From contig QQVD01000057.1 of the NCBI GenBank assembly GCA_003388555.1, forward strand, positions 1 to 43,191: 43,191 bases of DNA, written 5' to 3'. The position numbers were made by a program, and so were the translations under genes. Under the pieces are notes generated by a model. The model was not told the DNA's origin. It did not search any database and saw only the letters and a list, made by a program, of their open reading frames with translations. Shown here piece by piece: positions 1-43,191 of the stretch (positions are counted from its first letter, which is position 1; each line of letters begins with the position of its first letter). Origin of the DNA: Acidobacteriota bacterium. GTDB taxonomy: Bacteria > Acidobacteriota > Thermoanaerobaculia > Multivoradales > Multivoraceae.

Positions 1-42
1 TCCTGCTCTCCGTACACGCTCCGCCTCCCCGGCGACGCAGGT

Positions 43-1401
43 TCACCCCGCCGCGGTTCCGCCATGCTCGGCGATGGAGGCGGCGATGCGGGGCTGCAGC
101 CCGCGCACCGCGGCGAGAAGCGGCGTCAGCTCGCAGAGGCGCAGCGTGCCGCCGCGCACCACCTCGCGGCCGTCGACCCAGACCGAGTCGACGTCGCCGC
201 GGCCGGTGGCGAAGACCAGCTGGTCGTGCAGATCGAAGCAGGGAACGCTGTGGGCGCGGTCGGCCCGCAGCAGCACGAGATCGGCGCGCTTCCCGGCTTC
301 GAGAGAGCCGACCAGGTGGCCGACCCCGAGAGCGGCGGCGCCGTCTCGGGTCGCCATGGCGAGCGCCTGCCTCGACGAGACCGCGGTGGCGTCGCCGCCG
401 ATCCCCTTGTGCAGGATCGCCGCCAGCCTCAGCGCCAGCCAGAGGTCGAGGTCGTTGCCGCTGATCGCGCCGTCGGTACCCAGCGCCACCCGCACCCCGG
501 CGGCGAGAAGTCGCGGCACCGGCGCGACGCCGGAGGCGAGCTTCAGGTTGGAGACCGGGTTGTGTACCACCGTGGCGCCGCTGGCGGCCAGCAGGTCGAT
601 CTCGACCTCGTCGAGGTGCACGCCGTGCGCGAGCACCGTTCGCGGACCGAGCAGGCCGAGCTCGTCGAGATGCCTCACCACGCTGCGTCCGTAGCGCTCG
701 CCGACGATCTCCTGCTCGGCGCGGGTCTCGGCAGCGTGCAGGGAGAGCAGGGCGTCGTGCCGGCGAGCGATCCGGGCGGCCCGGCGCAGACCCTCTGGCG
801 CCACGGTGTAGGCGCCGTGCGGCATCACGCAACCGATCACGTCCGGATCGTTCCGGTGCTCGCAGAGGAACCTCTCGGCCAGTCGCGGGCGCTCCTGCGG
901 ACCGATGCCGTCCATGCCGACACCGTCGAAGAAGATGCCGCCGGTCGCCAGGCGCAGGCCGACCGCCCGGGCGCCGCGCAGGTTGGCCTCGCTGTGCCAG
1001 AACATGTCCATCACGGTCGTCACGCCGCCGAGTGCGCACTCGGCGTAGCCGAGGGTGGCGCCGAGCTCGGTGTTGGCCTCGTCGAGGGTGGCGCGCTCGG
1101 CCCGCCACACCTGCTCCAGCCAGGCCTCGAGCGGCAGGCCCTCGACGAGACCCCGAAACAGCACGTCGCCGGCGTGGCAGTGGGCGTTCACCAGCCCGGG
1201 GAGCAGGATCCCTCCGCCGGCGTCGACGACCTCGGTCGACGGCCCGATCCAGGTCGCCAGTTCCTCGTCCGGCGCCACTGCGACGAGGGTGCCGCGCACG
1301 ACCGCGACGCCGCCGCTGTCGAGCGTGCTCCACTCGTCGTCGCAGGTGGCGACGCGGGCGCGCCGCACCACGAGGTCCGCAGCGCTGCCGGTCGCGCTCA
1401 C
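43..1401 (-). CDS. mtaD: SAH/MTA deaminase-type amidohydrolase (MtaD family)
   Basis: 452 aa, TRZ/ATZ-type amidohydrolase. Family members deaminate the adenine ring of S-adenosylhomocysteine, 5'-methylthioadenosine or related nucleosides in the cytoplasm. The N-terminal small beta domain leads to the metal motif AHCHAGD (H74, H76). Further family motifs follow: LHAAET, AHGVHLDE, HNPVSNLKLASG and GTDGAISGNDLD, which supplies the metal/catalytic Asp. The GTG start at 1401 shares GTGA with the stop of the upstream ahcY-like gene, which marks translational coupling; open sequence further upstream overlaps that gene and is not typical protein. Lying directly behind an AhcY homologue with an altered base pocket, it probably makes S-inosylhomocysteine for that enzyme. 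The family is certain from motifs; the exact substrate is inferred. Confidence 0.88.
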   Translation of the reverse strand: MSATGSAADLVVRRARVATCDDEWSTLDSGGVAVVRGTLVAVAPDEELATWIGPSTEVVDAGGGILLPGLVNAHCHAGDVLFRGLVEGLPLEAWLEQVWRAERATLDEANTELGATLGYAECALGGVTTVMDMFWHSEANLRGARAVGLRLATGGIFFDGVGMDGIGPQERPRLAERFLCEHRNDPDVIGCVMPHGAYTVAPEGLRRAARIARRHDALLSLHAAETRAEQEIVGERYGRSVVRHLDELGLLGPRTVLAHGVHLDEVEIDLLAASGATVVHNPVSNLKLASGVAPVPRLLAAGVRVALGTDGAISGNDLDLWLALRLAAILHKGIGGDATAVSSRQALAMATRDGAAALGVGHLVGSLEAGKRADLVLLRADRAHSVPCFDLHDQLVFATGRGDVDSVWVDGREVVRGGTLRLCELTPLLAAVRGLQPRIAASIAEHGGTAAG

Positions 1402-2690
1402 CCGGCGCCCCCCACGGCCGCGGTGGGGGCGGGGGAGTCGATCTCGATCCGCATCGCGGCGAGCTTGGCCCGCGCCACCTGCAGATCGATCTCCTCCGGC
1501 ACCGGGTGGGTGGTGGCCGAGAGCTCCCCGTGGTGACGAGCGAGGTGCTCTACCGAGAGCGCCTGCAGGGCGAAGCTGGTGTCCATGATCTCGGCGGGGT
1601 GGCCGTCGCCGCAGGCGATGTTGACGATCTCTCCGTTGCCGAGCAGGTGCAGCCACCGACCGTCGGCCATGCGCAGCCCCTCGACCTGCTCGCGCAGACG
1701 CCGACGCTCCACCGCTCTGGCGAACAGCGCCCGGCGATCGATCTCGGTCCAGAAGTGCCCGGCGTTGGCCAGCAGGGCTCCGTCCCGCAGCCGGGTGAAG
1801 GCGGCGTCGCCGACGGTGCCCGCGACGCCGGTGGCGGTGAGCAGTAGATCGGCCTCCTCGCAGGCCGCGAGCAGCGGTTTCACGGTGTAGCCGCGCAGAG
1901 CGGCGTCGGCTGCCTTGACCGGGTCGATCTCGCAGACGACGACTCTCGCGCCCAGGCCGGCGGCGCGCAGGGCGCAACCCTGGCCGCACCAGCCGAAGCC
2001 GACCACCACAACCGTCTTTCCGGCGATGGTCAGGTTGGTGGTGCGCATGATCGCGTCCCAGACCGACTGGCCGGTGCCGTGCACGTTGTCGAACAGGTAC
2101 TTGCAGCGGGCGTCGTTGATCAGCAGCACCGGGAAGCGCAGGCTGCCCGACGCAGCCCGGGCGCGGGCGCGGGCGACGCCGGTCGTGGTCTCCTCACAGG
2201 CGCCGAGCATCGCCGCGGCGAGCTCCGGCTGCTCGTGCAGCAGCTCCACCAGGTCGCCGCCGTCGTCGACCACCAGGTGGGGACGGAAGGCGAGCGCACG
2301 CAGCATGTTGGTGCGCAGACGGGCGTCGTCGACGCCGCGCTCCGCGTAGACGTGCAGGCCCTCGGCGGCGAGGGCCGCCGCCACCTCGTCGCGGGTCGAC
2401 TCCGGGTTGCTGCCGCAGACGCTGACCCTGGCCCCGGCGGCTCGCAACACCAGCGCCAGGTAGGCGGTCTTGGCCTCCAGGTGGACCGAGACGGTGACCC
2501 GCAGTCCGGCCAGCGGCCGCTCCTCGGCGAAGCGGTCCTCGAGCGACGCAAGGATCGGCATGTTGCGCCGCACCCACTCGATCCGCTCGCGACCCTCGAC
2601 GGCGCGTTCGGGCGCCCGCAGCACGTTGGCGGGCGGGTCCGGCGCGGCGACCGTGCCCGTCGCGGCGTCGGCGCCCTGCCCCTCGCTCAC
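1398..2690 (-). CDS. ahcY: Adenosylhomocysteinase family; probable S-inosylhomocysteine hydrolase
   Basis: 430 aa, cytoplasmic NAD-dependent thioether hydrolase releasing homocysteine. The catalytic set is intact: VVDDGGDL (~140), EETTTG (~166), INDARCKYLFDN (K197, D201, N202), the Rossmann loop VGFGWCGQG (~229) and the C-terminal ACGDGHPAEIMD and HPVPEEID. The base-recognition motif, usually HxTxE or HxTxQ with the acidic residue or Gln reading the adenine amino group, is here H70-L-E72-A-K74. HxExK is the pattern I associate with archaeal and Thermotoga-type enzymes that prefer S-inosylhomocysteine. The protein is shorter than the ~470-aa common bacterial form. The GTG start at 2690 overlaps the nucleotidase stop (GTGA), and the gene ends in a GTGA overlap with mtaD. 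Family is sure; the inosyl preference is a well-supported inference. Confidence 0.9.
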   Translation of the reverse strand: MSEGQGADAATGTVAAPDPPANVLRAPERAVEGRERIEWVRRNMPILASLEDRFAEERPLAGLRVTVSVHLEAKTAYLALVLRAAGARVSVCGSNPESTRDEVAAALAAEGLHVYAERGVDDARLRTNMLRALAFRPHLVVDDGGDLVELLHEQPELAAAMLGACEETTTGVARARARAASGSLRFPVLLINDARCKYLFDNVHGTGQSVWDAIMRTTNLTIAGKTVVVVGFGWCGQGCALRAAGLGARVVVCEIDPVKAADAALRGYTVKPLLAACEEADLLLTATGVAGTVGDAAFTRLRDGALLANAGHFWTEIDRRALFARAVERRRLREQVEGLRMADGRWLHLLGNGEIVNIACGDGHPAEIMDTSFALQALSVEHLARHHGELSATTHPVPEEIDLQVARAKLAAMRIEIDSPAPTAAVGGAG

Positions 2691-4429
2691 CGCTGATCCC
2701 GCGGCATGGCCAGGCAGGGCTCCAGCGCCGTCGCCTCGGAGAGATTGCAGATCCGCCCCTCGACCGTCGGTGCGATCGGCTCGTCCTGCGATTCCAGCAA
2801 CTGGCGGATGTGCTGCGCGAAGTCGAGATCCAGGGTACGCGGCGCGATCTCGGTCCACATGGTGTAGTCGTCGCCGCCACCGTGCAGGAAGTCCCAGGTG
2901 ACCACCGTCACCTCGTCCCCTTCGCGGAGCGGAGCGCCGCGGTCGAGCAGTGTGATGTCGCGCACCCGCTGGTCACCCGTCGCCTGCGGATCGAAGCGGA
3001 AGGCGATCCCCGAGACCTGCAGGAAGGCGCCGCTGCCGGTCCAGTTCTCGACCGAGCGCAGGAGGGCGGCTCGCAGGGTGGCGGCGTCGACCGTCAGCGC
3101 GACCAGCTTGTTGGGGTAGGCGAACAGCTCCTCGAGCACCCGGACGCGGATCGGGCCAGCCGGGATGTCCTGATTCAGGCGCAGCGATCCGGCGTTGATC
3201 AGCGCCACCTCGGCATCGGGGAAGAGTTCCCTGGCCCGGTCCGCGACCCAGTTGCCGAGGTTGGTCTCGAAGCGGCGGATGTGGTTCTCCTCGGCGAGCA
3301 GACGCACCGAGGTGGTGCCGACGACGACGTCGAGGCACCCGGCTCCCTCGTCGCGCTCGGCGCAGTACTCCGCCTGGTGCCGATCGAGCCACCACCGGGT
3401 GCGCTGCGCGGCGTCGGCGTCCGGTTCCACCGCGGGTCCCAGATCGAGGAACTCGTGCAGAGTGTCGACCGACCCGTCGGCCCGCAGGGTGAGGCGGACG
3501 AGGGTGGCGCTGCGGGCGTCGGCATCCGCCTTGAGCAGCCATCGACCGTCGGTGGACTGCTCCGCGGTCCTGGCGTGCTCGTGGCCGCCGATCACCAGGT
3601 CGGGGCCGTCCAGGGCGGTGGCCTCCATCAGCGCCAGGTCCTCGGGCGCCGGCAGATGGGTGAGCGCGATCACCAGGTCGGCTCCGGCGTCGCGCAGGGC
3701 CTGGCTGAGCCGGCGGGTGACCAGCGCCCGGTCGGAGAATCTCTCGACGTACTCCGGGTGGCGCTCGTCGGTGCTGACGCTGAAGATGCCGACGCGCAGG
3801 CCGTTGCTCTCGATCGTGGTGCTGCGCACCAGGTTCGGTGCCTCGACCGCAGCAGCTCCGTCCTCGCCGGTCGCCCACTCCAGGTCGCTGCCCAGCCAGG
3901 TGAACTGCGACTCGCGGATGCGCTCCTCGAGCAGAGACGCCTGTGCCAGTCGCTGTTTCTCGAACTCGTGGTTGCCGAAGGTGACGACCATCCTCGCGTC
4001 GAACCCCCCGGGATCACCGTCGAGCCGGTTCATCAGATCGACCATCTGGGCGCCGTCGTAGGTGTCGCTGAGCAGAGAGGGATAGAGGAAGTCGCCGGCG
4101 TGCAGCAGGAGCAGCTCGGGATGATCGCGCTCGAGATCCTGCCGCAGGCTGCGCACGCGGGCGAGGCCGCCGACGGTGCCGCCGTCGACGCCCTCGATGC
4201 GGTAGACGTCGTTGATCGCCAGCAGGGTGACAGTGCCGACGGTTGCGGCATCCTCGCCCGGTGAACGGATGGCGTCGCGGGGTGAGCAGCCCGCGATCGC
4301 CGCGCTGAGAGCGATCAGGACGGCGACGGGCCGAGGTGAGACGCGCCGACCGCCGGCGGCGGGAACGGTCGTCGGTCGGGGAAGGCCGGTGGAAGCAGCC
4401 CGGTGAACGCCGGGAGGGGAGGTCGTCAT
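2687..4429 (-). CDS. 5'-nucleotidase/metallophosphoesterase lipoprotein (UshA-like)
   Basis: 580 aa. The N-terminus has an Arg-rich leader, a hydrophobic stretch and a lipobox ending at C48 (SAAIAGC), so it should be a lipoprotein outside the cytoplasm. The calcineurin-like domain shows the dinuclear-metal motifs in order: INDVYRI, HAGDFL, FGNHEFEKQ, ALTHLP and GGHEHA. The C-terminal 5'-nucleotidase domain has FETNLGNWVADR, NAGSLR and the substrate-loop-like WDFLHGGGDDYTMW. Expected activity is hydrolysis of nucleoside phosphates or sugar nucleotides; substrate unknown. The ATG at 4429 gives a leader about 30 residues longer than usual, but the codon before the ideal signal peptide is GTC, so no better start exists. 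First gene of the operon with the ahcY- and mtaD-like genes. Confidence 0.85.
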   Translation of the reverse strand: MTTSPPGVHRAASTGLPRPTTVPAAGGRRVSPRPVAVLIALSAAIAGCSPRDAIRSPGEDAATVGTVTLLAINDVYRIEGVDGGTVGGLARVRSLRQDLERDHPELLLLHAGDFLYPSLLSDTYDGAQMVDLMNRLDGDPGGFDARMVVTFGNHEFEKQRLAQASLLEERIRESQFTWLGSDLEWATGEDGAAAVEAPNLVRSTTIESNGLRVGIFSVSTDERHPEYVERFSDRALVTRRLSQALRDAGADLVIALTHLPAPEDLALMEATALDGPDLVIGGHEHARTAEQSTDGRWLLKADADARSATLVRLTLRADGSVDTLHEFLDLGPAVEPDADAAQRTRWWLDRHQAEYCAERDEGAGCLDVVVGTTSVRLLAEENHIRRFETNLGNWVADRARELFPDAEVALINAGSLRLNQDIPAGPIRVRVLEELFAYPNKLVALTVDAATLRAALLRSVENWTGSGAFLQVSGIAFRFDPQATGDQRVRDITLLDRGAPLREGDEVTVVTWDFLHGGGDDYTMWTEIAPRTLDLDFAQHIRQLLESQDEPIAPTVEGRICNLSEATALEPCLAMPRDQR

Positions 4430-4522
4430 GGTGCAGAGGACCCTACAGCAGCCGGCCGGCGAGCTGCTGCTGCCTGGCCCGCCTCCGGCGCATCGATCTG
4501 GATGTAATACTCCTGAGCCCCC
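4430..4522. promoter_or_regulatory. Divergent promoter region between nucleotidase operon and mutL
   Basis: Only 93 bp separate the two start codons. A perfect 7-bp hairpin (CAGCAGC 4446-4452 with GCTGCTG 4463-4469) lies in what would be the nucleotidase leader. An AT-rich spot (GTAATAC, 4504-4510) could serve as -10 for mutL, about 12 bases before its GTG, and its complement (TATTAC) for the operon. No SAH- or SAM-riboswitch signature was recognised. Promoter assignment is weak. Confidence 0.3.
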
Positions 4523-6337
<1,815 letters not shown>

Positions 6338-6357
6338 GAAGCCGAGGCGAGCCCGCG

Positions 6358-7113
6358 GTGACGAGCGATTCCAGCCCTTCCGACGCCAGGCCCGAGGACC
6401 GCGACGAGGCGGCGGCGCGCCAGCTGGAGGCGCTCGAGGAGCGCCTCGGTCACCGCTGGTCGGATCGCTCCCTGCTCGAGCGTGCCGTGACCCACCGCTC
6501 GGCCGCCCACGAGCTCGGGGCGGCCGACAACGAGCGACTCGAGTTCCTCGGCGACTCGGTGCTCGGTCTGGTCGCCGCGGCGTGGCTGCTCGAGCGCTTT
6601 CCGGACTTTCCCGAGGGGCGACTGGCGCGCCGCAAGAGCTTCCTGGTGTCGCAGCAGAGCCTGGTCGGCTGGGCCGAGGAGCTGGGTCTGGCGGCCGTGC
6701 TGCGGCTGGGGGTCGGGGAAGAGCGCTCGGGCGGCAGGCACAAGCCGGCACTGCTCGCCGACACCTTCGAGGCGTTGCTCGGCGCCCTGTACCTCGACGC
6801 GGGGCTGTCGACCGTCGAACGGCTGCTGCGACCACTGCTCGACGCGCAGCTCGAACGACGGCCGCAGCTGGCGCACCAGGACGTCAAGACGCTCCTGCAG
6901 GAGCTGGTGCAGGGCCGCGGTGAGTCGCTGCCCGAGTACCGCGTCGTCGCCGAGGAGGGGCCGTCGCACGATCGGCGCTTCCGGGTCTCGGCCCGCTGTG
7001 GCGGCTTCGAGGCGATCGGCGAAGGGCGCAGCAAGAAGGCGGCCGAGCGGGCCGCGGCTCTGCGTCTGCTCGAGCTGCTCGAGGCGACTGGCAAGGGATC
7101 GGTGGGTCCGTAA
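6358..7113 (+). CDS. rnc: Ribonuclease III
   Basis: 251 aa. The RNase III signature NERLEFLGDSVLG (residues 58-70) and the second catalytic patch DTFEALLGALYLD are present, followed by a C-terminal double-stranded-RNA-binding domain running from DVKTLLQELVQ to KKAAERAAALRLLELL. It cleaves dsRNA during rRNA and mRNA processing in the cytoplasm. Start chosen at GTG 6358, giving a ~20-residue charged leader before the first helix; the open frame upstream runs into mutL and is out of family. Probably co-transcribed with mutL. Confidence 0.96.
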   Translation: MTSDSSPSDARPEDRDEAAARQLEALEERLGHRWSDRSLLERAVTHRSAAHELGAADNERLEFLGDSVLGLVAAAWLLERFPDFPEGRLARRKSFLVSQQSLVGWAEELGLAAVLRLGVGEERSGGRHKPALLADTFEALLGALYLDAGLSTVERLLRPLLDAQLERRPQLAHQDVKTLLQELVQGRGESLPEYRVVAEEGPSHDRRFRVSARCGGFEAIGEGRSKKAAERAAALRLLELLEATGKGSVGP

Positions 7114-7311
7114 GAATGGGCCCACCGGCGGGCGCCCCGGGCAGCTCCGCCGCGGCGGATCCCCAGTCGATGCGGACCGCACGGATCCCAGTCCATCCCG
7201 AAGCATCCGGCGATGCGGCCGGCCGCCTCCCGTTTCGGGCGCTGGAGTGGCCGTCCGCCCACCAGAGAGTGCGGGGAGGCGACGGCCGCCTCGCGAGCCA
7301 GGAGTGCAGAC

Positions 7312-8679
<1,368 letters not shown>

Positions 8680-8730
8680 GCAACCCATCTGGCTGCGAGC
8701 AGCCGTCGCCGGGATGGAGGAGGAATCGCG

Positions 8731-9726
8731 ATGTGGGCCGTAGCCCCGTACCAGGAGCCGGAGGACGGCAGCCGTCCCGGTGGCGCGGCAACCATCCACC
8801 GCGTCGAGATGGAGGATCCCTCGGCCGGCCCCGGGGAGGTGGTGCTCGAGATCGCCGGCAGCGCCCTGAACCGGGCCGATCTGCTGCAGATGCGCGGCCT
8901 CTACCCGCCGCCGCCCGGCGCCAGCCCGGTGCCGGGCCTGGAGTGCTCGGGCACCGTCGTCGCCGTCGGCGACGGGGTCGACCAGAGCTGGCTCGGTCGT
9001 GAAGTGATGGCCCTGCTCGCCGGTGGCGGGCACGCGACACGGGTCGCGGTGCCGGCGAGCCAGCTGATGGCGGTGCCGGAAGGGCTCGACCTGGTCGAGG
9101 CGGCGGCGCTGCCGGAAGTGGCCCTCACCAGCTGGACGAACCTGGTCTACGAGGGACGCCTGGCGCGCGGTGAGTCGGTGCTGATCTCCGGCGCGGCCTC
9201 CGGCGTCGGCACCTTCGCGGTGCAGATGGCGCGCGACCTCGGAGCCCGCGTCCTCGTCGCCGGCCGCTCGCTCGAGCGTCTCGAGGCGCTGCAGGAGCTC
9301 GGTGCCGACGAATGCCTCGAGCTCGGTGAGGACCTCCCGGAACGGGCGCGTGAGGCGACCGGTGGCGGGGTCGACCTGGTGATCGATCTGGTCGGCGGCG
9401 AGCACTTCCCGAGGCTGCTCGGATGCCTGCGCAGCCGGGGCCGCCTGGTGCTGGTCGGGATCCTCGCCGGCCGATCGTGTGAGGTGGATCTCGGAACGGT
9501 GCTGCGCGGTCGGCTCGAGGTGCGGGGATCGGTTCTGCGCAGCCGATCGCTCGAGGAGAAGGCGGGACTCGTCGCATCGTTCGCCAACTACGCCGAGCCG
9601 CGCTTCGCCAGTGGGGCGCTGCGGCCGGTCATCGACCGCGTCGTGCCGTTCGACGACGTCGCCGACGCCTACGCCGCGATGCAGGCGGGAGGTCTGTTCG
9701 GCAAGCTCGTGCTGCGCATGCGATGA
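8731..9726 (+). CDS. NAD(P)H quinone oxidoreductase, PIG3-type MDR
   Basis: 331 aa, zinc-free medium-chain dehydrogenase/reductase. Visible features are the N-terminal GroES-like fold with ALNRADLLQMRGLYPPPPGA and PGLECSGTV, typical of the PIG3/QorA subgroup, and the cofactor loop GAASGVGTFAVQMA. The structural-zinc cysteines of alcohol dehydrogenases are missing. It likely reduces quinones or enones with NADPH in the cytoplasm. ATG 8731 has a strong GGAGGAGG upstream. It sits between asnS and the isopentenyl phosphate kinase, both on the same strand. Confidence 0.9.
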   Translation: MWAVAPYQEPEDGSRPGGAATIHRVEMEDPSAGPGEVVLEIAGSALNRADLLQMRGLYPPPPGASPVPGLECSGTVVAVGDGVDQSWLGREVMALLAGGGHATRVAVPASQLMAVPEGLDLVEAAALPEVALTSWTNLVYEGRLARGESVLISGAASGVGTFAVQMARDLGARVLVAGRSLERLEALQELGADECLELGEDLPERAREATGGGVDLVIDLVGGEHFPRLLGCLRSRGRLVLVGILAGRSCEVDLGTVLRGRLEVRGSVLRSRSLEEKAGLVASFANYAEPRFASGALRPVIDRVVPFDDVADAYAAMQAGGLFGKLVLRMR

Positions 9727-9799
9727 GCGGGCCGGTCAGCGCGAGCCCGGCGATTGCTGCGGATCGGCCGCGAGCGCCGGCCGTTCGCGGAGCGACCTC

Positions 9800-10666
9800 G
9801 TGAGCCTGCAGTTCGTCAAGCTCGGCGGCAGTCTGATCACCGACAAGACCGGCGAGCAGTCGCTCGAGCGCGCCACGCTGGACCGCCTGGCGGCCGAGGT
9901 GGCGGCGGCGCAGACGGCGTCGCCGACGGCGCTGGTCGTCGGCCACGGCAGCGGCTCGTTCGGGCACGTCGCCGCGGCGCGCACCGCCCTGCGCGCCGCC
10001 GGCGCGGCTTCGCCGGATCGACCGATCGATCGGCCGTCGGCGACCGAGGTCAGCGAGGTCCAGGCCGCGGCGCATCGGTTGCATGCCGAAGTGCTGAAGG
10101 CGTTGCGCGCCGCCGGCGTCGCCGCGATGTCACTGCCTCCGTCCTCCTGGCTGACCCTGCAGGACGGCAAGGTTGCCAACGCTGGTTGCGGCGCGGTGGC
10201 ACAGGCGCTGGAGCTGGGTCTGGTCCCGGTCGTCTGTGGCGACGTCGTGCTCGACTCGGTGCGTGGCGCGGTGATCTGCTCCACCGAGGAGGTGTTCTCC
10301 GTTCTGGTCCGGGGGGGAGGGCTGGCAGGGCGTTTCACCCGTGCGCTGTGGATGGGGCGCACCGATGGTCTGCTCGTCGCCGGCAAGCGGCTTGACCGCA
10401 TCGACGAGACGAACGTCGAGTCGGCGCTGGCGGAGGCTGGCGGTGCCCTCGGCGTCGACGTGACCGGCGGCATGCGGCACCGGGTGGAGACGCTGTGGTC
10501 CCTGGCCGGGGAGGTGGGGGAGTCGTGGATCCTCGACGGAGGTCGGCCGGGAGTGCTCGAGGCGGCGCTCGGCGGTCGGCGTCTGGGCGGCACCTGCGTG
10601 GGGCGGGCCGAGCCGGCCCTGGGGCGACCCCAAGCCGGGCCTCCGCCACCCTTCATGTCTTCTTAA
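9800..10666 (+). CDS. Isopentenyl phosphate kinase
   Basis: 288 aa, amino-acid-kinase fold. The N-terminal KLGGSLITDK and GHGSGSFGH with H56 in the position of the catalytic His are hallmarks separating isopentenyl phosphate kinase from UMP, glutamate or fosfomycin kinases. Downstream are NAGCGAVAQALELGLVPVVCGDVV, DGLL and DVTGGMRHRVE, also family-like. The expected reaction phosphorylates isopentenyl (or dimethylallyl) phosphate to the diphosphate with ATP. GTG 9800 has GGAG 9789-9792 at 7 bases. The C-terminus has a proline-rich tail of ~20 residues. No other mevalonate or MEP pathway gene is in view. Family assignment is strong; the physiological role is open. Confidence 0.88.
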   Translation: MSLQFVKLGGSLITDKTGEQSLERATLDRLAAEVAAAQTASPTALVVGHGSGSFGHVAAARTALRAAGAASPDRPIDRPSATEVSEVQAAAHRLHAEVLKALRAAGVAAMSLPPSSWLTLQDGKVANAGCGAVAQALELGLVPVVCGDVVLDSVRGAVICSTEEVFSVLVRGGGLAGRFTRALWMGRTDGLLVAGKRLDRIDETNVESALAEAGGALGVDVTGGMRHRVETLWSLAGEVGESWILDGGRPGVLEAALGGRRLGGTCVGRAEPALGRPQAGPPPPFMSS

Positions 10667-10674
10667 CTGGCGGA

Positions 10675-10745
10675 GAATGAGGGGTTTAGGCGCTCTTACA
10701 ACTGTGCACAATGAATTGTGCACACCGTTCGTAAGTCCCTCATTC
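10675..10745. repeat. 71-bp nested inverted repeat
   Basis: Three nested arm pairs: GAATGAGGG (10675-10683) with CCCTCATTC (10737-10745); CTTAC (10695-10699) with GTAAG (10731-10735); and a perfect 10-bp core TGTGCACAAT (10703-10712) with ATTGTGCACA (10715-10724) around a 2-base centre. It begins 9 bases after the isopentenyl phosphate kinase stop codon. There is no T-run, so a standard intrinsic terminator is unlikely. Confidence 0.8.
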
Positions 10746-10751
10746 CATTGA

Positions 10752-10786
10752 CCTGCGGAGGATCCGACAGACCCTGGATCCGCAGG
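10752..10786. repeat. Inverted repeat 2 of the gap
   Basis: CCTGCGGAGGATCC (10752-10765) pairs with GGATCCGCAGG (10776-10786) apart from a 3-base GGA insertion in the left arm; 10-base loop. Confidence 0.7.
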
Positions 10787-10788
10787 AT

Positions 10789-10809
10789 TTTCCACAGCTG
10801 CTGCGGAAA
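10789..10809. repeat. Inverted repeat 3 of the gap
   Basis: Near-perfect 21-bp palindrome: TTTCC, CAGC, then GCTG, GGAAA, interrupted by one mismatch pair (10794/10804) and a single central base. Confidence 0.65.
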
Positions 10810-10870
10810 GCGACCGTCGGCTCGGTCGGTGGCGGTGCGAGGGCCGCGCAGAGAACCCGGAAGGTCCGGT

Positions 10871-10897
10871 TTTCGGAGCCTCGGAAGGGCTCCGAAA
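10871..10897. repeat. Inverted repeat 4 of the gap
   Basis: Perfect 10-bp arms TTTCGGAGCC (10871-10880) and GGCTCCGAAA (10888-10897) with a 7-base loop; a stable stem in RNA on either strand. Confidence 0.75.
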
Positions 10898-11017
10898 CAG
10901 GGACCGCGTCGTCCGTTGCCGAGGAGTCTGCGGATGGCCGCGGGTCGGGTGTGAGGACAGCGAGGAGGTGCGACCTGCAGTGCGGTGGAGAGTGTGGTGG
11001 AGATCGCCGCCCCGGTT

Positions 11018-11044
11018 GGAATATCCGGCTCCCTCATCCGTATC
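11018..11044 (+). promoter_or_regulatory. Putative ECF-type promoter upstream of the sigma gene
   Basis: GGAAT (11018-11022), 16 bases, CGTATC (11039-11044). This follows the ECF pattern GGAAC/T - 16-17 bases - CGT, and matches the motif in front of the outer-membrane protein gene (26057-26084). It would give a leader of about 135 bases before the sigma start and suggests autoregulation. Sequence match only. Confidence 0.4.
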
Positions 11045-11185
11045 CTGGGCATGATCCTGGTGATGGAAGGTCCGTGCGCAGGGCGTATCGTTGCAGGGCA
11101 CCATACAGGTGAGCATCGGGAGGGCAGCCGCAGTGCAGTCGACAGGCACAGGGACCGGGTCCGCAACGGCGGAGGGCCGCTGACC

Positions 11186-11884
11186 GTGGGACTCCTCGGG
11201 GCCGGACGCCGGCTGCACGGTGCAGTCGCGAAGACGGCGGAGGCACCGACGACGACGGAGCGGTTCGGGCGGGTGGCGGAGGAGGGCGTCGCAGCCGACG
11301 GTGAGGACGCCCTCCACGCCGAGCTCGTGGCGGGATCGCTGCGCGGCGAGGCGAAGGCTCTCGAGGCGCTCGCGCTGTCGCTGCGCCCGCACGCCTACCG
11401 CCTCGCTCTGCAGCTGCTCGGCAACCACGAGGACGCGCTCGACTGCGCCCAGGAGTCCCTGCTGCGCTTCTTCGCCCACCTCGGCTCATACGACCCGCGT
11501 CAGCCCCTGCTGCCCTGGGTGCGTCGCATCGTGCGCAATCGCGCCATCGACATGCTGCGGCGGCGCCGGGTGCGCAGGGCCGACTCCCTCGACACCTCGG
11601 GACCGGAGGGCGAAGCCATCGAGCTCGTCGATCCCAACGTCGCCGAACCGACCGAGTCGCTCCAGCTGGCGCGGCGCCGCCGCCTGGTGTGGAGCTGTCT
11701 GCAGGAGATGAACCAGACCCAGAAGGAGATCCTGGTGCTGCGTGACTACCAGGACCTCAGCTACCGCGAGATCGCCGACGAGCTGGGGATTCCGACCGGC
11801 ACCGTCATGTCCCGGTTGCACCGCGCCAGGGCCGAGCTGCGGCGCCTGGTCATCGGCGAGCTCGACCAGACCTCCGTCGCCTGA
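11186..11884 (+). CDS. ECF-type RNA polymerase sigma factor
   Basis: 232 aa from GTG 11186; GTG 11273 (203 aa) is an equally possible start and is closer to the family's usual length. Region 2 is seen as YRLALQLLGNHEDALDCAQE, followed by LLPWVRRIVRNRAIDMLRRRR. Region 4 contains LSYREIADELGIPTGTVMSRLHRAR, the DNA-binding helix-turn-helix. An acidic linker sits between them, and no extra C-terminal domain is present. It should direct polymerase to a small regulon, released by the membrane protein encoded 49 bases downstream. An ECF-like motif lies upstream. The ECF subgroup cannot be fixed by eye. Confidence 0.92.
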   Translation: MGLLGAGRRLHGAVAKTAEAPTTTERFGRVAEEGVAADGEDALHAELVAGSLRGEAKALEALALSLRPHAYRLALQLLGNHEDALDCAQESLLRFFAHLGSYDPRQPLLPWVRRIVRNRAIDMLRRRRVRRADSLDTSGPEGEAIELVDPNVAEPTESLQLARRRRLVWSCLQEMNQTQKEILVLRDYQDLSYREIADELGIPTGTVMSRLHRARAELRRLVIGELDQTSVA

Positions 11885-11933
11885 ACCGGGCAGGAACGAT
11901 CACGGCGCCAGCCCACCACTCCTTGGATCCGAC

Positions 11934-12443
11934 ATGGCCGCATCGAGTCGACAGCCCGGAACCGAGACGCCGCGGTCGCAGAGCGCGACGGCGCCGTGCC
12001 CCTTCGACGAGACGCGTCGACCGTTCCCCGAGGAGCACCTGTCCGGCGCCCTCGATGGAGTCCTGACCCGGATCGAGAGCTCGCGGGTGCGCCAGCACGT
12101 GCGGGAGTGCCCGCGCTGCCGGGCCGTCTACGAGGAGCTGGCGCTGAACCGTCGCGCGGCACTGACCACGGTGTTCCCCGCACCTCCCGACGACCAGTGG
12201 GACGAGAGCCCGCGCGGAGTCGTCAGTCGCTGGACGCGTAACCTGGGTTGGCTGCTGTTCGCCTTCGTGGCGCTGGTGGTGCTCGCCTCGAGCGTCGTGG
12301 CGCCGGAGTTCCTGTCGCGCGAGAGGGTCGGTCTCTGGCTGCTACGCTGCACCGCCTTGGCGACCCTCGCGGTTCTGGTCTCGGTGGGGATCGACCGCTG
12401 GCGGTCGATGAGGGGAGACCTCTACCGCGGTGTGCGCAGATGA
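11934..12443 (+). CDS. Zinc-finger anti-sigma factor-like membrane protein
   Basis: 169 aa. The N-terminal cytoplasmic part carries H55-x3-C59-x2-C62 (HVRECPRC), the zinc-binding anti-sigma signature. Two hydrophobic segments follow, around GWLLFAFVALVVLASSVV and LLRCTALATLAVLVSVGI, then a short basic tail. The domain before the zinc finger (CPFDETRRPFPEEHLSGALDG) fits the sigma-binding helix. Next to the ECF gene, it most likely sequesters that sigma factor at the membrane. ATG 11934; its stop overlaps the next start (ATGA). No large periplasmic sensor domain is present, so the signal may act through the membrane or the zinc site. Confidence 0.75.
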   Translation: MAASSRQPGTETPRSQSATAPCPFDETRRPFPEEHLSGALDGVLTRIESSRVRQHVRECPRCRAVYEELALNRRAALTTVFPAPPDDQWDESPRGVVSRWTRNLGWLLFAFVALVVLASSVVAPEFLSRERVGLWLLRCTALATLAVLVSVGIDRWRSMRGDLYRGVRR

Positions 12444-12793
12444 TCATCACCACCAGCGACAGCGTGCCCGGCTACCGGGTGGTGCGATCGATGGGCCTGG
12501 TGCGCGGCAACACGATCCGCACCCGGCACGTCGGCAAAGACATCCTCGCGGTCCTGCGCGGCCTGGTGGGTGGCGAGGTGTCGGAGTACACCAAGCTGTT
12601 CGCGGAGTCGCGGGAGCAGGCGATCGACCGGATGACCGAGGACGCGGAGGCGCTCGGCGCCAACGGCATCATCGGCGTGCGCTTCGCCACTTCGATGGTG
12701 ATGGCTTCGGCTGCCGAGCTGCTCGCCTACGGCACCGCGGTGCGGGTGGAAGAGGAAGAAGTAACGGAGCCGCCTGGCGCCGCCGCGACCTGA
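12440..12793 (+). CDS. YbjQ family (UPF0145) protein
   Basis: 117 aa. The family pattern is clear: start with MIITTSDSVPGYRVVRSMGLVRGNTIR, then EYTKLFAESREQAIDRMTEDAEALGANGIIGVRF, ending in a conserved small-residue strand with AYGTAVRV. Members form pentameric beta-rich assemblies described as putative heavy-metal-binding; biochemical role unknown. ATG 12440 overlaps the anti-sigma stop by 4 bases, so it belongs to the sigma/anti-sigma unit and may be its output or accessory. The C-terminal acidic tail is slightly longer than usual. Confidence 0.88.
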   Translation: MIITTSDSVPGYRVVRSMGLVRGNTIRTRHVGKDILAVLRGLVGGEVSEYTKLFAESREQAIDRMTEDAEALGANGIIGVRFATSMVMASAAELLAYGTAVRVEEEEVTEPPGAAAT

Positions 12794-12849
12794 GCTCGGG
12801 CCGACGCCCGGCGCTCGACGGTCGAGATCGGGCACCGCAACCGTCGTCA

Positions 12850-12899
12850 GTCGGCGATCACACGTCGGCGGTGATCAGTCGGTGATGATCAGTCGGCGC
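12850..12899. repeat. 14-bp tandem repeat at the 3' end of the thioredoxin-like gene
   Basis: GTCGG recurs exactly every 14 bases (12850, 12864, 12878, 12892). Units 2 and 3 are GTCGGCGGTGATCA and GTCGGTGATGATCA; the outer ones are degenerate. The stop codon of the minus-strand gene (12889-12891) lies in unit 3. It fills most of the 95-bp gap between convergent genes. Confidence 0.7.
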
Positions 12900-13749
12900 T
12901 GCGCGCCACCGCCAGGGCCTGATTGAGCGCCATGTCAGGAAAGCGCCAGCTGAGGCCCTGGACGCGCTGCTTCTCCTCACCGTCGACGTAGATCACTCCG
13001 AACGGGAGCTGACCGCTGATCTCGAACTGCTTGGCGAGCTCGTCCTTCTGGATGTCGAGCGGCAGGCCGTGGTACTCGAACCGGATCGGAGTGCCGACGA
13101 GCTGCTGCTCGAGCTTGAAGATCTTCGGCACCATGTCCTGGCAGTGGTTGCACCAGCTGCCGAAGAAGACCTTGACGACCACCGGCTCCTCGACCTGGAA
13201 GAGCGGATTGAGGTGCTGCGCGAACGGCTCGTAGAGCTTGGCGCGGGTGCCCCAGGTCGGGTCGTACGCGACGATGTCCTTCTGGGTCGTCGGTCCGAGC
13301 AGAGGTGGCTTGATCGACATCGAGTACGCCGCGCCGTCGTGCTGGAAACGTGGCAGCTGGCCGACGATCTCGAAGTCCCCGCTCTTCGTCGGCTGAGCCG
13401 AGGGCTTGCGGTTCCAGATCCCCTCGTCGCCGGGAACGAAGTCCGAGCTCGGGTAGATCCTCATCGAGCGGCCGCGCGGGACGAGCTCGACCACACCTTC
13501 GATCGGCGCCGCGGCGACGAGCACCGATCCAGCCGCGGCGGAGCGGAAGAAGCGGACGTCGGGGACCGGCTTGCCGTCCCGCGAGAGCACGTAGCCGCCG
13601 ATCTCGACGAACTCGTTGGGGTCGGCCTTCGGCGGCTGCGCGAAGGCGCTCGTGGCGGCGAGGAGCCCGGCCATCAGCAGGCACGGCAGGAGGGCCGGGA
13701 TCGTGGTCTTCGGGGAGGGCTGGAATCGGGGGGATCGAAGTGCGGCCAT
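12889..13749 (-). CDS. Secreted thioredoxin-fold protein (CNHC)
   Basis: 286 aa. Sec signal peptide with hydrophobic core ALLPCLLMAGLLAATSAFA, probably cleaved before Q38. Residues ~45-150 form a beta-rich region beginning IGGYVLSRDGKPVPDVRF, resembling a carboxypeptidase-regulatory-like or other Ig-like strand set. The C-terminal half is a thioredoxin fold with FFGSWCNHCQDMVPKI (C200, C203) and LPFGVIYVDG supplying the cis-Pro region. It likely acts as a periplasmic thiol oxidoreductase or TlpA/ResA-like reductant; redox direction cannot be read from sequence. ATG 13749 chosen because it begins the signal peptide. No cytochrome-maturation genes adjoin it. Confidence 0.78.
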   Translation of the reverse strand: MAALRSPRFQPSPKTTIPALLPCLLMAGLLAATSAFAQPPKADPNEFVEIGGYVLSRDGKPVPDVRFFRSAAAGSVLVAAAPIEGVVELVPRGRSMRIYPSSDFVPGDEGIWNRKPSAQPTKSGDFEIVGQLPRFQHDGAAYSMSIKPPLLGPTTQKDIVAYDPTWGTRAKLYEPFAQHLNPLFQVEEPVVVKVFFGSWCNHCQDMVPKIFKLEQQLVGTPIRFEYHGLPLDIQKDELAKQFEISGQLPFGVIYVDGEEKQRVQGLSWRFPDMALNQALAVARSAD

Positions 13750-13900
13750 GGGATATCTCGTGAGCGGTTCTCTTGATGTTCGGGCGGCGGACGATGGCTG
13801 GCGCCGTAAGGGGGGTCCGCGGCACGCGGCAAGCCCGTCGCCGGCGGCTCGGCAGAAGGACCTGGGCGCCGGCTGAGGTCAACGACCCCGCACACGCATG

Positions 13901-15067
13901 CTATTCCCCGTCGCTCCGTGGTGGAGACGACGGTCCACCTTCGCTGCTCCCGGGAGGACCGCCGCGACGGTCGCCGACGGTAGGTTCCTCGGCGCGCACC
14001 AGGCCCGCCTCCCGCCGGCCGCTGGCGTCGGCGAGGGCTCGCCAGAGACCGGTTTCCGGCGGCGAGACGAGGATCGTCCCGGCGGCGGTCAGCGCCACCG
14101 CGCCGCCTCCGGGCAGCTCTTCGACGACGCTTTCGACGGCGCTTCCCGGTTCGGTGTGCCGCAGCCGCTCGACGATGGCGTGCGCCGCCATGCGGCGGAC
14201 CAGGCTGCCGTCCGGGCCGAGCACGACGGCGGCTCCGGAGCGGTTGTCGGCGAACAGCCCTGCGCCCGGCAGCGCGACGTCGGAGAAGGCGTCGGCCTCG
14301 CGCAGCGCGGCGCCGCCGGTCGAGACCCCGACCGCCAGATTGCCGTACCGATCGAGGGCGACGACACCGACCGATCCGGGCACGCCGGGGACCGCATCGA
14401 CCTCGCCCCGTCGCCTGGCCGAGCGCAGCTCCAGCAGTCGTGGCGGCGTGGTGAAGAAGTTCTGCGGCGCCTTCTCGACTCCCAGCTCGCCTGCCGCCTG
14501 GTCGGCCAGCGCGGCGACACGGATCGTGCCTCCTCCCTGCTCGAGCAGTCGCCTGGCCAGCACGATCGGGTTGCGCACGTTGCGGGTGCCGAAGACGACG
14601 CCCATCGCGTGCGAGCGGCCGTCGATCAACGCCGCATCGAGACGGTGGGTGCCGCGGTCGGTGAAGGCCGCGCCCCGCCCGGCGTTGAACGACGGTTCGT
14701 CCTCCAGGCGGCGCAGCAGCTCCGCGACCACGTCGACCGCTGCGGATCCAGCGGTCAGTCGCTGGATCCCGGCGTCGAGGACGACCTGCAGGGCCTCGAG
14801 CCGTGCGTTGGCAGCGGCGGAGCCCGCGAGCGAAGTCTCGGGGCCGCCATGCACGACGAGAGCCCAGTCTAAGCGCTCGCCGTCCGCGGCCCCGGGCGAG
14901 TCGGAGCGAGGCTCGGCGGCGCCAGCGGTCCGATCGCCGCCGGCGGGCCGGCCTTCGACGGTGGCGTCGACGTCGTCGCCGCTCTCGGTCGACGGGCAGG
15001 CGAGCAGCACCAGCGCCACCGCGAACGCCGCCGAGCAGGCCCGGAGCGTCCGCGTCGCTGGCGGCAT
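13901..15067 (-). CDS. Isoaspartyl peptidase/asparaginase-2-fold lipoprotein, divergent active site
   Basis: 388 aa. Lipoprotein signal with lipobox LLAC (C24), then a ~40-residue acidic/Gly linker. The Ntn-hydrolase domain starts at WALVVHGGPE and shows FNAGRGAAFTDRG, LDAALIDG, RNVRNPIVLAR, GNLAVGVSTGG and LPGAGLFADN. The autocleavage and nucleophile site, normally GTVG, is G231-S232-VG, so Thr is replaced by Ser. The substrate-binding GRVGDSP loop is lost (ADAFSDVAL), as is the TGxGE motif. It may be a self-processing enzyme of altered specificity or inactive. ATG 15067 is the only start that opens the lipoprotein signal. Membrane-anchored outside the cytoplasm by inference. Confidence 0.82.
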   Translation of the reverse strand: MPPATRTLRACSAAFAVALVLLACPSTESGDDVDATVEGRPAGGDRTAGAAEPRSDSPGAADGERLDWALVVHGGPETSLAGSAAANARLEALQVVLDAGIQRLTAGSAAVDVVAELLRRLEDEPSFNAGRGAAFTDRGTHRLDAALIDGRSHAMGVVFGTRNVRNPIVLARRLLEQGGGTIRVAALADQAAGELGVEKAPQNFFTTPPRLLELRSARRRGEVDAVPGVPGSVGVVALDRYGNLAVGVSTGGAALREADAFSDVALPGAGLFADNRSGAAVVLGPDGSLVRRMAAHAIVERLRHTEPGSAVESVVEELPGGGAVALTAAGTILVSPPETGLWRALADASGRREAGLVRAEEPTVGDRRGGPPGSSEGGPSSPPRSDGE

Positions 15068-15330
15068 GAGGTGGGCGGCCTGCACCGCTTGCCCGATGGA
15101 ATGCACGAAGAGCACGAGGGGAGTGGGGGACACCCGCGCCCAGCCTGCCTGGCGTCGGCGGGCGCCGACTCGGGGCCGTGGGTTGCGATGTCCCGCTCGG
15201 CCGAGACGTGGCGTCGATGGGCGGCGTTGTGGGCGAAGCGGCTGCCGGTCCCAGCCGCGGTGGCGACGGAGTGCGGGCAGTGCGATTCCCACCCGCGTCT
15301 CGGATCTCAGGCGATGGCGGCCGCAGGCTA

Positions 15331-15410
15331 CCACCGTCATGCACCGTCATGCACCGTCATGCACCGTCGTGCACCGTCATGCACCGTCGCGCACCGTCGC
15401 GCACGGTCGC
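15331..15410. repeat. Eight-copy 10-bp tandem repeat (GCACCGTCAT)
   Basis: Eight consecutive units with no spacers. Four read xCACCGTCAT; the later ones drift at positions 8-10 (CGT, CGC) and the last is GCACGGTCGC. Period 10 puts every copy on the same face of the helix. It is located ~70 bp upstream of the symporter operon and ~265 bp upstream of the asparaginase-like gene. Confidence 0.92.
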
Positions 15411-15463
15411 GCGCTGGTCTTGGGGATTCGCTGCCGGCCGGGCGCGTCGCCGCCAAAGGGCGA

Positions 15464-15469
15464 TAGTCT
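15464..15469 (+). promoter_or_regulatory. -10-like box before the symporter operon
   Basis: TAGTCT ends 8 bases before ATG 15478; with a typical 6-8-base distance to the transcription start the mRNA would be leaderless or nearly so. No purine-rich ribosome site precedes this ATG. No clear -35. Confidence 0.3.
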
Positions 15470-15477
15470 GTCCACAG

Positions 15478-15864
15478 ATGCAGCAGGTCGGTAGTGACGA
15501 GGTGGCCGGACGCCGGGACGGAGTCGGGGGCTCTGGACGTTCGGAGGGCCCCGATCCGTTCCCGTGGGACGAGCTGACGCCCGTCGACGAGCCCTCCAGG
15601 CACCGTGCCTTCTGGTGGCTCGGAGCCGGCCTCGTGGTGCTCGGTACTCCCTGGTGGCAGCCGCCCGCCCTCGCCGGCCGACTGGTCTTCGGTCTGCCGT
15701 TCTGGGTCGTCTGCAGCCTGGCGTGTGCCGCCGGTCTCGCCTGTCTGATCTCGTTCGCGAGCCTGCGCTGGTGGTCCGACGGCGAGCCCGGCCGCGCTCC
15801 CGAGCATGCGGCGGAGGGGGCGATGAGTGACGAGGCCCCTCGCGGCGGTGAGGCGGGCCGATGA
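15478..15864 (+). CDS. DUF3311-like small membrane protein
   Basis: 128 aa. A hydrophilic N-terminus (~45 residues) is followed by two transmembrane segments, FWWLGAGLVVLGTPWW and FGLPFWVVCSLACAAGLACLIS, and a charged tail. The GLPFWVVCSL segment and the position directly in front of a Na+/solute symporter fit DUF3311 proteins, thought to be accessory subunits of such symporters. The N- and C-terminal extensions make it longer than typical (60-90 aa). It shares ATGA (15861-15864) with the symporter start. Confidence 0.65.
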   Translation: MQQVGSDEVAGRRDGVGGSGRSEGPDPFPWDELTPVDEPSRHRAFWWLGAGLVVLGTPWWQPPALAGRLVFGLPFWVVCSLACAAGLACLISFASLRWWSDGEPGRAPEHAAEGAMSDEAPRGGEAGR

Positions 15865-17441
15865 ACGTCGGCGTCGGCAGCGACCAGCTCGCGCTCGGCA
15901 CCCCGGCCCTGCTCGTGTTGGGCGTCTATCTGCTGCTGATGCTCGCGCTCGGCTTCCTCGGTCGGATCCGCCGGCAGAACGACTCGCTGAGGGACTTCTA
16001 CCTCGCCGGCGAGGGCTTCGGCTTCGCGGTGCTGTTCCTGACCCTGTTCGCGACCCAGTACTCGGGGAACACACTGCTCGGTTTCGCCGGCCGCTCCTAC
16101 CAGCAGGGGCTGAGCTACGTGGTCAGCGTGACCTTCATGATCGCGGTGGTCGGGGTGCTGATCGTCTACGCGCCCCGCCTCTACCGCCTCGCCCGCCGCT
16201 ACCAGTACATCACCCCGACCGACTTCGTCTTCCATCGCTTCGGCTCCCACCAGCTGCGCCTCGGCGCCGTGGTGCTGCTCTGCTGGGGCCTGGCCAACTA
16301 CGTCCTCGAGCAGCTGGTGGCGATGGGTCACGCGGTCGAGGCGATCAGCGGCGGCCGCCTCAGCTTCATGCAGGGAGTGCTGCTGCTGGCGCTGGTGATG
16401 CTGATCTACGAATCGCTCGGCGGCATGCGCTCGGTGGCCTGGACCGACACCGTGCAGGGCGGTCTGCTGCTCGCCGGTTGTGCGGTGATCCTGTTCGCGC
16501 TGGTGCGCATGGACGGTGGTCTCGTCGCCGCCACGGAACGCATCGCCGAGGTCGAGGCGTTCAAGCTCGAGCGCCCGGACGGCGCCGGGCTGCGCCTGTG
16601 GATGAGTCAGCTGGTGCTGCTCGGCATCGGCGTCGCGATCTATCCCCACGCCATCCAACGCGTCTTCTCGGCGCGCCGACTCGGTGTGCTGCGCGCCTCG
16701 CTGGCGGTGATGGCCTTCATGCCGCTGCTGACCACGCTGCTCGCCTTCCTGCTCGGGTACGTCGGCTCGAGCCGCTTCCCGGGTCTCGATCGGCTCGAGA
16801 GCGACCGCATCACCCTGCTCGTGCTCGCCGATCTGGCGCAGCGATCGCCATGGACCTACTGGCTCGTGATCCTGGTGCTCTGCGCCGTGGTCGCCGCGAT
16901 CATGTCGACCGCCGACTCGGCGCTGCTGTCGATCGCCTCGATGTTCACCCGTGACGTCTACCAGCCCTACCTGCAACCCCGCCTCGGGCTGCGCACCACC
17001 GGCCGGCACCTCCTGGCCGTCGGCAAGATCGTCTCGTGGTCCCTGATGGCGGTGCTGATCCTGCTCGCCTGGGTGTCGCTGCGCACCGAGAGCTCGATCT
17101 GGCTCCTCATCCGGCTCAAGCTCGAGTTCATGGTCCAGCTCGCGCCCTGTCTGCTGCTCGGGCTCTACTGGCGTCGGCTGCACGGCCGAGCGGTGTTCTG
17201 GGGCATGGTGGCCGGCAGCGGCTTCACCCTGGCGGTGTGGCTGGGAGTGATGGCGGGCCTGTGGCAGAGTCGCTCGCCGTTCGAGGTCAGCGCCGGCGTT
17301 TGGGGTCTGTTGCTCAACGCGCTGGTCGCGGTGACGTGGAGCTGGCTGCGCCCGCGCGAGGCGTCGGTGGAGAGGCGCGCCGACGCGTCCTCATTGGAAG
17401 GCGTCGCCGACGGCGCGCTTCCCGGGAGCCGTACGAGGTGA
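15861..17441 (+). CDS. Sodium:solute symporter (SSS family)
   Basis: 526 aa with about 13 hydrophobic segments in the inner membrane. Family features: DFYLAGEGFGFAVLFLTLFATQYSGNTLLGFAG at the first helices, YITPTDFVFHRFGS, a GGMRSVAWTDTVQG region, and CAVVAAIMSTADSALLSIASMFTRDVY, which includes the conserved Ser/Asp Na+ site segment. Substrate not deducible; relatives move carboxylates, amino acids, nucleosides or pantothenate. It is coupled by 4-base overlaps both to the small protein upstream and to the kinase gene downstream. Confidence 0.93.
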   Translation: MNVGVGSDQLALGTPALLVLGVYLLLMLALGFLGRIRRQNDSLRDFYLAGEGFGFAVLFLTLFATQYSGNTLLGFAGRSYQQGLSYVVSVTFMIAVVGVLIVYAPRLYRLARRYQYITPTDFVFHRFGSHQLRLGAVVLLCWGLANYVLEQLVAMGHAVEAISGGRLSFMQGVLLLALVMLIYESLGGMRSVAWTDTVQGGLLLAGCAVILFALVRMDGGLVAATERIAEVEAFKLERPDGAGLRLWMSQLVLLGIGVAIYPHAIQRVFSARRLGVLRASLAVMAFMPLLTTLLAFLLGYVGSSRFPGLDRLESDRITLLVLADLAQRSPWTYWLVILVLCAVVAAIMSTADSALLSIASMFTRDVYQPYLQPRLGLRTTGRHLLAVGKIVSWSLMAVLILLAWVSLRTESSIWLLIRLKLEFMVQLAPCLLLGLYWRRLHGRAVFWGMVAGSGFTLAVWLGVMAGLWQSRSPFEVSAGVWGLLLNALVAVTWSWLRPREASVERRADASSLEGVADGALPGSRTR

Positions 17442-19654
17442 AGAAGCTGTGGGCGCGGCTGCGCGGCGACCATCGGGGTGTCGCCGACATCGACTTCGCC
17501 GAGGGTCGCTACCTCGAGGCCGCGCGCTCGTACGCCAGAGCCGAGGATCATGTGTCGGCGGCGAAGGCCGCGGCGGCCGGCGGCGACGAGAAGCTGGCTC
17601 GTTCCTACGCCGAACGGATCCCCAACCCGCACGACGCCGGGGTGCTGCTGGCGTCGGAGGGCATGGATCGCATGGCGATCGGCTTCTTCGAGAAGAGCGG
17701 CGCCTACTGGCAGGCGGCGGAGTGCGCGCTGCGCAGCAACCAGGTGCGCCGCGCGGCGGCTTTCTACGAGTCCTCGGGCGCCCTCGAGCGAGCCGCCGAC
17801 TGCTACGAGCGCGCCGGAGCGGTCGAGGAGACCCTGCGGGTGCTCGGCGACGAGAGCCAGCGCCTCGAAGCCGGGAACGACCCGACGGCGCGTCGTCGGG
17901 TCGACGTCAGGCGGGCGAAGCTGCTGGCCAAGCTGGGCCGGGTGGAGAAGGCCGCCGAGGTCCTCAGCGGCTGCGGCCAGCACCTCGCCGCGGCGGAGAT
18001 GTGGAGTCGCGCCGGGGCCCTCGATCGGGCGGCCGGGGAGTTCCTCGCCGCCGGCAGCGCCCATCGCGCCGCCAGCCTCGTCGACGCGCTCCCTTCGGGC
18101 ACCGATGCCGAGCTGCGCGCGAGGGTTCTCGCGGCGGCCGAGCGGAACTCGGAGGCGGCTGCGATCTGGGCCGAGCTGGGACAGGTCGATCGCGCCATCG
18201 AGATGTGGGAGGCCTGCGGCGACTACCTCCAGGCCGCCAAGGGGTTCCGGGAACACGGCATGTACGACCGCGCGGCGGACCTCTACTTCCGCGCCGGCGA
18301 CTACGGCGAGGCGGCCTTCTGCTACCGCCAGGCAGGCGACCTGCGCTCCGCGGCCCGCGCCCTGCGAGAGCTGGGGCTGCCCCACGACGCCGGCGCTCTC
18401 TACCTCGAGGCGGACGACCCGCTGCGGGCCGCGCGGGCCTTTCTCGACGCTCAGGATCGCAGCTCGGCCATCGCCGCGCTGCAGGCGATCAGGCGCGACG
18501 ACTCCGACTACGCCGAGTCGGCGATGCTGCTCGCCCCGCTGCTGATCGCCGAACGGCGGAGCGCCGAGGCGATGGACGTGCTCGAGGCGCGCTCGCTGAT
18601 CGGCAACATGAGTGACGCCGAGGTCGACGAGGTCGCCTACTGGCGGGCGCGGGCGCACGAGGGAGCCGGTGAGGTGGCGGCGGCCGAACGCTCGTACGAG
18701 CGGCTCGCCAAGCGCGACGAGCCCTACCGTGATTCCGCCGAGCGGTTGACCCGGCTGCGCGCCGACCGCAAGTCGCGCAGCGAAGACGAGCGCGACACGC
18801 TCGCCGTCGTCGAGGTCTTCGCCGGGACGGTGATCGACGATCGCTGGGAGGTCATCGAGGAGCTCGGTAGGGGCGGCACCAGCCGTGTCTTCCGGGTGCA
18901 CGATCGCCGGCGCGACGAGGAGGTGGCGCTGAAGATCCTGCTCGGCACCTCCTCCGATCGCAGCACCGCCGAGGAGCGTCTGCTCACCGAGGCACGCATC
19001 GGACGGCGGCTCGACCATCGGGCAGTGCTGCGGGTCTACGACGTCGGCCGCTACGCCGGCTGTCTCTTCGTGACCATGGAGCTGCTCGAGGGGCGCACCC
19101 TCGAACAGATCCTGCAGGAGGAGGGCCGCCTGCCGCTGCGCGTCGCGCACACCCTGCTGACGCAGATCGTCGCCGGCCTCGAGGCGGCACACGAGGAGGG
19201 CATCCTGCACCGCGACCTCAAGCCGAGCAACGTCGCCATCTCGCCCGACGGCGTGCGGCTGATGGACTTCGGCATCGCGCTGTTCGTCGACCGTGACCTC
19301 AGCCTCACCCAGACCGGTCAGGTGATCGGGTCTCCGATGTACATGTCGCCCGAGCAGATCCAGGGACGCGATCTCGACGGTCGCACCGACCTGTACAGCC
19401 TGGGAATCCTCGTCTTCACCATGCTGACGGGGCTCGAGCCGTTCCGCGGCCGCACCGCCACGGCGATCTCGCTCAAGCACCTGCAGGAGGAGCCGCCCGA
19501 CATCCGCGTCAGCCGGCCGGGGGTGCCGCCGCAGTGGGACGATCTGGTGCACTGGCTGCTCGCCAAGGATCGCGCCGACCGGCCCGAATCGGCGTCGGTG
19601 GTCGCGGCGGCGGTGGCCAACCTGCCGGTCGAGGAGGCGGTCGACCAGGACTGA
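17438..19654 (+). CDS. TPR-containing Ser/Thr protein kinase
   Basis: 738 aa. Residues ~10-450 are degenerate ~30-residue helical repeats of TPR type (patterns such as AADLYFRAGDYGEAAFCYRQ). The kinase domain begins about residue 470: glycine loop LGRGGTSRVFRV, VALKIL with K499, HRDLKPSN with catalytic D593, DFG at 610-612, and SPMYMSPEQ. All key residues are present, so it should be active. No transmembrane segment: a cytoplasmic kinase with the sensing part N-terminal, the reverse of the common bacterial layout. GTG 17438 overlaps the symporter stop (GTGA), suggesting it regulates or senses that transport system. Confidence 0.9.
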   Translation: MKKLWARLRGDHRGVADIDFAEGRYLEAARSYARAEDHVSAAKAAAAGGDEKLARSYAERIPNPHDAGVLLASEGMDRMAIGFFEKSGAYWQAAECALRSNQVRRAAAFYESSGALERAADCYERAGAVEETLRVLGDESQRLEAGNDPTARRRVDVRRAKLLAKLGRVEKAAEVLSGCGQHLAAAEMWSRAGALDRAAGEFLAAGSAHRAASLVDALPSGTDAELRARVLAAAERNSEAAAIWAELGQVDRAIEMWEACGDYLQAAKGFREHGMYDRAADLYFRAGDYGEAAFCYRQAGDLRSAARALRELGLPHDAGALYLEADDPLRAARAFLDAQDRSSAIAALQAIRRDDSDYAESAMLLAPLLIAERRSAEAMDVLEARSLIGNMSDAEVDEVAYWRARAHEGAGEVAAAERSYERLAKRDEPYRDSAERLTRLRADRKSRSEDERDTLAVVEVFAGTVIDDRWEVIEELGRGGTSRVFRVHDRRRDEEVALKILLGTSSDRSTAEERLLTEARIGRRLDHRAVLRVYDVGRYAGCLFVTMELLEGRTLEQILQEEGRLPLRVAHTLLTQIVAGLEAAHEEGILHRDLKPSNVAISPDGVRLMDFGIALFVDRDLSLTQTGQVIGSPMYMSPEQIQGRDLDGRTDLYSLGILVFTMLTGLEPFRGRTATAISLKHLQEEPPDIRVSRPGVPPQWDDLVHWLLAKDRADRPESASVVAAAVANLPVEEAVDQD

Positions 19655-19859
19655 AGGGCGACGAACGACGGTTGAGCGGGACCGATCGCGCGCCGCGCCG
19701 CGCCGTGCCGGCCGGCCGGCGCGAACCCCGGATGGCCGTCGGACTGCCGCGTTGGTAAGGTGCCGCGCCGGGGCCGGGGCAGACGGGTTCGCGGGAAGTC
19801 GCCGCGACCGATCACTCCCAAGGACCGTCACTCCACAGACCGAGCGGGTGCCGAAGACG

Positions 19860-20924
19860 ATGAGCCGATCGCCGAACCAGGACGAAACCAGGAGTGCTGC
19901 CCACGGGCGGCGCCGGATCTTCTCGGGCATCCAGCCCTCGGGGTCACTGCATCTGGGCAACTACCTCGGCGCCATCCGCCAGTGGGTGCGGCGTCAGGAC
20001 GAGCGCTCCGACGAGGTCGAGAGCTTCATCTGCGTCGTCGACCTGCACGCGATCACGCTGCCACAGGACCCCGAGTCGCTGCGTCGGCAGACGCGCGAGC
20101 TCTTCGCCCTGCTGATCGCCTGCGGCATCGATCCCGAGCGCACGACTCTGTTCGTGCAGAGCCACGTGCGCGCCCACACGGAGGCCACCTGGATGCTCCT
20201 ATGCGCCACCCCGCTGGGGTGGCTCGAGCGGATGACCCAGTACAAGGTCAAGGCGCAGCGCCAGGAGAGTGTCGGCGCGGGGCTGCTGACCTACCCGGTG
20301 CTGCAGGCGGCCGACATCCTCCTCTACGACGCCCACGAGGTGCCGGTGGGGGAGGACCAGAAGCAGCACGTCGAGCTCTGCCGCGACGTCGCGCAGCGCT
20401 TCAACCACCTCTACGGAGAGACCTTCGTCGTTCCGGAGCCGGTGATCCCGCAGGTCGGTGCGCGGATCATGGGCCTGGACGATCCCAGCGCGAAGATGAG
20501 CAAGAGCGACAGCGCCGCACGCGGCCACGCGGTGCTGCTCACCGATCCCGACGCTGAGATCGAGCGCGCGATCAAGCGCGCGGTGACCGACTCGGGCAAC
20601 GAGATCCGCTTCTCCGACGACCCCGAGAAGGCGGGGGTCGACAACCTGCTGTCGATCTACGCCGCGGTCACCGGGCGGAGCCGGGCCGAGTGCGAAGCGG
20701 ACTTCGCCGACGCGCGTGGCTACGGCGATCTCAAGAAGCGCGTCGCGGAGGTGGTCGTCGACGTGGTGGGGCCGATCCGGGAGCGGGCCGCCGAGCTGCT
20801 GCGCGGCGACCACCGCGAGCTCGACCGGCTGGTGGCCCTGGGCGCCGAGCGCGCCGCCGCCATCGCGGAGCCGAAGCTGGCGCAGATGCGCGAGCGGCTC
20901 GGGTTCCTGCCGGCCCCACGCTGA
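19860..20924 (+). CDS. trpS: Tryptophan--tRNA ligase
   Basis: 354 aa, class I synthetase. FSGIQPSGSLHLGNYLGAIRQW contains the HIGH-type motif (HLGN) and AKMSKSDS the KMSKS loop. Typical TrpRS segments QSHVRAHTEATWMLLCATPLGWLERM, LTYPVLQAADILLY and VGEDQKQHVELCRDVAQRFN are all present. ATG 19860 gives a 20-residue charged leader; an in-frame GTG lies a few codons upstream. The 205-bp gap before it shows only very GC-rich sequence. Stands alone between the kinase and a convergent HD gene. Confidence 0.96.
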   Translation: MSRSPNQDETRSAAHGRRRIFSGIQPSGSLHLGNYLGAIRQWVRRQDERSDEVESFICVVDLHAITLPQDPESLRRQTRELFALLIACGIDPERTTLFVQSHVRAHTEATWMLLCATPLGWLERMTQYKVKAQRQESVGAGLLTYPVLQAADILLYDAHEVPVGEDQKQHVELCRDVAQRFNHLYGETFVVPEPVIPQVGARIMGLDDPSAKMSKSDSAARGHAVLLTDPDAEIERAIKRAVTDSGNEIRFSDDPEKAGVDNLLSIYAAVTGRSRAECEADFADARGYGDLKKRVAEVVVDVVGPIRERAAELLRGDHRELDRLVALGAERAAAIAEPKLAQMRERLGFLPAPR

Positions 20925-20959
20925 CGCGGAGGCAGGCCTCGACTCGGCCGCGCCCCCGA

Positions 20960-21562
20960 TCAGTCGCTGGGCTGCGCCAGGCGGCCGTCGAGCTCGAGCT
21001 CGGCGGCGATCCCCTTCATCGCCTCGAGCACGTTGCCGACGTGGTCCCAGAGCGCCAGCCGGCCTCCGTAGACCTGCTCGCTGAAGTCGCGTGTCGCTCG
21101 CTCCACGTGCTCGCGATCGACGCCGGCGGCGAAGGCCTTCTCCTTCCAACGCTTGCGTACCGACTTCAGCGGCACCTCGCGGAGGTCCTTGCTCGGACGC
21201 ACCAGGGCGGTGGCGGTGATCAGGCCGGTGACCTCGTCGCAGGCGAGCAGCGCGAAGTCCAGCGGCGCGGAGCGCTCGACTCCGGTGCCCTCGGTGTTGT
21301 GGGCGAGGATCGCCTGCACCACCGGCTCCGGGCATCCGTGCTGGCGCAGGATCGGCGCTCCCTTGGCCGGATGGTCCTCGAGCGTCGGATGCCGCTCCCA
21401 GTCGAAGTCGTGCAGCAGGCCGGCGAGGCCCCAGAGCTCGACGTCCTGGTCGAGTCGGGCGGCGTACCAGCGCGTCGCCGCCTCCACCGCCAGCATGTGC
21501 TTGCGCAGGTTCGGGCTCTGCACGTGCTCGTGCACGATGGCGAGGGCTGCTTCACGGTCCAT
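20960..21562 (-). CDS. HD-domain hydrolase
   Basis: 200 aa. The metal-binding HD pattern is H22 (LRKHMLAVE), H51-D52 (LLHDFDWE), the HP / HGCPEPVVQAILAHN helix and ACDEVTGL (~108). Relatives are stand-alone HDIG-type phosphohydrolases acting on nucleotides or other phosphates; the substrate is unknown. It ends 35 bases from trpS (convergent) and diverges from the rhomboid-like gene across a 201-bp gap that contains TAGAAT (21687-21692), a possible plus-strand -10. Confidence 0.82.
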   Translation of the reverse strand: MDREAALAIVHEHVQSPNLRKHMLAVEAATRWYAARLDQDVELWGLAGLLHDFDWERHPTLEDHPAKGAPILRQHGCPEPVVQAILAHNTEGTGVERSAPLDFALLACDEVTGLITATALVRPSKDLREVPLKSVRKRWKEKAFAAGVDREHVERATRDFSEQVYGGRLALWDHVGNVLEAMKGIAAELELDGRLAQPSD

Positions 21563-21763
21563 CGTCGGGGTCTCCTGGGATGAGCGGGCCGAGGTCCTGC
21601 GGTTCGGCGCGGCGGGGGCGGGGACGCGGGCGTGGGCGCCGCGGATTCTGCCAGACGGTACGACGGGCTGTCCGCGGACCGGGGCTTAGAATGATCCTTC
21701 GACGCGGCGCTGCGCAGTGCGGGCGCCGCGAGGTGAGGATGACATCGGAGCGGAGGTGAGGGA

Positions 21764-22579
21764 TTGAGGACGACGGCTGGGCGTCGCATCGAGCTCGGTG
21801 GTTTCGGATCGGGGCCACCACCGCGAGACCTGCTGCTGATCCTGGCCGTGGTCTTCGCGACCTACTCGGCGACCTTCTTCACCGCCCTGCTCGACTGGCT
21901 CCGCCTGACCCCGCTGGTGTGGCAGCGCGGCATGGTGTGGCAGCTGTTCACCTACCCCTTCGTCGGCGTGCCCGACGCGGTGGCGACTCCCTGGATCCTG
22001 CTCGAGCTGCTGATCCTCTACTGGTTCGGCGGCGAGGTGTACCGCACGCTGGGCCGCCGGCCCTTCTGGGAGCTGTTGACGGTGACCGTGCTCGGCGCCG
22101 CGCTCGTCGCCGTGCTCGTCGATCTGGCTCTGCGCCTCGGTGGCGGTCTGGGGTCCGGCCTGCCACTGCTGCAGGGACAACGCACCCTGCTCGTCGTCTT
22201 CATCGCCGCCTTCGCGGTGCTGCGCGCCAACGCCACGATCCTCCTCTTCTTCGTGCTGCCGGTGAAGGCGGCGTACTTCCTGTGGATCGAGCTGGCTTTC
22301 GCCTTCATCGCCTTCCTGGGGACCAAGGACCTCGCCGGCTTCCTCGGCATCTGCACCGCCATCGGCCTCACCGTGGGACTGCTGCGGCCGGGCGGCATCC
22401 GGCGGGCGCTGCGCGAGCCGCGGCTTCGCTTCGAACGCTGGTGGATCGAGCGCAAGCTCGGCCGCATGCGGCGCAAGAGCCGCCTCCATCTCATCCGTCC
22501 GGACGACGAGCGCGGTGGCTCGAACGGTGGCTCGAACGGTGGTTCGAAGGGAAGTGGGAGTGGGCCTTGGGTGCACTGA
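21764..22579 (+). CDS. Rhomboid-like membrane protein lacking the catalytic serine
   Basis: 271 aa, about six transmembrane helices. The layout WQLFTYPFVG, then LLELLILYWFGGEVYRTLGRR, is rhomboid-like, but the expected GxSG helix is replaced by LQGQRTLLVVFIAAFAVL, with no Ser or catalytic His seen. It therefore looks like a pseudoprotease or a derlin-like membrane factor. The C-terminus (~215-271) is basic then low-complexity (GGSN repeats). TTG 21764 is preceded by GGAGG (21752-21756) with 7 bases of spacing, the best start available. Overlaps the M20 gene by 13 bases. Confidence 0.72.
   Translation: MRTTAGRRIELGGFGSGPPPRDLLLILAVVFATYSATFFTALLDWLRLTPLVWQRGMVWQLFTYPFVGVPDAVATPWILLELLILYWFGGEVYRTLGRRPFWELLTVTVLGAALVAVLVDLALRLGGGLGSGLPLLQGQRTLLVVFIAAFAVLRANATILLFFVLPVKAAYFLWIELAFAFIAFLGTKDLAGFLGICTAIGLTVGLLRPGGIRRALREPRLRFERWWIERKLGRMRRKSRLHLIRPDDERGGSNGGSNGGSKGSGSGPWVH
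22514..22549. repeat. Three-copy 12-bp repeat coding for GGSN/GGSK
   Basis: GGTGGCTCGAAC at 22514-22525 and 22526-22537, then GGTGGTTCGAAG at 22538-22549. In frame it adds Gly-Gly-Ser-Asn/Lys units to the flexible tail of the rhomboid-like protein just before the next gene starts. Confidence 0.85.
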
Positions 22580-23820
22580 GCACCACGTCGACCACGACGA
22601 CCGCGACGACCGCGGGCGAGGCCGCGCGGCGAGCCAGGGACTGCTTCTCGCCGCAGCAGCGCCAATGGCTCGGCGCGCTGCGCGAGGACCTGCACCGGCA
22701 CCCGGAGCTCTCGCTGCACGAGCAGCGCACCGCGGACCGACTGGAGCGCGCCCTGCGGGAGCTGGGCGCCGCCGACGTGCGGCGGATCGCCGGCACCGGG
22801 GTCGTGGCGCGGATCCCGGGACGCAGTCGCGAGGTCCTGCCGCCGGTCGCGGTGCGAGGCGACATCGACGCCCTGCCGATCCAGGAGGAGACCGGGCTCG
22901 CGTACGCCTCCGAGGTGGCCGGCGTGATGCACGCCTGCGGTCATGACGTGCACGCCTCCTGGGCGGTGGGTGCGGCGATGCTGCTGCTCCAGGAGCCGGC
23001 CTGTGGCGACGTGCTGGTGGTGCTGCAGCCGGCCGAGGAGATCGGCACCGGCGCCCTCGAGGTGCTGCGGAGCGGCGCACTCGACGACGTTGCGGCGATC
23101 TTCGGAGCCCACGTCGACCGCCGCTGGGAGGTCGGTCAGGTGGTGGTGCAGGAAGGCCCGCTCGCCGCCGCCACCGACGAGTTCGACGTCGTGCTCACCG
23201 GTGGCGGCGGCCACGGCGCGCGGCCCCACCTCACCCGCGATCCGATCGTCGCCGGTGCCGCCCTGGTGCAGGCGCTGCAGACACTGGTCTCGCGCCGCGT
23301 CGATCCGGGCGAGCCCGCGGTGGTGACGGTCGGTTCGTTCCAGGGCGGCGCCGCCGCCAACGTCATCCCCGAGCGGGTCGAGCTGCGCGGCACTCTGCGC
23401 TCGTGCTCGCCCCTGGTGCGTCAGCAGCTGATCGACGAGCTGCGTCAGCTCTCCCAGGACGTGGCGCGGGCCCACCGGGTCGACGCCGAGGTGCGTCTGC
23501 ACGGCGGCACGCCGCCGATCGTCAACCCGGCGCCCGCCACCGGCTGGGCCCGGGTCGCCGCGACCCGGTTGCTCGGTGCGCAGGCGCTGGTGCCGATGCC
23601 CGAGGTCAACATGGGCGGAGAGGACTTCGCCTTCTATCTCGAGCGGACGGCCGGCTGCTTCGTGCGCGTGGGCGCACGCGAGCCCGGCGGCGAGGTGATC
23701 GGAGCCCACACGCCACGCTTCCACGCCGACCTCGGGGCTCTCTGGGTCGGCTCGGCCCTGCTCGCCGAGACGGCCCGCGAAGCGAGCCGCGCTCTCTCCT
23801 CGCCCGGCAGCGACGGCTGA
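22567..23820 (+). CDS. M20 family amidohydrolase/metallopeptidase
   Basis: 417 aa from TTG 22567. The family is plain: LREDLHRHPELSLHE, AVRGDIDALPIQEETG, the metal site MHACGHDVHAS (C124, H126, D127, H129), LQPAEEIGTGA (catalytic/metal Glu ~157-158), a dimerisation lid from GGGGHGARPH to SFQGGAAANVIPERVELRGTLR, and NMGGEDFAFYLE. It is closest to N-acyl-amino-acid/IAA-amino-acid/hippurate hydrolases and should be cytoplasmic. The start is uncertain: TTG 22567 lies inside the end of the rhomboid-like gene and is followed by a Thr/Ser-rich leader. Probably co-transcribed with that gene. Confidence 0.9.
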   Translation: MGALSTTSTTTTATTAGEAARRARDCFSPQQRQWLGALREDLHRHPELSLHEQRTADRLERALRELGAADVRRIAGTGVVARIPGRSREVLPPVAVRGDIDALPIQEETGLAYASEVAGVMHACGHDVHASWAVGAAMLLLQEPACGDVLVVLQPAEEIGTGALEVLRSGALDDVAAIFGAHVDRRWEVGQVVVQEGPLAAATDEFDVVLTGGGGHGARPHLTRDPIVAGAALVQALQTLVSRRVDPGEPAVVTVGSFQGGAAANVIPERVELRGTLRSCSPLVRQQLIDELRQLSQDVARAHRVDAEVRLHGGTPPIVNPAPATGWARVAATRLLGAQALVPMPEVNMGGEDFAFYLERTAGCFVRVGAREPGGEVIGAHTPRFHADLGALWVGSALLAETAREASRALSSPGSDG

Positions 23821-23941
23821 CATCGCGATCGACGCCCAAGGGCCACCGCAGTCCTCGAGCTCGGCGGTACCTCGCCGGTCGATGGCGGCGGTTTCGCGGT
23901 CTGTCGGCAGTCGTCGGTCGGGACCCGGCTCGACATCCGGC

Positions 23942-23982
23942 AAAAAAAAAATGGGCACACAGCCCATCGGGCCTCGCGGCCC
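23942..23982 (-). terminator. Intrinsic terminator for ParA or a small RNA
   Basis: Read on the minus strand: a GGGCC-GCGA-GGCCC stem (23969-23982), then ATGGGC with a 5-base loop and GCCCAT (23951-23967), running directly into ten T (23942-23951). This is the strongest terminator in the window and the only long homopolymer seen in this GC-rich sequence. Confidence 0.88.
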
Positions 23983-24005
23983 AACGAGAAGGTGCCCCAT
24001 GCCCA
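23942..24005 (-). ncRNA. Candidate small structured RNA (~64 nt)
   Basis: A TGCTATCCT extended -10 (24012-24019, minus) would start a transcript near 24005 that ends at the T-run terminator. The same -10 appears upstream of parA. The stretch carries three copies of ATGGG(G)C that can compete for the single GCCCAT arm of the terminator, so alternative folds are possible. No known RNA family recognised; it might simply be the ParA 3' end. Confidence 0.35.
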
Positions 24006-24151
24006 TCGGACAGGATAGCAAAACCCGCCCGTAGGAGGCCGGGCCGTCTGGCAGCTGTGTGCGGCGCTGTCGCTGCGCCCGAGGCGGCGGCGGCCGGCGC
24101 CGTTGTCTGCGCGAGGTCGGCCTCCCGTCGGCCAATCGCGCTCTATCGAGG

Positions 24152-25015
24152 TCAGCTGCGTACGGCGCGGGTGCCGGGCACCCAGTGCTTGCGCTCGAAC
24201 TTCAGCGACGACTCCATCGGCGTGACGTTCTCACGCTCGCGCGGCTCCGCGCGCAGCCGTTCGGCGCGCAGCTGGAATTCGTCGCACAGGTTGCGCATCG
24301 AGGCGGCGGCGGGGGTGTTCGGGGCGTACTCGAAGATCGACTGCCCGAGCGCCGGCGCCTCGGCCAGCTTGATCGCGGTGCGGACCTCGACCGCGAAGAC
24401 GCGACCGCCGAACTCCTCGCGCAGGCGCTGCACGTTCACCCGGGTGACCTTGGTGCGGTAGTCGACCACGGTCAGCACCACGCCGACGCAGCGCAGTCCC
24501 AGCCGGTGACGGATGCCGAGCCGGTCGACCGCCTGGAGGAAGTTGCGCAGCCCCTCGATGGCGAGGAAGTGCGGTGTGATCGGTACGACGAAGCCGTCGG
24601 CGGCAACCAGCGCCGAGGCGGGCAGGGTGGAGAGGCCCGGGGGGCAGTCGCAGAGGATGAAGTCGTAGCGATCGCGCACCGGCTCGAGCTTCGAGCGCAG
24701 CCGCTCCTCGGGCCGCCGGAGCACCGCCAGCTCGCGGTCGGCGTTGACCAGATCGGCCGAGCTGGTGATCAGGTCGAGGTGCTCGAAGCGGGTGTGGCGC
24801 AGCACGTCGACGACCTCGGCGTCTCCGAGCAGCAGGTCGGAGCTCGACGGCGCCAGCCGCTCGCGAGGGATGCCGATCGACAGCGATGCCGACGCCTGCG
24901 GATCGAGGTCGACCAGCAGGGTGCGCTGGCCGCGAGCCGCCAGCCCGGCCGCCAGGTTGACTGCGGTCGTCGTCTTGCCGACCCCGCCCTTCTTGCTGAC
25001 CACCGCCACGAGCAT
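24152..25015 (-). CDS. ParA-family ATPase (orphan)
   Basis: 287 aa. Deviant Walker A with signature lysine (SKKGGVGKTTTAVNLA, from residue 7), LLVDLDPQASAS, and DFILCDCPPGLSTL as Walker B/A' region. It is a soluble ATPase that dimerises on ATP and may bind nucleoid DNA. No parB or parS-like partner is visible within 9 kb either side, so it is not a standard chromosome-partition locus; cargo positioning is possible. The C-terminal 25 residues (MESSLKFERKHWVPGT) are an extra basic tail. ATG 25015 has GGAGGT 5 bases upstream. A promoter-like site lies ~125 bp upstream, and a strong terminator follows. Confidence 0.88.
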   Translation of the reverse strand: MLVAVVSKKGGVGKTTTAVNLAAGLAARGQRTLLVDLDPQASASLSIGIPRERLAPSSSDLLLGDAEVVDVLRHTRFEHLDLITSSADLVNADRELAVLRRPEERLRSKLEPVRDRYDFILCDCPPGLSTLPASALVAADGFVVPITPHFLAIEGLRNFLQAVDRLGIRHRLGLRCVGVVLTVVDYRTKVTRVNVQRLREEFGGRVFAVEVRTAIKLAEAPALGQSIFEYAPNTPAAASMRNLCDEFQLRAERLRAEPRERENVTPMESSLKFERKHWVPGTRAVRS

Positions 25016-25102
25016 GCGACACCTCCAGACCTCGGGTTCCGGAGCACCGCTGCGGACCTGGCCGATGACCTCAGCGGGCTTCGGCAGCGCCGTCTCGGCG
25101 GG

Positions 25103-25126
25103 ACCCCAAGTGGATCCCTAAGTGGA
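25103..25126. repeat. 12-bp direct repeat in the parA leader
   Basis: ACCCCAAGTGGA (25103-25114) is followed at once by TCCCTAAGTGGA (25115-25126), just downstream of the presumed parA transcription start. Could be an operator or a chance duplication. Confidence 0.5.
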
Positions 25127-25137
25127 ACCAATGCAGC

Positions 25138-25145
25138 AGGATAGC
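25138..25145 (-). promoter_or_regulatory. parA promoter -10 (extended)
   Basis: Minus-strand TGCTATCCT, with a weak TTCCAG 18 bases further upstream (25162-25167). The identical nine bases occur at 24012-24020. It lies just behind the terminator-like hairpin of the preceding outer-membrane protein gene, as expected for a separate transcription unit. Confidence 0.45.
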
Positions 25146-25200
25146 ACCGCTGCACGCGGGACTGGAAGGTGGGCTGGGAGGCGTGGCGTCGAAGGAGGTG

Positions 25201-25226
25201 CGGGCGGCAGGCCAAGCCGCCGCCCG
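25201..25226 (-). terminator. Hairpin after the outer-membrane protein gene
   Basis: Perfect 8-bp stem CGGGCGGC (25201-25208) with GCCGCCCG (25219-25226) and a 10-base loop, 23 bases past the stop codon. There is no T-run, so this is a terminator by position only. Confidence 0.45.
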
Positions 25227-25248
25227 AGGCCCCCGGATTCGCGCCGAA

Positions 25249-25965
25249 TCAGAAACGAAGCTGCAGCCCGGCGCTCACCAGGAGCTGGTTCAGGGTGTCG
25301 TCGCGCCGGTCGTAGCAGCAGTCGTAGTCCTGGTCGTCGACCCCGGTGAAGATGAAGCGGCCGTCGAGCCGGAATCCCACGAAGTCGGAGAACTCGAGCT
25401 TGACGCCGCCACCGAGGCCGATCGAGGGGTAGGTCTCGCTGCCCGCGAAGTCGGTGTCGAGCGTGGTGATGCCACCGGTGAGCACGGCGTAGGGCTTGAG
25501 CTGGCCGCGGGCGCCCTGGTAGAGCACGCCGCCGTGCAGGATGTCGACGTCGAGGTCGCCGAGTGAGGGGCTCGGCGACAGCAGGTCGTTGCCGAAGCGC
25601 AGCTCGGAGCTCTGGCGCGAGGCGAAGATCTCGATCTGGAACTGGCGGGTGAGCCCGAAGTCGACCATGACACCGTAGGCCTCGCTGTCGTCGATGTCGA
25701 GCTCGACCCGTCCGAACTCGAAGTCGTCGACCTGGAACTCGGAGCCGAACTGGTAGCCGAAGAAGGGCGTGATCTCGAAGACGCTACGGTCGTCCTGGGC
25801 GCGGGCGGCGCCGCTGCCGAGGAGCGTCGCCAGAGCGAGCAGGAGAGCCAGCGTCAGCCAGCGGCGTGCCGCGGCGTCGGAGGGTCGAGGAATGGCTCGG
25901 GCTACGGTCGTCGGGGCGGGGCTGGCGGAGAAGCCGCGGGGGCGGCGTGCACGGGAAGGGCTCAT
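25249..25965 (-). CDS. Outer-membrane beta-barrel protein
   Basis: 238 aa. Long basic N-terminus then Sec signal core WLTLALLLALATLLGSGAARA, cleaved before QDD. The mature part alternates polar and aromatic/hydrophobic residues (FEITPFFGYQFGSEF, RQFQIEIFASRQSSELRF, YAVLTGGITTLDTDF, IGLGGGVKLEFS) and ends LLVSAGLQLRF with C-terminal Phe, as in small 8-stranded OmpA/OmpX-like barrels. Two adjacent cysteines occur in a late loop (DCCYD). ATG 25965 has AGGAG at 7 bases. An ECF-type promoter lies ~90 bp upstream, hinting at envelope-stress control. Exact role unknown. Confidence 0.82.
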   Translation of the reverse strand: MSPSRARRPRGFSASPAPTTVARAIPRPSDAAARRWLTLALLLALATLLGSGAARAQDDRSVFEITPFFGYQFGSEFQVDDFEFGRVELDIDDSEAYGVMVDFGLTRQFQIEIFASRQSSELRFGNDLLSPSPSLGDLDVDILHGGVLYQGARGQLKPYAVLTGGITTLDTDFAGSETYPSIGLGGGVKLEFSDFVGFRLDGRFIFTGVDDQDYDCCYDRRDDTLNQLLVSAGLQLRF

Positions 25966-26056
25966 CGCGAGGCTCCTGGAGGATGGCGCTGCTCCCAGTC
26001 GGCGCCTGCGGGACCTGGCGGGTCCCTTGGGCTGAGGAGCTGGGCCGGAATCGAGA

Positions 26057-26084
26057 GTTACGGAGAAGGGCGCGGCAAGGTTCC
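26057..26084 (-). promoter_or_regulatory. Putative ECF promoter of the outer-membrane protein gene
   Basis: On the minus strand GGAAC (26084-26080), exactly 17 bases, then CGTAAC (26062-26057). It gives a leader of ~85 bases. The pattern matches 11018-11044 upstream of the ECF sigma gene, suggesting both are read by that sigma factor. Confidence 0.5.
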
Positions 26085-26272
26085 GCGCTGTCCACGACAA
26101 CGAAGCGAATGGCGAAAGCGGGACAGCTCGTGCACCCCTCGCAGGCAGCAACCGGGTGCGGATCGGGAGCGATTCCCCGTATCGCCCCGGCGGGGCCGGT
26201 TCACGGCACGGGGCGTCGCCTCGGCGCGGGACGAGGGAGAAGCGCTGCCGGACCTCCGGCGTCGACACCGTT

Positions 26273-26280
26273 GCTACAGT
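26273..26280 (+). promoter_or_regulatory. -10 box immediately before mtaB
   Basis: Extended -10 TGCTACAGT ends 10 bases before ATG 26291, with no Shine-Dalgarno between. This arrangement points to a leaderless mRNA. Confidence 0.4.
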
Positions 26281-26290
26281 CGCCGCCCGC

Positions 26291-27655
26291 ATGAGAGTGC
26301 GACTCACCTCCCTAGGCTGCAAGCTGAACCAGGCAGAGATCGAGGCGGTGGCGCGGCGCCTCGTCGCCGACGGCCACCAGCTGGTCGAAGACCTGGACGG
26401 CGCCGACGTGCACGTGGTGAACAGTTGCACGGTGACCGCCGCGGCGGCGCGCGATTCGCGCAAGGTCGCCCGTCGCGGCACCCGCCTCGCCCACGTCCCG
26501 TTCACCGTGCTCACCGGCTGCTGGGCGAGCGAGGAGCCGGCCGTTGCGGGGCGGCTCGACGGTGTCGACCTGGTGGTGGAGAACCGGGACAAGGAGCGGC
26601 TGGTCGACCGGCTCTACGCGGCGGTGCCCGAGCTGGCCGCGGCGTCGCGGCGCGCCTCGCAGCCCGGGCCAACCGACGAGGTGCCGGTCTCCTACGTGTC
26701 GCTGCCCTACGGCAACACCCGCGCCGCGCTCAAGGTCGAAGACGGCTGCAACATGCGCTGCGCCTTCTGCATCATCCCGTCGACCCGTGGGCGCCAACGC
26801 AGCCGCCCGCCCGAGGATGTCGTCGACGAGCTGCGCGAGCTGGTGGCGGCGGGCTGTCGCGAGGTCGTGGTGACCGGAGTGCAGATCTCGGCCTGGCGCT
26901 GGCAGGGCCTGCGACTTCACGACCTCGTGGACCTGCTGGTCGAGGAGAGTGGCGGAGCGCGTCTGCGGCTCACCTCGATCGCGCCCTGGCAGCTCGACGG
27001 CCCGCTGCGGCGGCTGTTCGAGGACCGCCGCGTCTGCCGCCACGTGCACCTGTCGCTGCAGAGTGGCTGTACCCGGACCCTGCGGCGGATGAGGCGCCCC
27101 TACACCGCCAGTGCCTTCGAGACCCTCGTGGAGGATCTCCGCGCCAGGGTGCCGGGTCTGGCGGTGACCAGCGACGTGATCGTCGGCTTCCCGGGTGAGA
27201 CGGAGGACGAGTTCGAGAGCTCGCTCGCCTTCGTCGAGCGGCTCGGCTTCGCGCGCACCCACGTCTTCACCTACTCCGAGCGACGAGGCACTCTCGCGGC
27301 CAACATGCCGGATCCGGTGCCGCACCCGGAGCGGCGCGAGCGCGCCCACCGCATGCTGGCGGTGGCCGACGCGACGCGCCAGCGCTTCGAGAGGTCGCAG
27401 TGCGGCGCCCGGCTGCAGGTCTTGTGGGAGCGGCCGCGCGGCGGGCGCCTGCGCGGCCACAGCGACAACTACCTCGAGATCTGGGAGCGGCCTGAGGGGG
27501 CGGCGGGGCGCCAAGGCCCGGGTGACGGTGCCGAGCCGCTGGTCGGTCTGGCCACGCGCGCAGGCGGGTCGCGGTGCCCGTCCCGGCGCCAGCCTGGACA
27601 GTTCGAGGAGGTCGCGGTGCGCTACGCCGACGGCGTCGGCCTGCTGGTCGCCTGA
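26291..27655 (+). CDS. mtaB: tRNA t6A37 methylthiotransferase (MtaB family)
   Basis: 454 aa, radical-SAM methylthiotransferase. The N-terminal UPF0004 domain binds the auxiliary 4Fe-4S cluster through C10 (LGCKLNQ), C46 (NSCTVT) and C77 (TGCWAS). The radical-SAM core has C153-x3-C157-x2-C160 (GCNMRCAFC) followed by IIPSTRGRQRSRP, typical of MtaB rather than MiaB or RimO. The C-terminal TRAM-like RNA-binding part has a Gly/Pro-rich insertion (~395-430). It converts N6-threonylcarbamoyl-A37 of tRNAs to the 2-methylthio form. ATG 26291 starts the conserved domain directly. Confidence 0.92.
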   Translation: MRVRLTSLGCKLNQAEIEAVARRLVADGHQLVEDLDGADVHVVNSCTVTAAAARDSRKVARRGTRLAHVPFTVLTGCWASEEPAVAGRLDGVDLVVENRDKERLVDRLYAAVPELAAASRRASQPGPTDEVPVSYVSLPYGNTRAALKVEDGCNMRCAFCIIPSTRGRQRSRPPEDVVDELRELVAAGCREVVVTGVQISAWRWQGLRLHDLVDLLVEESGGARLRLTSIAPWQLDGPLRRLFEDRRVCRHVHLSLQSGCTRTLRRMRRPYTASAFETLVEDLRARVPGLAVTSDVIVGFPGETEDEFESSLAFVERLGFARTHVFTYSERRGTLAANMPDPVPHPERRERAHRMLAVADATRQRFERSQCGARLQVLWERPRGGRLRGHSDNYLEIWERPEGAAGRQGPGDGAEPLVGLATRAGGSRCPSRRQPGQFEEVAVRYADGVGLLVA

Positions 27656-27725
27656 GCGCGCCCGCCGGTCCCTGCGGGCCGCCCGGTCGCTCGTGTCCCG
27701 AGAGCGCCGGTGCGGGCTGCGCCGG

Positions 27726-28544
27726 TCACCAGGCGGTGACGTTGAGCCCCGCGTCGACGTAGAGGATCTCGCCGGTGGTGCCCGAGGAGAGGTCCGAGGC
27801 CAGGTAGACGCCGGCGCGCCCGACGTCGTCGATGTCGACGTTGCGCTTGAGCGGCGCCCGTTCTGCGGCCTGGGAGAGCAGGCCGCGCAGGCCGGAGACG
27901 CCGGAGGCGGCGAGGGTCTTGATCGGTCCCGCCGAGATGCCGTTGACGCGCACCCCGGCCGGGCCGAGATCGAGCGCCAGGTAGCGGATCGCCGACTCCA
28001 GCGCCGCCTTGGCGATGCCCATCACGTTGTAGTTGGGCACTGCCTGCACCGAGCCCAGGTAGGTCATCGCCAGGATCGAGCCGCCGCCGGTCATCAGTGG
28101 CTCGGCGGCACGGCTCAGCGAGATCAGCGAGTAGGCGCTGATCTCGAGCGCCTTGAGGAATCCCTCGCGCGAGGTGTCGATGGTGCGGCCCTGCAGGTCC
28201 TGACGATCGGCGAAGGCCACCGAGTGCACCAGGAAGTCGAGCTGGCCCCAGCGTTCGCGGAGCAGCTCGAACAGGCGACGCATCTGCTCGTCGTCGGTGA
28301 CGTCGAGCTCCTCGACGATCTCGCTCTCGAGCGAGGCGGCGAGCGGACGCACCCGCTTCTCGAGCGCGTCGCCCTGGAAGGTGAAGGCGAGCTCGGCGCC
28401 GTGCGCAGCAGCCGCCCGCGCGATGCCCCAGGCGATGGAGCGCTGGTTGGCGACGCCGACGACCAGGCCGCGCTTGCCTTCGAGCAGTCTTCCCGAGACG
28501 GTCAGCGGGGCTTCTTCGGTGCTTGTCTCGTTTTCGTCGCTCAT
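27726..28544 (-). CDS. fabI: Enoyl-[acyl-carrier-protein] reductase FabI
   Basis: 272 aa, SDR-fold reductase completing each fatty-acid elongation cycle with NAD(P)H. GKRGLVVGVANQRSIAWGIA is the FabI cofactor motif, LVHSVAFADRQDLQGR follows, and the catalytic pair is Y172-x6-K179 (NYNVMGIAK) with Y162 (TYLG) also conserved. The N-terminal ~18 residues are an acidic extension. ATG 28544 has AGGAG 12 bases upstream. The 204-bp gap behind it up to the pilB-like gene contains a hairpin. Confidence 0.95.
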   Translation of the reverse strand: MSDENETSTEEAPLTVSGRLLEGKRGLVVGVANQRSIAWGIARAAAAHGAELAFTFQGDALEKRVRPLAASLESEIVEELDVTDDEQMRRLFELLRERWGQLDFLVHSVAFADRQDLQGRTIDTSREGFLKALEISAYSLISLSRAAEPLMTGGGSILAMTYLGSVQAVPNYNVMGIAKAALESAIRYLALDLGPAGVRVNGISAGPIKTLAASGVSGLRGLLSQAAERAPLKRNVDIDDVGRAGVYLASDLSSGTTGEILYVDAGLNVTAW

Positions 28545-28694
28545 GGCGGATCGAGGCTCCTGCTTGGCATGCGTTCGGGTCTGCGTCGGCGCCTCACCGG
28601 GAGCCGCGGCGCAGGCCGTCACCGGTGGCCGCGTGTTCTCCGGCCCGAGGCCGTCGATGGGCTCCGGGGAGTGCGGGCTCTGGGCGGATTCCGC

Positions 28695-28720
28695 GGTGGC
28701 GCACTCTCCCAAGCGCCACC
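28695..28720 (-). terminator. Hairpin after the pilB-like gene
   Basis: Perfect 8-bp stem GGTGGCGC (28695-28702) with GCGCCACC (28713-28720), 10-base loop, 28 bases past the stop codon on the minus strand. No T-run. Confidence 0.45.
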
Positions 28721-28748
28721 AAGCGCCATCGTCGGCGCCGGTCGTGTC

Positions 28749-30512
<1,764 letters not shown>

Positions 30513-30865
30513 GCTCTGGATCGTACCGACGGTCCCGTTCGGGAGTGCAGGATCTCGTCTCGGTCGTGCAGCCGCCCATCCCCTGGCGGCACGACCTGAG
30601 GCTGCGGGAGCTTCCGCCCAGCGCAGGGTCCCGCAGACCGCCGACATCCTAGCCTGTCGGCGGACCGGGATTGCGCCTCCCGTCGTCGATCGGCCCTTCC
30701 GGACCGGGCGCCGGCACGGGTCCAGCCGATCGCGACAGAATGCCGCCTCGGCCGGTATCTGTCAGAGAGCGCACCGGGTGCATCAGGTCGCCAGGTGCGC
30801 CCGTCTTCCGCCGGTCCCCATTTCAGGGTCCCTCCGGCCCCGTCCTGACAATCGTCTGAGCCCCA
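30513..30865. other. 353-bp divergent promoter region (pilB / EamA exporter)
   Basis: Contains the palindrome at 30638-30663. Otherwise no coding sequence or RNA gene is recognised. Confidence 0.5.
30638..30663 (-). promoter_or_regulatory. 26-bp palindrome enclosing a -10 box upstream of pilB
   Basis: Perfect 9-bp arms CCGCCGACA (30638-30646) and TGTCGGCGG (30655-30663) around an 8-base centre that reads GGCTAGGA on the minus strand, forming the -10-like TAGGAT. A repressor bound here would block the -10. It is ~125 bp before the pilB start codon. Confidence 0.5.
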
Positions 30866-31729
30866 ATGATCACGCCCCTCGGCCTCCTGCTCGTCCTCGG
30901 CGCCACGGCCTGCTACTCGCTGGTCGATCTGGTGCGCAAGATGGCCGCCGAGCGCATGCCGCTGGTGCCACTGATGTTCTGGATGGCGATCGGCGCGGTG
31001 CCCATCTTCCTGGCCTGGTGGTGGCAGGGCGGCGCCCCGGCGCCGGGCTCCGGCTACTGGGCACCGGGCGTCGGCTCGGGGCTGCTCAACATCGGCGCCA
31101 ACCTCGCCCTGCTGCGCGCGGTGCAGCTCGGTGAGCTCAGCGCCGTGGTGCCCCTGCTCGGCCTCACCCCGGTGCTGACGACGCTGTGCTCGATCGTGCT
31201 GCTCGGCGAGGTGCCGACCGCCGCCCAATGGTTTGGCACCCTGCTGGTGGTCGGAGGCGCGATGCTGCTGCAGAGCGGTGCCCACGCCTCGGTGGAGGAG
31301 CGGGGGCGCCACCGCGAGGCGGTGCTCTGCATGCTCGCCGTGGTGGTCGCCTGGTCGGCGGCGATGCCGCTCGACAAGCTGGCGTCGGCGGCGGGCAGCG
31401 AGGCGCTGCACGGGGCGGTGCTGCACGCCTTCACCGCCCTGGCGCCGCTCGTCTTCCTGGCCTGGCGAGGCGACCTGCGGCGCCTCGCCTCGGCGCGGAA
31501 TCACCTCGGCCTGGTGGTGGTGCTCACCATCGGCGGCTTCGCCGCTCTCGCCTTCCAGCTCTCGGCGCTCGAGCACGTCTTCGCCGGCCTGGTCGAGACG
31601 ATCAAGCGGGGCATCGCCAGCCCGACCTCGCTGGTTCTCGGCGCGTTCTTCTTCGGCGAACGGATCGGCGCCCGCAAGGTCGTCGCGGTGGCGGTGATGG
31701 TCGGCGGCATCGCGCTGGTTCTCCTCTGA
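30866..31729 (+). CDS. EamA-family (DMT) transporter
   Basis: 287 aa, ten hydrophobic helices in two EamA repeats. The first repeat runs from GLLLVLGATACYSLVDLVRK to LLVVGGAMLL, the second from AVLCMLAVVVAWSAAMPLDKLAS to MVGGIALVLL, both with the family's Gly-rich ends (GLTPVLTTLCSIVLLGEVP and SPTSLVLGAFFFGERIG). It is an inner-membrane exporter or permease of small metabolites; substrate not predictable. ATG 30866. Followed closely by a -10-like box for the next gene. Confidence 0.9.
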   Translation: MITPLGLLLVLGATACYSLVDLVRKMAAERMPLVPLMFWMAIGAVPIFLAWWWQGGAPAPGSGYWAPGVGSGLLNIGANLALLRAVQLGELSAVVPLLGLTPVLTTLCSIVLLGEVPTAAQWFGTLLVVGGAMLLQSGAHASVEERGRHREAVLCMLAVVVAWSAAMPLDKLASAAGSEALHGAVLHAFTALAPLVFLAWRGDLRRLASARNHLGLVVVLTIGGFAALAFQLSALEHVFAGLVETIKRGIASPTSLVLGAFFFGERIGARKVVAVAVMVGGIALVLL

Positions 31730-31732
31730 GGC

Positions 31733-31740
31733 GCTACGCT
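31733..31740 (+). promoter_or_regulatory. -10-like box between the exporter and the quinoprotein gene
   Basis: GCTACGCT, four bases after the exporter stop codon. It resembles the other GCTANNNT boxes in the window and would give a ~125-base leader. Confidence 0.25.
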
Positions 31741-31869
31741 GTGCCTCGGAACGGAATCCGACTGCCCTGGTCCAACGATTGGCTCGACGGGGTCAAGGCC
31801 GCGGAGCCCGAGGTCGCGTGGTGCGACCGCTCAGCTCGCGCGGCTCTCATCGGACCAGGAGACACAGTC

Positions 31870-31914
31870 ATGCCAGTGATGCCAGTGATGCCAGTGATGC
31901 CAGTGATGCCAGTG
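31870..31914 (+). repeat. Five-copy 9-bp repeat of ATGCCAGTG at the start codon
   Basis: Five perfect ATGCCAGTG units followed by another ATG (31915). In frame they encode (Met-Pro-Val)5-Met, so six ATG and five GTG codons lie in phase. AGGAG (31857-31861) is 8 bases before the first ATG. Confidence 0.95.
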
Positions 31915-33093
31915 ATGCAGCGAGGAAGCGACGAGATCGGAAGACCCAGCCCGCGGAACGTGACGGTGCTGCTGGCCGGCATGGCGCTGGTCGCCGGCGC
32001 GGTCGCGGCGACCGAGACGGGAGCTGAGCTGCCGCTCGAGCAACTCGAGGTGCCCGACGGCTTCCGCATCGAGCTCTACGCCACCGGCGTGCCCGACGCA
32101 CGCCAGATGGCGCTCTCCGACTCGGGGGTGCTCTACGTCGGCAGCCGCCGCGCCGGCCAGGTGCACGCGGTGATCGACCGCGATGGCGACCACCGCGCCG
32201 ACGAGGTGGCGCGCATCGCCGACGAGCTCGACATGCCCTCCGGCCTGGCCTACCGCGACGGCTCGCTCTACGTCGCCGCGCTCGACCGGGTGCTGCGCTA
32301 CGACGGCATCGACGAGAAGCTGCAGGACCCGCCGCAGCCGGTGGTGGTCACCAGCGAGCTTCCCGACGACCGCCACCACGGCTGGAAGTACCTCGGCTTC
32401 GGCCCCGACGGCAAGCTCTACGTGCCGGTGGGGGTCAACTGCAACATCTGCGATCCCGAGGACCCGTACGCGACGATCCTGCGCATGAACGCCGACGGCA
32501 CCGGCAGTCAGATCTGGGTGCGCGGCGTGCGCAACACCGTCGGCTTCGACTGGCGGCCGGGCACCGACGAGCTCTGGTTCGCCGACAACGGCAGGGACAT
32601 GATGGGCGACGACGTGCCGCCCGACGAGCTCAACCGGGTGACCGAGAAGGGTCAGCACTTCGGCTTTCCCTACTGCCACGGCGGCGACATCCCCGATCCG
32701 CAGTACGGCAAGGAGCGCTCCTGCGACGAGTTCCGCGCCCCGGCGCAGAACCTCGGGCCGCACGTCGCCGCGATCGGCATGAAGTTCTACCGCGGCGACC
32801 AGTTCCCCGCCGAGTACCGGGGCTCCGCGCTGATCGCCGAGCACGGCTCGTGGAACCGGAGACAGAAGATCGGCTACCGGATCACCGCGGTCGACGTCGA
32901 CGCCGAGGGCAACGCCTCGAACTACCGGCCTCTGGTCAGCGGATGGTTGCAGGGCCAGAAGAACTGGGGTCGGCCGACCGACGTGCTCGAGATGCCCGAC
33001 GGATCGTTGTTGATCGCCGACGACCAGGCGAACGCGATCTATCGCCTCAGCTACTCCGGTGGAGACGGCGGCGCGGCCTCCTCGGCGCCGTGA
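31870..33093 (+). CDS. PQQ-dependent sugar/sorbosone dehydrogenase-like secreted protein
   Basis: 407 aa. A repeat-encoded MPV leader is followed by a signal peptide (VTVLLAGMALVAGAVAA). The mature chain is a six-bladed beta-propeller of the soluble glucose/sorbosone dehydrogenase type: LPDDRHHGWKYLGFGPDGKLYVPVGVNCN, WVRGVRNTVGFDW, LWFADNGRDMMGDD, HFGFPYCHGGD and SALIAEHGSWNR, with conserved His and Arg positions for PQQ. It probably oxidises sugars or aldehydes in the periplasm. First ATG (31870) chosen because only it has a well-spaced ribosome site. No heme CxxCH motif. Confidence 0.88.
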   Translation: MPVMPVMPVMPVMPVMQRGSDEIGRPSPRNVTVLLAGMALVAGAVAATETGAELPLEQLEVPDGFRIELYATGVPDARQMALSDSGVLYVGSRRAGQVHAVIDRDGDHRADEVARIADELDMPSGLAYRDGSLYVAALDRVLRYDGIDEKLQDPPQPVVVTSELPDDRHHGWKYLGFGPDGKLYVPVGVNCNICDPEDPYATILRMNADGTGSQIWVRGVRNTVGFDWRPGTDELWFADNGRDMMGDDVPPDELNRVTEKGQHFGFPYCHGGDIPDPQYGKERSCDEFRAPAQNLGPHVAAIGMKFYRGDQFPAEYRGSALIAEHGSWNRRQKIGYRITAVDVDAEGNASNYRPLVSGWLQGQKNWGRPTDVLEMPDGSLLIADDQANAIYRLSYSGGDGGAASSAP

Positions 33094-33206
33094 CCTGTTC
33101 GGCGCTGCCGACCCTCCGTGATGCGGCCAGCAGCCCTCGATCGCGACGAGATGACCGCGAACCCGTGACCACGAACCGATGACAGCGAACCAGGGACGAT
33201 AGGACG

Positions 33207-34496
33207 ATGAACACCAGTGGCACGGCGACCACGACTCCCTCCGCGGAGGCGGTGCAGCAGGCGCGCTCCCGCCTCGCCGAAGCCGAGGCCTCCGGCCGGG
33301 TGCTCGACATCACCCGCGGCAAGCCGTCGCCGGCACAGCTCGATCTCGCCGAGGGGCTGCTCGAGACGGTGACCTCCCACGACTGGCGCTCACCGAGCGG
33401 CGTCGACTGCCGCAACTACGGCGGTCTCGAAGGCCTTCCGGAGGCGCGCCAGCTCTTCGCGGCCTACCTCGAGGTGCCACTCGACGCCCTGCTGCTGCAG
33501 GACAACTCCAGCCTGCGCCTGATGTACGACACCCTGGTGCAGGCGGTCCTGCGCGGCGTGCCGGGGTCGTCCAGGCCGTGGGGCAGGGAGGAGCGGGTGC
33601 GCTTCCTCTGCCCGGTGCCGGGCTACGACCGCCACTTCTTCGCCCTCGAGCAGTGCGGCATCGAGATGCTGCCGGTCGGCATGACCCCCGACGGCCCCGA
33701 GATGGAGACGGTGCAGCGCCTGGTCGCCGAGGACGCCTCGATCCGCGGCATCTTCTGCGTGCCGCGACACTCGAACCCCACCGGCGTCACCTACTCGGCG
33801 GAGGTGGTGCGGGCCCTGGCCGAGATGAAGACGGCGGCGCCCGACTTCCGCATCTTCTGGGACAACGCCTACCACCGTCACCACCTGACCGACGACCCGA
33901 AGCCGCTGGCCGACATCCTGGCGCCCTGCGAGGCCGCCGGCCACGCCGACCGCGTGCTGTTCTTCGGCTCGACCTCGAAGATCTCCCTCGCCGGCGCCGG
34001 CGTCGCGATGATGGCCGGCTCGACCGCGAACGTCGCCTGGTGGCGCGAGAGCCTGACCCGCCAGACGATCGGGCCCGACAAGCTCAACCAGCTCCGCCAC
34101 CTGCGCTTCTTCCGCGATCTCGCCGGCATCGAGAAGCACATGCAGCGCCACGCCGAGATCCTGCGCCCCAAGTTCGAGCTCACCCAACGCCTGCTGCGCG
34201 AGCGACTCGGCCCGCCCGGCAAGGGCCTCGCCACGTGGACCGATCCCGAAGGCGGCTACTTCGTCAGCCTCGACGTGGCCGACGGCTGCGCCCGCGCCGT
34301 CGTCGAGCGCGCCGGCAGGGCCGGCGTCAAGCTCACCGCCGTCGGCGCCCCCTTCCCGCACGGCAACGATCCCCACGACCGCAACATCCGCCTGGCGCCG
34401 TCCTTCCCGTCGCTCGAAGAGCTCGAGGCGGCGATGGGGCTGGTGTGTGACGCGGTGGTGGTGACGGTGGCGGAGAAGGGGAGCGGCGCGGGTTGA
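33207..34496 (+). CDS. PLP-dependent class I aminotransferase (aspartate aminotransferase-like)
   Basis: 429 aa. LDITRGKPSPAQLDLAEGLL, NYGGLEGLPEARQLFAAYL, CPVPGYDRHFFALEQCGIEM, CVPRHSNPTGVTYS and the PLP lysine in FGSTSKISLAGAGVAMMAGS place it in the subgroup called MocR-like or atypical aspartate aminotransferase. WDNAYHRHHL supplies the Asp/Tyr contacts to the cofactor. Likely amino donor/acceptor pairs are aspartate or alanine with 2-oxoglutarate, but the specificity is not certain. Cytoplasmic. ATG 33207; 121 bp separate it from the monooxygenase gene downstream. Confidence 0.9.
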   Translation: MNTSGTATTTPSAEAVQQARSRLAEAEASGRVLDITRGKPSPAQLDLAEGLLETVTSHDWRSPSGVDCRNYGGLEGLPEARQLFAAYLEVPLDALLLQDNSSLRLMYDTLVQAVLRGVPGSSRPWGREERVRFLCPVPGYDRHFFALEQCGIEMLPVGMTPDGPEMETVQRLVAEDASIRGIFCVPRHSNPTGVTYSAEVVRALAEMKTAAPDFRIFWDNAYHRHHLTDDPKPLADILAPCEAAGHADRVLFFGSTSKISLAGAGVAMMAGSTANVAWWRESLTRQTIGPDKLNQLRHLRFFRDLAGIEKHMQRHAEILRPKFELTQRLLRERLGPPGKGLATWTDPEGGYFVSLDVADGCARAVVERAGRAGVKLTAVGAPFPHGNDPHDRNIRLAPSFPSLEELEAAMGLVCDAVVVTVAEKGSGAG

Positions 34497-34526
34497 GGGC
34501 ACCGGCCGCCGGCTGCCGGCTGACTT

Positions 34527-34545
34527 CGGATGCGCATTGCATCCG
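34527..34545. promoter_or_regulatory. Short hairpin upstream of the monooxygenase gene
   Basis: Perfect CGGATGC (34527-34533) and GCATCCG (34539-34545) with a 5-base loop, midway between the aminotransferase stop and the monooxygenase start. Terminator without T-run, or operator. Confidence 0.35.
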
Positions 34546-34617
34546 CGTGCTCCGCTGGAGCAGGGCCAAGGCCTCGGACCCAGTGCGAGCTGTCCGGCGT
34601 CAGGCAGAGCACCCGAG

Positions 34618-36426
34618 ATGACCAACGCCGCAACTCTCGACCCCGACGACCTCGCGTTCGATCCCGACGCGCTGCGCGAGAAGTACCGCATCGAGCGCGA
34701 CAAACGTCTGCGCGCGGACGGCAACGAGCAGTACCTGCGCATCGCCGAGGACTTCGCGGGCTATGCCCTGGACCCGTACGTCGAGGCGCCGCTGCAGCGG
34801 GAGCCGCTCACCGACGAGGTCGAGATCGTCGTCATCGGCGGCGGCTTCGGCGGACTGATCACCGCCGCGCGTCTGCGCGAGGCGGGCTTCGACGACGTGC
34901 GCCTCGTCGAGCAGGGAGCCGACTTCGGTGGCACCTGGTACTGGAACCGGTACCCCGGCGCGGCGTGCGACACCGAGGCCTACATCTACCTGCCGCTGTG
35001 CGAGGAGCTCGGCTACGTGGCGAGCTCGAAGTACGCCTTCCAGCCGGAGATCCTCGAGCACTCGCGCGCCATCGCGCGGCACTACGACCTCTACCGTGGC
35101 GCCCTGCTGCAGACCGCGGTCACGGCACTCGAGTGGCACGCGGGATCCGCACGGTGGATCGTGCGGACGAACCGCGGCGATTCCCTGCGGGCGCGCTTCG
35201 TGGTTCAGTCGAACGGTCCCCTGACCACCCCGAAGCTGCCCGGCATCCCGGGCATCGGCGACTTCCGCGGCCACTCCTTCCACACCAGCCGCTGGGACTA
35301 CGACTACACCGGCGGCGGCCCCGACGGCGACCTCGACCGCCTCGGCGACAAGCGCGTGGCCGTCATCGGCACCGGCGCCACCGCGGTGCAGTGCGTGCCG
35401 CACCTCGGCGCCGCGGCGCGCGAGCTCTATGTCTTCCAGCGCACTCCGTCGTCGATCGACGTGCGCGCCAACCGGCCGACCGACCCGGCCTGGGCCGCGG
35501 GTCTCGAGCCCGGCTGGCAGCGCGAGCGGATGGAGAACTTCAACGTCCTCACCTCAGGGGGGATCGTCGAGCAGGACCTGGTGCAGGACGGTTGGACGGA
35601 GATCATCCGCAACCTGATCTCCACCGCCAACTTCCGCGGCACGGACATCCCCCGCGAGGAGGTGCCGCGGCTGATGGAGCTGGCCGACTTCCAGAAGATG
35701 AACCAGATCCGGGATCGGGTGGACGAGATCGTGCGCGACCCCGCGACGGCCGAGGCACTCAAGCCCTGGTACCGGCAGTTCTGCAAGCGCCCGTGCTTCC
35801 ACGACGAATACCTGCCCACCTTCAACCGGCCCAATGTGCACCTGATCGACACCGACGGCCGCGGGGTCGAGGCGATCACCGCCGAGGGCGTGGTCGCCGG
35901 CGGCAGGCTCTACCTGGTCGACTGCATCGTCTTCGCCACCGGTTTCGAGGTGGGCACTGCGTTCACCCGCCGGGCGGGCTACGACGTCACCGGGCGCGAA
36001 GGCCGCAGGCTCAGTGAGGAGTGGAGCGACGGCATGCGCTCGCTGCACGGCATGTTCGTGCACGGATTTCCCAATCTGCTGATCACCTCCAACGCGCAGT
36101 CAGGGTTCACCACCAACTTCCCGCACGCCATGGACGAGCGCGCACGACACCTGGTCTATGTTCTCGACCGCTGCCGAACCGACGGGGTGCGCACCCTCGA
36201 AGCGACGGCGGCGGCGCAGGACGCCTGGGTGGAGGAGATGCTGGCGGCATCGCGCTTCAACGAGGAGTTCCTCGCCTCGTGCACCCCCGGCTACTACAAC
36301 AACGAGGGCCAGCCGAACCGTCGCAGCGTGCAGGACGGTCCCTACGGGCGGGGGCCGGTGCGCTTCTTCCGCCTCCTCGAGCGCTGGCGCGCGGAGGGCG
36401 GTCTTGACGGCCTCGAGCGTCGCTGA
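34618..36426 (+). CDS. Flavin-containing (Baeyer-Villiger-type) monooxygenase
   Basis: 602 aa. FAD loop VVIGGGFGGLITAARL (~76), the DFGGTWYWNRYPGAACD segment, the Baeyer-Villiger fingerprint FxGxxxHxxxW (F216-R-G-H-S-F-H222-T-S-R-W226-D) and the NADPH loop VIGTGATAVQCVPHL, then TGF in CIVFATGFEVG. This is type I BVMO architecture of the phenylacetone/cyclohexanone class, inserting O2-derived oxygen next to a ketone to give esters or lactones. The N-terminal extension (~70 residues) is normal for the larger members. ATG 34618. Neighbouring SDR and quinoprotein genes could supply its ketone. Confidence 0.93.
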   Translation: MTNAATLDPDDLAFDPDALREKYRIERDKRLRADGNEQYLRIAEDFAGYALDPYVEAPLQREPLTDEVEIVVIGGGFGGLITAARLREAGFDDVRLVEQGADFGGTWYWNRYPGAACDTEAYIYLPLCEELGYVASSKYAFQPEILEHSRAIARHYDLYRGALLQTAVTALEWHAGSARWIVRTNRGDSLRARFVVQSNGPLTTPKLPGIPGIGDFRGHSFHTSRWDYDYTGGGPDGDLDRLGDKRVAVIGTGATAVQCVPHLGAAARELYVFQRTPSSIDVRANRPTDPAWAAGLEPGWQRERMENFNVLTSGGIVEQDLVQDGWTEIIRNLISTANFRGTDIPREEVPRLMELADFQKMNQIRDRVDEIVRDPATAEALKPWYRQFCKRPCFHDEYLPTFNRPNVHLIDTDGRGVEAITAEGVVAGGRLYLVDCIVFATGFEVGTAFTRRAGYDVTGREGRRLSEEWSDGMRSLHGMFVHGFPNLLITSNAQSGFTTNFPHAMDERARHLVYVLDRCRTDGVRTLEATAAAQDAWVEEMLAASRFNEEFLASCTPGYYNNEGQPNRRSVQDGPYGRGPVRFFRLLERWRAEGGLDGLERR

Positions 36427-36561
36427 CGCAGACCGATCGGACTGACTCGGCGCCCCGGTCGCGGCCCAGAACGACCCCACGGATCCAGGGAGCCGCCGAC
36501 CCAGCGACGCAGCGCGCCGTCGACCCGCAACCCAGTTCCAGTGGCGTGGTCTGTCGCCGCC

Positions 36562-37398
36562 TCAGAGCCCGCCGGAGACCGTCAGCACCTCGCCGGTGAC
36601 GTAGTCGGACTGCGGCAGGCAGAGCAGGAAGATGCCGCCGGCCGCGTCCTCGGGCTCGCCGAGGCGCCCCAGCGCCGTCGCCTGGCGCACGGCCTCCCGT
36701 GCAGGGTCGGCGATGCCGACGCGGTGGGCGCGGCCCGCGACCTCGATGGTCGGCGGCGTGTCGCGGAAGCCCTGGGTGAGGCGGGTGGCGATGTAGCCCA
36801 GGGCCACCGCGTTCACGGTGACGTTGTAGCGGCCCCACTCCTTGGCCAGCGACTTCGTCACGCCGACGATCGCGGCCTTGCCGGCGCTGTAGCCGACCTG
36901 GGTCGCGGCGCCCTGTGTGCCGGAGACCGAGGAGACGTTGACCACCTTGCGGCAGCGCGCCCGGCCGTCGCGCTCGCTCTCGGCCTTGGCCACCGGACGC
37001 AGCCAGCGGCCGAAGGCGCGCAGGATACGCAGCGGCGCCGCCACGTGCACGTCGAGCATCGCCTGCAGCTGCTCGTCGGACTGGTTGTGCAGCGCGCCGT
37101 TCCAGATGTAGCCGGCGTTGTTGACCACGATGTCGATGCCGCCGAAGGCCTCGACGGCACGGGCGACGAGCTGGTCGGGCAGCTCCGGATCGGTGACGCT
37201 GCCGGGCACCGCGAGGACCTCGCTGCCCTGCTCCGCCCCCTGATCGGCGATCTCCCGGGCGGCCTCGTGGCACACCGCTTCGTCGAGGTCGTTGAGCACG
37301 ATGCGGGCGCCGTGCTCGGCCAGCAGCGCCGCCGTGGCGCGGCCGACGCCACGGCCCGCCCCGGTGACGATCGCCACCTTCCGGTTCAGCATCGCCAA
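36562..37398 (-). CDS. SDR-family oxidoreductase
   Basis: 278 aa from TTG 37398, chosen because AGGAGG sits 9 bases upstream; ATG 37392 is the alternative. Rossmann motif TGAGRGVG (12-19), NNAG (~93-96), and the active site VSSVSG with Y170-x3-K174 (YSAGK). A short insertion (~137-150, KAESERDGRARC) precedes the Ser strand. It is a classical NAD(P)-dependent dehydrogenase/ketoreductase; substrate unknown. It lies 100 bases downstream of the quinoprotein dehydrogenase on the same strand and faces the monooxygenase, suggesting shared alcohol/ketone metabolism. Confidence 0.9.
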   Translation of the reverse strand: MAMLNRKVAIVTGAGRGVGRATAALLAEHGARIVLNDLDEAVCHEAAREIADQGAEQGSEVLAVPGSVTDPELPDQLVARAVEAFGGIDIVVNNAGYIWNGALHNQSDEQLQAMLDVHVAAPLRILRAFGRWLRPVAKAESERDGRARCRKVVNVSSVSGTQGAATQVGYSAGKAAIVGVTKSLAKEWGRYNVTVNAVALGYIATRLTQGFRDTPPTIEVAGRAHRVGIADPAREAVRQATALGRLGEPEDAAGGIFLLCLPQSDYVTGEVLTVSGGL

Positions 37399-37498
37399 GG
37401 CGTCGGTCCTCCTCTCTGGAGGTCCCGCCGGGAGCCGTCCCGTGCGATCGGGCGACACAGGGCCGGTGCGGTCGGACGGGGGTCTCGGATCTGGTCGC

Positions 37499-39526
37499 TC
37501 AGGGTTGGCTCCCGCCCGCGCCGCCCGAGGTGGCTCGCCGAGTTCGAAACGGCGCCGAGAACGCGAGGAGCTCGGCCTCCGGGCCGCGTCCCACCGCGAC
37601 CACGACGTACTGCACTCCACCGTGCAGGTAGCTCATCGGCGTGCCGTGCGGGGTCTTGTCGAGCTTCTTCTCCCACAGCTTGGCGCCGTCGCTGGTCCGG
37701 TAGGCACGCAGGAAGCCGCCTTCGCCGACCCGCAGCATGCTGTCGGGGTCCCATTCACCCTGGATGATGAACAGGAGCCCGTCGGTGAGCACCAGGCCGC
37801 CGTTGGAGAGCACGCCGTGGGCGTTGGCGCCGAGGTCGGGCAGGTCGAGGTGGGCCAGGAGCGGGTGGTCCTTGGGCCCGGCGCCGTGCGCCACCATCCA
37901 GTCGTGCTCGCCCTCCACCAGATCGATCGCGGTGATGCGGCCGTACGGCGGCTTGAGGAAGGGGATGCCGTCGAGGCCGCGCGGCAGCCAGTCGCCGACC
38001 CGGATGTAGTCGAAGTCGGAGCGCGCCGCGTCGGGCTTGTCGAGCGCGTTGATCATCACCAGGCTCATCGACGGCACGAACAGCCTGGCGCTGCGCGGGT
38101 CGACCGCGGCGCCGCCCCAGTTGGCGCCGCCGGCGGCGCTCGGCACCTGGATGGTGCCCTGCTTGCCGCCCTCTCCGACCACGATCGGCGGCGTGAAGAT
38201 CGGCCCCCACTGGTACTGGCGCAGGATCTCGAGCGCCCGGTCGCGCAGCTCGGGAGTGAAGTCGACGATGTCATCCTCGGTGATGCCCTGGCGCTCGAAA
38301 GGCGGCGGCTTGGTGGGGAAGGGCTGGGTGGGTGAAGTCTTCTCGCCGGGCACCGTGGACTGCGGCACCGGGCGCTCCTCGATCGGCCAGATCGGAGTGC
38401 CGTCGCGGCGGTCGAAGACGTAGGTGAAGCCCTGCTTGCTGACCTGGGCGACGGCCGGGATCACCGACCCGTCCGGCTGCGGGATGTCGACCAGGTTGGG
38501 AGCGCACGGGAAGTCGTAGTCCCACACCCCGTGGTGCACCGCCTGGAAGTGCCACAGGCGCTCGCCGCTCGCCGCGTCGAGGGCGACCAGGCTCTCGGCG
38601 AACAGGTTGTCGCCCTTGCGGTGGCCGCCGTACCAGTCGTTGGTGGGGGTCGAGGTCGGTAGGTAGACGATGCCGCGCTCCTCGTCGCAGCTCATCATCG
38701 TCCACACGTTGGTGTTGCCGGTGTAGCGCCAGGAGTCGTCCTCCCAGGTGTCGACTCCGAACTCGCTGCCCTGGGGAATGGTGTGGAAGACCCACTTCAG
38801 CGCGCCGGTGCGCGGGTCGAAGCCGCGCACGTGCCCCGGAGGCATCGTCTTGTGGGTCGGGCCGTCGAAGATGATCGAGCCGAGGACCACCGTGTCGCCG
38901 CAGACGATCGGTGGCGCGTTGTGCGCCACCATGCGGGGATTGATCTCGCCCAGGCCCTGGGTGGTGTCGACGATGCCTGCATCGCCGAACGCCGGGTCGG
39001 GCAGCCCGGTCGCCGGGTCGAGGGAGATCAGCTGACGGGCGCCGGTGGCGAAGAAGAGGCGCTCGATGGTGCGCGGCGCCTCGCCTCCGTCCGCCGCCGG
39101 GATCTCGCTCTTCCACCACTCGAGGCCGCGGTGCTGGAAGCCGGTGTTGGTCGGCCGCCCGACGTCGTAGACCTTGGGGTCGTAGCGCCAGAGCAGCTCG
39201 CCGTTCGCGGCGTCGAGGGCCACCGCCTGCTGCAGTGGCGTGGTCAGGTAGAGACGGCCACCGATCTCGAGCGGCGTCGCCTTGAAGTGCCCGCCCATCG
39301 CCGCCTTGGGCAGCTCGGCGTCGATCGACTTCCACGACCACGCGAGCTGGAGGCCGGCGACGTTGCCCTCGTCGATCTGGTCGAGGGCGGTGAACTTGGT
39401 GCTGCCGCGGTCGCCGCCGTAGTGCGGCCAGTCGCCGTCCGGCGCGCCGTGCTGGGCCTGGATCGCCGCGGTGCAGAGCACCAGGAGCGCCGACAGGAGG
39501 ATCGGGCGGAGCGTCTTCGTGGTCAT
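37499..39526 (-). CDS. PQQ-dependent dehydrogenase (quinoprotein glucose/alcohol dehydrogenase-like), periplasmic
   Basis: 675 aa. Signal peptide LRPILLSALLVLCTAAIQA, cleaved before QHGAP. Eight-bladed quinoprotein propeller: start motif DGDWPHYGGDRGSTKFTALDQI, repeated W-docking strands such as GALKWVF, GERLWHFQAVHHGVWDYD, GTPIWPIEE and GAKLWEKKLDK, and ANWGGAAVDP. The first blade and HHGVWDYDFP are typical of membrane-associated glucose-dehydrogenase relatives without the N-terminal membrane domain. No CxxCH, so electrons must pass to a separate carrier. ATG 39526 has AGGAG at 8 bases. Divergent from the YtrA-type regulator. Confidence 0.92.
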   Translation of the reverse strand: MTTKTLRPILLSALLVLCTAAIQAQHGAPDGDWPHYGGDRGSTKFTALDQIDEGNVAGLQLAWSWKSIDAELPKAAMGGHFKATPLEIGGRLYLTTPLQQAVALDAANGELLWRYDPKVYDVGRPTNTGFQHRGLEWWKSEIPAADGGEAPRTIERLFFATGARQLISLDPATGLPDPAFGDAGIVDTTQGLGEINPRMVAHNAPPIVCGDTVVLGSIIFDGPTHKTMPPGHVRGFDPRTGALKWVFHTIPQGSEFGVDTWEDDSWRYTGNTNVWTMMSCDEERGIVYLPTSTPTNDWYGGHRKGDNLFAESLVALDAASGERLWHFQAVHHGVWDYDFPCAPNLVDIPQPDGSVIPAVAQVSKQGFTYVFDRRDGTPIWPIEERPVPQSTVPGEKTSPTQPFPTKPPPFERQGITEDDIVDFTPELRDRALEILRQYQWGPIFTPPIVVGEGGKQGTIQVPSAAGGANWGGAAVDPRSARLFVPSMSLVMINALDKPDAARSDFDYIRVGDWLPRGLDGIPFLKPPYGRITAIDLVEGEHDWMVAHGAGPKDHPLLAHLDLPDLGANAHGVLSNGGLVLTDGLLFIIQGEWDPDSMLRVGEGGFLRAYRTSDGAKLWEKKLDKTPHGTPMSYLHGGVQYVVVAVGRGPEAELLAFSAPFRTRRATSGGAGGSQP

Positions 39527-39713
39527 CGGATCTCTCCTGCGCCGGGCCGGTGCGTGTCGCGTGAGCGGAGGTGGCCTGCGCCGACGGTGCGGGTGGGCAC
39601 GCGAGGTTCTCGGTGGAGAGGAGAGAGTATTCGAGACTCTGTGGGTGGGGCCGTGATCGGCGGGCAGACGGGCTTCGATCTCGGGTGTCGTGGCGGTGTC
39701 TCGGCAGATGCGA

Positions 39714-39753
39714 TTGCTTTTCACGAGGCAGTGTATTAGTGTAGTAATACACT
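39714..39753 (+). promoter_or_regulatory. Promoter and operator of the gntR-ABC operon
   Basis: AGTGTATTA (39730-39738) and TAATACACT (39745-39753) form a perfect 9-bp inverted repeat with a 6-base spacer, typical of YtrA-subfamily GntR operators. TTGCTT (39714-39719), 17 bases, TAGTGT (39737-39742) gives a promoter whose -10 lies inside the operator, so binding should repress. The first regulator codon is 36 bases downstream. Confidence 0.75.
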
Positions 39754-39788
39754 AAGCGAAAGGCTCGCGCTGCCAGCTCCACCGAGAG

Positions 39789-40208
39789 ATGCGAACGATC
39801 ACCATCGATCCCCGCCATGCGACGCCGATCTGGCGCCAGATCGCCGACCAGGTGCACCACCAGGTGGGTGGCGGTCTGCTCGCCGCCGGCGACCCTCTGC
39901 CGTCGGTGCGTGACCTGGCCGTGCAACTGCGGGTCAACCCGGCGACCGTGGCGCGCGCCTACCGCGCCCTCGTCGACGTCGAGGTCGTCGAGGTGCGTCG
40001 GGGCGAGGGCACCTTCGTGGCGGCGGCGCGCAGCAGCGACACCGAAGGGGTGCGGCGGCGCGAGCTCGACCAGCAGGCGCAGGCGTATGCGCGTGTCGCC
40101 CGCTCGCTCGGCTTCGACCAGCGGTCGAGCCGCGAGGCGCTCGAGCGTGCCTGGCGAGGGGCCGAGCACGGGCAGGACGGTGCTTCGAAGAAGGGGACGG
40201 CGACGTGA
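39789..40208 (+). CDS. GntR-family regulator, YtrA subfamily
   Basis: 139 aa. The N-terminal winged helix-turn-helix reads TPIWRQIADQVHHQVGGGLLAAGDPLPSVRDLAVQLRVNPATVARAYRAL followed by the wing EVRRGEGTFVA; quoted as segments of one domain (residues ~12-80). Only ~60 residues follow, too short for a FadR or UTRA ligand domain, which defines the YtrA type. Such regulators usually control the ABC operon they head. The palindromic operator over its own promoter supports autorepression. Its stop shares GTGA with the ATPase start. Confidence 0.93.
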   Translation: MRTITIDPRHATPIWRQIADQVHHQVGGGLLAAGDPLPSVRDLAVQLRVNPATVARAYRALVDVEVVEVRRGEGTFVAAARSSDTEGVRRRELDQQAQAYARVARSLGFDQRSSREALERAWRGAEHGQDGASKKGTAT

Positions 40209-41080
40209 CGGGAGGGCGAAGGATGAGCAGGACGATCGAGTCGGGCATCGAGCCGGCGAACCTGCCGGCGACCAGGCCGGCGGTCTTCTCGGCGGAGGGA
40301 GTGGACCGCGATGGCGGCTCGGGCGAAACGGCGGTGAGAGTCTCCGGCCTGACCTTCCGCTACGGACGGAGGCCGGTGCTGGACGACATCGATCTCGACG
40401 TACCGGCCGGGAGCAGCTACGCGGTAGTCGGGCGCAACGGAGTCGGGAAGACCAGCCTGGTGCATCTGCTCTGCGGCCTGCGTTCGCCCGAGCGCGGAGA
40501 GCTCACGGTGCTGGGCAGGGATCCGGCGCTCCATCGCGCCCAACTGGTGGAGGAGATCGGAGTGGTGCTCGAGCGCCCGACGGCCCCTCCCGACGCCACG
40601 CTCGCCTCGCTGGCGCGCCTGACCGGCACCCTGCGCGACGTGCCGGTCGACACCATCTGCTCGCGTCTCGCGCGCTGGGACCTGCCGCTCGGCTCGAGGT
40701 TCGGCGAGCTGTCGCGCGGCCAGCAGGGTCAGGTCGGCCTGCAGCTGGCCCTGGCCGGTGCGCCGCGCCTGCTGGTCCTCGACGACCCGTTCCTCGGTCT
40801 CGACGTGGTGGCGCGGGCCGAGCTGGTGGAAGCCCTGATCGAGGAGATGGCGCAGCGCGACCTGACCGTGCTCTTCACCAGCCACGATCTCGATCTCGTG
40901 CACCGCCTGGCCACCCACGTCGCCGTCCTCCGCGGTGGCCGCGTCGCCGCCTCGGGACCGCTCGACGCGATGCTGCGTGCAGAGAGCGACGGGAGGAGTC
41001 TGGAGGAGATCCTCGCCGGGAGTGGCGCGGATGAACCTGTAGCCGGTTCCCAACACGCGATGACGGGAGGAGGCACCTGA
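40205..41080 (+). CDS. ABC transporter ATP-binding protein
   Basis: 291 aa from GTG 40205 (GTGA overlap); ATG 40223 is an alternative. A ~40-residue unique leader precedes the nucleotide-binding domain: Walker A VGRNGVGKTSL, signature LSRGQQGQVG, Walker B LLVLDDPFLGLD, H-loop TSHDLDLVHR. Two deviations: LSRGQ for LSGGQ, and Asp in place of the catalytic Glu after Walker B. Asp at this place often slows ATP hydrolysis. Single ATPase for the permease encoded next (TGATG junction at 41078-41082). Confidence 0.92.
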   Translation: MTGGRRMSRTIESGIEPANLPATRPAVFSAEGVDRDGGSGETAVRVSGLTFRYGRRPVLDDIDLDVPAGSSYAVVGRNGVGKTSLVHLLCGLRSPERGELTVLGRDPALHRAQLVEEIGVVLERPTAPPDATLASLARLTGTLRDVPVDTICSRLARWDLPLGSRFGELSRGQQGQVGLQLALAGAPRLLVLDDPFLGLDVVARAELVEALIEEMAQRDLTVLFTSHDLDLVHRLATHVAVLRGGRVAASGPLDAMLRAESDGRSLEEILAGSGADEPVAGSQHAMTGGGT

Positions 41081-43059
41081 TGCGTTCGATCTCGAGACTG
41101 CTCGCCGTCCTCCGCTTCGAGCTGGTGCGGCGTCGCCGGCTGCTCCTCGGCGGTGTGCTGGCAGGGCTCCTGGCGCCGCTCCTCGCCTGGGCGACCGGTG
41201 CGCCGCTGGGGGTGCTCGCCGCGAGCCTCGGCCTCGCGGTCGCCGCGGGGACCGGGCTGCTCCTCGGCATCCACGCCTTCGTTCCCGAGCAGCTGGATGG
41301 GCGCCTGGCGTTCCTGCTCCTGCAGCCTCTGCCGGCGGCCGCCATCCCGTTGGCGCGCGGCCTGACCGCTTCGCTGATCGGCATCGGGCAATACCTGCTC
41401 GCCCTGCTGCCGACCCTGGCCCTCGCGGATTTCGCCACGACAGACGCTTCGGTTCCGTTCGAGGTCCTGGTGCTGGGGGCGGCGGCGGTCCCGGCAGCGG
41501 TCTTCCTGGGCAGCCTGTTGGCCATGGTGCTGGGCACACGGGATCGCTGGACGGTGCTCGATCTCGCCGCGATGGCGTTCGTGACGGTAGTGCTGCTCGG
41601 CTTGGCGCCGTCCCTCGACTCCCTCGGACTGGAAGCAGTCTTCGGCCTCGCCGCGATCGGGGTCGTTTTCCTGGCACTGCTGGGGGCGGCCTGGGGTCTC
41701 GTCGCCGCCGTCTCGCGTGGCCGCATCGATGCGCGACGTGGTCACCGGGCCTTCACAGCGAGACTCGCCTCGGCCCTGCTGGTGGCTCTCGCCGCCGCAT
41801 CCCTGTTCCTGGCCTGGGCGTCGTCGCCGCCCTCCGGGGCCCTCGCGGTCGGGGGCGCGGCGCGGACGGCCACCGGCAATCCATGGATCGTCCTGCCGCT
41901 CTTCTCGCCGTACTGGCACGAGGGACCGGAGCTGCTGCGCCAGGGATACGAGCGCAGCCACGCCTTTCCCGTTGCGGGCGGGAAGGGCGTCGCGCTGCCC
42001 GGAGAGGCGCGCCGGGCGGTGCCGCTGGCCGACTCGAGCTCCGTCGTCTGGCTCGCTGACGGTGCTCTGCATGTGCTCGATCTCGAAACCGGCCAGCGCA
42101 GCCGAGCAGCTTGGCCCTCTGGCGACCCGAGGGCGTCGAGCCCTTCCCCCGACGGACGCCGCATCGCCGCCCTCTTCTCGAGTCGCGACGAGCATGGCGT
42201 GCCCCGCTGGTCGGCAGAGGTGCGCTCGGTCGACGATCCCGTCGTGGGACACCGCCTCGAGCTCGAGGGCGTCGCACGACTGGATGGCGAGGCACGCGTC
42301 GAGTGGCTCGAGCACGGACCGAGGTTCACGGTGGCGCAGGAGGAGGGGCTCGCCTGGTTCGACCTGCCGGTGGCCTCCGACGCGGAGCGGCCGGACCGAG
42401 AGATGGCCGCCACCGGCCGGGCCGGGAGGATCGACTTCCCCAGCCTGCTGCGGCCCTGGGGCGGCGAGCCCGGCGTCCTCCACGAGCTTTCCGGCGAGCG
42501 CAGCGCGCTGTCGACGCCGGACGAGATCGTCGTCGTCGACCGCCTCGGCGACGTCCTCTGGCGGCTTCCTTCCCTGCGTCTGGGCGGCCTGGGCCCCGAT
42601 TCCGCCGGCACAAAGAGGAGGTTCGGAGGCCCGGTGTGGAGGGGCGACCACCTGCTGTGGCTGACCTTGGCGTGGACTCGCGAGGGCCGCACCTTCGAGC
42701 TCCACGCGACGAGCGACGGAGAGGCCGTGACGACGGTGGCGCTCCCCGGGTGGATCTCGCTCGGCGCGACGCTGGCGGACGGCTCGGGGATCGCTGTCGT
42801 CGCCCCTCCGGATTCGAGCCACGAGAGAACACCGACCCAGGTGGGAGTCCTGCGTCTTCCGGAGCTGCGTCTCGAGCTGCGAGATGCACCACCTCCCCTC
42901 GGCGAAACGCCGCACAACGCCTACTTCCGGCTCGAGCCAGGGGTCGAGCCGCGCCAGGCCGACCAGCAACTCGTGCACGTGGATGTCGTCGCCGTGGTCC
43001 GCGTCGACTTCGCCGCCGGCTTCCGGCAGGAGGTCGTCTTCGAAACGGGCTCGGAGTAG
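41080..43059 (+). CDS. ABC-2-like permease fused to a propeller-like extracytoplasmic domain
   Basis: 659 aa. The first ~260 residues hold six to seven transmembrane helices (for example LLLGGVLAGLLAPLLAW, VLGAAAVPAAVFLGSLLAMV) arranged like an ABC-2 export permease. From ~270 onward there are ~390 hydrophilic residues with short beta-strand repeats carrying W and D turns (SSVVWLADGALHVLDLETG, PSPDGRRIAALFSS, EIVVVDRLGDVLWRLPSL), resembling WD40/YncE-like propeller blades. This domain should face away from the cytoplasm. Such a fusion is unusual; substrate unknown. No stop or frameshift is apparent, though the last ~30 residues look less ordered. ATG 41080 overlaps the ATPase stop. Confidence 0.75.
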   Translation: MRSISRLLAVLRFELVRRRRLLLGGVLAGLLAPLLAWATGAPLGVLAASLGLAVAAGTGLLLGIHAFVPEQLDGRLAFLLLQPLPAAAIPLARGLTASLIGIGQYLLALLPTLALADFATTDASVPFEVLVLGAAAVPAAVFLGSLLAMVLGTRDRWTVLDLAAMAFVTVVLLGLAPSLDSLGLEAVFGLAAIGVVFLALLGAAWGLVAAVSRGRIDARRGHRAFTARLASALLVALAAASLFLAWASSPPSGALAVGGAARTATGNPWIVLPLFSPYWHEGPELLRQGYERSHAFPVAGGKGVALPGEARRAVPLADSSSVVWLADGALHVLDLETGQRSRAAWPSGDPRASSPSPDGRRIAALFSSRDEHGVPRWSAEVRSVDDPVVGHRLELEGVARLDGEARVEWLEHGPRFTVAQEEGLAWFDLPVASDAERPDREMAATGRAGRIDFPSLLRPWGGEPGVLHELSGERSALSTPDEIVVVDRLGDVLWRLPSLRLGGLGPDSAGTKRRFGGPVWRGDHLLWLTLAWTREGRTFELHATSDGEAVTTVALPGWISLGATLADGSGIAVVAPPDSSHERTPTQVGVLRLPELRLELRDAPPPLGETPHNAYFRLEPGVEPRQADQQLVHVDVVAVVRVDFAAGFRQEVVFETGSE

Positions 43060-43191
43060 GCCACCTCCGTCGGGCGTGACTCCACGCGCCAGCCGGTCGC
43101 AGACGCTGGGACCGTACCGCCGTGGCCCCAAATAGAAGGGCCCTCCCTGAGCTCGCAGCCCCCGAACAGTCCGCAGCTGTCCGCGGCGTCC

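What the first reader, a model, noticed from the sequence alone, without database searches (positions are those of the whole stretch)
9800..10666. Bacterial isopentenyl phosphate kinase
KLGGSLITDK and GHGSGSFGH with the catalytic His point to isopentenyl phosphate kinase, known mainly from archaea, plants and a few bacteria such as some Chloroflexi. No mevalonate-pathway gene is in view. It may salvage isoprenoid monophosphates or complete an alternative mevalonate route.
Basis: partly seen in the sequence, partly recalled or inferred. Interest (0 to 1): 0.65.

Follow-up and report, generated by a model that had tools for sequence, protein, structure and literature searches.

The report
Relocated kinase completing alternative mevalonate route
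An acidobacterium that appears to lack the usual bacterial route to isoprenoids carries the kinase for the last step of an alternative mevalonate pathway, known before mainly from archaea and Chloroflexi; in its relatives the gene usually sits inside the pathway's operon, but here it lies elsewhere in the genome.

Summary
Window 9800-10666 (+) encodes a 288-aa isopentenyl phosphate kinase (IPK): NCBIfam NF040647 is above cut-off, all 11 published conserved IPK residues are present, and the model matches solved IPKs best. The genome is an Acidobacteriota, probably Thermoanaerobaculia.

IspH and IspG were not found. Contig C14 carries isomerase-HMGR-mevalonate kinase-decarboxylase-squalene/phytoene synthase; no phosphomevalonate kinase (PMK) was detected. 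In most relatives compared, IPK follows the decarboxylase; here and in G152 that slot is empty and IPK lies behind asnS.

In 396 genomes of the phylum, all 25 with IPK have this decarboxylase (22 directly upstream). The 7 other genomes with it lack IPK and have a PMK-like gene beside it. At two specificity positions, IPK-linked decarboxylases read Ala (24 of 24 readable) and His (25 of 25); PMK-linked ones read Lys and Met (7 of 7).

So this is a phylum-level occurrence of a known pathway type (Chloroflexi/haloarchaea), not a new enzyme. Fifteen of the 25 also have IspH; one congener shows MEP decay. No activity was measured.

The parts
9800..10666 (+). isopentenyl phosphate kinase (IPK) gene, GTG start, 288 aa
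   Evidence: NF040647 above cut-off; PDB 3ll9 best by sequence; AlphaFold2 model pLDDT 89.7, best structural match 3k4o Z 30.7
9789..9792 (+). GGAG, likely ribosome-binding site, 7 bases before GTG
   Evidence: read directly from the sequence; not tested
9818..9847 (+). K7 to K16: K-L-G-G and the second Lys (M. jannaschii K6, K15)
   Evidence: alignment columns
9944..9967 (+). H49 to H56, HGSGSFGH; H56 aligns with His60 of M. jannaschii IPK, the active-site His
   Evidence: essential active-site His from PMC3857490, its numbering H60 from the same paper's Table 2
10280..10288 (+). S161-T162-E163 (STE) where four archaeal rows of the set read SGD
   Evidence: 102 of 107 aligned IPK rows read STE, 4 SGD, 1 SSE
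10457..10474 (+). DVTGGM (D220-M225; M. jannaschii D213, T215, G216)
8731..9726 (+). quinone oxidoreductase (PIG3 family) directly upstream, gap 73 bases; context only
   Evidence: TIGR02824; syntenic in G152 C9
7213..8679 (+). asparagine-tRNA ligase asnS; context only, marks the location
   Evidence: TIGR00457/NF003037; syntenic in G152 C9
4523..7113 (+). mutL (4523-6337) and rnc (5980-7113; start codons as listed mechanically, so the overlap may not be real); context only, same order in G152 C9

Best explanation
The gene encodes a true isopentenyl phosphate kinase that performs the last step to isopentenyl diphosphate in an alternative mevalonate pathway of this Acidobacteriota: HMG-CoA -> mevalonate (HMGR) -> mevalonate 5-phosphate (MVK) -> isopentenyl phosphate (a decarboxylase acting on the monophosphate, MPD) -> isopentenyl diphosphate (this IPK, with ATP; H56, K7, K16) -> DMAPP (type 2 isomerase), feeding the squalene and hopanoid genes beside the C14 genes. 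The order IDI2-HMGR-MVK-MPD-IPK-SQS is kept in seven of the twelve IPK genomes compared; in this genome and in G152 the IPK slot is empty and the gene sits behind mutL-rnc-asnS-qor. Shown here by sequence: gene identity, pathway inventory, undetected MEP end enzymes, co-occurrence, gene order, diagnostic residues. Inferred: catalytic activities, flux, and the direction of the move (out of the operon).
For: IPK identity. IspH and IspG not found in the own genome (98.76% complete), while the same searches ring in 10 and 9 of 14 control genomes. Own contig C14 carries IDI2, HMGR, an MVK-like gene, the decarboxylase and SQS_PSY, plus SHC, HpnH and HpnA; HMG-CoA synthase on C25. GHMP_kinases_N finds 4 genes in the genome: the MVK-like gene, the decarboxylase, and two that I read from their sequences as galactokinase and homoserine kinase. 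All 25 IPK genomes have a TIGR01240 decarboxylase over cut-off; the 7 other over-cut-off genomes lack IPK. In those 7 a PMK-like match lies beside the decarboxylase (best E per genome 3.1e-31 to 4.6e-10); in the 25 IPK genomes matches are absent (11) or weak (14, best E 3.2e-6 or worse), and the weak ones on the decarboxylase's contig (G059, G119, G334) lie on the MVK gene. IPK directly follows the decarboxylase in 22 of 25 genomes. The Lys21 equivalent is Ala in 24 of 24 readable IPK-linked copies (one truncated) and Lys in 7 of 7 PMK-linked; a second site is His in 25 of 25 against Met in 7 of 7. Lacking the DMD Lys and keeping the PMD His is described for Chloroflexota enzymes (PMC11052028 passage). 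Best PDB match of the decarboxylase is 6n0x, 229.5 bits; the best outside that protein is 6xr5, 169.3; PMC9254496 names 6n0x as Anaerolinea phosphomevalonate decarboxylase with mevalonate 5-phosphate. Own IPK groups with its family's IPKs, which fits a move rather than a new acquisition.
Against: No activity was measured. The decarboxylase passes the TIGR01240 (MDD) cut-off and fails NF040704 (115 against 475 bits). Table 4 of PMC3857490 is only partly met: Ala rather than Leu/Met/Tyr at the Lys site, no Arg at position 27, Ser192 as in MDD (AthPMD 6n0x also keeps Ser139 and Ser192). The PMC11052028 passage takes the no-Lys/His pattern as a sign of dual PMD/DMD specificity, so the pattern may not mean monophosphate only; that my columns are the ones meant there is my inference. 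L042, a Thermoanaerobaculia record, reads Thr, not Ala, at the Lys site beside an IPK. The MVK-like protein is below its TIGR00549 cut-off (124 against 163 bits) and HMGR just below TIGR00533 (434 against 441.8), though over PF00368's. IPK co-occurs with IspH in 15 of 25 genomes, so it is not tied to MEP loss. PMK absence rests on TIGR01220, which passed its cut-off in no genome searched, controls included, on the GHMP inventory, and on PF04275, whose controls were silent. The own genome is a 74-contig draft.
Confidence: 0.9

Rival explanations
1. The IPK only salvages isoprenoid monophosphates (isopentenyl, dimethylallyl, longer prenyl phosphates) while isopentenyl diphosphate is made by another complete route.
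For: Solved IPKs bind several monophosphates (titles: DMAP, benzyl monophosphate and others); 15 of 25 IPK genomes have IspH; in the own genome the gene is outside the operon.
Against: IspG, IspH and PMK were not detected in the own genome; IPK directly follows the decarboxylase in 22 of the phylum's 25 IPK genomes and none of the 25 lacks the decarboxylase; decarboxylase residues fit the monophosphate substrate.
Confidence: 0.06
2. The protein is a fosfomycin kinase (FomA-like) or another amino acid kinase rather than an IPK.
For: Same superfamily; FomA is the nearest non-IPK fold, Z 26.7, tied with the two T. acidophilum IPK entries at 26.9 and 26.8; FomA (34.3 bits) even outscores T. acidophilum IPK (29 bits) by sequence.
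Against: FomA model 32 bits against a cut-off of 550, IPK model above its cut-off; six other IPK chain sequences 68 to 102 bits; mevalonate operon context in relatives; ArgB, two aspartokinase types, ProB and PyrH are separate genes.
Confidence: 0.02
3. The decarboxylase is a classical diphosphate enzyme, or has dual specificity, and an undetected kinase makes mevalonate diphosphate, so the classical route runs and IPK is an accessory that re-phosphorylates isopentenyl phosphate, as proposed for plants (recalled).
For: TIGR01240 over cut-off; the PMC11052028 passage reports additional PMD activity of Chloroflexota DMD and suggests dual specificity for the same residue pattern.
Against: All 7 PMK-linked decarboxylases of the phylum keep Lys and Met, all readable IPK-linked ones in the 25 genomes have Ala and His; no PMK-like match in the own genome; R. 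castenholzii MPD showed no detectable activity on the diphosphate (PMC3857490 Table 3).
Confidence: 0.08

Closest known systems
Alternative mevalonate pathway of Roseiflexus castenholzii (Chloroflexi): MPD + IPK (Dellas et al. 2013, PMC3857490)
   Same: Decarboxylase and IPK without an obvious PMK; homologous enzymes; a Roseiflexus sp. IPK (L077) shares the STE motif
   Different: Different phylum; IPKs form a separate group with Gemmatimonadales and Schekmanbacteria; decarboxylase has Ala at the Lys21 site and Ser at 139 and 192; in relatives one operon IDI2-HMGR-MVK-MPD-IPK-SQS, here IPK elsewhere
Haloarchaea-type mevalonate pathway (PMD + IPK; described in PMC9254496, passages)
   Same: Same inferred order of reactions: decarboxylation before the second phosphorylation
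   Different: Decarboxylase scores far below NF040704 (115 against 475 bits); no haloarchaeal IPK was compared
Classical bacterial mevalonate pathway (MVK, PMK, MDD), as in 7 other Acidobacteriota genomes examined
   Same: HMGR, GHMP kinase, decarboxylase of the same superfamily
   Different: Those genomes have a PMK-like match beside the decarboxylase, no IPK match, and Lys/Met at the two sites
FomA fosfomycin kinase
   Same: Amino acid kinase fold, Z 26.7
   Different: Family model 32 bits against 133.9 for IPK; mevalonate gene context in relatives

Membership tests
Isopentenyl phosphate kinase (IPK) | passes the curated IPK model NF040647 | tested here: met
   133.9 bits, cut-off 120; two operon-borne relatives 141.4 and 156.4
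Isopentenyl phosphate kinase (IPK) | active-site His (M. jannaschii His60) and the other 10 highly conserved residues of PMC3857490 Table 2 | tested here: met
   11 of 11 in this protein; 104 of 107 aligned rows have all 11
Isopentenyl phosphate kinase (IPK) | fold closest to solved IPKs | tested here: met
   3k4o Z 30.7, rmsd 2.2, 243 aligned; FomA 3d41 Z 26.7; two T. acidophilum IPK entries (26.9, 26.8) tie with FomA
Isopentenyl phosphate kinase (IPK) | phylogeny among IPKs, apart from UMP, acetylglutamate, glutamate and aspartate kinases | tested here: inconclusive
   the 19 IPK rows form one side of a branch against the genome's five other amino acid kinases, support only 56/66; FomA not in the tree
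Isopentenyl phosphate kinase (IPK) | ATP-dependent phosphorylation of isopentenyl phosphate | not testable with these tools
   needs an assay
Alternative (MPD/IPK) mevalonate pathway | HMGR, MVK and IPK present | tested here: met
   the MVK-like protein is below its equivalog cut-off (124 against 163 bits)
Alternative (MPD/IPK) mevalonate pathway | no phosphomevalonate kinase | tested here: inconclusive
   no TIGR01220 match in the own genome and no spare GHMP gene, but TIGR01220 passed its cut-off nowhere and the PF04275 search had silent controls
Alternative (MPD/IPK) mevalonate pathway | decarboxylase lacks the DMD Lys and has the PMD His | tested here: met
   own: Ala and His; pattern from PMC11052028, which links it to possible dual specificity; column identity inferred
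Phosphomevalonate decarboxylase MvaD (NF040704) | passes the NF040704 cut-off | tested here: not met
   115.3 bits, cut-off 475; so not filed under that model
FomA fosfomycin kinase | passes the NF000338 cut-off | tested here: not met
   32 bits, cut-off 550
MEP pathway | IspG and IspH present in the own genome | tested here: not met
   no match, with ringing controls; draft genome

The most novel reading that the evidence does not exclude
The MPD-IPK form of the mevalonate pathway is a second isoprenoid system of Acidobacteriota (also seen in Gemmatimonadales and Schekmanbacteria loci), carried as an operon IDI2-HMGR-MVK-MPD-IPK-SQS that can be passed on, with its own decarboxylase solution (Lys to Ala plus His), running beside the MEP pathway in many genomes and replacing it in others: a natural series from both pathways, through a broken ispG and missing ispH (G184), to mevalonate only, as in this genome, where IPK has even left the operon.
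Probability: 0.6. Interest if true: 0.6.

Novelty: new member of a known kind. Interest (0 to 1): 0.45.

Why it matters
In the passages I read, the decarboxylate-first mevalonate route is described for haloarchaea, some other archaea and Chloroflexota. Here it appears as a coherent operon in Acidobacteriota, with an internal control: related genomes with a PMK-like gene instead of IPK have different residues in the decarboxylase. If right, genes that models label diphosphomevalonate decarboxylase in such genomes should be read as enzymes able to use the monophosphate, and close relatives with both isoprenoid pathways, or with one being lost, become test cases for why bacteria swap them. In this genome the mevalonate genes on C14 alone look incomplete, because the last enzyme is on another contig.

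Tried and rejected
Rejected: UMP kinase or another amino acid kinase (separate PyrH, ArgB, ProB and two aspartokinase genes); FomA. Rejected: that STE instead of SGD marks a defective or new enzyme. It is the majority state in my rows (102 of 107, including a Roseiflexus sp. IPK), and the R. castenholzii enzyme is active (PMC3857490 section 7), though I did not see that protein's own letters. A paper search on the residue's role gave nothing useful by its listing. Rejected: recent horizontal acquisition at the window locus; the gene groups with its family, although own and G152 branches are long (about 1 change per column) and several forks are weak.

Led nowhere: the promoter/terminator scan of 7000-11200 found no promoter-like site and one terminator-like site on the other strand, as many as in shuffles. 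The PF04275 search had silent controls. My first scan of the squalene synthase used a wrong frame and found nothing; the right frame gives SQS_PSY. A first residue count missed the 7 PMK-linked decarboxylases through a too strict pattern, and G374 was then read at wrong coordinates; both corrected. Paper searches: one search gave one paper, whose mentions are in its reference list only; one search gave 5 papers, that same one and four judged irrelevant from the listing; one search gave none; one search listed 15 of 114, of which I read passages of three (PMC13001223, PMC11052028, PMC3857490) and of PMC9254496. A term search for 'acidobacteri' found nothing in PMC13001223 and PMC11052028. PMC6359773 passages describe a screen of IPKs that included bacterial ones, not named there. 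The library lacks most subscription journals, so absence from print is not claimed.

Rows dropped: the tree left out 6 duplicate loci and 22 randomly chosen Chloroflexi rows (79 of 107 used). In one search a further 25 genomes had weak, below-cut-off TIGR01240 matches that I did not count. In one search G222's decarboxylase is cut by its contig end. In one search, 20 of 80 loci hold a decarboxylase match within the fetched flank; the other 60 are uninformative or lack it nearby, and at several loci my pattern could not read the His site.

Full report
The gene. Window 9800-10666 (+) is an open frame with a GTG start, a GGAG seven bases upstream and a TAA stop; it encodes 288 residues. NCBIfam's isopentenyl phosphate kinase model NF040647 matches residues 6-267 with 133.9 bits against a cut-off of 120; the FomA model gives 32 bits against 550. 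Pfam gives AA_kinase, 56.7 bits. The best PDB sequence match is 3ll9 (E 4.7e-28). All 11 residues that Dellas et al. 2013 list as highly conserved in IPK (PMC3857490, passages seen) are present. An AlphaFold2 model from the window protein and 29 relatives (pLDDT 89.7, pTM 0.87) aligns best to solved IPKs (3k4o Z 30.7, rmsd 2.2, 243 residues), with FomA lower (3d41 Z 26.7) and acetylglutamate kinases at about 23 and below; the two T. acidophilum IPK entries tie with FomA. The genome's other five AA_kinase genes are ArgB, two aspartokinase types, ProB and PyrH.

The organism. The window is part of a 6.8-Mb, 74-contig genome of 98.76% completeness. Genomes placed in the same family by the phylum search have contigs of the same length as public records titled Thermoanaerobaculia or Holophagales (G184 and OX638294.1, G270 and JAJDUI010000037.1, G089 and VXVC01000007.1). 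The phylum is therefore Acidobacteriota; the class is probably Thermoanaerobaculia, by record titles only.

The pathway in this genome. IspH was not found (rings in 10 of 14 controls) and IspG was not found (rings in 9 of 14). HMG-CoA synthase lies on C25, HMG-CoA reductases on C14 and C20. On C14 the order is SHC, HpnH, HpnA, an unnamed stretch, type 2 IPP isomerase, HMGR, a mevalonate-kinase-like gene, a decarboxylase and a squalene/phytoene synthase. Four genes match GHMP_kinases_N: the mevalonate-kinase-like gene, the decarboxylase, and two that I read from their sequences as galactokinase and homoserine kinase. No PMK match was found (TIGR01220). IPK is thus the enzyme that would close the route if the decarboxylase acts on the monophosphate.

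The decarboxylase. It passes TIGR01240 (221.7 bits, cut-off 171.35) and not NF040704 (115.3 against 475). Its best PDB match is 6n0x (229.5 bits; the best outside that protein is 6xr5, 169.3). PMC9254496 describes 6n0x as phosphomevalonate decarboxylase of Anaerolinea thermophila with mevalonate 5-phosphate bound (passages). A PMC11052028 passage states that Chloroflexota enzymes lack the conserved Lys of DMD and retain the conserved His of PMD, and takes this as a sign of dual specificity. The own enzyme reads Ala and His at the sites that I take to be these. The 6n0x and 6n0z sequences differ at just these two sites in the printed alignments (Asn/His against Lys/Met), which looks like a designed specificity variant (inference). 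Other sites of Table 4 in PMC3857490 fit MPD less well: no Arg at position 27, Ser at 139 and 192, though 6n0x also has both Ser. R. castenholzii MPD had no detectable activity on the diphosphate.

The phylum as a natural control. Three searches covered 396 genomes of the phylum under the same handles. IPK: 25 of 396, own included. TIGR01240 over cut-off: 32 of 396, namely all 25 IPK genomes plus 7; 25 more have weak matches below it. IspH: 370 of 396. PMK was sought in those 32. In the 7 without IPK a PMK-like match lies beside the decarboxylase, best E per genome 3.1e-31 to 4.6e-10. In the 25 with IPK, 11 have no match and 14 have weak ones (best 3.2e-6); those on the decarboxylase's contig, in G059, G119 and G334, lie on the MVK gene, and I did not identify the rest. 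TIGR01220 passed its cut-off in none of the 32 and in no control, so I rely on position and relative strength; in G276 the gene scores 116 bits for PMK against 86 for mevalonate kinase. The Lys21 equivalent is Ala in 24 of 24 readable IPK-linked decarboxylases (one of 25 is truncated there) and Lys in 7 of 7 PMK-linked; the second site is His in 25 of 25 and Met in 7 of 7. IPK lies directly downstream of the decarboxylase, same strand, in 22 of 25 genomes (89-305 bases between matched stretches); the exceptions are G000 (own), G152 and G334. Fisher tests give very small values, but the genomes are not independent: 14 of the 25 belong to genus g2.

Operon and relocation. I compared regions of 12 IPK genomes, the own genome included. 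Seven (G015, G238, G246, G368, G001, G059, G119) show IDI2-HMGR-MVK-decarboxylase-IPK-SQS. G184 and G126 (genus g2) show the same order up to IPK with extra spacing and no SQS hit in the fetched stretch. In G334 IPK and SQS sit together on another contig. The own genome and G152 have IDI2-HMGR-MVK-decarboxylase-SQS with the IPK slot empty. The window locus is syntenic with G152 contig C9: mutL, rnc, asnS, quinone oxidoreductase, IPK, sigma factor. Own IPK groups with G152 and genus g2 (SH-aLRT 84) and, with one g2 row, at 93/95, so the simplest account is one move out of the operon before own and G152 split. The six-gene order is also seen in two Gemmatimonadales loci (L050, L073) and MVK-decarboxylase-IPK in a Schekmanbacteria locus (L056), all with Ala at the Lys site; L042, a Thermoanaerobaculia record, has Thr there, the readable Chloroflexi loci Asn, a Beckwithbacteria locus Arg. 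The IPKs of the Acidobacteriota, Gemmatimonadales and Schekmanbacteria rows fall on one side of a branch (SH-aLRT 100, no bootstrap).

Two pathways side by side. Fifteen of the 25 IPK genomes also have IspH, 13 of them in genus g2; all 15 also have IspG. In genus g2, G184 (one contig) has no IspH match, and its ispG has lost about 470 bases relative to G342 while the flanks are about 98% identical. This suggests, but does not prove, that the operon can take over when the MEP pathway decays.

The STE motif. Where M. jannaschii and three other archaeal rows read SGD (M. jannaschii 158-160), this protein reads STE, as do 102 of 107 rows, some archaeal ones included. In this biased sample it is the common state rather than a sign of a broken enzyme.

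What is shown and what is not. Shown by sequence: IPK identity, pathway inventory, pairing, residues, position relative to the operon. Inferred: activities, flux, direction and time of the move. Novelty: the pathway type is known (PMC3857490). The searches showed me no report of it in Acidobacteriota, but the library lacks most subscription papers, and of the papers I saw passages or single sections, none in full.

Noticed in passing
L182 (G184:C1:1429500-1434500) against L183 (G342:C5:26000-31000): ispG of G184 has an internal deletion of about 470 bases in otherwise about 98%-identical surroundings, and ispH was not found in that single-contig genome: MEP decay beside an MPD-IPK gene set.
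   Followed up: partly
G001, G017, G059, G015, G119: HMG-CoA synthase (PF01154) was not found although HMGR, decarboxylase and IPK are present (MVK seen in four of the five; G017 not looked at); G001, G017 and G059 also lack IspG and IspH matches. HMG-CoA may come from another route, or the synthase is divergent.
   Followed up: no
G386 (same order, 8.0 Mb, 94% complete): No IspH, IspG, IPK or decarboxylase match, yet HMG-CoA synthase and two HMGRs: its isoprenoid route is unexplained, possibly an incomplete assembly.
   Followed up: no
own genome C20:15032-16198 (L041): A second HMG-CoA reductase outside the C14 cluster, 299.5 bits for TIGR00533, below its cut-off of 441.8.
   Followed up: no
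L036:9986-11803 (own C14, between HpnA and IDI2): A long open frame between the hopanoid genes and the isomerase had no NCBIfam match; it may be the wrong frame.
   Followed up: no
window 13904-15337 (-): Protein with a C-terminal match to beta-aspartyl-peptidase below the model's cut-off (137 against 567 bits); a counterpart of 36% identity lies in the syntenic G152 stretch.
   Followed up: no
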